The notes under the pieces are model-generated. The model had not been told where the DNA came from. It saw only the letters and a program-made list of their open reading frames with translations, and did no database searches. DNA of 64,000 nucleotides from Margaritispora aquatica (taxonomy: Eukaryota; Ascomycota; Leotiomycetes; Helotiales; Discinellaceae), in the NCBI GenBank assembly GCA_007644065.1, contig VJWN01000001.1:3238340-3302339 (forward strand). The letters run 5' to 3'. Positions within the stretch are counted from its first letter, which is position 1, and each line of letters opens with the position of its first letter. Below are positions 1 to 64,000 of this stretch, one piece after another. The translations under genes were made by a program, and so were the position numbers.

Positions 1-1526
1 ACTATCTGTTCCATCCATTATCAACGAGATCAAGACAAACAAGACTCCACCAACCTATCAAAAGACAAATAGATTCACTGAAGGCTTTCAGACCATCATC
101 AATGCTTATGGAACTGCCAAATACCAGGAAGTTAATCCTGGTCTACCCACTATTGTTACCTTCCCATTTCTTTTCGCCGTCATGTTTGGTGATTTTGGAC
201 ACGGATTCCTTATGGTTTGTGCCGCATCCGCCATGATCTACTGGGAAAAGCCACTCAAGAAGGTTCGCGATGAACTCTTTTCAATGGCTTTTTACGGACG
301 ATACATCATGTTGATGATGGGTATATTCTCCATGTATACTGGTCTCATCTACAACGACGTGTTTTCTAAGTCACTCACCATTTTCCCAAGTGCCTGGCAA
401 TGGGATATTCCAAAAGGCTGGGTCGAGGGCCAGACTGTTGAAGCAAGTTTGAAGGGTGATTACCGTTATCCATTCGGTCTCGATTGGATGTGGCATGATA
501 CCGAGAATGATCTTTTGTTTTCGAACAGTTACAAGATGAAACTCAGTATCTTGATGGGTTGGTGCCACATGACATACTCGCTCTGTCTCTCATACATCAA
601 CGCTCGTCACTTCCGGACTCCAATTGATATCTGGGGAGTTTTCGTTCCCGGTATGATCTTTTTCCAGGCCATTTTCGGATACCTCGTGTTCACCATTGTG
701 TATAAGTGGTCTATTGACTGGTATGCTATCGGCGAGTCTCCACCAGGACTGTTGAACATGTTAATCTACATGTTCTTGTCCCCAGGTACTATTGATGGAC
801 AGTTGTACAGCGGTCAAGCCAGTGTACAGATATTCCTTGTTCTCATTGCGATCGTCCAGGTTCCGATTTTGCTTCTGCTGAAGCCATTGTACCTCAGATG
901 GGAGCACAATAAGGCACGTGCCAGTGGTTACAGAGGAATCGGCGAAACATCCCGTGTCAGCGCGCTTGATGGAGAAGACGATGACAGCAATACTCTTGAC
1001 GGTAGGGCTAGCTTCACGAGCGACACTGAGGGCGTGGCGATGATCACACAGGATATTGGCGACGAAGAACACGAGGAGTTTGAATTTAGTGAAGTCATGA
1101 TTCATCAAGTCATCCACACTATTGGTACGGTGTCACTATCTTTGTAATGGTTTTCCTTTTGCTAACTTTGGCGTAGAATTTTGCTTGAATTGTGTATCCC
1201 ACACAGCCTCATACCTTCGTCTCTGGGCTCTGTCCCTTGCACATCAGCAACTGTCTGTTGTTCTGTGGACCATGACCTTAGCCATTGGCTTGTCAAGCTC
1301 TGGTGTCATTGGCGTCATTTTGCTTGTTATTACATTCTTCGCATGGTTCTTCCTGACCATCGCTGTTTTGGTAGTTATGGAGGGCACTAGCGCCATGCTG
1401 CATAGTTTGCGTCTGCACTGGGTGGAGGCCATGTCGAAGCATTTCATGGGTGACGGCATCCCCTTCGAGCCGTTTTCGTTTAAGCAGATGTTGGAGGACG
1501 ATGACGCAGCGGCCGATATTTCGTGA
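1..1526 (+). CDS. V-type proton ATPase subunit a, C-terminal part (5' end outside window)
   Basis: This is the membrane subunit a of the V0 sector of the vacuolar H+-ATPase, which provides the proton half-channels that acidify vacuole, Golgi or endosomes. The frame is already open at base 2. Exons are 1-1124 and 1177-1526, with a 52-base intron (branch GCTAAC, acceptor GCGTAG). Splicing joins HTI to EFCLNCV, as in the family. Visible landmarks are FGDFGHG after the start of the membrane domain, PFGLDW, and [15 protein letters not shown], which contains the essential transmembrane arginine of subunit a. An acidic loop (GEDDDS) lies before the last helices. The cytosolic N-terminal domain is missing because the window starts inside the gene. 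A Vph1-type or Stv1-type isoform cannot be told apart from this part. The identification is secure. Confidence 0.95.
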
Positions 1527-2602
1527 GATCCTTTTTGATCTGAGGTTTCCTTTCGTCCCGTAGATTATTGTACAATCAAGACTGTATTATGGCACACGTA
1601 TATTGCCACCGATATACTTATCCCCATTCTCACCCCGCCTTTAGTCTTTCTGATATAAGCAAACATGCAGTCATCCAGCTCAGGGTTTTGGGATATGCCG
1701 CGCCACGGGTATCTTTTGATTCTTCCCATTCGTTCAGGTTGTCAGCGACGTAGCTTTTGTCACGTTTGATCCAATCAAGTGAGGATTGTCGCGATGTGCG
1801 GTTGGTGGGAAGCCGTGAGAGATGTAGAGTTGCTTTTGTGGCGGCCCTCACAGTCGCAATCGATAAGAGAAATTGAGTGCGAAGGATGAAAGAGTAAATA
1901 GTTTTGCTTCTTCTCACCGCTGCTAGTGCGGGGCAAAGAACTGGGTCCAATGCGGGACAGCTTCCCACACAGCCGTTCCAGCGACTCGCATACTCCACGC
2001 TCCTTCGTTACGCCCTTCTGCTGCAAAGCTTACTCTCTCTTTCGTTTATTAATTTCATTTTTGCATCTGTATCAATCAAAGGCCCATCGTGGTGACTGTG
2101 ACAAGAGATACATTCCTCTTGACCCCACGATACTATACCTGCTTCCTCAGTTGCCATTCTAGGGCTGTATTAAAGTCCAAAGACCAAAATGTCGTTCAAG
2201 AACCGTCAATTCTGTAAGCAGACCCAAAACTTGCCATGGCGGAAGCATCATCGAAGACGATATTAGTGAAGCTAATGGAGAACGTAGCCATGAATCGAAA
2301 CACTGGAACTCCCAGAGAGTCGAGCAAGATTACGAGGAGGTTCAGTACCCATGAGCCAAGTTCTAGTGAGGTATGCACAATCTTTCTCTTCTCTCTGTGT
2401 GGAAACAATGTGCTGCAGTATTTGCCATGACTTCTGCATTGTATTAGGCTCTTGGCAGTAGCTCCAATGTTCGACGAAAGTTCTGCGGTGCTGTAGCATA
2501 CAATTTTGGCTGTTATGCTGCATGTGATGTTGTACGACAGCTTGGCCGTTACAGAAGAGATTGTTAATGGACCCCGCTAATATGGACCCCGCACTACCTT
2601 AG
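1527..2602 (+). promoter_or_regulatory. Intergenic region and probable spliced 5' leader of the aminotransferase
   Basis: No complete gene is seen. The stretch ends in a good intron 3' end (branch GCTAAT at about 2576, acceptor CCTTAG at 2597-2602) directly before the ATG at 2603. Further intron-like signals are a donor GTAAGC at about 2214 with acceptor AACGTAG, and a donor GTATGC at about 2370. The aminotransferase mRNA therefore probably has one or more upstream leader exons, possibly coding. Confidence 0.45.
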
Positions 2603-4089
2603 ATGAACTCCAAGATTCATCGACAGTTTCGCAATGCCCACGAAGGTCACAAATCGCACGCCGGTCTCGACCCTACCCGTGGTTCTACTGGTGTCATCTG
2701 GTGTACAGAACGTGCCTACGAACATGGCTTCCTCGAGAACCCAGACGAGTGGGCAAACTTGGGACAAGGTGCTCCAGAAGTCGACGACGAAATCCTCGGC
2801 TCCTTCGAACGTCCTCACACCATTGATATCACTATGGCTGGAAGAGAGTACGGTCCTACAGCAGGCATCAAACCATTGAGAGCTGCAGTTGCGAACTTGT
2901 ACAATGTCCACCACAGACAAGGCAAGGAGAGTCAATACACCTGGGAGAACGTGGCCATTGTTCCAGGTGGCAGAGCTGGATTGATCAGAATTGCTGCTGT
3001 GCTGAACAATGCCTATCTTGGATTTTTCATCCCAGATTACACGGCGTACAACGAGATGTTGTCGCTCTTCAAGAATGTAAGTGATTTTCTTGCCAAGAGT
3101 AAACGTTGAAAGGCTTCCTTGGCAGTATCCACAGCTTACTTCTGCTCCAGTTTGCTGCAATTCCCTCGCCATTGTCTGAGGAGGATGGATACCACATTAA
3201 TCCCGACAAGATCGCCGAGGAGATTGCAAGAGGTACATCAGTCATTTTGACTTCCAACCCTCGTAACCCTACCGGAAAGGTAGTCAAGAATCCTGAGCTC
3301 GCTCAAATCCAAGACATCTGCAGAGACAGAGCTACTTTGGTTATGGATGAGTTCTACGGTGGATATAATTACACAAGCAACTGTGATGGTACCACGATAT
3401 CTTCAGCTGAGAATGTTGAAGATGTTGATGAGGATGACGTTTTGATTATTGATGGTCTCACCAAGCGCTTCAGACTTCCTGGATGGAGAATCGCATGGAT
3501 CATTGGTCCTAAGGTTGGTTTGTGAAACCGTATGTAACATGCAACTAATCAAAGAAATAGGAATTCATCAAGGCCATCGGCTCGTGTGGGTCATATCTTG
3601 ATGGTGGTGCCAATGTGCCATTCCAAGAGGCAGCTATTCCTATGCTTGAACCAGACCGTGTTCTCGCAGAAATGAAAGCTATCCAGACCCATTTCAAGGT
3701 ACTTATCGGGAATACTCGCTCTTAGTCCGACAAATAACTGATTACTTTAGGAAAAACGTGACTACGTTGTAGAGCGTCTCCGTGCCATGGGCTTTGTTAT
3801 CAAGACAGTTCCAGATTCTACTTTCTATCTGTGGCTTGATCTCGAAGGTCTCCCAGATGCTATCTCCGATGGATTGAACTTCTTCCAAGCTTGTCTTGAG
3901 GAGAAAGTTATCGTCGTTCCTGGAATCTTTTTCGATCTGAACCCCAGCAAGCGTAGAGATCTGTTTGATAGTCCTTGTCATCATTTTGTCCGCTTTTCCT
4001 ATGGCCCTAAGATGGAAACTCTTAAGGCGGGTCTAGACGGTATTGAGCGTGTTGTCAAGAAGTTTTCGGTGAATGGTAAGTTGAAGTAG
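2603..4089 (+). CDS. PLP-dependent class I/II aminotransferase
   Basis: Fold-type I aminotransferase that would transfer amino groups between an amino acid and a 2-oxo acid using pyridoxal phosphate. The substrate cannot be read from the sequence. Four exons (2603-3076, 3151-3513, 3561-3698, 3751-4089) give 437 aa with consistent phase. Seen: GREYGPTAGIKPLR near residue 95, PGGRAG, the cofactor/substrate motif NPRNPTGK at about 194-201, the Asp/Tyr pair in VMDEFYGGYN, and DGLTKRFRLPGWR with the Schiff-base lysine at 263. There is no targeting signal at this start. Length is normal for the family. The first ATG sits directly after an intron acceptor, so an upstream exon could extend the N-terminus. 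The family is certain; aspartate-type versus other specificity is open. Confidence 0.9.
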
Positions 4090-4481
4090 ATGGGCTTGAT
4101 GCTTGGTCGCTATTTCTTCTGCTACTGTCGTTGTGTCGCCTTACTTTGGGATGATGTGTGATTGTGTGCTAAGACCTCTGCAGCAGAAGATTCGGATTCA
4201 GATAAATGATTGGACTAGCTACCTTTGTAGATCTTCCTTCTAGACTCATTTTCGACACTCTCTTTCATGAATACTGCTCATTAAATCGCTCCACGCCGAG
4301 CTAGATGGCGATTTTATGCTTCATAGTGGTCCCTAAGTTAAGCTTTCATGCTGTTTCTCATGAGCATCTGGTAAGAGCCATTGCCATGTCATAGACAATA
4401 GATAGCGTGCGTTGAAATGAGAGACGCTTCATTATCTCGTTCTCAGGTTCGTTAGTTTTCATTCTCTATAAGTTATTAAAC
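4090..4481. other. Intergenic, convergent 3' ends
   Basis: Spacer of 392 bases between the convergent aminotransferase and DUF6603-like genes. It presumably holds both polyadenylation regions. No ORF, repeat or RNA gene was recognised. Confidence 0.6.
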
Positions 4482-7400
4482 CTAGTGGACTAGTGCAGCT
4501 GTTGTGCGCGGCAATTCCAAGTAAAAGCTATCTAAGCCATCCTCAATTCCTTGTGCTTCTCTACCAGTTCCATTTACCATTCTAGAGGGAAATACGACAG
4601 GAACCTCCCAAGGTTTCACCCCGAAAGCTGACGCTTTCTCGACAATGTCGGCAGGAGGCTTGTCCCATCCGAGGGTCGTCATACAAAGCTCAGTAATGCT
4701 ATTAGCTAGGGCAAGATTTTCGTTACTACTTTCAGCCCATATCTGCTGCATCGATGCCCAATGCTGCTGCTGTGTAGGAGGAGGGGTAGGTGTAGGCGTA
4801 GCCAATAACTCTGGCAATAGGTCCACCTGAGTCACTGGCGGAAGCTGAGGTATCAAATTTCCACCTGAAATTCATTAGTTTGACACTTTTCACAAGCATT
4901 ACTATGCTTACCTGCACATAACTTTGCCATATCAGTGGCATTGAACTCAGGGATACGCGACTGTGCCAAGATCGGCCTTGGAGCAGTGAACGTAACTGCC
5001 ATTGGCAAGTCAATTGTTCCTTTCTCTCGTGTCAGCCGGTCTGGTGGATGCTTGGGATCGGCCCACAAAGTCTGTGGCATGGCCTTCACGATGAATGAGG
5101 GCTTCCATCCTTCCGTGGCAAGCCCTTTCTTGTCCACATCCTGAATGGCTATACACAACTTAGATGTGATTCCCTCGCCACCATCAGTTGCCGGATCGGC
5201 AGCTAGTTTCATTGGCAGCGATGAAAGCCTAGCTGGAGATGAGATTGACGGAACTTGCTGCATCTTTGCTACATCCTGGTCGTGGAGCATCGCAGTACTG
5301 CCGTCAGTTTGGCGTAGTGAGCTCTCTCTTGTCTCAACATATGCTGAAGTAACCGCAAAGACAGAAGATACTCGAAACTGAAAACTACCTCCTTTCACAT
5401 ACCACTTGCTGCCAGCACCAGTATCATCAGGGGGTGCACCTGCAACCTTATCCTCGGAAGGCATCGAGAATGACCCTTCTTCTAAGCTCATCTTGATGCG
5501 CACAGTCAAACCCTGGGCTGCCTGATTGTTTGGCGACGTGTCGGGCGGACCACTCTTCTCACACAGGGCGTAAAATTCTTCAAGGCTGATAGGTTTGGGA
5601 TCACTAGTCGTGGTCCCGAAGTCAAAGCTGAAGGAGAAGAACCAGAAATCAACATAAGCAGTTCCGCCAAATTCGGGGCCTTGAATAGCAAGACCTGCAC
5701 CAATGGAGATTTTGATGTGCAGGGTGCAAAAGAGGAGGGGGATGTCACATTTTACACCAACTTCGACGTGCATTGAAACCCAGTAGTGGAGTGGAGAGAA
5801 TTGCACCATTGCTACCTTTAAGTCAGCGCGATTGCCTAAGAAGAAAATGTCACTTACCATCAAATGCTGCGTCTAACCATGCATACACCGGCCCAAGCGA
5901 CAATTCGCATCGGATCATGCAGCCCGTCATGATTGCTTTTGGAGTAATTGCAAAATAGGCTTCCCCACGAATATGGATGATAGCGATATTGAAATCCAAT
6001 CCAATCCGGCCAGGACGAGGATACCAAGGGGGGATATCAAAGGCACGATGATAGCCTCCGACTGAGAGAACCCAATCTCCTGCGTGGGGATTACTGCCAA
6101 AGAAGGTGTAGAGTGCCAGACCACCAAACAACCGACAATATGGTACTAAAACAAAAGACGTAGGTGCAAGTGCTGCTTCGAGCTTGAAGACATCGTCAAC
6201 GAAGTTCAGCTCAGCTAGCATCAAGATCTCGATATTGAAAAGCTTGAGCTTTGCTGGTGCATCGGGTGCGACTGGCGGGTAGCTGATTGTAAGGTCACCA
6301 AAGAGACTGAAGATGCAGCCTATATCTCCGAATTGGACGAGAGCCACAATCGTTGCATTGATCAAGTCAAAAGAGCTGATTGTGAAGCCAAAGGCGATCC
6401 ATATTTCGCCTTGCTTCATCTGCACAAATGGATTGGATCCGCCTTGCATCTTCTCTAGGATCGCCATTGGATGCTATCAAGGTCAGCCAACATTGTTGAT
6501 ACACATTGCGATACTTACATTGCCTGCACCACTGACGGTTCCATTGTCGATAAGTGGAAACTGAGCCAACTCCTCGACAGCTGGCGAGCGGACCATACTA
6601 TTGTAACCAAACCCAATACGCAAGCCCTTGAGAATGGCAAATTCGAAGTCGATAATCGGACCATCAAGCTTAGCGAACACGAAAACACTCTTGAATTGCC
6701 CTTGTTTGTTAGTGACGATGGCATACTCACCAACTGCAACAAAAGTGTAAGGTGGGACCGAAACAGCGATGCCGCCCCTATAAGCATCCACAGTGTTACC
6801 GCCACTCTCAGTGACATCGTGATAGAAACAACCAGCGATGAGAATGGGAGGCTTATCAAACGCAACTTCCATGCCATGAAGCTGGAAGTCTATTCCGCTC
6901 ACAATGGTCAAGAGGGAAGAGAGATCGTTGAAATTGATGCCACCAAGATACAGACCAATGCCAAAACCAATCAAGGAGAGCGAGAGTGGTCCGAGACCAA
7001 GGGTGGCATCGATAAAAACCCATAGATGACCATCTTTGTATTGCAGAGAGACAGCAGTAATGTCCAAACTTCCAACGCTTAGCTTCACTGGCCCTTTTGA
7101 AGGTGGCTTCTCTTGGATCTCAGAGCCAGGTGCAGGGGTAGTAGGCGTAGGAGTTGTCCCTGGAGCCGTCTCTTGCGTCGTCTTTGGTTGCCCCGAACCA
7201 AATACATGATCCAAAATTGCCTCGTTGTTGTACACGACAACGAAGTGATGTCCTTCGACTAGTACTACTATGTCGGGTGAAGAGGCATCGAGATCGTTCT
7301 TAGTTGATGCTTTGAAGTATAATATATTGTCTGGCCCCTCAACTTTGAGCAGGTCGTTCAATGCTTTGACCTCATCTCGTGTCAGGCCGCCAGTTGGAGA

Positions 7401-9625
7401 CCACATATACTGGAGTTTTTGCCACGGTTGCGGAAGCTCTTTTACAACTGGGAGGCTACTGAGTAGCGGCAGCTTACCAGCACTCACTCTAAGAATTCTC
7501 TTGGTGATTGGGTCTCCTCCGTTAGCTACAGATGATGACAACTGTTCGATTGTAAACTCAACTGAAGCTACAGACAAATTAAGGAGGAACACCGCTCTAG
7601 GTTGAGGTCCCATTGAAGTTTGGCTGATAACTTTGCTGCAATGTATACCAACCAAGTGGTCACCCTCAGCAGGAGTAACCTGGATGTTCCTGATAAAGCT
7701 TGGTAAGCTGCTAGAGGCATTATCTGCAATGGAGTCTGCAATCTGTCCAATTGTCGCCCCGCTGCCGATCGTGGGGTCTAGATATGCGTCAAATCTCCAT
7801 TCGGAAGTCTCAGTACTCTCGATAGGCTTGAGCTTGTCATTGCCGGGCAAACTTTTGGCTTGGTTGGCTGCTGGGGTGCTCTCGGATTCGAATGCCTTTT
7901 TGGTGACATATTGGTAGAAGAGCTTCAGTCGAATGCCCCCAAAAGTGACGATTCCAGAGAAGAGAAAACTCGTTGGCGTCTCATCTTCAATCGTGTACAT
8001 TGAATCAAGGGCGTCGATATTCAACTTCCCTACCACTTCTAGGACTTCATTCTGGAAACCAGGCTCGAAAAAATTGATGATCGCTCCAAGTTGGATGTTT
8101 CTAACACCAGCAGAAAGCGCCCATCTTGATGGCCCACTACCTCCATTCGTGTAGTTCAATGCGACGGCCATGCTTCCCGAGCGAAATCTACCAGAGGTCG
8201 AGTTCAGGGCGAACGTAGAATTAATGCTGAAATCATTCACATCCTCTTCTCCGTCTACCATACCTCGATGGCGATAGTCGAATGATACTCCCGTCCAATC
8301 AAATGGCATAGGCATATTACGAGTGTCGGCTTTACCAGTCGAAGGTGTTGAAACCATAGCTGCCGAGAAATTCAACTCAGAAGGACCATCCTCGAACCCA
8401 TTGGTATAGGTTATGAATGCTTGTACTAGCCTTGTCGGAATGAATTTGGGAATTCCGCTAAGACTGTGAATGTCTACCAAGTCATAGAAAGGCTTCATCC
8501 CGGATAGGATCGTCGGAGGCAAGTCTTCGAGATCGTTAAAATTCGGATCTAGCCGAGATCTAAAGCGGTCCTGAAAGAGCAGACTTCCACTGAACTCTCC
8601 TGCTCTGGTGTCATAACTGAGTCCAATCTTAAAAAAATCAGTACCGGCGATTTTGAGCTCCACAATGAAGGAGATCTCGAACGAAGTCTCATCTCCAAAG
8701 AAAGTATCAGAATTGGGGAATCTAACGGTCATCTTCCATAACTTGATGTTGTCCAAAATACCTGCCGATGGTTTCGCTTCACTTTCCGATGGACCGTTTG
8801 CTAGCAATTGAAGGAGATTCCCAAGAGAACCTTGGTCTTTGTAGTTAAGTAATCCTACTTCAAGCATGCCATTGCTTCCTGTTTTCAAGCAGACTAGGAA
8901 GCCAGAAATTGGTAGTTCAACGATTATCTCAGAAAGGACGGCTCTCTCAAAAGTATTATCTGGGAGTTTCTTGACGATGACGCGGTGCTTTAAGCGTAAT
9001 AATGGGAGGTCAGACGAGAACATGAGACTTTGGGGGTCTAGTTGCAAAAATGCATCATCTTTGAAGGATGAATGTGCTGATTGAAAGTCTACATTTTGCC
9101 CAGGGATCATCGAGAAAGTCAATGCTGTCACAAGCTATCCATATGTTAGTATGTGAGATCTGAACACTTGGGTAAACCTACCTCAAGAGTGACTGCATCG
9201 AGAGAGATTATCCAACATCCATCCTTCGACCCCTCCGGGTTACCAATCTGGAACTGAGGAAGCACATTGCCGACAGGAGTTTTCAAAACATCAATCAGTG
9301 TTCCAATGACCGGCGGGTAATTCGTTGTGTCAATATCGAAAGCAGTCAAGATCTCGCTGATAGAATATTTATTGGCTCCAGCAGTCTCAAGCGCAAAAAG
9401 AACCGAATCAAGACTCTCATCAACCGGTCGAGATATCTCAAATGATGTCCTGACGGCTGCATCTAAAGTCGTGAACTTGGTCCCTTGAAATCGAGTGTTT
9501 TGACACTCAAGAATACCTGCGCTTGCTGGTGTGGGTTGCGTGAGAGTCCCTGCTTCCGCGATGAATGGATTCCATACTTGCTTTATCAAACTGTTCTCTA
9601 GAACGTGCACCGCAGTGTCACCCAT
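4482..9625 (-). CDS. Giant DUF6603-like protein (1652 aa), first member of the giant-protein cluster
   Basis: Function unknown. Five exons on the minus strand (9625-9182, 9134-6519, 6473-5858, 5811-4912, 4864-4482) join in phase into 1652 aa. The third intron is read as 46 bases (5857-5812); a nearer AG would leave only 22. Residues about 1-800 are beta-rich with no known domain. A Thr/Pro linker at about 808-833 leads into a Gly-rich, alternating-hydrophobic region (about 834-1285) with motifs such as LGLGPLSLSLIGFGIGL and GPEFGGTAYVDFW, which I recognise from memory as DUF6603. A second Pro/Thr linker lies near 1545 before the conserved-looking tail. No signal peptide is seen. The gene is divergent from the 1371-aa gene with 692 bases between starts, suggesting co-expression. 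Intact splicing and frame argue for a working gene. DUF6603 assignment: fairly sure; role: not known. Confidence 0.8.
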
Positions 9626-10317
9626 CTTGAGCGGCCAAGGTAGGTATATATACCATGGAACTAGGATTTACGACACGATACTATTGTGTGGCTCGAAATC
9701 ACTATCAAATTGTCAACTGCATCGAATTCACCAAATTGCATGTCAGTCATGCAAGTATATCGCCTAAGGTAGACTTGTGAGTATGCAGTACGTTGAATCC
9801 GAATTGTCTCCCTAACACCCCGTGATCTTCCAGGCCAAAGGAATAGCGACGGGAAATTCCCAGATCATGATTCCTCTTGGAAAAAGTCAGCCCTGTGACA
9901 AAATCCGAGTGGCTGCAGCGGGCGGCAACTCGGTGGCAGGCATGCAACTCAGCTCGACATCCCGCATTTTCAGCTTTCTTGCTTCTTTGATTGATGAGTT
10001 TCGATAGGTGTAAACAAGATTGTCGAGGCTTCACCGAGGCTTTCTCTTTGACATGGCATTGTCGTGCCGAGTGAAAAGTGTGGTAGCACATGTGTTAGAT
10101 AGCCAGCCTTCTTTTTTGGCATTCCTTTCAGCCCTGATATCGAGTGTGTACCTATTCTCTTGTGAACGCCACTTGTTACACGGTAGGCTCTTCGTTCTCG
10201 GAACTATGAGCACGTGAGAAATTCGGTACACGTTGAGCATTCGCCCTTTTTATCACTAGCACCAGTTGCTCGCCAGCGTTGCGTACTTCAATATCACGAG
10301 ATACATGAGAAGCTACC
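9626..10317. promoter_or_regulatory. Shared divergent promoter of the DUF6603-like and 1371-aa genes
   Basis: The 692 bases separate two divergent start codons, so they must hold both promoters. Seen here: a TATATATA stretch at about 9645, the 11-base palindrome GGGAAATTCCC at 9851-9861, the 10-mer GTGGCTGCAG at 9909-9918 (also present twice in the second divergent promoter of the cluster), and a pyrimidine-rich stretch with CTTCTTTTTT at about 10110. No ORF of interest. Confidence 0.55.
9909..9918 (+). promoter_or_regulatory. GTGGCTGCAG motif, copy 1
   Basis: Exact 10-mer shared with 15678-15687 and 15824-15833, all inside divergent promoters of the giant-protein cluster. Candidate binding site for a common regulator. 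This is inference from recurrence only. Confidence 0.35.
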
Positions 10318-13300
10318 ATGGCGACGAAAATGGAAAATATCTCAATTCCAATCAATCTCTCAGCGTTCGTTCTGACACCAGAATGTGTTGCAAGCGAAGG
10401 CCCAGCCCGTATCGGCATTATCTCGCAACCTAATTACATGGGACTTAGACTCGATGAAGCTCTCATGCAGCATGATTTAGTTGATCATGTTGATTTTCAC
10501 TCCACTTATCCGGCAAAGCTCAATGCTAGGCTGACAGACATTGGAGCATTCACTTATGATGCCGAGCCGCCCAAGTATCGTCGAAATCGAATGGGTGTTT
10601 ATCTGCACTGGAGCCTCCCAAGATGCTACAGAGCTGCCCAGAAAGCACAAGAGAATCCGAACAGGCCCAAAGGAGTTCGGTCGGAGCAGGAAGCGGAAGA
10701 TCTATCGACTCCAAGGTTTCCAACAGTACCGAACAGATGGCTGGTCGCTCGAAGGCTCAATTCTCAAGCCAGCGAAGATGGTACGAAGTTGTCGACGTTC
10801 CAGACATGGGTTGTGGAGAGCAACAGGATACGAAAAATCCAAGATGTGGAGGACACTGTCGACATTGAGGTCGAAGTGAGCCCCTTCATTCGAGAAAGCA
10901 CTGATCCAAATGACCCGGATTGGAAGAAAATACTTGAGCAGCAAGCCGAGATATGTATTGGCAAGCGAAACGAGTACACTGGATGGGGCAGTTCTCGAGG
11001 CCTCTGGACCGAGAAGGAAAAGGGCATAGATGGTGAAATAGACTTCATGAACTTGACTGTCCTTGGCAGTTCCAACCCCGTCTTCCCTGATTACGTCCCT
11101 CACAATGGAAGTGTGTTTTCCATAATCGACAATTTCAAATATCAAGCCAGTGATGGTACAACTAAGTACCTCACAGAAGCCAAGGCTGATTATTTCGTCG
11201 TTGGCTGGAGTTCGCTACCTAAAAACGATCTGGTGAATTCTTCCTCAAACCCCTTGCGTGCAACGCTTGATGCACTAAAACTCAGTATTCAAGGCTACGA
11301 TGTTGCCTCAGGAACCGAAAAGAACCGTCTTGATGGTATTCTAGACAGCAAGCAAGGGACCCATTCGATCATTCATGGCGCAACGTACGGCGTGCCTTTC
11401 AAGTGGGGAAGTAAACCAGAGGACAGTAAAGCAGAAAAGCTTGCCGCAAAATTTACTGCAGGCGTGACCATGGAACCTCTATCTGTAGGAACAACTCCTT
11501 TGGATGGCATCATGACATTCTTACGAGCTCATAATGAGGATCAAACTGAAGCAATATTTGACGATGAAGAGGCAGACGACGTTGCTAAGACAGTTCTCAC
11601 CCTGAGCGATTTGCTTTATGCTTCCAATGATTCCTTTGACGAAAGAGCTAAAGCACAAGACATCAACTTGTACCAAGCACTGTACGCCAAATCCACTATT
11701 GCAGGTTACGAGTGGGCATTTGCAGAGCCATCAGAGCCTGGCAAACCGCCGAAGACACCGACGCCTGCACAGTACGCAACGCTCCTTGATCTGAACGAAA
11801 AGCAAGCTCGATTTGATGCTCTTGAGAGAAAGCTCGAACAGCGACGTTGGGATCTATTTGCCGAGTGGTGGAAGTATGTGAGTGACAAGACGAATATATT
11901 GAATACCATTCAAGACAAGATCAGAGCTAAAGTCAATGATCTGGTTGCTCAAATACGCAACTTGGAAACTTCAACATCGAAACTCCGTTGGGACCTGACC
12001 CAGGCTCTCAGCAATCCTTCGCTTAAAAGAGTGAACCAAAGCCCGTTCTACACCAAGAAGGAACCTACAGTTTGTATCGCAGGTGTGAACTCGGGCTGGC
12101 CAAAGGACTTCTTGGATGTTTTATCAGTTCGGCTCGATAGCCAGCTGCCGTTTAGTACCGATCCTACAGAAATCACTGGAGTTGAGACAACTGTCTTTCC
12201 TGGAGCGATAAGTCCTTTTCCAGACGCGGTGAAAGCAACAGCACTGAGGATATTAGGAGAATGTATTGGACGCACAGAAACTACTGTCCAATCAACAAGT
12301 ACGAAAGGATTTCAATTCTGGGGCAAGGAGAATCCATTCGAGCCCCTCTTTGTCGAGTGGGAAGCTCTATACTATCACATCGACCGCTCAAAATGGACTG
12401 TCGACGTCCGACCAAGCCCAGTCGGACTCCCAACCTCGCACGTGCGCTATGGTGTTCCAAACTTACTCTCTACAGACACCGCAAACCAGAAAGACTTCCG
12501 CTTCCTCAGTGGTCGAACATTGATACTGCCTCAACCTGTCTTCTCCTTAAAAGCTGCAGTCCAAGCCGTCATTGACAGTAATGACCCAAACTCGCCTTTG
12601 GATGACGATGTGAAGAAAGAGCAAATTTTGCATGATATTGACAAGTTGCAATTCATGTCGTGCCCGCTTTCGGGTATTCAGGAGCACTTGCTGACTCGGG
12701 TTATTGGGACTCATGTTAAGCCAACTGTAAATAAGCCCGGTAAAACGAACATCCCACTCGTGCCTGCAGCCCAACTAGATATTGGATTCACTGAAGATGT
12801 GTTGAAGTTAATTGACTCTCAGAGTGATATCACGCCTTATGGAAATCTGCTCAATTTCTCGCCTACAGTATATCCTATGGCGCCATTCAAAGGTGTCACG
12901 CATGGCCAGATGCTGATCACAAAGGTATACATCTTCTGAACAGGTTCACGTCGTATTAAACATTGTTGCTAACTAAGCTAGTTCAACATAATTGACAAAT
13001 TCGGCCAAGCAATTGCATTGCCGGCTCCGATGCCAAAATTGAAAATTCCGCCACCAGTACCAGAAGTCATTCATCCCTGCTTGAGTGATTTTGTGGTGCC
13101 GGACATCATAGATAACCAACTCAATACTGTGTATCCCGAAAACCAACCGCTGAGGCCAGGAGAATGGCCATTGTGCCGATTTATCCAGCTCACTCCAGCC
13201 ATCAACCAGAATTCTCGCTTAAATGCGAGTTTCCTTACCAGATCTGCCACTCCTGGGTTCCCTTTCTGGAATGAAACAGAGAATGACAAGCCAGAGTCTC

Positions 13301-14490
13301 CAATATTCGGGTGGATTGTGATCAATTATCAAGATGCTGGACTACAATTCTTCCGTCCTGATGGAAGATTCTATCGCGAGATCCGAGTTGGAGGAGTCAA
13401 TAATGCCGTAATTGGCTCCAAGTGGCTTCCCTTCGATCCCCCATCAGATATGCAGACAGGAGATCCACAATTGGATGAGCTCATCAACAAAATAATGGAC
13501 CGAAATGACCAAGGGAAGTTCTTGAAATCATTCTTTCATATGATCAATGGAGCTATTCAGACGATGCCATTTACTCCAACTGAGTATGCGGGCTACACCA
13601 ATGCGCTTGTAGGAAAGCCTTTAGCTCTGGTCAATGTTGGATTCTCACTGGAGCTGGCTATTCCAGCACTTACCGCTCAAAATACCCTCGGAAATCTACC
13701 TACTAATGAGCAGGAAGAACTTAGCTCGTATCAATTCCCAGTCAAAATCGGAGATGCTGATCGTCCATTTGATGGTGTTGTTGGCTATTTCGATACAGAC
13801 AATATGGCAACAGGAAAGACAAACTGGGGCAAGGTGCATACATACTTCGCTGATCCTACGAATCCAGCTTTTGAAAGTATTACGCCTGGAAATTTCATGC
13901 GTCTCTCACCACACTACGTCGACCCTGTGACACTTAAAGCAACAAGCTCAAATACCACATTCACAACATACAGACAAGCTCAAGTTGCCCAGTACAAGAT
14001 TACAACGATGGTGGTTGATCCATATACACCAATTCACGCTTACAGTCCAATCCTTCCCATCACAACTTTGAGATTGCCACCTTGGACGATCCAGCAAGCT
14101 ATGACCCGAATGACTGCTTTCTTCCGACTCGGTCCATCGCTGGTATCGCTTGATGTGCCCCCAACCTACGACCCAGATCGGAAATTGACCCCCGAGTCCT
14201 GGTCAACACCACTTCCCGATGGCGCTGGGACGAATTCGCCTTCGATGCCTGCAATCACACTTCCAGTCTCAGGAAAGAAGGGGCTTTGGCGCTGGCTGCA
14301 ACCATATGATGTGCCAGGCAATACCGTTGCTGATCCTCATGATACGAGATATAATGAGATGGATGTTTCTCAACAGGATACAATAATTCGGAAAGACGTA
14401 CCGCCTTACACATTTGTGGAAGGATATCTGCAGCTTGCGAGGCCACTGTTGTCTGGAGATATTACTCCTGCTGGTACCTCGAATCCATAG
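10318..14490 (+). CDS. Uncharacterised giant protein (1371 aa) with coiled coil, second cluster member
   Basis: I do not recognise a named family. Exons 10318-12924 and 12982-14490 join in phase (LITK to FNIIDKF), with branch GCTAAC in the intron. The protein is acidic to neutral with no signal peptide and no membrane segment. Features: MGVYLHWSLPRCYR at about 92-105; a long heptad-like helical region at about 489-565 rich in Glu, Lys, Arg and Leu; then a segment EPTVCIAGVNSGWP at about 580; and a C-terminal half with many short aromatic/Pro strands. The HWxLP motif and the segment after the coiled coil remind me of large uncharacterised bacterial proteins; this is memory, not a search. It shares its promoter region with the DUF6603-like gene and converges on the four-span gene (216 bases between stops). 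Probably one working unit with the neighbouring giant genes. Confidence 0.8.
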
Positions 14491-14705
14491 TTTGCTCTAG
14501 GTGAATGAAATTAATCGCACTCTCACTTCCAGGACAGAGACATTGGCCTGCATAATATGTTGTTGAGGTCAAGTTTCCATTTCAGAATTATTTCTATGCA
14601 AGTGATCACACCTCGCTGATGCTTATCTTTCAAACCAATCAATGTTGCAAACAATACCAGCAGTCCACCTCTACTCCAAGTCTAACCTACTAATCGACAA
14701 CCGCC

Positions 14706-15563
14706 TCATACACGAAATTGACCGAGCCATGTGCCCGAAATCAGACCAGCAGTTAGAGCACTGAAAAGCCACCCCAGGGACATATATATCGTCAAAACAT
14801 TGCCCTGTACCCACGGGGCATGGTGGAGATCGCCAGTTTGACTATCCTGAACTGAGCCCAGGGACAAAGTTGCCCAGGCTCCGTTGTCTGGTTGACTCTG
14901 CACCAAGCCAATAATTCCATAAAACTGCGATAAGAAAGCACACATTGCTGTCACTGCAAGAAAAGCGAGTAAGATGTATGTCGAGATCATGACAGCTAAT
15001 GGTTGGCCAGAAACTGGTTGAGTTACTGGGTTCTCAACCACTGGTTCGGTATCTGGGCTTGTGCTTTTGGAACGAACCGTTGTTGAAGTGGTAGTCGTGA
15101 TCGCAGTTGCATTGGGACCTTTGATGATGAAAAAGTACGACAATACTAGTAGGATCGCGAATCCAACACTGGTGAAAACCAGAGCTGCAAGAATCAAGTT
15201 GCCAGAAAGGTGAACTTGCTGGCACATCCTCCAGTCTCCAGTGACAGCAGAGTAGGCATTTGCCTCGTTTGGTGCTTGACAAGCCGTTTTCCCACGTCCT
15301 GTCACGGCATACCGAGAGCAGACCAGATCATAGGTCGTCGCTTCTGAACCGTTCTTCGAAGGATTCGCATTGCAAAGAATGAAAGGACTCCGATATATGG
15401 TGAAAATCGGTGTGTTCCAGTCAAGCGGCTGCAGTTCTGGCGGAAAGTACTCCTGACGAACCCAGTCTCGAGAGACAAAAGAGGTGATGAGGAAAGCAAA
15501 TCCAAGAATGCCAAATATTAGAGGTGTGGCAGCGCCGATGATTTGAATAAGCGTTCTTGCCAT
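14706..15563 (-). CDS. Claudin/SUR7-like four-span membrane protein within the cluster
   Basis: Intronless, 285 aa. Four hydrophobic segments are visible at about 8-30, 121-147, 190-219 and 255-277. The first loop is long and has four cysteines (64, 82, 95, 114) and an N-glycosylation site (NGS at 71-73), as expected for an outside loop. A Ser/Thr-rich cytoplasmic loop (about 150-187) separates helices 2 and 3. The topology matches fungal claudin-like proteins (SUR7/PalI type) that sit in the plasma membrane, but no diagnostic signature for a named member was found. It lies between two giant-protein genes and is divergent from the 1223-aa gene (584 bases between starts), so it may be the membrane partner of the cluster. 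That role is inferred from position only. Confidence 0.8.
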   Translation of the reverse strand: MARTLIQIIGAATPLIFGILGFAFLITSFVSRDWVRQEYFPPELQPLDWNTPIFTIYRSPFILCNANPSKNGSEATTYDLVCSRYAVTGRGKTACQAPNEANAYSAVTGDWRMCQQVHLSGNLILAALVFTSVGFAILLVLSYFFIIKGPNATAITTTTSTTVRSKSTSPDTEPVVENPVTQPVSGQPLAVMISTYILLAFLAVTAMCAFLSQFYGIIGLVQSQPDNGAWATLSLGSVQDSQTGDLHHAPWVQGNVLTIYMSLGWLFSALTAGLISGTWLGQFRV

Positions 15564-15677
15564 TTTCGACGTTGATTGTGATAGTTCTATCTGCGTTGGA
15601 GCCGTTTCTCACAATGACAAAATATGGGTTGAATTTCGCCAACATGGTCGAGGAATTTGAGAACGGCACATTTCTGT

Positions 15678-15687
15678 GTGGCTGCAG
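15678..15687 (+). promoter_or_regulatory. GTGGCTGCAG motif, copy 2
   Basis: Exact 10-mer, 115 bases upstream of the four-span start codon. See the copies at 9909 and 15824. Confidence 0.35.
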
Positions 15688-15823
15688 GGCTGACAAAGGA
15701 GCAAGACATGGCCAAGAATTTGGTTGTTTGGCTTTACGACTGGGTATTCTCCGTTCTCCAATGGAGAGTCACAGATAAATTGCAGGTTACACCAGCTGAG
15801 GAGTGATGCTCAGCTGCCATTTA

Positions 15824-15833
15824 GTGGCTGCAG
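15824..15833 (+). promoter_or_regulatory. GTGGCTGCAG motif, copy 3
   Basis: Exact 10-mer, about 315 bases upstream of the 1223-aa protein start. A CAGCTG palindrome precedes it at 15811-15816. Confidence 0.35.
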
Positions 15834-16147
15834 GAGAGATGCATGTGTTCCCTCCATCCCAAGCCGGGAAGCAGGCAGCAAAAACAAGCGGTGCTTCAGC
15901 AAAATACGGTAAACTGAACCTGATTATCGAAACTTTTAATGCTTGATTTACAGTAAATGGGTCAGTGGATCTTGAGCTCACAGCTTGCTTCTCGATTGTG
16001 CCTGAACATGCGGTCTCTAGATTACTATCGACTGGACGCAAAAGTGTACGTATCAAAGCATGATCGTTCAGAAAAAGACTCTAATGTATCTCCAGGTCGA
16101 GTATATAACATTCAATTTCGTGTCCTCGATGGGCAATAGCAGTCATC

Positions 16148-19100
16148 ATGGTCATTCAGACTCGAGCCAACCCCAAAGGACCTCGGTTCTTGACCCAGAG
16201 GAATCTAGAATTGAATATTCAAGCGCAAAGCGGTGATGAAAATGAAGATCGTCCAGTTATCACTCCAGGGTTCATGCAATTGTTCTCCTACTACAAGCCC
16301 GGATTAGCAGCTGGAAATTATGCCATCACCGCGGAGCAGTTCATCTCATCAAAGCAGGGAACTTCGACTCAAAATCTCAGAGTTTGCAACTGGAAAGATG
16401 TGGCAGTATTGCCAGATAACCAGCCCTCTGAGCCTCAAATATTTGAAGTCATGGCCCCTCAGTTTCTTCTGGACCCAAAACTCGTAAACAGCTTCTATCC
16501 TCCTGAAGGTCATCAAGATGAAGGGCGAATATTGCCTCACATCGTGCTCAGTGACCCTCATTTTCCCTGGGAGAGAGACGCTGACCAAGCGTTTAACGGT
16601 GGCGTTGGTGATCCAACATCTCAACTACGCGATCCTGATCGCAATGCGGCCGGAGAAACACTTGACAAGAATGGCAATGTCACGACAGTTCCTGCAGACA
16701 TGGCTTATAGGTCTATCATACCATGGATTCGCCTTCTTGTTTTCGATGTCGAGGAATTGAAGTTAGATTCGGCGCAACAAGCACACGATCTGGGTGTACC
16801 TGATTTCGCTGTACTCTCAAATGCGAAGGCTGACATCAAGCGACAGCCTGCCAATGGAGCTTTTCCGATGTTAGCCAAAGACTACTTCGGCATCAAGAAA
16901 GAAAATCGAATAGATTTTGAAACAGCATTCACTTCTGACCCTGCAGGCTTCGAGGAAATCAGCACAGGTCGTCGTTCAAAGGAGGCGACGCAAGTGATTT
17001 ACCCAACGAAAGATACTTTTCACACGCTTTGCAAAGATGTGGAGTCCAACAAATATTTAGCTCATGTGAGGAATATCAACACCATCGGATTTCCTAATGC
17101 AGGAGTTGAAGACAATGGTCTGTACAGTATCGTTATTTCGGCGCGTGCTGGCTCCTTCAATATCACGAGACCAAAAACCCAGGTGGTGCATCTTGTTTCG
17201 ATTGAAAATGTGCATTCAACTCTGCAGTCTAGGTTTCAGAATTGGAACACAGGGACACCTGCTGGAGCGGAGAGGATTGGACTAATCTCATTGTTCTCCT
17301 GGACTTACACAGCACTTCCGCCCAATCCAATCAATTTCGTAGATACCGTGATGAGAATAATCGGCAGTAACCAGGACTTTGACGGCTCGACTCAAGATCT
17401 CCCCTTGAAGGAGAATAAGGGACGAATGGAAATGCTACGAGCTCCGCAAGAATTGATCCAAGGCCTCGCTAATAAACCAGACATGCGCTCAAAACTTTTA
17501 GCCACTCGATTAAATCTTGGGTACAGCATCGCTCGGTGGCGATGCGAGACAGGGGAAGTGACAGCAGCATTTAACAGAGGCCCGCTCGCTCCAATCCAGG
17601 TCCCTGGAGTGCCGTCTAAAGACTGGCCGGCAGGTTCCCAGACAGGGAGAAACTTTCAAATTCTGGATAAAACGACAGGACTAATGGACCTCTCCTATTC
17701 TTCTGCCTGGAATCTTGGGAAGACTCTGGCAATCTCGGACACCTCGTTCAGTGCAGCATTAATTCGTTTCCGTAGTCAGATTCATAATGCCAGTTCATCA
17801 ATAGCGCGTGCAAACGTTAATGGGCTTCTCTCACGAGCAGCAACACTCAAATTGCTCATCAATGGAGTGAAAAGTATACAATCTCGACTTAGCGATAAAG
17901 TTGAAGCACCGAAACGAATAATCGTCCCGACAGGTCAAGCTGTGGCAACAAACCTGACTGATCCTGGTATTGCGAGTGCAATGTCAGCTGCTGTTCTCGA
18001 TCAAGTTACTTTGGCATCGCAAGCGGGAGATGAAGTTTTCAATGAATTTAATACCACTGGCGAGAACAATACAGACTGGGCGATCATCCTGCGCTGGATC
18101 ACTGATAAGCTCTATCTTGGTGACATTCCCGCACATATTCTCTTCCCTGATCCAATCTACATCCCCGAAGAGACCCTTCGCTTCTTCTACATTGATGACG
18201 TTTGGATGGACTGCTTAATTGATGGCGCTCTGAGTGCTGGAAACCATCTTGAGAGTGATGATGATCAGATAAAATCAGCAATCAAAGACCTCTACAATTT
18301 GTATCTCTCAACAAGCATTCCAAAGAAAGACGACCCTAGTGTATCAATCAAACCGCAAATACCGTGTTATGGATTCGTTCTTCGAAGCCAGATCGTTAAG
18401 GTCATGCCAGATCTGAGGATTTCTGTAGGTTAATTAACGCTTAAACTTAACTTACTGACTGATCTCAGGTGAATTGGAACTCGCAAGATGGCCGAGCTCC
18501 AGTCTGTCAATGGCTGAGACCAGATGACCATACATTGATATGTCTGCTCGATCGCCCACCAGAAGAGTTAGCACCCTACCAAGACAAACATCCAGATCAA
18601 TCTGGGATAGTCCTCTCACAACCACCGCACCAGCAGCGATTCAGCTTCGGATATGCTTACAAGCCTGTTGACGATACCTTTGAGTTCAAATTGCGACATC
18701 TGTACACGAAAAATGCACCAGATGGTGAATGGCCACCCATCACCCCTCAAATACCACCAGGAAATGCGCCAAGTTTCTTCGAAACGATTGCAGCCACCAA
18801 GATTGATACTAAGACTAGAGTTTTGAAGACCACCGAGCTAGCTGCTGCCATTAATAAGGGCATTCAGCTGCAGACTGGCCAGGATCCTAACAATCCAACA
18901 TCCGCATACATTGACTTCGTCCCCAACTCAGCTGAGCTTGCGCTTGAATTGAACGATCCTGCATATTACTTCACGATTTATCCTGATAGAGGTCAAGAAA
19001 GCTCCAATAAAATACAAAGAACTCGACAATTGTGGAATACAAAACCGCCTGGAAGCTCAACGGTGCCAGGCGGGACCTCTCCACCTGCAATAGTGCCCCC

Positions 19101-19912
19101 CACCCCAATAGGAGCACCTATACATCCTCCACTGGCAGATGTACCGGTTCCAATTATCCCAGTGAAGGAAGATGTCCCTGGGAAAGCAGGTAAAGTTACG
19201 CTTCGAGATCATGGTGTCATTCCCATTAGCACAATCACACTTCCGCCGACCCAAATGCCAAAGAAGTGTTTCTCAATGGATGTATTTGTGAATTACCGAG
19301 GACTAAGGCCTCGTCCAGATGGTGTCTACGATCCAGGTGACTATGTACCTACTCAAAGCAAATATCTTATCGGTCCGTGTTCATATACTTAGCAACATGT
19401 ATCTCCGCTGACAAACTCTAGACTTGATATTCTCCATTAGAAAGGGAAATAACAGAACAGATCCTCGTAACGACCAAATGCTGCGCGAGATCGTCATTCA
19501 TGTCCCAAACACCCCAGATCCAGCTGAAGTCACTAAGACAGACTCTCTCATTACCAAGGAGTGGACAGGTCGCGCCCGACTACTTGCAAACCAAAGATTC
19601 GTCACTTTTGTCAGCAGAACAGACAAGTATCTTGAGATCCGCCTCATCCCACGAAGTGCGGATATCAACCCCGTGATCAAAATGAACGACAACAAGACGT
19701 TGGAGGTTAGCTTCACGCTCACGGAAGTGGATGTACCGAAGACGGTAGTCAAAAAGTTCTTTAACATCAAAGGTAGTCGGCAGAATGTTGAGTTTGGGTT
19801 CGCGAGGATTGATATGTGGGAGAGGTATCAACTGGATAAAGAGGGGCTGCAGGTCATTGCTGTGGCGGACACGAAGAAGTATTTTGTCATCAAGAAGGAT
19901 GTAGATTATTGA
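16148..19912 (+). CDS. Uncharacterised giant protein (1223 aa), third giant member of the cluster
   Basis: I do not recognise a named family. Exons 16148-18424, 18469-19372 and 19422-19912 join in phase. There is no signal peptide and no membrane helix. Landmarks: YYKPGLAAGNYAI at about 48-60, FYPPEGHQDEGRILPHIVL followed by DPHFPWER at about 116-143, PWIRLLVFD at about 191, and a Pro-rich linker at about 958-992 before the C-terminal region. The motif order (YYxPxLxxGxY, then LPHIVL..xPWER, then PWxxLLxFD) resembles, from memory, large uncharacterised bacterial proteins; I could not check this. Gene order and shared promoter words tie it to the 1371-aa and DUF6603-like genes. The frame is intact over 3.7 kb, so it is under selection. 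Enzymatic residues were not recognised, and a structural role is as likely. Confidence 0.8.
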
Positions 19913-20508
19913 TATTCGAAAGTTCTGAAGTATTGCAAGAATCGAGTCCTTCTGACTGCATGCTATGTGTTTCTCACTCGCAATATTAAATTCAACATCA
20001 CCAATCTACAAAGCAAAATTGCCAAGCCTATAATTTGGATTACCGAAACACCTGGTAAAAATTAAAAGCACATTCCGCCCTAAATTCAGCCCTACTTTCA
20101 CTCATGTGATATAGTTTCACAGGACTCTGAGCTGAGGTCATCGATTGGCTGGTAATCAGACACTGCAGCCTGCTGAATTTGTGGCTCTAGGTGCAAAGCA
20201 GCTCAGTGGAGGATTTCGAAAGCGAAAGATGCCTGATCATCAGATGGGGTACATCCCGTATGCGCCGAGTAAAGCCTCAAAAGCCACCTTCATGCTGATG
20301 AGCAGGTCGATGCCGTGCTCCATTCAGCTGTCTTGGCGTGCACATTCTGAGTTAACTCCGTTCAGCCCTACTTCAAAAATCCTTGCGAAATTTGAGGCAT
20401 GGTTGAGATGGTCGTCGATACCGTCGACACTGTCGTGACTTTGTTGATGTTGATCTGCACTCACGAGAAGTATACCGACTCTGCGAATCGTCTCCTGTAC
20501 TCGTTACC
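19913..20508 (+). promoter_or_regulatory. Intergenic upstream of the carboxypeptidase
   Basis: Spacer of 596 bases with no gene. CTGCAGCC at 20163-20170 is the reverse complement of eight bases of the cluster motif GTGGCTGCAG. It might link the carboxypeptidase to cluster regulation, but an 8-mer is weak evidence. Confidence 0.4.
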
Positions 20509-22323
20509 ATGCGAATTTTACTCCTTTTGTCGTTCATTTTGCAATGTTTGGCCATAGCAGTGCCTTTCCAACGACCCCTACAGGAGCATATGGAAGACCT
20601 CGATTTCCAAGAATCAGATTGCAGTCAGGGCAGCAACAATGAGACCGTATGCGTGAAAGCAGATTTCAATCCCATCACAGATCCCAAATATGGCACATCG
20701 ACACAATACTGTGGCTATGTAACTATTTCGCCCACAACTCACGGGACCTACAAGTTGTTCTTTTGGCTCGTCATGAGTGACGCGGATGACCCTGATATAA
20801 CGAAGAATCCAGTGGTGGTTTGGATGAATGGAGGTCCGGGCTCCTCTTCTTTGTTTGGGCTCTGGGAGCAGTGGGGGCCTAGGAAGTTTGATCACAATTT
20901 TCCTGATCATGTTGTTTTCAAGGATAATCCGGACTCGGTCACGAAGAGAATGTGTAAGTCTAACGAGATTTGGTGTTTCTGATAGCGTTCATAGTTGCCC
21001 ATGAATACACGCTAATAGAGACTGTTAGCCTGGATTTTTGTAGAACAGCCAGCAGGTGTTGGTTACTCAACAAGCTCGAAACCTATCTCGGATTGTGATG
21101 GAGTGGCCGAAGGCTTTTCTGTGTTTATAGATGCTATTTTGAAGAAGACCTTCAATAGAGGAGGCACTGATATCACACTAGTATGTTTTGCATCGTTGGT
21201 TCATGCTCAAAAACTATCTCGCTTAATTTGAATCTCAATGTCACAAAATCGTACCCACGCACTGACGTCCCTATAGCTGGGTAGACCTCTCCACATTGCC
21301 GGAGAAAGTTTCGCTGGTCACTATATCCCAGCTATTGGATCGAGACTGGTTAAAGAAGGCAAGATCAAAGACTTGAATCTGAAATCGTTTTTCGTTGGAA
21401 ATCCTGTGATTGACGAAACAGCAATCTATCAAGGCGTATGGGACATGGTTTGTCCTCTTCTTAAGCCTCCTATCAAACTTGTTGACCCAAAGCCAAAAGA
21501 TCTCGCCGATCCGGATAAACTTCGACGGGACATGTGCAAGGCGCATCTGGCTGGCATCCCGGACTGCCTGGATGCTATCGAGAAATGCAGAGTTGCTGAT
21601 CTGCCGCATCGCGCGGCAGAGTGTAGTTTGGTGGGATTTGCGTGCAATTGGCTCACTGCAACTTTATGGGAAAACAATTTTCAAGTCAACCCATACTTTG
21701 CTACACGTCCGCTTTCTGATCATCTAGAGCGTAGAAAATATTTGAATGGTCCACTAGTTACTTTTCTCAACGACCCTGTACAGAAGACCCAATTTGGGGT
21801 GGGGAAGCTGCAAAGAAAATGGGAGATGGGTAGGCAATCGATGCGTGATCGTTTCGATGAAAGCGGAGATGCTTATCGCAGCAAAGCCCCTTTCATAGAA
21901 GACATATTGAACGCAGGAATCGATTTCATGCTCTTTGCTGTAAGTTTGTATCGTGTTTCCCGAAGACGAGAACTGATGATGCTGCAGGGCGACAAAGATC
22001 TGGTTTGTCCATTCACATCTGTGAAGGAAGTTGCCAGCAAGATCAGCTGGACCGAGAAAGAGACGGATCCCAATTATATGACCAGATTTCCGCTCAAGCA
22101 AGATAGATTTCGTGCCTGCCTTGCTCAGGACGAGATAATGTATGGCAAGATTAGAAACCAAGGCAGGCCTGAATATGCGAATTATGTCAAGGCAGGACAT
22201 TTCTTCTATGCGACTATGCTCGACACTGGCCATATGATAGGGGATAATCATCCAGAAAATGCAGCGCATTTCTTCAACTTGTGGGTGTTCAATAGAGACG
22301 TTCCCGGAGAATGCGTTATATGA
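20509..22323 (+). CDS. Secreted serine carboxypeptidase (peptidase family S10)
   Basis: Removes C-terminal residues from peptides at acidic pH, in the vacuole or outside the cell. Exons 20509-20953, 21029-21180, 21277-21939 and 21988-22323 give 531 aa. The N-terminus has a signal peptide (hydrophobic 3-18). Family motifs are complete: WMNGGPGSSS at about 105-114, GESFAGHY with the nucleophile Ser210, GDKDLVCP with Asp424, and TGHMIGDNHP with His502. The Pro of the usual AGHMVP motif is replaced (GHMIGD), a small departure. Cysteines at 38, 48 and 68 suggest disulfides. It starts 596 bases after the giant-protein cluster on the same strand; a functional link is possible but not shown. Confidence 0.92.
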
Positions 22324-23693
22324 GCTGTTGGCAAGGTTGTATAGGACGTGAGAGATATACGATACATCAACGATACCTCGAAGGAATTAGTTGGAAGGAT
22401 GCTATCCGAAGACAATTCGTGGGTTGTGGACGACATCGCATGGAAGAATCCCTTCTTGTATTGGAAAGTTTCATGATCTATTATCAACTCAAAACCATTT
22501 CCTTTTTCTTGCTTTTGATGCCTCGGAAGACGTGGCATATTCTACACTACTGCCTATGGCATCGCATACCCCTAACCCCTCTCATCTCGTGTATTCTAAA
22601 CCGTCCCTCTGCAATTGTAGCTTCTACTTTGGTCTTCCGTTTCCAAATTTCGTCATACAGAACCTATAACAACTGCATGCATGCTTTCAATACATAGCAT
22701 TGCCGATATTTTCAGCTCAACATGTTCACTGACTCTGGTCTTCTGATTGCTCGATGGAATTAACGACGGCTGCCCCTTCATGTTGGACGAACTGAATTCT
22801 TGCCGCTTGTCGTAGTCGCATCCTGCGAACCAGCTCTCCAATATCCTCCTTAGACATTAAATTGGGAGTAGACATGATAATGGTCTTGTTTCTGGCTCTG
22901 AGGCATGGTGAAGCTTAGAATAGAGGGGTGAGGGGTGAAGAGATGACATCCTGATTTTGAGGTATGATGAAGTTCAGAATGAAGGACAAACCCCCATTTT
23001 CTTCGGACAATGAAGTTGAAAAGAAGAAGTGAGTATAAAGACACTTAGTGACGTAGTAGAGATTTCGTTCGAGTTGATGGAGCTAAGCCTTAGCACGCCC
23101 TACATCGGTGGGAAGTGGGGCTACTCTACAGTGACTGGCCAGACCTCACGGAAGGAACTCTGCTTGTGTCATAGGGAGTATAACTAAAGATTTTATGGGT
23201 TGTCGTGAACGTCTGTGTTTGGTTTCGATTTATTCTCAGAGGAGGTATTGCTGTTGTCTAGAACTTTCCAGTTGACTGTCACTTGTGACGAAATACACTC
23301 ACGAAACTGATTGCCCATGTGACTTGCAAGGCATCCTCGGATCACAAGCGGTAAATGATGGAGTTCAATACTTGAATCTCTAAAACAACCCTTAGAGTCG
23401 TACTATGCTATAAGACCTCAAACGCTGATATTCGAATTCATTTTCAATGGGCTCGCTTGTTCAAACTTTATATTCAAATAAGCTAAGCGAGCTCCTGCCA
23501 TGTACGCCTACCAAGAACCCCCAGACAAACCAACAGCTAGACACCCGAGTATATGCGGAGGAACATTAGCAAGCATCGAGGTGCTTGTTTGGCAAAGTGC
23601 AAGTGCTCGGATCTTGTATGTACTTCATTCTCCAGGCCAGAGATTCCATCGCTTGCTCGATTTCTGTAGCCACCACATCGACAATGTGGGCGT

Positions 23694-23751
<58 letters not shown>

Positions 23752-24042
23752 TAGAGGAAATACAAGCAGGTTTGAAACAAGCAAAGCATATTATTTGATA
23801 GAAAACACATTGTATTTATTATATTAGAAGTTCTGACAATTAGGGTACAAATTTCTCTTCCCTCCTACCTGTGTCTCTTCCTTCATCAAGCGAGAGACAC
23901 CACCTCAGCGCAAACAATCACAGCATAAATCCTATTCCAAATTGATCAAGAAAATCAAAGCAGCAACATAGCAAGCCCACAGTGGTGCAAGGTATCTTAA
24001 AAATGAAACACACCAACTCCGATAACGCCCCCCGAATTTCCC
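22324..24042. other. Intergenic region with a triplet microsatellite
   Basis: 1.7 kb between the carboxypeptidase and a minus-strand membrane-protein gene. No convincing coding frame, tRNA or mobile element. It holds the (TGA)n microsatellite listed separately, and its right end must contain the 3' region of the membrane-protein gene. Confidence 0.6.
23694..23749 (+). repeat. (TGA)n microsatellite, about 18 units
   Basis: Uninterrupted TGA/GAT repeat of about 56 bases. It lies outside any supported gene, about 300 bases beyond the stop of the polytopic membrane-protein gene. Likely length-polymorphic between strains. Confidence 0.95.
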
Positions 24043-25626
24043 TCACCTCAGCTCATTAATGCGATCCGAGCACTTCTCTTTCATTCTCATAAAGTATCCC
24101 CACCCCACGATACAGATGAATCCAATGTAACTCACACCTGCGGCACCAATCTTGATCCAAAAATGCGCATAGTACTGATGCTCGTCCGTATTTGTTGCAA
24201 GACCCACAATTCCTCCGTCAATATTCAGCCAGTACCTCAACCCAGCCTTACACATACAGTTCCGATACACGCCTAGAAGCTGCATGATGGTTCCGCCGAT
24301 GGCAAGGAAGATTGCGAAAGCACAGCACACTGCAGCGAAGGTGTAGATGGGGTATTTGAAGAACCATTGCTTGTTCTCCTCGTTGTGATAGAACCACACT
24401 GCGATGAGCAGGATCTGACAACACGCATATCCCATGATTGTGAAAGCTCGGCAGCCGAATCCGACGACAGGCGTGAAGTACGAGATGGAGCCTGCGAGGC
24501 CACAAACTGTGCTGATGACCAGTATGGCTAAGACGCAGGCTACGAGTCTGTTCGCGCGGGACTTAAGGATATGTACGATGTCCTGGTGAATTGGAGCTCT
24601 GAACTTTGTGCGACCATTGTCCACGTCTGTCCATTTACGATCGGTCCAAAGCCGAACACATCGTCCTCGGTTCCAAATCCATACTGTTTGGTACGGAGAC
24701 GTGAAGGGTGAGAAGATCCGTGCGAATGATGAGCGATGTCTTCGTAGTCTTGGTTTGCCAAAGTTACTCTCCATGATGCCTGGTCGTGTCATGCCTAGGA
24801 CGCATGAACAAGCCACAGCAGTTAAGACAATGATTCCGTACCACAGCCCGAATGCAATAGCATGAGCGGTGTCGTTATCACCGAGTCTTGAATTGGCATC
24901 GAACATGGAGTAGGCATATGCTCCTAGGTAGAAAACGACAGGAGCTCCAACAGCTGCTCCGTAGGATGCTTGATGGCCTAAAAGCTGCTGGAGTTTATCT
25001 TTGGCATGCTGAACATTAGGAGTGTTGCATATTTGGTTGACAACACGGTTTATGAGCTCATCGCCATGGCGTTTGTTCTCGCTCTCGCGTGGATAGAACG
25101 TGCCGATCAGTGTGAGAGTGATGGCATAGCTCGCTTCTGCTCTTGTCATCTTCTTGTTGTGCTGAACAGCACGAAGAATTCTCCAATCCTTGAGAGCTTC
25201 ATCGATAGCTCCCACCATAATCAGCCCAGAAAGGCCAAATACAGCAATAATCCACAGCAGAACGTCCGTGATCAACAAGAAGAATGCGAGGGCAAGCCAT
25301 AAGGCACTACCGAAAATGTTACGATTGAAGTATTTATCTCCTCGAGGGACTCGGTAGTTTCGTGGAATAGTCAAGACGAAGACTAAAGCAGGGAGCAAGA
25401 AACCAACGAGAGGACCGACCCATTGTTGCAATGCAGTAACGATACTTATTTCCCAGCCTGGCCATTGTGCCAAGCATGTTGATAGAGTGACGTTGATTGG
25501 AAGTGCTGCATCAGAGCCTTCGGAGTATAGAGAGCCGCATTTCAGTGTCACGTTTAGGCTGGGATCATTCAGGATCCACTGCTCTCGGGTAATCTCACAA
25601 GCATCTGTGAAGTTAGGATGGTGCAT
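24043..25626 (-). CDS. Polytopic membrane protein of unknown function (527 aa)
   Basis: Intronless gene on the minus strand. The short N-terminal part (1-60) has N-glycosylation sites (NFT, NVT twice) and cysteines, followed by several hydrophobic helices at about 65-85, 105-140, 220-240, 255-280, 360-380, 390-410, 425-450 and 495-515. That suggests about eight passes with an outside N-terminus. A charged loop at about 285-350 (NRGRCVRLWTDRK) and a loop at about 145-215 would face the cytosol. No transporter or receptor signature was recognised. Membrane topology is the only safe statement. The protein resembles hypothetical multi-span proteins common in filamentous ascomycetes. Confidence 0.8.
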   Translation of the reverse strand: MHHPNFTDACEITREQWILNDPSLNVTLKCGSLYSEGSDAALPINVTLSTCLAQWPGWEISIVTALQQWVGPLVGFLLPALVFVLTIPRNYRVPRGDKYFNRNIFGSALWLALAFFLLITDVLLWIIAVFGLSGLIMVGAIDEALKDWRILRAVQHNKKMTRAEASYAITLTLIGTFYPRESENKRHGDELINRVVNQICNTPNVQHAKDKLQQLLGHQASYGAAVGAPVVFYLGAYAYSMFDANSRLGDNDTAHAIAFGLWYGIIVLTAVACSCVLGMTRPGIMESNFGKPRLRRHRSSFARIFSPFTSPYQTVWIWNRGRCVRLWTDRKWTDVDNGRTKFRAPIHQDIVHILKSRANRLVACVLAILVISTVCGLAGSISYFTPVVGFGCRAFTIMGYACCQILLIAVWFYHNEENKQWFFKYPIYTFAAVCCAFAIFLAIGGTIMQLLGVYRNCMCKAGLRYWLNIDGGIVGLATNTDEHQYYAHFWIKIGAAGVSYIGFICIVGWGYFMRMKEKCSDRINELR

Positions 25627-26303
25627 TATTGTGATACATACTCAACTATTGTTTTTCATCTGGGGGAAATTTCAGCTCTTTTATGGATGTTCACGAGTGA
25701 GGCTCCGCCTTCACTGGGTTGAGTCAGAATGTGTATCTCCATTTCCACACACCCTTTCGAGGTTTGAGGATGATATGTAGGGCTGTCAACACAGCCCCAT
25801 CATCCAATATTTCATAGAATCACTTGCTCACCGGATATTGGATTATCGGAGGTGTGGGTGGTGACTTGACGTCTATGCCCTGAAAGAAACCAGCAACATC
25901 TTGAATGTTTCAAAGTGCCACCGGTGAAGATCGAGACCACGAAGTCATTTTTGAGTCTTGCACCTCTAAAACAACCAACCACCACACTGGATATTTTGGA
26001 GTAAAGTGCTGCGTGGGGGTGAGACATCGACTGGGCATCACCGGGGAACGGATTTGGCTGATTGGCTTCGCATACGAAATGAACTGTTTTGGGAATCCTC
26101 TGCATATATCTTGAGCATAATCCTTCACCCCAGCATCAACCATCATCCATCGATCGAGTGGCATGTGAATAATGATGGTTGCCTGATTAGGCCTTCATCA
26201 CGAGATGCAAACAACAAATGTCTATAAAATTAACCTTCTAATCCTGACTCCGGTCCTGTTGACAATCCCTCCCAAAGATCTATTTTCTTATCCAGTCTAC
26301 CAT
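25627..26303. other. Intergenic, promoter of the polytopic membrane-protein gene
   Basis: 677 bases between two minus-strand genes, holding the promoter of the left gene and the 3' end of the RTA1-like gene. No gene or repeat recognised. Confidence 0.55.
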
Positions 26304-27353
26304 TTACTTTGAGATCGGCCTGAAGCTTGACTCATCGCCGCTGTTCATCATCACATCGCCATTTCCCCTTGCATTGCGTCCGATGATATCTCCTGGGTGA
26401 ATAACATTGAAGCACAGCATAGCCCCAAACATCAACACTGCGTCGAAGATGTACAGGAATGCTTCGCTTGTCTGCAGAATGCTGCCTCTGCCAGCCCCAA
26501 ATTCGATCATACGGAAGACACTTCGGATGAGAATGAGACAACTGGAAATGTATAGCGTGTATAGGTACTTCTGCCATAGAGCTGGAGATGTAGTTGACGA
26601 GGAACTTCGAGCGCGTTTGTGGAAGATCATTGAGCATGTAATAAAGATACCGAAAAAAATGATTTGAAGTGCCAAACCCAGAAGGATGATGTTCTTCCCT
26701 AGATTTTGAGTTTTGGCACTAGCAATCATTCCACCACCTGGAAGCTGTTAGCCTTGTTCAACAAGATACCGGAGAAACCAATGATCCATGATGCAGCTCG
26801 ACTCCCGGGGTGTGGGTATCGTACCTAGGCATTGAATGAGGAATGCTGCAACATCTCCACAAACAAAAATCTTTGTCAAGAAACTTGGTCGGATTGGTGA
26901 TAGACTCGTGCCATTTGAAAAGATGATGACACGGCCGAGAACCATGTAGATACTCGCAGCGAAGAGTGCTGGAGCGACTAGAAGTGCAACAGTGGATGTG
27001 ATATAAAGGGCCATGCTGGTTTTGTTGTAACGACCCATGGCGCGAGTCACATAACCGACAACCTCAACTACTCAAAGTTAGAGATTATCAAGAACCTTAA
27101 CAAGAATACCATACAAATCCCTCCAATGATAAGTGGAACAAAAGCATATGTTCGCTTTTTGGAGGCCAGGAAAATATGGTGACCCGTCGAGCCTAAAAAT
27201 AACAAAGCGAAAAGAATAGCAGCAACTAGCGAAGGAGTGTATCTGCTATAGTTAGCATGCTTGGCGAGCGACTTGCTCTCATATTACTTACTGATAGAGC
27301 TCAAACTTCCCATCGCGACGAGACAGCGGAAGTGCTGCCATGGCTGTCGACAT
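26304..27353 (-). CDS. RTA1-like seven-span membrane protein
   Basis: Member of the RTA1/lipid-translocating exporter-like family, whose yeast relatives (RTA1, RSB1) affect resistance to toxic lipids and drugs. Four exons on the minus strand (27353-27292, 27242-27115, 27067-26825, 26737-26304) join in phase to 288 aa. Seen: YTPSLVAAILFALLF (first helix), IIGGIFEVVGYVTRAMGR with the family's Glu-Gly-Tyr-Arg pattern, GDVAAFLIQCLGGGMIAS, and the late RSVFRMIEFGAGRGS with Arg/Glu conserved in RTA1 proteins, followed by a last helix and a polar cytosolic tail. Seven hydrophobic segments fit the family. The tail is short. Substrate unknown. The family call is confident. Confidence 0.9.
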
Positions 27354-30311
27354 TTTGTCGCTGAAAGTGTTGAGATTGAGAAATTAAAGTTAGGAGAAAG
27401 CAAGAAGTAGAAATTGACAAAGAAAGCTTCTTGATCTGAACGAAAGCTTGAACCAAAGTTAATTCAAGAAAGTAAGGGGGCACGCCTGGATTCAATATAT
27501 AAGAATGCTCTCCTGGCACAAACGGATCCGGACACACCATACCCCGATGTCAGAAATGTCCGAATTGTGCACGGGAAATTCAACTTTCCTTGGTCTCAGG
27601 CTTTCAGCCTTGCTGTTGGCGGCACAGAGATACCTAATCTCAAATACGAGAGATTGTATCTGCTCCCCAAGCTTTCCATTCAGAAAGGGGCTCGCTTGGT
27701 GCGTCAGCTTAGTTTAACACCCAATCGGAAAATTCTCTAAACGTCGTATCCGATGGAAGCTTTTCTTCTGACTGCGCCCATCACCAGCATGGTCCGTTCT
27801 TCGGTTGCTCCCACAGCGTGTTAAATAATTATCCACTACAATGATTGGCAAAAGCTGGGTCAAGCTTATTTTGGAACCTGGAAAAGATCCTATGAAACGA
27901 GGGGATGATGAGCTCACAACTTCGAGCAGACCTCATTGGGATGAAACTTAAAGTTGTGATATCTTGGCAGGCCACGCAAGCATGTCATCCGTGTCATATC
28001 GCGTTCAGCAAGACGATGGTGGCGGAGTAAATTCGTTATCCAGGCAAGTCGGAGTAATACATATGTACCGCCCCGAGTCCGCTCTTCATCAAAGGGTTGA
28101 GCAGATACACAAAGATCAAATGCTTCTACTCCTTCAGCAGCATTGCTTCCTGAAGACGAGACGGCAAGCTCATTGACGGGTATTGCACATAAGAATCTTC
28201 CTCCTACTGATCGCTGGCAACAGGGAAGGGTTCGAATCTGGATTGGCTTGGCGGGACAGAGAGATGATAGATATGCCCAAAACCATTTTGATCTCGAATT
28301 GAGGTGGAAGCATCGATATCCAGTACTTTTCGACTTCACAGCGCATTTTTCGGAGTCTGGATCATATCTAGCAAGGCAAAGGTTTCCGTAGAACTCTTGG
28401 TAAATGCTTAACACCTTGTTGGTAGACAGGTTTTCACTTCGCCAAAATCCAAATGCTCAATAAAATTCCAGTATGCACAGTACACATACCTTGTCCAAAT
28501 AAATGTCCAGATAGCCTAATGAGGATCTAATTCCAAGATCTACACCCCGATTGGTACCTGTTTGTGTTTTTGTCGTGGGCAGAATGAATCGCATTTGCTT
28601 GGAGCAAAATCCGGTCTCTTAACCAACCTTTAGTTGGTAACTTGATTCCCATACGATTGTTGCTTTTCGAAATTGTTAGACTTTATCGAGCGAAGCTATA
28701 GCTTATAGTAGAGTTATCTAAGAAGTTCCTGAACTCCAGTTTCGCCTTTTGTTGTGAAGCCATCATTTTAACACTCACACCTATCAGGGCTTATGCCTCA
28801 CGTTTGACTCTTCTTCACAGGTACGATCTGCCAGTTTTTGATTTGTGAGATAACGTCTTCCCATCTTTAACCTCAAAGATCGTGGCTGCTCCCAAACGCT
28901 AGATTCAATGTACCAATCAAGTGTTTATAGAGCGTTGAGATTCTCTCTGTCAAAGACCGTGCTCAATTCATGTGGAGTTCTGACACATCTTTTGTCTATT
29001 TTAGAATGCGAATGTGTTGATGGGTGGCGAGCTTGAAAATAAGGTTAAAAGACTATCGATGGGCAAAGCCACATAAGATTTTTATTGCTAAAAACAAGAT
29101 GAGGCGTTGGCAACCAAGTGTTTTGTGAATGGGCTTCCTAAAGTAGACCATGTCCAAAATCCTTTTTGGTTTGAACATATCTCCTAGATATATGGATGGC
29201 TAGTATTGGCATGGCGAGAGAAGCTATTCGTGTCTTCTCCTATCTTCTAGTCTTTTCATCGCTGAAGACATAGGTCGCTGGTCTCCTGATGACGAAGGTC
29301 CACCTCTCCTTGGTTGATGATGAAGTTATGCTAGGAGGATGGGAAAGAACATCAACATCTCATAACTTGAATGAGGTATCTTTCCCGACCGCAGACGATA
29401 CTACTAGATCACACATAAAAGTAAGCGACATATAGACTTGCATATAGGTGGCAGACTGGCTCGACAAACCTTGATATTGTTACCTATCTGTACGGGAAGA
29501 GCAGGAGATGAACATCAGAGGCTGTGAACTTTTATGACAATCATATCGAATTGTCGCAGCTTTTTAAGACACAATTGAGCCCACTTGTCTAGATTGAAGA
29601 ATAGTATGATAGAGGTACTCAAGTGGGAAACTCCTTGATGGGGAAATAATGACAACCACTGGGTCTCAAATGGTAAAGGAAAGCGGATGTGGAAGATGGA
29701 GTCGTAAAGAGATGATGGGAAGACAAAGAGAACATCAATTAATCCAGGATATCAAGAGTATCAAGAGTAAGCAATTGTAGATAGGGCTTTCAATGATATA
29801 TATATATATATACATATATGGTTATATGGTTATATGGTTATATGGTTATATGGTTATACTTGAAGAGGGAGACGATGAGGTGAGTGAGGACTGAGGATTG
29901 AAGACTGAAGACTGAGGACGAGTGGAAGTTTCGCCCAAGCGATAAGATAAGACCTGGCTCCATCATCAACCCCCAAAACAGTCTGGACAGTAAAGTTTTG
30001 CCATTCCTGACCGCCTTCAGCCACTTTCAGAGAGCACACCCAGAGCACACCAGAGCAATGAGAATACTACGGAGGAAGTCCACACACTCATTCTCTCACC
30101 ACCCACTCACTACCTACTTTTCTCCACCCTTCTCGAGCTACAGAACTGTCCATGAGATCAGTCCAAAGGATCTACAACATTACATGAGCAACCTCGATGT
30201 AATTCAATCCTTTTCCCATTACTTTAAGCTCTTCCAACTTTCTTTGCGCGTCGCACTCACAACTCCTCTTTTCCTCGTCCTTCTGCCACAACACCAACAT
30301 AAACCGACAGC
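27354..30311. other. Gene-poor stretch (3.0 kb)
   Basis: No gene I can support. Around 27960-28390 the plus strand has coding-like frames interrupted by stops, perhaps a decayed gene. From 28.4 to 29.8 kb the sequence is moderately AT-rich and without structure. The last 500 bases hold (TA)n and GTTATATG repeats and then the promoter and 5' leader of the ING gene. Confidence 0.5.
29796..29858 (+). repeat. (TA)n tract followed by GTTATATG tandem repeat
   Basis: A run of TA dinucleotides (about 29796-29811) is followed by an 8-base unit GTTATATG repeated four times plus a partial copy (29821-29858). It lies about 450 bases upstream of the ING/PHD start codon. Confidence 0.9.
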
Positions 30312-32438
30312 ATGAGGACCGCAAAACCGACTCATGGGGAGTCTTCATCGAATCGCAGAGCTCAACCGCCACGGCAGACTCGAAACAATCCTCCCAGATC
30401 CTCAATCCCAGGCGCGAGACCTGCCGGTCAAAGAGGGTCTCTGGGTGCTGGTCCGGAAGAACTGCCAGTCGACATCTTTCCAGCCATAACGCATTTTGCA
30501 GATGCTATCACTGCTCTGCCAAAGGAACTTGTGCGACACTTTACACTTCTCAAGGAGGTTGATGCAAAGATCTTTGCTCCCGAGGCAGATCTTGCAAGAC
30601 TTGTCGAACATGCGCTGAACACCCCTCTACCACGAAGAGCTCCTCCAATCGATCCACATCATCATTTCGCCCCGAAATCTGCTGCTATGAGCTCACAGGG
30701 CAGCGTTGATAGCCCAATCGCGAACGGCCACACTGGGTCAGGAGCCTCTATTCCTGACGTCGTTATGAGCAGCGTCTGGGAGCCCGCAAATGTCCCTCGT
30801 CGACAAATCTTCCAACATTGCCAGTATACGATGTCAAATATGCTGGTCAGTCTGGACGAAAAAAATCATGTTATTTCTACAGCCACCGAAGCACTAAATA
30901 AACAGCTCGCTCGAATCGATGAGTGTTTTCCTTTCGTCGAGCAAGAAGTCAGCGAGGAGGCACGAAATGGCAGTACAACACATTGGGCATATCTAGAGAA
31001 TAGGGCTCCAAAAGCTGGGGTATCACGCAGGGAAGTTGCATCTGCCAACAACATTGCAGCTGCAGCACAACACGTTGCGGCGGACGAGGCCCCGACAAGA
31101 AGCGACACCAGAAGACAGGCAGTACAGGACAAGAAGAAGGGCAAGAATCAGCATGTTGAGTCAGACTTCGATGAGCTGCAGAACAAGGAAAAGAAGCTTC
31201 ATGGAAACAGCAAGGTCCGCAAAACAGTCGACGCACCTCTCGCCGTGGGTTTGGGGATTACGAACGGTGCTACAAATGGCAATCCTCGGAAACGTCAGAA
31301 AGTCGAAAATAAAGGGCCCGGTGGTGGTGCAGTAATGGAGCGATCAATAAGTGCTGCGCTTGGTGCAAATGCGACAAAGGCCAAAGTTGCAGCAAGCCCA
31401 AGAGAGACGCCAATTCCAGAGGCGAAAAAGCGATCCCGAACTGCTGCAAATGGTCATAGTAGAAAGAGGTATGTTGATTTGCCATGTAGCCGCACCCTGC
31501 TAATGTAGTTAGGAATGGAACTGTATCATCTATAGCCATGTCGCCATCCATTGCGTCCTCCCCAATTCGAAGCACATTCCCCGAGATTTCTATTGCGAAA
31601 AAACCCAGCCCTCCTCCTCCAACGGTGATAAGACCTGCTGTGGTGAGAGGGAGACAAAACTCTACACAATCGATGGTGGAGAAGAGAGCAGCATCAGTAG
31701 CTTCGAGTCGGCAGAACGGAAATGGAACACCAGACTTGGTCGCAGCAGCAGTTGTTACTAGCAAAATCCTCCCAGAAGTAAAGACATCCATAAAAGAAAT
31801 TGCTTCAGTGATAAAAGGTGAAAATGTCTTGCAAGATATTGGACGAGACGAATCGACAATTGTTGGCGCATCTGTCGCCAGCAACAGGAAGGACAGTAGT
31901 GCGAAAAGGGAAGAACCAGAAACGAATGGCGACACGGCACAAAGTATCCAACAGGCAACCATAACAACTAAAAGTGGCAGAGCCAGCAAGCCCTCCACCC
32001 CAGCGATACCATCCTTTCCTGATCCTGTGCGATCTCGCTCTTCTCGAGCTATACTTGATAATGCATCTAATAAGAGAAGCCATAAGAAAGGGGCTGGAGC
32101 AGCTGCGCAACTACTTGCCCAGCAAACAACCGAGGCTGACGACTCGGCCAGTAATATTCAGGATGATGAGGATGATGTTGAAGCCGAAGCCGATGCTGAT
32201 GAACCTACATATTGTTATTGTAATGGTGTCAGTTATGGAGAGATGGTGGGCTGTGACGCAGATGGTTGTAAGAGGGAATGGTTCCATCTGGAGTGTGTTG
32301 GCTTGAAGGTTGCCCCCAAAATAAATGGTATGGTCTCCATCTTGAAGTTTGCGATATATGCTAATTTAAACAGTCAAATGGTACTGCGATGATTGTAAAG
32401 AGAAAATGCGCTCTAAGCGAAATGGACCTCGACCTTGA
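30312..32438 (+). CDS. ING-family PHD-finger chromatin protein (Pho23-like)
   Basis: Nuclear subunit of a histone deacetylase or acetyltransferase complex that reads methylated histone H3 Lys4. Exons 30312-31468, 31513-32327 and 32374-32438 join to 678 aa. The N-terminal ING helix region (about 50-105) has [21 protein letters not shown] and [10 protein letters not shown], and continues at about 165-215. A long Ser/Ala/Lys-rich disordered middle with basic clusters follows. The C-terminal PHD finger is complete (about 619-667: CYC, CDADGC, WFHLEC, WYCDDC). The spacing of Cys4-His-Cys3 is standard and the Trp/Tyr aromatic residues for methyl-lysine binding are present. The ING segment with [14 protein letters not shown] points to Pho23 of the Rpd3L complex rather than Yng1/Yng2; this finer call is inference. 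Confidence 0.9.
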
Positions 32439-32866
32439 AGAGTGGGGGCATGTTTGTGGATGATGGTGCGACTTTTGTGTATGGATTTACTGGAGTTTGA
32501 TGATTAAAATGGGTTATGAAGTGTACCATTTCCAAGGTTCATTGTGGCTTTATTGAGCTTAAAGGCTCCTGGATAGAAGCGAAACTCCGATCAGTTTGGA
32601 GCGAACAGGACGTCGATGAATATTTCGATGGAATCGGGATAGAAATGAGAGAAACATTTCGATGTTGATCGTTTTTTAGAAGAGACAATAAGATGGAAGC
32701 GAAATGTCGAAAATTTCATGTCAGCCTAAGCCCACGTGACACATCTCACAGCCCATGAAGAAGACAGCAGGTCTACAAAAGAATAATATGAATAATCAAA
32801 AGTAAAACTTTCGGCAGGTTTATAAAATTCATCCTATTAGGTTACGATAAACAACTACTGACCTTA

Positions 32867-32910
32867 CCATCGCCTACTCATCCATCGCCTACTAATCCAT
32901 CGCCTATAAA
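32867..32910 (+). repeat. 15-base tandem repeat, three units
   Basis: CCATCGCCTACTCAT is followed by one copy differing at one base and a partial third copy. Noncoding. Confidence 0.85.
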
Positions 32911-33039
32911 AGAATCTTAAGAAAGACCAAAATAATACACAGAAACAGCAAAACTCCAGAACCCTCCTCGGGAGTCCTTGCAAACACTTCGATATATGTT
33001 TTGTATTAATCCAGTTAAGCGATAGACCGTGGCACCGAA

Positions 33040-33140
33040 ACGGTTGTCGCCATGGTTGTTGATCTAACCCAGGACAGCTGTGGCCCGAAGCTCATATACA
33101 TATCATTGCGCCAACTGAGCTATGCGTCGGCTGTCTTGTG
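33040..33140 (-). other. tRNA-like sequence, possible SINE or tRNA relic
   Basis: The minus strand has a perfect A-box (TAGCTCAGTTGG, about 33111-33122). About 40 bases later comes a B-box-like GGTTAGATC with one central mismatch to GGTTCGANNC. A cloverleaf does not close: acceptor and T-stem pairing fail. A tRNA-derived SINE head or a decayed tRNA fits better than a working tRNA. No second copy was seen in the window. Confidence 0.35.
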
Positions 33141-33480
33141 TAGAGGTGATTCAGGTACTTTGGATATTTGAATATCAGCCTCGGATGCCCCTAGGTGTTT
33201 TTATATCCTACCTGCGTTGTTTTGGACTACGCAACTGGTTGGTTTTAACATGCCCTCTTTGAGCAGTGTAATGAACACACCGAATAGCCTAGCACTTTGG
33301 GCTCTAACCACTTCAATCGATTTATTTATTGATCCAATATTCAGGCTATACTGGCGTGTATACTTCAAAACTAAGGTAGCATTGATCCATGTCTTTGTTT
33401 TCGGAATGATACTTGCTTGTCTGTCTGTAGATTCATCTCCTAAGATCACCTATACTTGCATGAATCTGACCCACAGCTTG

Positions 33481-34799
33481 TTAAGCCTTCTCACCTATCT
33501 TCTGGAGCTGCCCTTGATAATATACACTCACAAAGCCAGTGCCAATCTGCTTAATCGGTATCCACTTCACCCACCACGGCACCACCACCCTTTCAAGCGC
33601 CACACTCGCATCCTCATCCCTCACACTCTCATTCAGAATAATCTCCTTTGGTAGTCTAGGCAGTACAGTAGCCGGCCTCGCAATACCAATCAGATCGCAC
33701 CCTCCAGACTTCAGCGCTAACTCCATACCCACGCGCGTCCTGAAGCCACCCGTAACCATGAGCGCGACATCCGGGAACTTAGCCCGCACCTGCTTCGCGA
33801 AGGAGAGGAAGAACGACTCCCGCGCCGTGGTGTTGGCTTTGGCATCGCCCTCATCCACCATCTTGGGATCCTCGTACGTCCCGCCTGAAATCTCGATGAA
33901 GTCGATGCCGACGTCGATGAGCAGCTGGATCTGCGTCATGGCGTCGCTCATGGCCTCTGCTGTGCCGACGTCGACGTCCACACTGGTGAACTTAATGCCG
34001 AGGCAGAACTTGGGGCTAGTTGCTTGACGGATTCCTTCGAGGATTCGGACTACAATCTTTGCGCGTGCGGTTGCGGAGCCGCCATAGGAATCTGTACGGA
34101 GATTGGTGGTTGGGGACATGAATTGAGCGAGGAGGTAGCCATGACTGTTTGTGTGAGGGCAATTCTCGCTAGATGACGACGGACAACTTACGCTCCATGC
34201 AGTTCCACACCCTGAAATCCAGCATCATAGCATTGCTTTGCAGCCCTCACGAATTCATCAACCACTTCATCAATATCCTCCTCAGTCATCGCTCGCGGTG
34301 TCCCAAAGAGCAGCGCGGCAGCAGCCCACGCTGCCCAGCCGGTCCCAAACACCATCTTCACAGCCGATGGTGCGATCGTCTTGTCCCAGAAACCTCTCTT
34401 GCCAACTCCAGCTGGTGACTGCCTACCCGGATGACAAAGTTGCGCAATCGTGGGCGTATTGTTTGCTTGACATATCTTCGCCCAGGTCTTCCAGGTCTCT
34501 TGGGTCTCGGGTGATTTGATGGAAAGGTTGGCGACGTCGGCGGGACTGCCTAGGTATCTTTGCGAGACCATGATGTTGCCCGTGAGAATCATGCCCCAGT
34601 TTCCAGAAGCCCATTCCTCATAGGTTTTGAGGAGCTGGGGGGAAGGGTTTTGGTCATGTGCCAGTCCCTCTGCCATTGCGCCCTAGGAGGACTGTTAGCG
34701 ACGTGTCCATCTGTGTGGAAGTAACTGAGGCTTTACTTTGCATAGGCGATTGGGGAGCGTGAGACCGCATGGTAAGGTGAATTCTTGTGCTACTAGCAT
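33481..34799 (-). CDS. NADH:flavin oxidoreductase, Old Yellow Enzyme family
   Basis: FMN-dependent TIM-barrel oxidoreductase that reduces activated double bonds with NAD(P)H. Three exons (34799-34737, 34682-34192, 34144-33481) give 405 aa. The start is set by the short first exon encoding EFTLPCGLTLPNRLCK, which splices to GAMAEGL, the classical OYE N-terminus. Also seen: QLCHPGRQSP, GFQGVELHGAHGYLLAQF spanning the second splice, NLRTDSYGGS, and the phosphate-binding VTGGFRTR and CDLIGIARP near the C-terminus. There is a small insertion after PSAVKMVFGTGW (AAWAAAALLFG). The C-terminal basic/hydrophobic tail (VVVPWWVKWIP) could touch a membrane. The closest class is the bacterial-like NemA/YqjM-type fungal OYE group. 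Substrate unknown. Confidence 0.92.
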
Positions 34800-35706
34800 G
34801 ATGCTGATTGATTGAGCGAAGTTGATGAAAGATTTGGGAAGGAAACAGTGGTTTGGTGGCTGGATAAGGATTTATAAAGGATACATGCACTTTGTGGTGA
34901 GGGAACACATGTCTTACACAATAGCCTTGTTTTCTGAGACAGTGGGTGAAGATAGGGAGTACGGAGGTAACACAATATGATTGGGAATTTATTGAACTTT
35001 TCCATATTAGTGAACGTTTTTACAAGAGACGGACATCTAGCCTCCGGTGAGAACCGAAATATACTTTTACGATTTGAAATCTACTTGACAACTTCTCCAT
35101 TTACTGCTTCGCTTTTTGGCTTGAATCTCGGTGGTGTCCCTCGAGCCGAGCCGAGGGAGATACCGATGCCGCCGACGGAGGTTGAATTGCACCGTCTTCC
35201 ATGATTAATGAACACTGTCTCGAACCTGGTGATGGTGTTGTTATCGAACGACAACGTAAGTGATGTGTGTATGTATGTATGTATGTATGTATGTTATACT
35301 TTGCTAAGCGAAGGAAATAGGAGAGAGAACATTAGCATGCGAATTTATTCAGTGGAGTGGACAATTTGAGAGTGAGATTTTAGTGTTTTGGGAGGACAGG
35401 GATGAAGCACAATGACATTTTGACATTTTGATCCCTCTACGACACAAACACAAACATCACTCTTTGGAGCATTTGATAATGCAAGTTGAATTAGATAATC
35501 ATCAGCTACCTTATATTTACTATAGAACACTTCCTGTCCAGCATGTCTTTCCAATATTCAATGGAAGAAATAAAGATCAGATCAGAGTACATCACATGAC
35601 CAATATACCTACCTTATGCCAGCCCGGCAGGGGGAAAAAATCTCGAATTCACCGACAATTCTCACCACCACACCATCACTTACCACCACCGCCATCGCCC
35701 ACGAAA
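34800..35706. other. Intergenic, divergent promoters
   Basis: 907 bases between the OYE-like gene and the short basic-protein gene. It contains a GTAT microsatellite. An open frame on the minus strand (about 35293-35088, ending VNGEVVK) looks coding-like but has neither start nor acceptor, so it was not called. Confidence 0.5.
35267..35294 (+). repeat. (GTAT)n microsatellite
   Basis: About seven tetranucleotide units (TGTA phase), noncoding. Confidence 0.9.
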
Positions 35707-36188
35707 ATGAAGCCCCAAAACTACTCCCTCAAGTTCCAAAATAGTCTCGCAGACAGCCGCATCATCCCAGGCTCGCAGCACCTTGTAGCGCGCGAGAATG
35801 CCGTGATACCCAAGGGACAGCGAGCTGTGCGCAGACCGACGAAAGCTGAGCAGAAGAAGGCGATGAGGAAGGGCAGGGTAGAAAAGGATGTCAGTGCGCG
35901 GAAAGGTGGAGAGGTTGCGGTCACTCCGCTGGAACAATTGCTTTCTAAGAAAGCGTTGAAGATGGCGAAGGCGAGGGAGTATGCTGAGATGAGGAAGGAG
36001 GAGAAGAGGGTTGAGAGCGAGAGGGCAGGGAATGTCAAGGGTATGTTTAGTTGTTTTGGAGGAAACTATTTAGCAGAGATGTTAGAAGAGAATGCTAATG
36101 TGATGCGGTGATAGGTATTCTCAAGGCTGCGACCTCGGATACGGATGTTAAGCTGGAGAAGAGCGAAGTAAGCAACGATGAGCCTTGA
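35707..36188 (+). CDS. Small basic helical protein of unknown function (135 aa)
   Basis: Exons 35707-36040 and 36115-36188 join in phase (NVKG to ILKAATS); the 74-base intron has branch GCTAATG and acceptor GATAG. The start is the first ATG (MKPQNYSLKFQ) that leaves only the compact, charged part; an in-frame upstream extension is low-complexity His/Pro and looks like leader. Residues 45-110 are rich in Lys, Arg, Glu and Ala and predicted helical (KAEQKKAMRKGRVEK, KKALKMAKAREYAEMRKEEKR). The tail is acidic. No family recognised; a nucleic-acid or ribosome-associated role would fit the charge but is a guess. Confidence 0.65.
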
Positions 36189-36942
36189 GCTGGCCAATTG
36201 GATGGGAAGTCTCAAGATGTGCCGCCAATACTCACGGAGGTTCTATATGAATCTCTTTAGAGCTTTGGCGATGACCACGAACGGGAATCAGCCACCAGGC
36301 CACAGAGCATGGCTTTGCAGCTCATGTGATTCTCGTATGTATCACTGGCAAGCCGAGCGGTCGTACAATCACATTTGGACGGATATCCTGGATTTTATTA
36401 TTCACGTTCTCCAGCGGATCTTCGCTGCTTGAAGTAGAGCACTCGATTCCTTCAACAGTAGTTGGGTATCGAAGCTCCATAGGCTGCTTTTGTCAACTTG
36501 GAAGAGACGCAGTGCAGGAAGGACATGTAAATCTCAACGTAGGCCGATCTCACTTTGCTCATTTTTCATACGGTTTTGATATTTCTGCCGGAGATTCTTC
36601 GTCTCGAAGTCGGTTTACAAGTCTATAGGCAAAAACTTTATCATTGTGTGATTCGGTGTGCTTTTCCGTGTGCTTCATCACAATACACGAGCTTGAATGA
36701 AAATACATCTCTATCTACTTTGGTTTTTCTCTCCATGAACTGCAAGTCGGCCGAATCACAAAGTGATCTTTATCATGGAGAGTCATTGCAAGAACCGACT
36801 CCATCTCCATAACCTCTGACTTCAAATCTATCTCCTATATAAATTGTCTCTCCAGTCTTCAAGCACGGTCTCTCTCCTCAATTACCATCCTACACAACTA
36901 CCAATACTGCACTTCAGACACACGCAGCAGCAACACAGCATA
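36189..36942 (+). other. Intergenic region
   Basis: 754 bases with the 3' region of the preceding gene and the promoter and leader of a small Cys-rich gene. A TATAAA-like element at about 36837 lies 106 bases before that start. Confidence 0.45.
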
Positions 36943-37258
36943 ATGTGCATCATTCCTCAACTAGTATACACCTGCGGGTTTTCCATGGAAAGCCATAGAC
37001 GAAGATGCAAAGAGCGATGTGGAAAATGGACCCGTACACCTATACTCAAAAACCACACTTGTGAAATGTAAGTAGGTTCTATCTACTACACTGCCTGATT
37101 TGCTACTCGTATCTAGAGACGTTGCTTCACACTAGGTTCAAGTTGTGCTGATTGTTGTGTTCCGTAGGTGTGAGATATGTGCAAAAAGACAGGCGGCAGA
37201 GGAAGCAGCGGAAGAAGAGCAAGAGAGACAGAAAGGATTGAAGAGGAATAATGAATGA
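36943..37258 (+). CDS. Small Cys-rich protein (71 aa)
   Basis: Exons 36943-37067 and 37168-37258 (GTAAGT donor, CCGTAG acceptor) join in phase to 71 aa. There is no signal peptide. Cysteines at 2, 11, 22, 26, 40, 43 and 46 with C-x-x-C-x-x-C near residue 40 suggest a small metal-binding or disulfide-free zinc ribbon-like head. A strongly charged helix (AEEAAEEEQERQK) follows. The starting pattern MC...CG is common in short uncharacterised proteins of filamentous fungi. A related, broken-looking copy lies about 1 kb downstream. Function unknown; no homologue could be checked. Confidence 0.6.
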
Positions 37259-37947
37259 CCAATCAAACTGCCTGAGGGTCAGAGCAACCTTTTTGGGTTG
37301 AAGGGGACCATTCCCAGCTTCCTGAAGTCGTTTTTGCGCGTGTGGCTGGTTAGCTCAAGAGAAAATGATATTGAAAATAGGATATGGTGCTTTCTGTCAA
37401 GCACAGCTACGATGCTCGTGAAGGTATCCTTGCTTATATTTGATGATATGGGATACTAGCTACTCTCAGGTATGTGACGGTTAGACGTCATTTTGCTTAA
37501 GCGAGCTTTTATAAAACGACGAAGCCATACGTAGGCAAAGATGCTACAATCTATAGAGCACAAACAATTATTTTTACATTACCCATATGATTCAGGGTTT
37601 AATAGCTAGCAAAGTAATATGCATTTAACTTAGGTATTGTAGTTGTTTCTACCCCCATTGATTCCGAGGCGTCACGGATGTCCATTCGAAAAATCATTTA
37701 TGACGAGTGATATATAATAGCAGTGTCCTGGAAGAGTCACTTGATGAATAACAAATACCATATTGTAAGCTAGTTCCACTGATCTCAAGAGCTTTCCATC
37801 TAACCTCGCGAGCTAATACCTTGATCATCAACACAACAAACTAGGATGACATCAACACTCCCTTGAAACTTTTACACTACACAACACTTTCATACACACT
37901 CCAACAGACACGGCCCTCTACCTCAATGCCCATACACCTGTCTCAAA
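37259..37947 (+). other. Intergenic region
   Basis: 689 bases, AT-rich around 37.5-37.75 kb. No gene. It presumably holds the promoter of the second small Cys-rich gene. Confidence 0.5.
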
Positions 37948-38257
37948 ATGTGTCAACGCACCATCAGAGCTCACGCATGTGGCTGGGAAATCTCAAGCAA
38001 GTTCCGAGACTGCGAGGATGCAGATTGAGACGCGATCAGAGAGAAGACCAGCCACGTTCTACCCGCATGTGGATTGTAAGTCACTTCCAACTCTCTTCAC
38101 TCCTTGCACTTGTCTGCTGTTTTGGGATTTGGCGATAATAGTACACAGGTGCAGAGATTGTGTTGCTAGAAGACGGTATGCGAGGATGCTTAGGTTACTG
38201 CAGGAGAGCAAAGCCCGTGAGAGAGAACGAGAGGAAGCTGCAAGAAGGGAGGGATGA
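37948..38257 (+). pseudogene. Second small Cys-rich gene, frame-broken
   Basis: Starts like its neighbour at 36943 (MCQRTIRAHACG, then KFRDCEDAD) but hits TGA at 38026-38028. The following bases are coding-like in the +1 frame (ETRSERRPATFYPHVD). This frame crosses a good intron (donor 38076 GTAAGT, acceptor ends 38141) into LHRCRDCVARRRYARM and a charged helix ending at 38257. The same exon layout and C-x-x-C plus charged tail are found in the 71-aa gene. A one-base shift between about 37985 and 38025 would explain it: a real pseudogene, a sequencing error, or an unusual splice. Confidence 0.5.
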
Positions 38258-38818
38258 AAGCCTATTCGTTGGCTTTGTAGGTTTCTATACTTTTTTTCTA
38301 CTTTATCTCAGCAAGGGAAAGGAAATTTGCATAGACGTTTAACACTTACCTTTTCTTCAGTGCTTAGTGCTGTGAGTTTGAGAAATAGCTGCGGGTAACT
38401 GTTATCCCAGCCCTTGATGTGCTTGTGAAGATTGGTCCGAGGCGGGGCTTTGTAAATCAGTGAGTATCCGAATCGCGAATGTGGATATAGAAAATAGAAA
38501 AAAAAAGAAAACATTCATCCATTTCACAATGGTAGGTCTTATTCACTAACCACAGGCTATAAATCGTGTGAAGTACGATTCTCAACTATGCGCTTGGCAA
38601 TCAGAAGTGTATAGCAATGCGGCACCAATTCATTGTTCTGCACATCTAAGCCGTGCTTGTGTTCATATTGAAAAGTGGCATTCGTTGAGCCTACCCAGTT
38701 TATATTCATCATCGTATACAAATTTCATCACATTATCCCTGCCATATGCAACAAGTACTCCAAATCCTTTATCCGCTAGCTCATTTTACGCTTGATCGTC
38801 CTTACGCCCATAAACGTT
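38258..38818. other. Intergenic, convergent 3' ends
   Basis: 561 bases between the Cys-rich pseudogene and the AT-hook gene. Nothing recognised. Confidence 0.55.
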
Positions 38819-41800
38819 TCAGTAACATCTTCCTCCACTCACTCCTCGTGATCTCCTGTCCGCCGCCAAAAGCAACGAGAACAACCGCATAGCGATAACC
38901 TTCTCCTCCCAGCCAGGAACCATACCACGGAACTCGTCGACAGCTTCGAGATGCCACTGCTCAAATACCATACTTTCGCCTTGACTCCTGACAGTCTTTC
39001 CCAACAGTCTCGAGATGACTCGGGTGCTATTCCGTCGACGCTTTGTGCTGGAGCCTGTGTCTGAGGATCCAGAATCAACCTTCCAGCTCTCAGTGATTTC
39101 ATCCAAAAGTTGCCAGTGTGATTTTGACCACGTTGTAGATGAGAGGAAAGCCACAGGAGGGGAGGATGGCATGGGTGACGAGGAGACAAATGCCACCGCC
39201 TTGCTTGGGCTGAGATTTGGGAAGGGAATTCCATGTTGAGATGATGGTGTCTTCATTGGGGAGCGGAGGCATGACTTGACCGGTGATGATGGGGCTTGAA
39301 GAGAGGGAATAATGATAGCAGATGGTGCGGTTGCCGCTCGGACTGATTTCGCCCAATCCATTGTTCGAGGTTTAAAATCCCGATTCTCTTTCTGATCAGG
39401 AGAAATTTGAGATGAGCGGATCGAATCTGGCGTCTCAACTGCCGGGGATGAGGACGTATCAAGTAAAGGCTTATGATGTGCTGGTAGAGTATTGCTTCTG
39501 CTTGGAGATGAGCTGCGCAAGGGTTTAGGAATGACTGGTGGCGAAGACGTCCAGTTTGAATGCGACACAACATTGCCTAGCTGTGTTGGATTTCTAGACG
39601 TCATAGGAAAGGCTGTTGTTGCTAATTTTGAAGGCGAGGCAGGTCTCGGATTGAAACCCATCTTCTGTGGGATTGGAGTAAAGCCACGATTACTCATCTC
39701 TGCAGTTGCCAAATCATCTGTAACCAGACCTCTAGTCACGTTTTTGGCGCTGGAAATGCCAGAGCTAGCAGCATTCTGAGATGCTGAAGATTGGGAGTCC
39801 TTTGCGAGGACAGGAAGTTGCTTCGCTGGAGATGCTGATAGTATGGCTGAAAGATCAAGAGCACTAGTTTCACGAGCGCGGGGTTGGAAATTCGATTTTT
39901 GAGGTATCTGCCAACCGGCTAGATCAGAGTCCACGTTTTCGTGAGTGAGTGGAAGCTCAGTTCGGCGTAACGTGACTGGATGAGTTGTCACCTCCCTGCC
40001 AAATTTCGGATTTGCCTGGGGAGATGGAGGTGATGATAGATGGGATATCTCGTCACTATATACCAAGCGTTTACTGTTTTGTCTCCATGGGCTAGGCAAT
40101 TTACCTCTTCTTGGCTTCTCAACCAATTCCTTGATTAGCTGGGTTTGCTTGATGGCAGGAGATGATGAATTTAATGTTGCCATAAGAAGTCCAAAATCTT
40201 CCTCGTCTTCAACCTGGTCATTGTTTGATTGTTCATTGTCGCAATCGATATTTATGACTTGCTCTGCGGCAGCTGAAGAAATTTGATTCCTCACTTGATC
40301 TCGTTCAGCTTGCCATCTCTCCTCATTTGTCAAATTTATGCTCTTCGCTAGACTGCCTTCTCTTTCCAAAGGGTATCGACGAGAATTATTCGATGAAACA
40401 TTCTCTTGGGAGGATTTTGTTTGTTGATACAATGTAAATGGTTCGTCTGCCTGCCAGCTCATGGCATCCTCACTTCTCCAGCTGTCATCGTGTGACGTCC
40501 TGTTCATGGAACGTGGTTCAGACGACTGTCGCTGGGGCACATCCAATTTATAAGGCTGGTCTTGTTCTGGCGATGGCGAACGCTCCTTTGGTGCATTATC
40601 AGTATGGAAAGGGTCTTCCTGAGCAGAGCTCATGCTTCGGAAGCGCTGCGAAGGTCGATCGGAGAACTGGCTGCTGAGATCCAATCTAGGAAGCGGTCCA
40701 GCCAATCTGTCCTGCATGGGTGCTGGCTCAGGAGCAGGCGCAATGCTTGAGGATCGTCTGTCTGTTCCCGGACTTTTAAAAGGACTCCCAAGACTCTGGG
40801 ATCGACTTCTTGGGGAAGACGGAACAAGTATATCTTGCAGCATTTGACCAGTGCGAGCAATTGGGGAAAGTGTCGGCCGCTCACTTAGGTCAAGATTTGG
40901 ACGTAAATTGTGCTGTTCTTTGACTGGCAGGATTGGCGGTGGCAAAGAGGGCGACGAGAATACAATCGAAGGTGTTTGGGTAACATCTGGATTTAATTGT
41001 CTCTGGTTCCTCAGGTGTGCAGTGTATGTATATCTTCGTGGTGCAACGGATGGTGGAGATGATCTCATTTGTGCATGTGAATTCGTTGATGATTTGATGA
41101 CTTCTTTTGTCGAGCCAGACGATAGAGATTTCCTGTTTTCACTAGAAACCTCAACATCATGCTCATGAGGAGGAGAAGGCGTCTCTTCAGGGGTTAAAAG
41201 CCGAGGCGAGCCAACGGTTTTTGATGGGAATAACTTGGATTGGCCTGGAACACTCAATCTTTCAGAGGTTGTATGCACTCTGCGGACTGCCGCTGGAGTA
41301 GCTGCATCAAGTACAGCATTTGGAATAGTAGAAAAGGAATCCTCATACTCTTGATTTATAGCCTCAAGGACAGGATGCTTTTGCCGAGAGCTTATTGACA
41401 CCGTATTCTGCAAAACTGAATTTGTTGCATGCGAAACTGAAATCTCAGCAGGATATGAAGTGAGTTGTGTTCGCATGGGGGACGCAGCTTCAAGGACGTC
41501 TTCTGGAATGCTGGAGAATGAGTCGTTCATAGATTTTGCATCTGTCCGCTTGATCGAAAGCAAGTGGTGATTGAGTATCGGTTTCGGAGTTACCATCTCT
41601 AAATCATTGGCTGGACTGTTCAAGTGCTCATGCAAAGAGTGCACCGAGTCCACTGAAATCATGCTGAACCCTTCACTCTCCATAATTGTGTCAAACTCGC
41701 GCATTTCCCCAACTTCATCATCTCCTTCGTCCTCATCCTCATCCATATATTCAATCTCGGCTTGAACGGCACTCTCTTTATAATCCTCATCTTCGTCGAG

Positions 41801-42766
41801 AAAAGCTGATTTGCCAGGAGATGTCACCGGTGATGGATAACTATCTGCTCGCTGGCGTGTGCTCGAAGATCTACCAGTGTTGATAGCCCGTGGACTCGAC
41901 CAACCTAGGTGTCTCGGTGTTTCATTGCCTGGTTCAAATCTGGCGATCAATACATCAGGAAAGGGTTCACCATGTCCTCTCACCAACGCTGGTTCAGCTG
42001 AAGTAGATGATGAATGTGCTCTACTATCTGAAAGCTCGCGTGCAAATTGATTCTCCGAGGAATGGTGTTCGGAGTCGATAGCCACATCATTTACATCCTC
42101 TGATGCAATGACTTCTGCCACGGGCAGGCTCTTTCGTGGTCTTCCTCTCTTTTTGGGTCCAGTGTTCACTGTGCCGACTGGCAGAGCTTCAGATGTTCTG
42201 CTTGCACCTTTTGACCTAGAACGAGACTTGCTCTGGCGCATCTCGACAGACTGACCGGATCTAAAATTTACGTCCTCCTCATCGTCGCCATCCACCAGCT
42301 CCCCAACTGATCTTCTTTTGCCTGCACTCTTGTTGCTCGGTGTATTTGCACGCTTCTTAGCTGGCACAGGCGTTCCAGACTTCCTCGGTCTCCCTCTAGC
42401 TCTTCGTGGAGTCGCAGCGTACTGGATGCTATTATCAAACTCTGTGTCCGAAAGCCCTTTAACAGGCACTGTGGTAGTGAAAGTGCGCTCTACGCGACGA
42501 TTCGTAGGCGCACGACTGGGCGAGCTTGGAGTGCATTCGGAATGGTAAAGGTGCTCCGAGTCCGAATCACCGGCTTCCACAGTGACCTTTATCTTCTGAG
42601 ACGAAAGCTCGTTTCCCAGATCCAGCTGGAAGGTCTGCTTCTTTGGCGAACTGCTTCGAAGTGGGAAACTCTTTCGGACATTGTTTCGTGATGGTTGTCG
42701 CGTCTTGGAGGGAGAGCTATATGCTGTAGAATTACTCAGCGGATCCGGGGATGAGCTCCCATCCAT
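38819..42766 (-). CDS. Large AT-hook protein (1315 aa), intronless
   Basis: Probable nuclear DNA-binding protein. One uninterrupted frame of 3948 bases. Two AT-hooks with the RGRPRK core at 124-129 and 207-212 would bind the minor groove of AT-rich DNA. Several basic clusters (KKRANT, GKRRS) can serve as nuclear localisation signals. Most of the chain is Ser/Pro-rich and disordered, with many SP sites, and an acidic block lies at about 325-360 (DEDEDEGDDE). Only the last 110 residues look folded (SKSHWQLLDEI, RVISRLLGKTV, FEQWHLEAVDEF, KVIAMRLFSLLLAADRR), and this C-terminal domain is likely the conserved part of the family. The lack of introns over 3.9 kb contrasts with most neighbours. Exact role unknown. 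Confidence 0.85.
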   Translation of the reverse strand: MDGSSSPDPLSNSTAYSSPSKTRQPSRNNVRKSFPLRSSSPKKQTFQLDLGNELSSQKIKVTVEAGDSDSEHLYHSECTPSSPSRAPTNRRVERTFTTTVPVKGLSDTEFDNSIQYAATPRRARGRPRKSGTPVPAKKRANTPSNKSAGKRRSVGELVDGDDEEDVNFRSGQSVEMRQSKSRSRSKGASRTSEALPVGTVNTGPKKRGRPRKSLPVAEVIASEDVNDVAIDSEHHSSENQFARELSDSRAHSSSTSAEPALVRGHGEPFPDVLIARFEPGNETPRHLGWSSPRAINTGRSSSTRQRADSYPSPVTSPGKSAFLDEDEDYKESAVQAEIEYMDEDEDEGDDEVGEMREFDTIMESEGFSMISVDSVHSLHEHLNSPANDLEMVTPKPILNHHLLSIKRTDAKSMNDSFSSIPEDVLEAASPMRTQLTSYPAEISVSHATNSVLQNTVSISSRQKHPVLEAINQEYEDSFSTIPNAVLDAATPAAVRRVHTTSERLSVPGQSKLFPSKTVGSPRLLTPEETPSPPHEHDVEVSSENRKSLSSGSTKEVIKSSTNSHAQMRSSPPSVAPRRYTYTAHLRNQRQLNPDVTQTPSIVFSSPSLPPPILPVKEQHNLRPNLDLSERPTLSPIARTGQMLQDILVPSSPRSRSQSLGSPFKSPGTDRRSSSIAPAPEPAPMQDRLAGPLPRLDLSSQFSDRPSQRFRSMSSAQEDPFHTDNAPKERSPSPEQDQPYKLDVPQRQSSEPRSMNRTSHDDSWRSEDAMSWQADEPFTLYQQTKSSQENVSSNNSRRYPLEREGSLAKSINLTNEERWQAERDQVRNQISSAAAEQVINIDCDNEQSNNDQVEDEEDFGLLMATLNSSSPAIKQTQLIKELVEKPRRGKLPSPWRQNSKRLVYSDEISHLSSPPSPQANPKFGREVTTHPVTLRRTELPLTHENVDSDLAGWQIPQKSNFQPRARETSALDLSAILSASPAKQLPVLAKDSQSSASQNAASSGISSAKNVTRGLVTDDLATAEMSNRGFTPIPQKMGFNPRPASPSKLATTAFPMTSRNPTQLGNVVSHSNWTSSPPVIPKPLRSSSPSRSNTLPAHHKPLLDTSSSPAVETPDSIRSSQISPDQKENRDFKPRTMDWAKSVRAATAPSAIIIPSLQAPSSPVKSCLRSPMKTPSSQHGIPFPNLSPSKAVAFVSSSPMPSSPPVAFLSSTTWSKSHWQLLDEITESWKVDSGSSDTGSSTKRRRNSTRVISRLLGKTVRSQGESMVFEQWHLEAVDEFRGMVPGWEEKVIAMRLFSLLLAADRRSRGVSGGRCY

Positions 42767-43979
42767 AGCTGTTGTTCTAGTGGTATATATGTTGGTATTT
42801 GTATTGTTTTGGTGGGTATTAGTATAGATGATTGAATGTAAATAGAGAAGACGCGACAGAAGGTTATCGATTGTGAGGTGGTGGAGGTGGTCTCAGCGAA
42901 TACTCAGGGTTTGTTTATGCATTCGAGGATATATCTTCACATCTCTTCATAATTTGATGTTTTGGATGATCCTTGCTTTGTTTACTTGGTGAGACAACGC
43001 TAGTACCAATGCGACACGATATCACGTGTCGCTTAAGCAATACCTTTTTTTCTCACCGAGAAGTAAAGGTATATGTACTTGAGGTAATACGTAGTGACCG
43101 GCAATAACCCATCTGTTAACAATATTTGGCAACCTACCATATCACTCTTTTATACAACATTTGAGAGATGGTGCCACGACCTTCCTATGATGAAAACTGC
43201 GTCTCTGATAATAATACTGGAACCGCTCAATCTCCACAAACAAATATTATTGAATCTGCTGCCGAGCAGGCTTGGGATATATATCTAACTTCTTATAGTT
43301 GGTTCAAAAACTGTATTCTGAGTTAGCGAGGTGACGTCGTCATAACTACTTGTATTATAGGAGACTTCTCCGGTGAGAATTTAACTCAGGCTTGAAATGA
43401 TCTCGATGTCTTTCAATTCCGGTTCCGCGAGCCGAGCAGAGGTCTCTCTAATGCTCTAATGATAAAATACTAGTCCTAGACATTACAGCTCAGATTCCTC
43501 CGATTCCAAGTCAATCGTCGCAACCCCGCATTACACACCTCACCACTCAAACCACTGATTGGGTACAGTATCGTGCAAAGAATTCGAACAAACAAATAAT
43601 GGGAGCCTTGTAGTTGAGCTGGTATTCTGGCAATATAAAATCACGACTTCATTAAGGATAGATCAAGGAGCAAATGATATCAAGCCCGATGCCCAGACTA
43701 GCCCAGTGTAGTGATTTCCCCGCTTCGTCATGCAGGTGGCAACCGTGATGGTAATGCTGTACCTGAATTCCAATTCCCATGTAGCAGAGATCGACGAATG
43801 AAATCAGTCCTTTTGATCATCATGAGATCATGATAGCTAGGAATATCATTCAGAGCTAATTTTCATATATGAATGGTTTCGTCTGGCTGAGGTTTTCATT
43901 CTTCATCCTCAAGAAACCTATATTCTAGAATCACTTAAAAACACCTCTTACAGGCAATAGAGAGTAGATCTTAGCAAAT
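42767..43979. promoter_or_regulatory. Divergent intergenic region, AT-hook and catalase promoters
   Basis: 1.2 kb between divergent genes. No coding frame. ATCACGTGT at about 43021-43029 contains a CACGTG E-box palindrome. A TCATGATCATGA-like cluster lies near 43815-43832. No repeat recognised. Confidence 0.5.
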
Positions 43980-45807
43980 ATGGGTTCAAAGCATACCTCC
44001 GGAGACGAGTTTCGCAACTACCAAGATGATAGAAATGCCAAGTCAGGCGATGTACTTTACACTGCCAGCAATGGTGCACCACTGTGAGCATAACAATCAC
44101 TCCTCTTAATTTAATAAGTACTAACCCTTCTCAGTCCTCACCCATACGAGACTCAGCGTATGGGAGAGAATGGTCCCTTGTTACTCCAAGACTTCCATCT
44201 GATCGATCTCCTCTCACACTTCGACCGCGAGCGTATTCCAGAACGTGTTGTGCACGCAAAAGGCTCAGGAGCTCATGGCGTCTACAAAACAACTAATACA
44301 CTTGAAGATCTGTGTCTAGCAGATATCTTCCAGGAAGGCAAGGAATGTCCTATAACTGTCCGCTTCTCGACCGTTGGTGGTGAGAGTGGTTCTCACGACT
44401 GCGCTCGCGATCCAAGAGGCTTTTCGGTGAAGCTTAGGACTGATGAAGGTAACTGGGATATTGTGGCAAATAATACACCAGTATTCTTCTTGAGAGATCC
44501 AGCGAAGTTCCCGTTCTTCATCCATACACAGAAGGTTTGTAGCACTAACTCATCGCCATACGAGACACTTCACTAACAGTTGTCAGCGAAATCCAAGCAC
44601 GCATCTCACACATGCTGATGATGCCACCGATTTCTGGGGCTACCTTTCCGAAAATCCAGAGTCTATTCACCAAGTCATGATCTTGATGGGAGATCGAGGT
44701 ATTCCAGACGGCTACAGGTTCATGCATGGATACTTAGGACACACTACCAAGCTCGTGAATAAGAAGGGCGAGTGGGTGTACTGCCAATTCCATATGCTCT
44801 CCCAGCAAGGCACCAAGTTTTTGACACAAGAGGAATCTGCTGAGAAGTCTCCCGACTATTCACAGAAGGATCTATATGAAGCTATCGAGAAGGGTGATTT
44901 CCCTAAGTGGTCATTGGAGGTCCAAACTATGACAGCAAAAGAAGCCGAAGAGCTTTGGGAAGAGGAGAAAATCAACGTCTTCGACCTCACACATGTCTGG
45001 CCACATAAGCAATTCCCGCTGCGCAAGGTTGGGGAGTTGACTTTAAATGAGAACGCAAAGAACTATTTTGCCGAGATCGAGCAAGTGGCATTCAACCCAG
45101 CTCATATGGTTCCTGGTATCGAGCCATCTGCAGACCCAGTTCTCCAGTCTCGTCTATTCTCCTACCCGGACGCGCATCGACACCGCATTGGGGTCAACTA
45201 TCAGCAGTTGCCAGTTAACGCACCAAGACCAAATTATCGATTTGGAAATTTCCAACGTGATGGTGCCATGGCGTTTTTCAACCAAGGATCGAGGCCAAAC
45301 TATCTGTCATCAATCGAGCCTATCAAGTTCCGTGAGCGTTCTGTTGATTTGAACAAGGTTCATGGACACTTCACCGGCAATGCAGTAACGTTTTTGTCCG
45401 AGATCCGTCCAGAGGATTTTAATGCTCCACGTAAACTTTGGGAGAATGTCTTTAATGATAAGGCTAAGGAACGATTCATCAAGAATGTTTCGGGGCACAT
45501 GTCGACTGTGACGAAGCCCGAGATCATTAAGCGACAGATTGGTATCTTCCGCGAGGTCTCAGAAGATCTTGCCTCCAGACTTGAGAAGGCAATCGGTGTC
45601 AAAGGTTACGATGGAATCAGCGGTTTGACATTCAGTGGTACCCACAATGGAATGGCTAAGGATGAGAGCTTGAGGGCAGCAAATGGAGAGCAGAGTCTCT
45701 TGGCTTCAAGGGCCGCAGAAAATGGTGCGCCAACACATGGCATGCATGAGCCAAGTGTCAAGGCAAATGGAGTAAATGGAAAAAGCAATGGAATCGGTGC
45801 TTACTAA
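43980..45807 (+). CDS. Catalase (monofunctional, haem)
   Basis: Breaks down hydrogen peroxide. Exons 43980-44083, 44135-44534 and 44587-45807 give 574 aa. Active-site landmarks: [13 protein letters not shown] with distal His75, [24 protein letters not shown] with Asn148, and [12 protein letters not shown] with the proximal haem ligand Tyr361. There is no signal peptide, so this is an intracellular, small-subunit catalase. The core ends near residue 500. A tail rich in Asn, Gly and Ala follows ([15 protein letters not shown]). The end GAY is not a canonical SKL/ARL peroxisomal signal, so location (cytosol or peroxisome) is open. The call as catalase is secure. Confidence 0.97.
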
Positions 45808-46214
45808 GGAGGTCAGGAGCAGGTTGTTATATATAATAATAAATGAGCGTTGATGTAAATAGTACGCCATATGCGATGATTCTTGAAAGTCGGTTTATGG
45901 CTTACTGTTTGCCAGCAATTATTTAGCTTCCATCTCCGCATACATTACCCAGCCAACACTTCTTTCGATATTCTCTTACTTTGGCAATCTCAAAATTTGT
46001 GACGAGGTCTATGGTATGGATATTATATCATGACAGGGTATTTTAGCCTCCAGTGGTGGGGGAGTTGGCCACTTACAATGCCAGAAATAGTCTCGACCCA
46101 CCTTGTTCACGAGAAAATAAAAAAAAATTGAAAATTGGAGACCACCGGAAAATCTTTTCGAAACATCAAATATCCACTTGCCACTGTCGACAACATAATC
46201 CAATTCAATATCCA
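45808..46214. other. Intergenic
   Basis: 407 bases between catalase and the tRNA gene; nothing recognised besides the catalase 3' region. Confidence 0.6.
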
Positions 46215-46295
46215 GCCGCTGTAGCTCAGCGGTAGAGCGCGTCACTAGTATCTTCTTGATATGACGAGGTCATCTGTTCGATCCAGGTCAGCGGT
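46215..46295 (+). tRNA. tRNA-Thr(AGT) with short intron
   Basis: Complete cloverleaf: acceptor GCCGCTG pairs with CAGCGGT (terminal G-T), D-arm GCTC/GAGC, anticodon stem CGTCA/TGACG, anticodon AGT in the loop CTAGTA, and T-arm ATCTG-TTCGATC-CAGGT. An insertion of about 10 bases (TCTTCTTGAT) after position 37 is the usual place of nuclear tRNA introns. The A-box (TAGCTCAGCGG) and B-box (GTTCGATCC) are intact, and a T-run follows about 45 bases downstream. Confidence 0.93.
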
Positions 46296-47967
46296 AATTG
46301 AAGTCAAGTGGAAATTGAGCCTCATAGAGGTTCTCATAATTTTTCCACCTTTTTGTCAGCGGTAAAGCATATAGATCCTGGAAATGTGGTCTTCTCCTTA
46401 TCCATTTGCATTCATGTTACAAACTACCGCATCTTCAATCGAGTCGGGTGAAAATACAAAGTCTTTTGGGAGACTCAAATCCACCAGAACAAGTGCAAGC
46501 TTCGGCAAAGCTCCGTAGCTTTTTCCCCGTTATTAATCTAACTAGGACGCATTGATCAAACAAGTCAATTTGAATAGGTCGATAATCCTTAGCAAGATAG
46601 GGCCCATAGTCGTTATCCATGCACGTCTTCATTCACATATTTGCTCCGACAATTCAATACATGGTCAAGGTGGCAACGACAGGCACCACGCCAGCATAGC
46701 CAAACATGACGAATCATCCATCCACAGAATTCAACACGCTAAACCAGATAGCAATTCTGTATAGACCCGAAAAGTCATGGATTGATATCCATAGCCTAGA
46801 TCCTGTTCCCCAATCGTGTACCCATGATCTACATGCTGTTGATGCAGTAAGAAAAGACAAGCGAGTATCAAACAGCGCCTTGAACTTCAGCTACTAATAT
46901 CCAATGATTTGCTATCATTTCTATCAGAAGCAAAGCTATGGATGCGATTGAAGGTCCAAGTAGAGAAATAAGCTAGACAAGCTGTCGCACTTCCACATCA
47001 AAATGAGTTATCCATCCTAGCTAGACGAGCCAGCTCAAACATGAGAAGATGTTCTAGAAATGGCGATCAAGCTCTCTGCTCCAAACTGCAGTTGTGGATA
47101 CAGCTGGGCTGGATTTCTTTGGCTTGGCTATAATGCTTACCTCCGTATGCCGTACAATGTATATCACCGGACACCACCCATCTGAGACAACAGCCATGTC
47201 TCGGTACACAATTTGGCATCGGATCAGCCCCAGCTACACGGTGAAGTACAATGTCACTGATTAGTAAAAAATGTATTTCTACTTGAAATACTCAATCCAC
47301 TCGCGATTATGGCATACTCGTCTTGGCTGCAGCGTCAAGTGACCTTGTTGAGTCAGGTCGTGCATCTATTACCAGCGGTGAGAAAATCCAATGTACAGTA
47401 GATCTCAACAAATGTCAATCTTTGTATATTGATCAAATCCAATACACAGGATATAACTCCCATGAAGTGATGTTTTTGCGATTTTTATTTCTTTTGAGGT
47501 TGGGAGTTGTCTCTGCCCTCTCCAAGCCCCCAAGCCGTTTCGTTTCAAAACATGAAGCTTGCGCACACGTTCCAAGTTTGCAATCGTGCCACAATAAAAT
47601 CCCCAATCCTGAATCAAGCACTCTTGGCCTTCCAATCAAGGCAATGAGACCGTCGCGCCCAAGAATTGGCAGCGCATGCCAAATTTTTAGAGGCGACATC
47701 TGAAGGGCTTGTCGGTTGCAAATCCCCCACACGTACCTGTCTCACCCAGCCATGCATGTGCGGCCTCTCCCCTTCTCTGAGGAGTTCTATATCAAAGGCT
47801 GTCCCACATATTCGACTTGTGAAAGACATTTACCCCAGAATTCCCCGCGTTGAGCCACATTTTCTGTCTTCGGGTTGTTGATATATCAGGGCTGTCGATC
47901 GATTCGTCTTCTCGCCTAGCTATACCATTCTACACTTACAAACTTTTGATATCTTTGTTTCAATATA
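46296..47967. other. Intergenic region (1.7 kb)
   Basis: No supported gene between tRNA-Thr and the hydrolase. Several open frames of 60-125 codons exist on both strands, but without splice support or protein-like composition. The right end holds the hydrolase promoter. Confidence 0.5.
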
Positions 47968-49436
47968 ATGGAGAAGTTAGAACAAGTAAGTATTCATTAT
48001 ACCATGTAACACAAACTCCAAATTTGAGGAATGAATCTCTCAATATTGACTGCCATCTTTCTCTCTTGCTTCTTCAAATTGAAATGAATCTTCACTAACT
48101 CCAAGCAGTGGACATCTACGGAAAGCCGGGAAAGGAAACTCACCAAATGGGAGAAGCTCAGCTTCGTAAAGTCTATAATATACATCCGTAAGTCCTAATA
48201 TCTTTATCATCAACTGCCATCACTAACAATGGGAATAGCAATCATGGCACCAGGAACAGCGCTCAAGCATCTCTTCTTTCCACCCAACGACTCCCCAGGT
48301 CCCACCCGAGCAGTCATCCGCAAAGTCCTCAAAACAATAACCTCCATCCCAATTGCACAACAACTGTACGTCTCTCCCTCTCCCTCTCCCTCTCCCTCTC
48401 CATCACCTCAAGCCAACGTACAAACTAACACCTCTCTTCCTTCAGCGCCTTCCTCCCCCAACGCACCACCCGCGCCAACATAACCAAATACTGCCTAAAA
48501 CACCACCTCCATCACCAAATCCTGCAGCTCGCCCACGACACCAACATCCACTTCATCGGCCCGCGGCCAGGGACCTCCTCCGCGCCCAACTTCATCCTCT
48601 ATTTCCACGGCGGCGGCTACCTGTACCCATGCACGAACTCACACGTCAAATTCGCACTCCGGTGCGCTGCCGCCGCGGACGCCACGCTCGCTATCCTCGA
48701 GTATGAACTCTCTCCTTCGTCGCCATGCCCGCGGCAACTCGAGCAAGCTGTCGAGGCGCTCCGGTACGTGTTAAGGCTTACCCGACCCGAGAATATCATC
48801 CTCGCGGGCGACTCAGCGGGTGGGCATCTCATCGCCGGCGTGCTGAGCTGGGTCATGCATCCTTACCTCTCGCCCGATGAAAAAGGTGCTTTGAAGCTCG
48901 AACCGGGGGAGAAGTTCCGAGGCGTATGTCTGATCAGCCCGCTGCTGAGCTTTGACTGGGGGAAGGACTCTTATGGGCGAAACAAGGGACGGGATTACTT
49001 GGACGCGGATTCGGTGTTTGGCATGTTAGAGGCGTTCAAGCCAGAGGAGGTATCGTTTCCGCAAATGCTAGAAATCCCGGATGTGTCTCCCGCGGAGGCA
49101 CCACCGGGGTGGTGGATCAACATGCCGGTTGAGAAGTTGCTGATTACGATTGGGAGCTGGGAGGTGTTTTTCGACAGCGCGGTGGAGTTTGCGGAAAAGG
49201 CGAGCCGGGACTCGTATGAGGGGACCAAGGTTGAGTTGGTGGTGGGCTGGCACGAGTGGCACGATACGCCTGTTGTTGATCCGATGTTTTGGTTAAAGGA
49301 GAGTGAGACTAGTGGGGCGGTTATGAAGTGGATGGCGGAGTCGAGGAGTGGAAAGTGCGCCAAGTTTGAGGATGATGAGGTGTATGCGGCGGATTTGACG
49401 CAGAGTGGGGATTATGAAAGGTTGCTTCATGTTTGA
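47968..49436 (+). CDS. Alpha/beta hydrolase of the hormone-sensitive lipase (HSL) group
   Basis: Esterase/lipase-type hydrolase. Four exons (47968-47985, 48109-48187, 48239-48365, 48446-49436) join in phase to 404 aa. The first coding exon has only six codons, chosen because the ATG, the GTAAGT donor and the CACTAAC...CAG acceptor fit exactly. Seen: HGGG oxyanion motif at 129-132, GDSAGG with nucleophile Ser198, an acidic residue in GSWEVFFD (about 314-319), and His344/His347 in GWHEWHDTP. A hydrophobic stretch in residues 25-40 (SFVKSIIYIPIMAPGTAL) could anchor it. The third intron contains a CTCTCC microsatellite. The last exon is GC-richer than its surroundings. Substrate unknown; steryl-acetate or other small esters are typical for the group. 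Confidence 0.88.
48366..48400 (+). repeat. CTCTCC-type microsatellite inside intron 3 of the hydrolase gene
   Basis: TCTCCC repeated about four to five times directly after the donor GTACGT. Confidence 0.8.
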
Positions 49437-50027
49437 TACTTTGCTGTATTGTGTAGTATTGTGGAGTTGGTGGAGTTTTAGGTTCACCGCAGGCTTACCC
49501 GGTTGTACTGTACTGCTTCACTTAACGATCTTAAGGATTGATGTATTTTTTGGAAACTCCCAGGAGTTGATATAGCAAGTAATGTTCACAACTATGTCTG
49601 AAACAAACCAAATATGTCATCGTTCATAAAATCCCTACTAACCCCAAGCTTGATATTTCTTTCCTCCCTACTATCCATTCCATAATATATCCCATCGTAG
49701 AAAATATATTCTCGAAATTTTCGAAGGTTTTCCTCCCGCGAGCCAATCCCACTCAAGGTATTACAGTCTATATATACGACCTAGGCGTGGTATACCTTAA
49801 AAACAAATAGCAAATAACCCGAGTATGCAATGGGTCTATTGATGGAAATAAAATAAAGGAGTATAACTTGTTCTGCATTTACAGCATTATTATATATCGT
49901 AATCTTACCATATCGTAAAACTCGACCTAAACAGTATCCTTTGAAGCCGTTTAGAACATGTTGCGGCACTTCTTTGTCACCGACACCTTGAAGTCCTTCC
50001 CTTTTCGTCCTCGATCTACTCTTAACC
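49437..50027. other. Intergenic, convergent 3' ends
   Basis: 591 bases, AT-rich, no gene recognised. Confidence 0.55.
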
Positions 50028-50913
50028 CTAAGTACACACACAATCCATATATAACGAGCCTACGTTTTCTTGAGTTGAACATTCAGTACTCTCAATAAAA
50101 TTGAAATAAGCTTCTCCAATAGTACACGCTGAATCGTAATAGTAATTTACTATACAATCTCTAGGTGTTGCATCAGAATAGCAGAACAAGCCCCCCGTAA
50201 AAGCGCCCACCTTATATGAATTGCTTGGAAAGGCGACGCATGTGTTCTCAATGATAGTTAAAGAAGGTCCGATGTCGCTTTCTACCAAAAAAATTGAGAT
50301 CGGTGAAAGGGTACATAATAAATGTAGCACCAGAGGATGAAGGCGGAGGGGCAATAGCTGAGGAGGAAGCAATAGCTGACGAGGAGACAATAGTTGAGGA
50401 GGAGGCAAGAGTCGAGGAGGAGATGGACTCTGAAGAACAGCTTGCTGTAACGGTAATACTACGTAGGCAGGTTTGTTAACTATAAGCACTTCGCTGAACT
50501 CTTCAACAAAAGATCACTTACTCCCTAGCTGATGCGGTAACAGTGACAACTGAGACCGACACGGATACCACAGCAGTAACATAAGATGTTACCACGGAAA
50601 GTGAAACACTTGTGACGCAAGTCGAAGTAGGAAGAGGAGTTCCAGCTGTAGTCGTAGGGACTAGGCAGCTGCAGAGCGAGGACACACTGGACGTAGCATA
50701 TAAATTTCCGTTCTTTTTTGTAACACAATTGAAGCCCCCTACGTCGGGGGTAGGAGCCGCAATGAACGAAAAACAAAAGGAACTAGCTACCCCAGCCAGC
50801 TCTGGCTTGTAGAAACATCACTCGGGGTTGTTGGCGTTCTTCTTGCAGATAGCGAGTACGGGCTGCAACTGAGTGATAGCCACGAGAACGCAAGTCAATG
50901 ATAAAGACTTCAT
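50028..50913 (-). pseudogene. Secreted Ser/Thr-rich Cys protein gene with an in-frame TGA
   Basis: Exons 50913-50522, 50458-50331 and 50281-50028 join in perfect phase to 258 codons. However, codon 32 is TGA (50820-50818 on the minus strand). The N-terminus is a good signal peptide (MKSLSLTCVLVAITQLQPVLA) cut before ICKKNANNPE. Beyond the stop the same frame continues as CFYKPELAGV and GGFNCVTKKNG, then a Ser/Thr/Val-rich stretch and a long Ser-rich linker. It ends in a Cys-containing C-terminal module (ENTCVAFPS, GGLFCYSDA, DSACTIG, STECSTQ, DCVCT). This looks like a wall-associated or effector-like secreted protein killed by one nonsense change. A 39-base in-frame intron (GTGATG...CTAG) covering the stop is a weaker alternative because introns here are usually 44 bases or more. 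Confidence 0.6.
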
Positions 50914-52187
50914 TTTAGCGAAAGATTGGTGTAGTACGATACTGAAAGAGAAGTAAGGAGTAATGACGTGAAAGTCAAAGGGAATATTATGTTTCTTTTC
51001 AATGTCCGAAGTCTGAACCCTACTCGTCTTTTTCATAAGTCTGAAGCCTAAAGGGAGTCTTATATGAGAATCTTATCTTTTCAATTGGACCTGTGCCTGC
51101 GCCGTATATTTCCGAAAACCTTAGACATCTGAGAAAGGCGTGTACCGGAAAGCCTCCTTAATAGATTAGGGCTCAGATTTCAAATTCGTGTCAGCAGTTG
51201 GTGTGCATTTGAGAGAAAGGTTTTTAAAAGCAAAGCAAATAATAAGAGGTTTGTCGACTAAGTACTTGTTCAAAGCTTTTGGAAGTGATCTAGTCCCAGT
51301 AATAATAATAGTAGTCGGGTAATAGAATTTAATATAGGCAGACTAGTCTAGCGGAGAGATAGAGAGAGATTGAAAGAAAGCGACTACCTAAATATCCAGA
51401 CGTTTGAACAGTGAACAGAACAGTTGACATCGACTAGGTACTTAGTCAACTCCTATTCATACGCTTTGCACAGCTCGGGGGTGAAAGATTTGGTCAGATC
51501 TCCAAGATAGGCGGCCGAGACAAAGTGTTTTACTTTAATCTTCCGTTCTCAAAGCCTATCTCTCGTGGCTAATTCACAAACGTTTTCATCGGCTCTCTAT
51601 AAATCTAATATACTAAAAGTCTAAACCGTGTAAGTTATGGACTTAATTTAAATCGGATTCTTAGATAAAACGCTACCATATCTTGATATATATGTCAATG
51701 TATCTAGACTAAAGGATTATATAGTAGAGCACGACTTCTTGTAGTGCTAGATATTTCTCTACGTATATTAACAAGTTTTATAGCCTATTCCTGATTTATA
51801 TTAGTATTTTGGCTACCTCATGGAACTGTTATCCGAAAATTGAGACCTGAGGCACCAGCTATCTTGCAACATGGTGGGAGTCTGAGAATATGACGCGTGA
51901 GAATCCTTTAAAATCAGGTTAGAGTCTGTTAGATTCTTCAATATGTTCAAGACTTCTGAAAGACACGAGCAAGAATTCTGAAAGACACGAGCAAGACTTC
52001 TAACCTTTTCGACGGAAAAGAAAGGAAACCAGAAAAAGAACAATAATATCCAAGTGATAGGCCACTGCTGACTTTTTATGATTTTAAAACTCATGGGCTC
52101 GACTGTTTGGAGAGTGCGAGTTTCAGGAATTAATGATTACTCTACTTTAATTATTTTTCTCATCCTTCCATCTCTTTATACACACGT
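50914..52187. other. AT-rich island, possibly RIP-affected
   Basis: 1.27 kb with many TA steps and stops in all frames, clearly more AT-rich than the flanks, especially 51240-51830. No transposase or reverse transcriptase frame is left. Contains a 22-base direct duplication (51951-51994). Confidence 0.55.
51951..51994 (+). repeat. 22-base direct tandem duplication
   Basis: GACTTCTGAAAGACACGAGC + AA is followed immediately by a copy with one change (GAATTC...). A further partial copy begins at 51995. Confidence 0.85.
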
Positions 52188-53662
52188 TTAAGCAGAACAA
52201 GACAAGTCATACAAAGGTGTGGTCCCACCACTCGTCACACCAAAGCTTGGGTTCGAGCCGGCATCAACCAACAAATACCACCAAGTTGGGATCTTATCAA
52301 AGGCATACCCACAACCTGTCTCCTTCCAGTATTGCTGCGCTTGGGCGATTCCTGCAACAGCCAAGTTCTCCGTCTTTCCAACAACAGGCCATCCAGTCTC
52401 AGTGATCCAGACCGGCTTGCCTTGAGCAACAGCAACGGTAGCTCCATATGCAGCCTCGAAAAGAGCACGTCCTTGGACGATCGAGTTTGTTTCGGTATTT
52501 TGATAGTATGGGTATGCGTCCATGCCAAGGAAGTCGCAAGCTGCAATGACAGCGTTGTTGGATGCGTTGACATATGCAGTCCAGGTATCGACGTGACCGA
52601 CTAATTTATCACTAAGAATGGTACCACGGATGACATTACGAGTGGCAGTGATGAAGTTCACAATGTCTTGTGGGTTGGCACCTGGATTGGATCCAGATGC
52701 GATTCCAGTAGGCGAATTGCGGTAAAGATCTTCTGATCCAACGGAAATAGCTACAACGAGGTTGGCGAATGCAGCACCATATTGTTGAATAGCTCGGCTA
52801 AGAGCAGCAAGCTCATTGTCAATGTTGGGGTAGAAAAGACCAAGAAGCAAAGTGGTGTTCGTGTTGATCGCCGCTTGAATAGCACCGGTTGGGTCGTTCA
52901 CTGTTCCTTCTTGAATCCTGGGAGGCATTAGTCAATGATCATTGAGATTCGGAAAATAACATACATAGTGAACAGGCGAGCAGAGTTGAACCCAGAGGTC
53001 CCAGCCAAATTCTTAGCAACATTGAAGTTGTTCTGGAAACTATCGAATGACTGTCCTTGAGCACCATAGTTGAAGCCCTTGGGAATGGATGAGACTGGAG
53101 CAGTTGAGCTCTGTGCAGGAGCTGTTGCCGAAGAAGTGGAGGGTACCGATGTTGCAACATCTGTGGAGGTCTGAATTGTGAACACTGGGCTGGAAGGCGT
53201 CTCGACTGGAGGTGGAGCGACCGTGCTTGTCGCAGGAGGAGCAACAGATGTCTCTACAGGTGGAGGAGGTGCTGCTGTTGTAGGTGTTGAAGCAGGAGGC
53301 GTCGCCTGGCTACCAGCCGGTGTCAAACAAGACTGCGGCGTTCCAGGACCGGTATACGGAATCGTGATACCAACACCTTCATACGTAAAAGTCTGAGTAG
53401 GACAAGGAGCGGCCTCTAGACACGACTGTGGTGTACCAGGACCTGTATACGGGATTGTGATGGCAGCACCTGCGTATGCGAATGTTTGTGTTGGGCACGG
53501 TGCGTTCTCGGTTATGCTGGTGCCGTAGTATGTTGCTGTCACGACATTGCCAAGATATGTGAAGGTCATGAGCGTAGGTGATGGAGCTGCATCGCGGACT
53601 TGATGCGGTGCAGGAGCTGCTGCGGCGAGAGCTGCGAGGGAGAGGATGAGTGTGGTGTACAT
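52188..53662 (-). CDS. Secreted modular GH17 beta-1,3-glucanase/glucanosyltransferase-like protein
   Basis: Acts on cell-wall beta-1,3-glucan. Exons 53662-52965 and 52917-52188 give 475 aa. The start (MYTTLILSLAALAAAAPAP) gives a clear signal peptide; an upstream in-frame ATG would put 28 polar residues before it. Residues 54-82 and 85-113 are a tandem repeat (APCPTQTFxYxGxxITIPYT). A Pro/Thr/Ser-rich linker spans about 115-200. The GH17 catalytic part follows with GFNYGAQGQ, the acid/base Glu295 in SVGSEDLYR and the nucleophile Glu406 in WITETGWP. The protein ends at YDLSCSA without a hydrophobic GPI tail, so it is probably secreted or wall-bound through the linker. Closest yeast types are Scw4/Scw10/Bgl2 relatives. 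Confidence 0.92.
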
Positions 53663-55234
53663 GATTTCGGGGGTTTGATGTGATAGTGATGGATCGAGGA
53701 GGAAGATATCAAGATCAAGAAGCTGTCTTGATGGAATTGGGAACAATCTAGTACCAAAACGAAAGTGGAGGTAATTGTTGAGAAGTTGTATGGAGAGAGA
53801 ACAGGAATATTCAGAGTGGGAAAATCAAACTTATAAAGCAGGTACAATATCACAATCACCTCACTACTGCACCTGCAACTCACGCACCTTCAAGAAGGCG
53901 TGAAGGGATACACGGCAAGGAGGGGCAGTAGTGACCCAACTATTCCAGAAGATGTCATCGCCAACACCAAAGACACCGACCAAGAACACGCCAAAGACAT
54001 AAAAGAGTCTTCTAGCTCCGGAGTAGAACGTTTGTCTTGGCCGGTAAGTGAGACTCGGCACACTTGTATAGAGAACAGCAGAGGAATACGAGCTTCTATG
54101 TCGTCAGTCAAGAAGAGAACGACACGCTAGGCACTCACCTACAGGCTCACTGAGGCTGTGAGCTATGAATAACAGAGACATGCAGGTACTTGTAAAAGAT
54201 TTCTTTGGTGGTGTCTTGGGAGTTGAATGATCCTAAGCCTTGAGATCCGGGTGTGGCGATCGCCACACGGATGATCGGGTTAGGTAGGTCTTTTCGCTAC
54301 TTAGGATCATGTAGCGTGTAAACCGTTTTGCCAATGTATATTGTTATTGGTTACAGAGGGTTGGCATGCATAAAACAAATGCAGGAGGAGAATTCTAATT
54401 ATAACCTATTACTGTAAGTATCATGAAACTATTAAGTTATGAAGTGATTTAAGCTTGAATTCTTAAAAGAAGTGGGATGATAGGTTTAGTAGCATCCACA
54501 CACGCCAAAGCGAGAGGAATATCAAAGACATACATTTTCCCATACGAACAAAATACGAAGTGAAAACGCATCATCATCACGGATCCTATGAAAGAAGGCT
54601 GAAGACCCAAAGAAGTGGGGTTCATGCAATGCACTGTACTGCACTGCACTGCGGGGTCCTTTTCTTGGAAGTTGGAAGCTGGAGATCTGACATGAAATAC
54701 GAGGTGGCATGACATGACGCAAGGGAACTCAAAAGAAAACCCCCAAAACACGAGAGACAGCACATCATAAAGAAACACAAGGTAACAAAAGAACAAAAAG
54801 GAAAAGCAGTGCACAGTCGATACTTGCGACCTGGAGATATCGTACTGGTAGAGTACGAGGAACTGAAACTCTGCGTTGATGGACTGGGTTGCTTTGACTT
54901 GGATACATAAACAAATTCGAGGAAAAAAGAAACGAAAACAAGAACAAGAGCGGGTGAACGAGATGCGAAAGAATCCCAATCGGTAAATCCAAAAGCGAAA
55001 GAAATATACGGACACGTAATATCAAGTGGATATCTCCTGACTGGCTCAAAATATCACTGGAGAAAGAAGATATGAGAAAGCACACTATCGAATTGTAGAA
55101 AATACAGCAAGTATTAATTATCTCAAAAACATACCTATCGGTGGATATAACACGCCTTTTCAAAATGCCCACCAACAAGTCTACAAGAACAATCTACCTC
55201 ATACTCCAGCGAGAAGCCACCAGCAAAAAGACAC
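53663..55234. other. Intergenic (1.6 kb)
   Basis: Promoter and leader of the GH17 gene at the left, then sequence without accepted genes. A stretch at 53894-54040 on the plus strand is open and ends at a GTAAGTGAGA donor-like signal but lacks a start. TGCACTGTACTGCACTGCACTGC at about 54630-54652 is a short imperfect repeat. Confidence 0.5.
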
Positions 55235-56604
55235 TCACAACCCCGCACCAAGAACCACCGATCCCAGCTTTTGCGTGAAATATGTTTTGCCTTTAATCAT
55301 CACCACCATGAAGGATGGAAATTTCATGCTTCCCATATGGCCAGTCCCAGTCTTCTTTCCCGTTGGGCAGACAAGCCCGTCTGTAATTTAATTAGCTCAA
55401 TCCCATTGCTCAATCTAACAAAGACTATAACGGGGGAGGACGAAAAAAACCAGATAGAGAAGACTCACCAGTACCACCAACAGCATAAGAAACCAACGGT
55501 TTCCCACCAAGCGCAAGCCCGATATTCTTCACTACATGTGTCACTTGCTTCATGGTAAGCATAACCTGGGGTCTCTGTACGGCACTGACATCGCCCACGA
55601 CCCAGGCATCCGTTGTGCCCTGGAGATGTAGGAACTCATCCACGAGCACGAAGCCATTGTGGTTCACCAACTTTCGAGGCACGTATTGCGAATTCGGCAC
55701 TAGGCCCGTGGTAGGCAGATATAGGTCGCATGATAACTTGGAGCCGTCGGAGAGGGTGAGCTCGGTGGTTCCGCTGGGGGTGGTGGCTACGCCTTGGACT
55801 TTGGTAGAGAGCTTGATTGTGACTTTGTTGGCTGTGAGTTGCGAGAAGGCGGTTTTCGAGACTGAGGGGATGGTGTTTTCGAGGACTGCCTTGCCGCTTG
55901 AGATCTGGTTGTTTTATTAGCATAATGACATTCAGGGTTTCCTAAAAAAAAAAAAAAAAAAAAAAGTTTACCAAAATAATCGTCTTTGAGGTACCATACT
56001 CATAACCCAACTCTCCAGCAGTCTCAACTCCTGTCGATCCAGCTCCTGCAACGACAATGGTCTGCGCTGCCTTGACCTTCGCCTGGAAACTATGCAGCTT
56101 CTCCTTGGTATCTTCCGTTGAGCCCTTCAGCTTATATGGGATATCATCTCTTGTGCTGGATCCAGTAGCCAGCACCACAATATCATACGAATATGCCTTC
56201 TCTCCGCTTGCATCCTTCACCGTAACAGACTTGCCATCCACATCCAGTGCCTCTGCGGTGCCTAATACATGCTCGAAACGGTCTCCATACGGCTTGAACG
56301 CTGGTCCAAAGGCTGCAAAGAGCTGTTCATCTGCAAATCCGCCTGGGATGATGGCGCGGGGACCAGCCACATTCCAGAACAGGGAGTCGTTGGGCGAGAC
56401 GAGCGTGACCTTGATATCTGGGTTTTTCTTGAGCAATTGGTGTGCAGTCGTGAGGGCACCGTACGAGCCACCGAGGATCAGGACGTTCTTCATGTTTTCG
56501 AGGGAAAGCTGGGTGAGAGGGGTTGGGGAGGAAAGATAATTGCGGATGAGGTATGCGGAGACAGGAACGGCGAGGACGGTACTGACGAGAATATAGAGAC
56601 TCAT
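55235..56604 (-). CDS. AMID/AIF2-like FAD-dependent NAD(P)H oxidoreductase
   Basis: Two-dinucleotide-binding flavoprotein related to apoptosis-inducing factor homologous mitochondrion-associated inducer of death (AMID). Exons 56604-55972, 55904-55469 and 55380-55235 join to 404 aa. The start gives a hydrophobic N-terminal anchor (SLYILVSTVLAVPVSAYLI). FAD-binding motif VLILGGSYGALTTA at about 41-54; NAD(P)H-binding TIVVAGAGSTGVETAGELG at about 182-200; second FAD contact DAWVVGDVSA. The third exon restores the family C-terminus (PTGKKTGTGHMG, KFPSFMVVMIKGKTYF). The first intron contains a run of 22 T on the coding strand (A on the plus strand, 55944-55965). Likely membrane-attached. In fungi such proteins are linked to oxidative stress; the exact role here is not known. 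Confidence 0.9.
55944..55965 (+). repeat. Poly-A/T tract of 22 bases in intron 1 of the AMID-like gene
   Basis: Homopolymer near the donor of the first intron; length may be unstable or uncertain in the assembly. Confidence 0.9.
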
Positions 56605-57980
56605 GGGGAGGTGCACAAGATGATGCTTGAGAGAGGAAGTACAACAATGGAAGCAGGAGAGAGAAGTGTATATGAACTTGTTGAACCACCACCTACTTAG
56701 GGTACCTGTCTACCCCTGGCATGAAAACTCCATTCCATACCATATTAGATAGAATGTAATGTAATCTGAATCTGCAGTGTAATGTTTGAGAAACATGTGC
56801 ACATTGGACGGAGTTGGCTTAGCAAAGCAGAGCAATGCGTCTCGCGGAAGAAAGACACCAAAAAGTGTAGAAGTTTGGATAATTTTCTAGATAGCCAGCC
56901 TCGCATCAAATGGTTTCATTGTCCAAGCGAGCCAAAGCTCCAACAAAATGCCACAACCGCACCCATCAACCAATAAACATCCACAGCGCACTGCAAGGGC
57001 GCACCACGCTCGGCTGCAGACCCCTGTATTTCGTTCCACCCCATTTGTAGATCCCCCACTATCTCGCTGCTCCAGCCAATTGCAAGAGGGTGCGCGCAGA
57101 GAAGAGCTCGGCACGGATGTTACGTGCAGTCCGTGCCGACGTCTGGATTGAAAAGCGAGCCGAGGCGGCGAGGCTGAGAGAAGGAGATGGCGCGGTGGAT
57201 GGTATGATATTGATATTGAAAACCGCAAAATAAAGTTTGCGTATCTCGTATAAGGGTTGGTAAAATTAATATATAACAAAGTATAAGGTATCGATCGTCT
57301 TGGTTTCTCCTGTCGATGATAAAGTCAAAGACATTGCAATTTTGGATTCGCACGTTGTGAGGGAATGTTGTGTGCGATCATGCAATGACTGACTACCATG
57401 ACTTCTTAAGGTAAAGGTAATCTTGCCAATTGTATGATAGGATACATATCACATACCTATCCAACAAAGCAAGTTCACATGGTAAAATCGCCAATAACCA
57501 TTCCATGGTGAACTTAGACAAGAGAGGATTGTTCTTCGAAGCGACCACTCTCACAAGAACCTAGGTAACCTCTCAAGGTTCCATATACCCTCGTCGGTAT
57601 GGTATCTATAGAGATTGGTGGCAAGTCTTCTTAGCAGCCCGAGGGATACTCCTGTGGTAGTGGTGAATATGAACACAGAATTTGAGTGTTCGAAGGTCGT
57701 TGAATGTGTGGGTTGGGTTGAAAAGAGCAAACTGTATCCAGGATAACGGCTGTGACTCCAATACCGAGGAATGGAAGATCGTTGTCAGAGATGTCAGCTG
57801 ATATAGCAGGTTGATATCCTGCGAGACTTCATCTCCTCTCCTCTTTGCAAATCATAGTCCAGTGTCCGATGTCCTTGCGGTAGCAGCTCAGTGGCTGCAT
57901 CTCTTAGATCTCGCAAGATGTCGTATTAGACGGTTTGACAAGTAGGTGGCAGTATACCACCAATCTACGATGCCAACGCC
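56605..57980. other. Intergenic (1.4 kb)
   Basis: Promoter of the AMID-like gene and 3' region of the Zn-cluster gene. No gene, tRNA or repeat recognised. Confidence 0.55.
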
Positions 57981-60228
57981 TCACACCAACAACAGATTAT
58001 ACTCACTCAGCAGCAAATTATTCTGCCAACTCCATCCCTGACAACTCTCCCTCCTACTCTTCCAAATCTTCTCCATAAGCGGTAACAGCTTCCCTCTATG
58101 CTCCATGCTTCTCTCTTTGACAGGACTCTTCCCTAACACGTCCCGAAACCACTCCTCCTCTTCCTCACCCTTAGCATTGCAGCCCAGCACATACAGTGGA
58201 AACACCACTGCATGCATCAAATCAGGTGGCATGTGCGTCCTCAGAAGCAGCATCGCCTCGGCCATTGTAGCAGCCAAGGACGTCGAGCCCGTGTCGAAGC
58301 CGTAGACGACGAGATGTAGATACACTGATGCCGCGAGCCCGAAAATGCGTGTGATAAGCAGAGGATGGTAAATAGCCGGCACGTGTGCATCCGCGACAGC
58401 CAGACTCTCCAGACAATCTGCTGTCAGGCCCTCCGCAATAACAGCCCTTATACCCTCAGCCTTCTCCTCCAAATCTTCAGGCTTCAAACTCCCGTGCAAG
58501 AGACCGATCATCTTCCACTCGTGTAGCGTGGCGATCATCCCAATCTGAGCAACGACCCAGTTCTTGACACCAATGATTTCCTCAAGTTTCAGCGGCGAGG
58601 TGGACGCGATGGTCAGGGAGTGGAAGCCTAAAAGGCGTGGGGTCTTGCCGCCTGTGACTGAGGAAAGGACGTCGAGCCATATGAGCACCCCGCACAGGAA
58701 GCGAAAGGTTGCCACATCTTCAGTGACAACGCCTTCGCCATGCATTTGGCGGAGTTCAGAGGTGGAGATCACTTCGAGGGAGTCTGTTAGATTGAGTGTC
58801 GCCGCTTGCTTTTCGTAGCTAGATCTAAACATATCCGTGGCTGCACGTAGGTGTATATGCCAGGTGTCGCCTCTACCAGCGAATAGCTGTAGTTATCATT
58901 AGTATATATTTCATGTTTTTCTTCTTCTTCAAATTCTCTCCATATGATCACAGTGAGTAACAAGCGAGTTTGGACAAGGAAACCTGCACAAACCTCAAAA
59001 TAAGTCAACTGTACCACACCCCCCATAAATCCCAACGTATCACTCGGACACTTCTGCTCCCCTAACCACCTCTTACTATTCTCAATGTGCTCCTGAAACG
59101 CCGCAAGCGACATCTGAATATGCCTTTCCTGAGCCGGACAACCCACCCAATTCTCTCCTCCCCTAAAATTCTGCAAGTGCCTTTGACCTCCACACGCCGC
59201 TTCGATCACCTCGCCATAGACCACAACACCGTGGTGATAGGAGCTCAGCGCCAATGCGGCGTGATATAGAGGCTTGGTGCGCAGCAGGCAGGAGAGGAAC
59301 CATCCTCGTCCGCCGGACAGGATCGATGGGTGGTACATGGGATATTGGAGCGGGAAGACGTGATCCAGGAAGTGCATGAGGAGCATGCCGTCTGAGGGAG
59401 CGATGGTTGGTGCGGAGGGTTCTTCGAGTGTCGATGTTGCTGCAGTGATATGACCGCTTAGTTCGGAAGCGGGTGAGTGAGAGGCGCGTGATGTTGATGT
59501 TCTGAGGTCGGCTTCGGGACTTGTGCCTAGCGATGAGGTTGTGCCGTGCGGTTCTGATGTTGAACCTGGGCTGGAAGATGTACGAACGACGTTGAGATTC
59601 ATATTGTCATCTTTTGGTGCAGGGGCGAGACGGATATCTTCTCTTGCTTTGGAAGCTTCCTTCTCACGCCCTCGAGCGGTTAGTGAGAAACCAAACCGAC
59701 CCTTCCTGCGACTTTGGTATTGTTAGCTTTCCGTCATGAAATTCTCAACTTATATACTTCTCGGAAGAATCTAAATCTGCACTCCTCGGTTGATTCCTCT
59801 CAATATCCCCTCTTCTCCTCCCACTTTGCTCAGCACTCCCTTTCCTCACCTCTTATCTTTCCTCTATTCCTACCACAACCTGCTTCGTTAATAGTCTCTA
59901 CCCCTCTTCCCCTTACCCACCCAAACTCCAAACTCCAAGATCCAAATCGCAAAACCAAACCATACCCCTTACAAATCTCAAAAGCTCAACCCAAACAACC
60001 AAAAAAAGAAACATACCTAGTAAGCTTCACAATGCCCTTGATGCTCTCCGCCATCTTCTTCTCCCTCTCCCCGCCATCCATCCACTCGGGCTTAGCCCCA
60101 TACCCATAGCACGTAATCGTAAGGCCATCACATGTATTGCACGTCGGGTGTCGCTCGTCGCACTTTTTGCGGCGGAGACGACATGTCCAGCAGCCTTGTT
60201 TGGAGCGAAGAGGGCCGGGGTGTGCCAT
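57981..60228 (-). CDS. Zn(II)2Cys6 fungal transcription factor
   Basis: Nuclear DNA-binding regulator. Exons 60228-60017, 59705-58994 and 58886-57981 join to 609 aa. The binuclear zinc cluster is at the N-terminus with all six cysteines (13, 16, 23, 30, 33, 40; CWTCRLRRKKCDE...CNTCDGLTITC). The CDGLxITCYGYG form is typical of the group carrying the fungal-specific domain Fungal_trans_2 (DUF3468). Splicing at LTR-KGRFGFSLTARGRE follows directly. A Ser/Thr-rich spacer (about 100-160) leads into the mainly helical regulatory region (from HFLDHVFPLQYPMYHP on). The first intron (311 bases) is long for this region; the second is 107. No neighbouring biosynthetic cluster indicates its target genes. 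Confidence 0.9.
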
Positions 60229-61128
60229 GGCTGTTTGGGCTCTTGATCTTTTCTTCTTCTTATCGTTTGAGAGGTAGTGAGGTGGGTAGGTAAGAGCTGG
60301 CTTAGTCTCTTTGCTTGAATGAAGCAGAACTGGATTGGGCTGGCGATTTCCTGATTGTCCTGATTCTCATGTCCTGCACTGGCTCGCCTGTCCTTATTTC
60401 CTTCCTTCCGACTAGTGAGTGTCAATCAACCGTCTCAATTATCTAAAAAAAAAACGGTGACCTAATGTGTCTCCCCTTAGTAACTGTATATAATCAAGCA
60501 CTGTTGTCACAAACGTAGGTGTAAAGATGAGTTAGGTGCCTGAGTTGAGTTGAATTGAGATGAGATGAGATGAGACGAAATCTTGTCGAGTGGATGAAAG
60601 CATGATCATGAGAATCAGGGGTATCCAGGTCACGTTTTTCGATTTTGCATGACCTGCTTTGAAATCCGGATGATGAAACGTTGGGGCATTGAAGAGAAAG
60701 AACACTAAAGTGCCCTCTAAAAAGAAATAGTTACTAGATTCAAAAGACGAGAGCACCTGTGCAGATGAGATAAGATGAGGTTGACAGTGTTGCACATCAG
60801 CGAAGAGAAGAATTAATTATTTATGGCTATGTAGTTTTTGACGTATGCACGCTTGCTCGCTCGTTCACCTTTTCTGAAATACGAGCTCCCCAGAATGAAC
60901 ACCAGACGGAAAGCAAAAACCCAACCTGCCACAATCATAATGCATGCTAATACCTAATACAATCAATCTTCCAACCCAACAATCCCAATACCATTCAAAT
61001 GCACAAAAGGCCCCTCCAATGCTTGTCATAGAGCTCATCATCCGTTGCGCCTGCATTGAGAGTTTCCCGAATTGAGTACTAAGATCCACGCGCAAAGCTG
61101 GCATTAAGCAGACCGCGAACCAATTCAA
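60229..61128. other. Intergenic
   Basis: 900 bases: promoter of the Zn-cluster gene and the 3' region of the F-box gene. TGAGATGAGATGAGA at about 60556-60574 is a short tandem GAGAT repeat. No gene. Confidence 0.55.
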
Positions 61129-63131
61129 TCACATCTTGAACATGTAATGTCCATACTAAACACAGGTCAATATTGACACTCATGGAATGTAATGGTTCAG
61201 GATAAACTCACCATACCACCAACCTCTGCCCTCGCAACAGCCACCTTTCTCATGCCCCAATAAGTAGCACCCCACTTCCACTCTCTCCCACCATTATCAT
61301 CTGATCCAGGCTCTCCCTCCTTCTTGACCCTCACGAGCCAATAGCGTCTACTCAGCTCCTTCACACACCAGCCAACTCTCTTTAGCACCGCTTCAGACCT
61401 CACGATACGCTTCTTGACGTCCTCACTCATCTCCAAGACTTCAAGTGGGTATGCAGTCGGCTTGAGCAATGGACAGTACATGCCAAACAAGGTACCGAGA
61501 TCGAGTTGTGCGGCTGTGAGGTCGGATACGTCGAGATAGCGAAGTGAATGAGGTATCCAAGCCAGTTGCTCCTCGATTGAAGCTGATTCGGGCGGTACGA
61601 AGAGATGTTGGATGTCAGACAGGTCGAGATTTCTACCCAAGGCCAATTCTTCAAGGTGTTTCGTGAGAGGGACAAATAGATCGATGTGTTGTGAAATCAT
61701 CTTACTTCCTTTCAGATTTAAAGATCGCAGGCTCTTGGGAAGATGTGGCAGTATTTCCGTGATCTCCTCGCTTGTAAAGAGCTCATTTGATTTGACATCC
61801 ACAGCAAGATTGAGGTATACAAGAGATCTGGCTGCTGGGTGGTTAATCAGAAAGTCTACCACAGACTCGCCTGTCAAACAGCTGCATTTGGCAAGATTGA
61901 GGTGTGTCAATCTAGCAGTATGTGGAATGGAATGAAGAGCTGTGTTTGTAATGCGTGTGTGTGCAACATCGAGATGAGTAAGATATCGCATTCTCGGAAG
62001 TAAAGTCTCGTAGACGAAGCCCTCCAGGATTGTACATTCATGCAAACTAAGTCGAGTGATTGGAAGGACCTGAGGAAGAGCCGAAGATTTGATAACGCTT
62101 TGGAAAGCGTTCTTGAACTTCTCCCTCGAGCAAGCACAAAAGTCTAGCGCCTTGAGTGTAGACAGTCCACAAAACAGCTTTTCAATGACGCTTGAACTAA
62201 GATCTTCCTCAACGTGCTCAATAGCTAGGAACTCCTTCAGATTCGGAGTGAGATTGAGGCATTGAAGGATAGTCTCTGGGATCAAGTGGCGAGTTTCTGC
62301 ACGCTCACGCCCTGTCATTCCCGCGCATCGTGGGTTGAAGTGTGAGAAGTCGAGGCGGCGGACAATGCTTCCGAGGGACTCATGCTCGGCAATTTGAGCA
62401 AGGAATTTGGCAAAGATCCGTGAATGAGGAATGGTGATTTGGGCGTAGAGCGTGGATAGTGTTGCAACATGCATAGTACGGGAAGTCAGCAAAAGAGACA
62501 TCAAATCGATGTTTCTAGCTGTGATACCACCAGGTGGAATATCTGTGGCCAATTGATCGATGATTTGTTCTAAAGTTTGTTAGCAGGAGACAAGACCTCT
62601 TGTGGGATGCGACGTACTGAGCAGTTCGACAGGTAACAACTCGAACGCACTTCGTCCGGGAGCTTCACGGCCAGTCGTCGCCGGAAAATCGATGTCCATT
62701 GGGTTGGCGTCTTGCTTGGAAGTTGTCCACTCCCAGCGTCTCAAGGCTCTCAAATCACCAAAACTCCTGCTCGCGATACGTCCTCCGATATTAATTCCCT
62801 TCCAACCCTTAAAACCATCGCAAGGGCAAACAAATGGCTGAAGGAGACTTTGTGGATTAGTCAACATTCCTCCCCCAACTTCAGGAGTTCTTGTGCCGGC
62901 AGAGGACTCGTCGTCAATAGCTTCTTCGTTAGAAAAAGATTCGTTTCGCAAATAGCTGCTCGTATTTGATGTTGTGAAGCTCTGTGCTATCCCAGAATTT
63001 GACTCCTTGATACTGGAGAAACTTGTTCGATCGACTCGTTCTTTCGTTGATATGATGTCTTTTGTAGCCACGTCGCGAGTCTGTGAAGGTGCGACCTTCC
63101 GCGATTGCACTGGTATTTCATTGATTGCCAT
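61129..63131 (-). CDS. F-box/leucine-rich repeat protein
   Basis: Probable substrate receptor of an SCF ubiquitin ligase. Exons 63131-62618, 62569-61212 and 61155-61129 give 632 aa. The N-terminal 165 residues are Ser/Thr-rich and disordered. The F-box-like motif FELLPVELLKQIIDQL spans the first intron (about 165-180) and is followed by LLLTSRTMHVATLSTLYAQI. Leucine-rich repeats run from about 230 to 500 (LKALDFCACSREKF, LTHLDVAHTRITN, LTHLNLAKCSCLTG, LRSLNLKGSKMI, LRYLDVSDL). The last nine-codon exon (YGHYMFKM) is chosen because GTGAGT after GGM and GTTTAG fit well. Without that splice the frame would end five codons later at 61197 (628 aa). The substrate is unknown. Confidence 0.85.
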
Positions 63132-64000
63132 TTTGAAGAGATAGATAAGTAGCGAAGCGAAGAGATCCGGATAGGATGAAGAGTGATGCCACGTCCAAGT
63201 GACACAAGTTCCGAATAAGAGACGGTGAACTTTTGAATTCAACAAACTCACAATACTCGCAAGCCAAGAACGATGGACTTGAAGTGCGTGGTGCTCACAC
63301 GGCCTTTTGTTTGGACCACTTTGTTGTGCAGTGTTGGTACGGTGAGGTAGTTAGTGCAGTAGTCAAGGTTTCGTCGTCAATTCTTCTTTGTCACGAACCC
63401 CTCGGTTTTAGTCAAGACAACCTCCGACACGTTTCCCCGCAAAACACTACCCCGGATTCGAATTGTGATGGAATAATAGTCAATCTGCGACTGGCAACCA
63501 AGGATGACAGCTATGCAAGTATGGAAAGGGGAAATATAACAACAATAATTTGCATGCAGGTTATTTGATGTCACGGGCTATGAAAGATTTTATAGGGAGA
63601 ATGACGAACAAGCGATTGAGTAATGCAAATAAGGGGAACTTAAAAAAATAGGAAAAGAATGTACAAGCCTTGTGATAGAAGTCAGCTTCGAGCCTTCGAA
63701 GGCGTTTGCGCCCGGAAGTCGGAGCGAAAAGCCAAAGGAAAGAAAGCGGATGGAAAGAATGGAGAAAAACTGGAGAATATAAAATGGCAGTGACAGCTGG
63801 GCGCCAATAGTCAATTGCCAAGGCGATGGAGGAGGAGAAGCGAGGAGAAGTCTTCAATATCCTTTGTCATAAGAAATCAGAAGATATGGAAATCCAGGAT
63901 ATCCAGGATGTCCAGGGCAGTGAAGGCAAAGGCAGATTCTTAACCTAGGCCTTTCAGAAACGACGCGTGATCATATCTGATCATCAGGTTCGGGATCCAT
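63132..64000. other. Intergenic to right edge
   Basis: 869 bases upstream of the F-box gene. No convincing gene. CCAGGATATCCAGGATGTCCAGGG at about 63894-63917 is a short imperfect tandem repeat. Confidence 0.5.

Follow-up and report, generated by a model that had tools for sequence, protein, structure and literature searches.

The genome of the ascomycete Margaritispora aquatica (42.36 Mb in 49 contigs) holds a tight cluster of three giant genes with a gene for a four-span membrane protein among them, and the locus raises the question of what these proteins do together and how such a set came to lie in a fungal genome. Throughout, the window is the whole stretch of 64,000 nucleotides that was analysed. 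The cluster spans positions 4482-19912 of the window, and its four genes, here called A, B, C and D, alternate between the strands (A minus, B plus, C minus, D plus):

4482..9625, minus strand: gene A, a DUF6603 protein of 1652 aa in 5 exons (9625-9182, 9134-6519, 6473-5858, 5811-4912 and 4864-4482)
5372..7088, minus strand: the DUF6603 domain of A, given as the outer limits of the Pfam matches
9626..10317, no strand: the divergent upstream region shared by A and B, 0.7 kb by the gene coordinates
10318..14490, plus strand: gene B, 1371 aa, exons 10318-12924 and 12982-14490, placed by spliced translation and by fungal and bacterial homologues
14706..15563, minus strand: gene C, a predicted four-span membrane protein of 285 aa in a single intronless ORF
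15564..16147, no strand: the divergent upstream region shared by C and D, 0.6 kb by the gene coordinates
16148..19912, plus strand: gene D, 1223 aa, exons 16148-18424, 18469-19372 and 19422-19912, placed by spliced translation and homologues

A preliminary description of this DNA had proposed three intact spliced genes for proteins of 1652, 1371 and 1223 aa and a four-span protein, packed as two divergent pairs, and this arrangement was reproduced to the base. Seven GT-AG introns of 44-57 bases are predicted in A, B and D, and their removal would leave uninterrupted proteins of the lengths given above, which are those of gene models read from the DNA. Contamination is an unlikely source of the cluster, since the introns are short and of fungal type, the GC content resembles that of the flanks and a serine carboxypeptidase gene (Peptidase_S10) adjoins the cluster downstream on the same contig.

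The DUF6603-like region that had been noted in the first giant proved genuine. PF20248 (DUF6603) matches three ORFs of A at 118, 193 and 70 bits, the curated Pfam cut-off being 27 bits, and a profile built from 42 long bacterial A proteins aligns to residues 685-1505 of fungal A with an E value of 3.6e-150. Gene A is thus a member of this family; however, Pfam states no function for it, no mention of DUF6603 or PF20248 was found in the literature searched, and the partner families B and D are absent from the libraries searched. A weak partial match to a DUF6603 protein in a haloarchaeal record, a Natrinema plasmid (NZ_CP100757.1, 1010462-1011040, E 2e-4), hints that the family occurs in archaea. 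B is marked by the motifs GVYLHWSLP and PNRWLV, and D by YYKPGL, LPHIVL and PWER, all of which fall within the part of D shared with bacteria; fungal D has a C-terminal extension beyond about residue 1000. These two giants did not turn out to be members of ordinary families. Pfam gave no family above cut-off for the window ORFs of B, C and D, one bacterial relative each of B and D had no family in Pfam, NCBIfam, PHROG or PADLOC, and profile searches of the PDB with B and D gave none either (best E 0.47 and 0.32). Likewise, the structure model of B found no counterpart among known folds. Four hydrophobic spans are present in C and also in the two ORFs of its match on another host contig (C46), so the term claudin-like, used in the preliminary description, holds for topology and fails for family, no Pfam family, claudin or other, being above cut-off.

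When the first exon of fungal B was used as a protein query, it retrieved a distant bacterial-type protein, P0186 (E 9.8e-5), and a search with the latter gave 596 relatives, with Microcystis, Nostoc, Moorena, Pedobacter and Jidaibacter among the 120 listed. On plasmids of Paenibacillus polymyxa and of a Streptomyces, a DUF6603 protein, a hypothetical protein of 714 or 748 aa and a B relative are encoded in this order, and the middle one is related to D, with 45 invariant columns common to three bacterial and five fungal sequences. Scanning one genome per species for a B motif yielded 281 stretches, 272 of which encode a B relative. The top 80 were retained and joined by 6 of 8 plasmid matches, giving 86 bacterial loci that were picked by B alone; profiles of A, B and D were then run on these loci. 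All three genes were present in 71 of the 86 loci, A and B in 6, B and D in 4 and B only in 5, and every match to A, B or D lay on the strand of B. Gene order is mostly A-D-B, the other orders being mainly B, one or more other genes, A and D. Of the 15 incomplete loci, nearly all end at a contig or flank end where the missing gene could sit; the exceptions with enough flank are L065, where B stands without A and without D, and L026, a plasmid locus that has no A and carries a transposase upstream. The earlier link of these motifs to large bacterial proteins encoded beside DUF6603 genes was correct, and the association is general.

Co-occurrence was also followed within a single genus. Among 121 Streptomyces genomes, in which the best candidates per genome were scored and a miss is possible, A was found in 15 genomes, D in 10 and B in 9. 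One of the 10, G103, has D as two short pieces only; the 9 genomes with near-full D are those that have B, and each of them also has A. All 13 near-full copies of D lie within 2 kb of A; a split D in G140, with pieces on contigs C277 and C411, stands outside this count and resembles one gene cut by a contig end, and A adjoins its C411 piece. The independent occurrence that the preliminary description had named as grounds against its own reading was therefore not what we found, neither in these 9 of 121 genomes nor in the host, where the module is present three times. Against full co-dependence, some copies of A stand without D or B: of the 21 in Streptomyces, 7 have no D match. The DUF6603 copies without an adjacent B or D match (in G036, G053, G071, G101, G121, G127 and on G080:C34) suggest that the domain has another use besides. 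Over 51 loci, pairwise distances for the three proteins are correlated with r of 0.906, 0.909 and 0.943, to which host relatedness contributes, and 500 permutations of each reached 0.154 at most. When distant pairs only were considered, the correlations were 0.695, 0.679 and 0.774, with permutations at or below 0.192. These data show that A, B and D are a conserved bacterial gene unit with coupled inheritance, and their treatment as one module is well supported.

In the host genome the three module copies are the window copy (C1), one at about 206-225 kb of C26 and one at about 568-588 kb of C46. The trees of all three proteins agree on C1 and C46: these join in small trees of A and B (support 99 and 97) with C26 outside, and in a D tree extended by 14 fungal rows they fall within one 13-row group (support 100) without C26; all are unrooted quick searches with no bootstrap, and the small B tree carries a warning of long branches meeting, with one bacterial row placed with the fungal group. 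C has one other match in the host genome, two ORFs at 574.7-575.6 kb of C46, where it lies between B and D on the strand opposite to both, as in the window. No match to C was found in the C26 copy, so that the membrane partner suggested earlier stands for two of the three host copies, and the bacterial loci yielded none in 5518 ORFs (best E 2.1). The C26 copy carries between A and B a two-ORF gene that is lectin-like by eye, with no Pfam or PDB match (C26:213550-214636, that is L115:5550-6636, minus strand), and, also between A and B, at about 215.3-216.4 kb, transposase-like reading frames that by eye are of the Tc1/mariner type. Relatives of B or D are present in Cadophora, Lojkania, Clohesyomyces, Amniculicola, Curvularia, Rhinocladiella, Exophiala, Fusarium, Xylographa, Zymoseptoria, Penicillium and others. 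Fungal neighbourhoods outside the host were judged by pairing of contigs, using 119 D clusters among the 120 listed of 136, and 14 of 66 B clusters sit on a contig of equal size to that of a listed D cluster. In Rhinocladiella, the locus tags of the B and D relatives are three apart.

A larger B tree of 76 sequences, for which uneven letter make-up was flagged, places 31 fungal rows on one side of a branch (SH-aLRT 100) and 45 bacterial rows on the other; the fungal rows comprise 2 of the host's own, 17 with a fungal name and 12 labelled fungal by similarity. The fungal group has a long stem (1.18) and adjoins a gammaproteobacterial locus with a support of 97. A single fungal origin is well supported, and the data fit one old transfer from bacteria to fungi followed by duplication. 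We infer the direction of this transfer from the distribution of the module over many bacterial phyla, on which it rests because the trees are unrooted. The proposal of a bacterial-type multi-protein module living with introns in a fungal genome thus gains support from the coupled bacterial cluster and from the three fungal copies. Some yeasts reportedly carry enterobactin genes as a bacterial operon taken up by fungi. Like that operon, A/B/D is a multi-gene bacterial unit that stays together in a fungal genome; unlike it, A/B/D seems to have been transferred long ago, occurs in several copies across many ascomycetes and has a role that is undescribed.

Structure prediction for a bacterial DUF6603 protein (mean pLDDT 79.5) gives a run of mostly amphipathic antiparallel beta strands that resembles large beta-barrels and ApoB, its structural neighbours including ApoB100, LptD, ushers and porins. 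Alternation of hydrophobic and polar sides reaches 2.62 in this model, compared with 1.15 +/- 0.17 in shuffles, and 4 of the 24 modelled strands show almost no alternation. In fungal A, six stretches exceed a crude span threshold and may be strands or spans. A crude test of bacterial N-termini, based on hydrophobicity only, was passed by 2 of 83 A proteins, 13 of 88 B, 0 of 73 D and 0 of 65 fourth proteins (described below), and by 34 of 303 background ORFs; the N-terminus of fungal A has no export-type hydrophobic stretch by a test of the same kind. Since the parts are mostly without export signals by this test, the assembly would be made in the cytoplasm; B may be exported, given its 13 passes.

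Our favoured reading, for which we hold belief and doubt to be evenly balanced, is that A, B and D are the core of one cytoplasmic assembly engaging lipid or membrane, that it was probably acquired once by an ancestor of the filamentous ascomycetes, and that a fourth protein or C targets it. The three would be core subunits in physical complex; in bacteria of many phyla their genes form a same-strand cluster with the usual order A-D-B. The fungal ancestor would have taken up this cluster long ago, probably in one event, and in fungi introns would have been gained, divergent gene pairs formed and the whole module duplicated. The amphipathic strand run of DUF6603 may take up lipid or lie on or in a membrane, and B and D would serve as scaffold or cap subunits. 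In bacteria, the conserved core and varying binding modules of the fourth protein would set the target of the assembly; in fungi, C or other local partners may tie it to a membrane. The sheet of A could instead pack simply against other protein, because its matches to barrels and to ApoB have large rmsd values of at least 7.5 Å.

The fourth bacterial gene is where a phage connection comes into view. Clustering of the neighbours gave one dominant family, found in 59 of 86 loci. The core domains of the fourth gene are of two kinds that never occur together, in 34 and 39 loci, which sum to 73 of 86, a few of these core matches lying inside other genes, B included. Pfam scans of 112 of the 140 downstream or in-between genes detected LamG in at least 16 genes, Collar in at least 9, Peptidase_S74 in at least 4, F5/8 type C in at least 3 and Kelch in at least 2. 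Five fourth-gene proteins were searched with PHROG: two matched tail fibres (best 3.5e-57), a third matched a virion structural family and two had no match. This pattern resembles that of a receptor-binding or fibre protein, and the fourth gene is a reason for caution, in that the origin may be phage-tail-related. Peptidase_S74 was not found in the host fungal genome. Besides, the core domain shows up in other genes: at L096:5110-9948, the gammaproteobacterial locus that neighbours the fungal group in the B tree, D is fused to a fourth-gene core, and the C-terminal extension of fungal D has a weak match to the domain fused there; in L036, L041 and L044 the C-terminus of B itself matches one fourth-gene core domain.

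These fibre-type matches count in favour of a device of recognition or delivery derived from phage tails, in which the fourth gene would supply the fibre, a baseplate-like hub would be formed by B and D, and A would puncture or dock to a target membrane, with contractile parts absent or supplied from elsewhere; we judge this rather unlikely. Peptidase_S74 and Collar-type domains are reported on eCIS fibres (PMC12923769, PMC8213781), and to that extent fourth genes with such modules, present in some loci, resemble eCIS fibres. A CIS tube-type gene (gp19, PF06841) is present in 12 of 20 module-bearing genomes, and about 9 kb upstream of A the Paenibacillus polymyxa plasmid carries a DUF4280 gene together with two baseplate V genes. 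However, the tube-type match is never in a module locus, lying more than 200 kb from A or on another contig in all 12 genomes, and it is absent from the other 8, which sets the module apart from eCIS. Apart from the baseplate V genes 9 kb off on that one plasmid, neither sheath nor baseplate is among the families listed in the Pfam tallies of 159 neighbours, each of which names at most 25 families. Two of the five fourth-gene proteins lack any PHROG match, one A and one B query had no relative in 50,697 phage records, B had none in viral contigs, and the B model gave no viral match with E below 1. The module is not classed among the contractile injection systems, as the tube-type gene is never near A and is missing from 8 of the 20 genomes.

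The more variable neighbours would suit a role in conflict or defence, with the neighbours as effectors and A, B and D as the sensor or pore, a reading that we regard as improbable. Upstream of one operon (L094:839-2125) lies a gene for a metallo-beta-lactamase-fold protein that matches the Lamassu effector model LmuA (2.8e-12) and whose family occurs in 9 loci; Pfam found at least 9 Lactamase_B and at least 3 Exo_endo_phos among the 159 neighbours scanned, and CHAT and CATRA genes adjoin one plasmid copy. The patchy occurrence, with A in 15 of 121 Streptomyces, would also agree with such a role. Most loci nevertheless lack effector-like neighbours, and no PADLOC model was matched by the core (one bacterial protein each of A, B and D) or by two fourth-gene proteins, the LmuA match being that of an accessory neighbour and not of the core.

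The strands of A raise the question of a genuine pore, that is a closed beta-barrel of about 24 strands inserted into the membrane of a target or organelle and served by B and D as chaperones or plug, and this we likewise consider improbable. The bacterial A model shares with outer-membrane beta-barrels (LptD, FimD, the Mtr complex, porins) its amphipathic up-and-down strands, but it differs from them by a large rmsd of at least 7.5 Å, by having no export signal in the crude test and by its presence in Gram-positive bacteria and fungi, which have no outer membrane of the usual kind.

The best Foldseek match of the A model is ApoB (E 9.1e-5), and A has in common with the ApoB beta belt its long amphipathic antiparallel strands. 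An intracellular lipid-scaffold particle could be built in this way, the ApoB-like belt of DUF6603 wrapping lipid, B and D closing it, and fibre-like proteins in bacteria or C in fungi giving it an address; we think this quite improbable. The likeness is offset by a low TM-score (0.28 by target) and an rmsd of 18.8 Å, and A would be cytoplasmic by sequence. A vitellogenin-type N-terminal lipid-transfer domain is the mark of ApoB and of large lipid transfer proteins. No such domain was found in A, DUF6603 standing alone in Pfam scans of three fungal ORFs (first exon left out) and of one bacterial A. If true, such protein-lipid particles would exist outside animals too, and a single operon encoding them would have been inherited across kingdoms.

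Finally, that A, B and D are ordinary neighbours with unrelated roles, as the D-less A copies in Streptomyces (7 of 21) might suggest, is hardly credible in view of the same-strand A/B/D arrangement in 71 of 86 loci over many phyla, the three module copies in one fungus and the agreeing trees.

No described kind of system corresponding to A/B/D was found in the literature and libraries searched, nor, in that literature, a described function for this giant three-protein unit. The module is conserved in cyanobacteria, actinobacteria and Bacteroidota as well as in filamentous ascomycetes. Its retention across kingdoms and its three copies in one fungus argue for a strong joint role. Three orphan genes are hereby turned into a defined system with testable partners, for which B serves as the marker by which the module can be found, and whose bacterial operons, in tractable strains, are open to deletion and purification.
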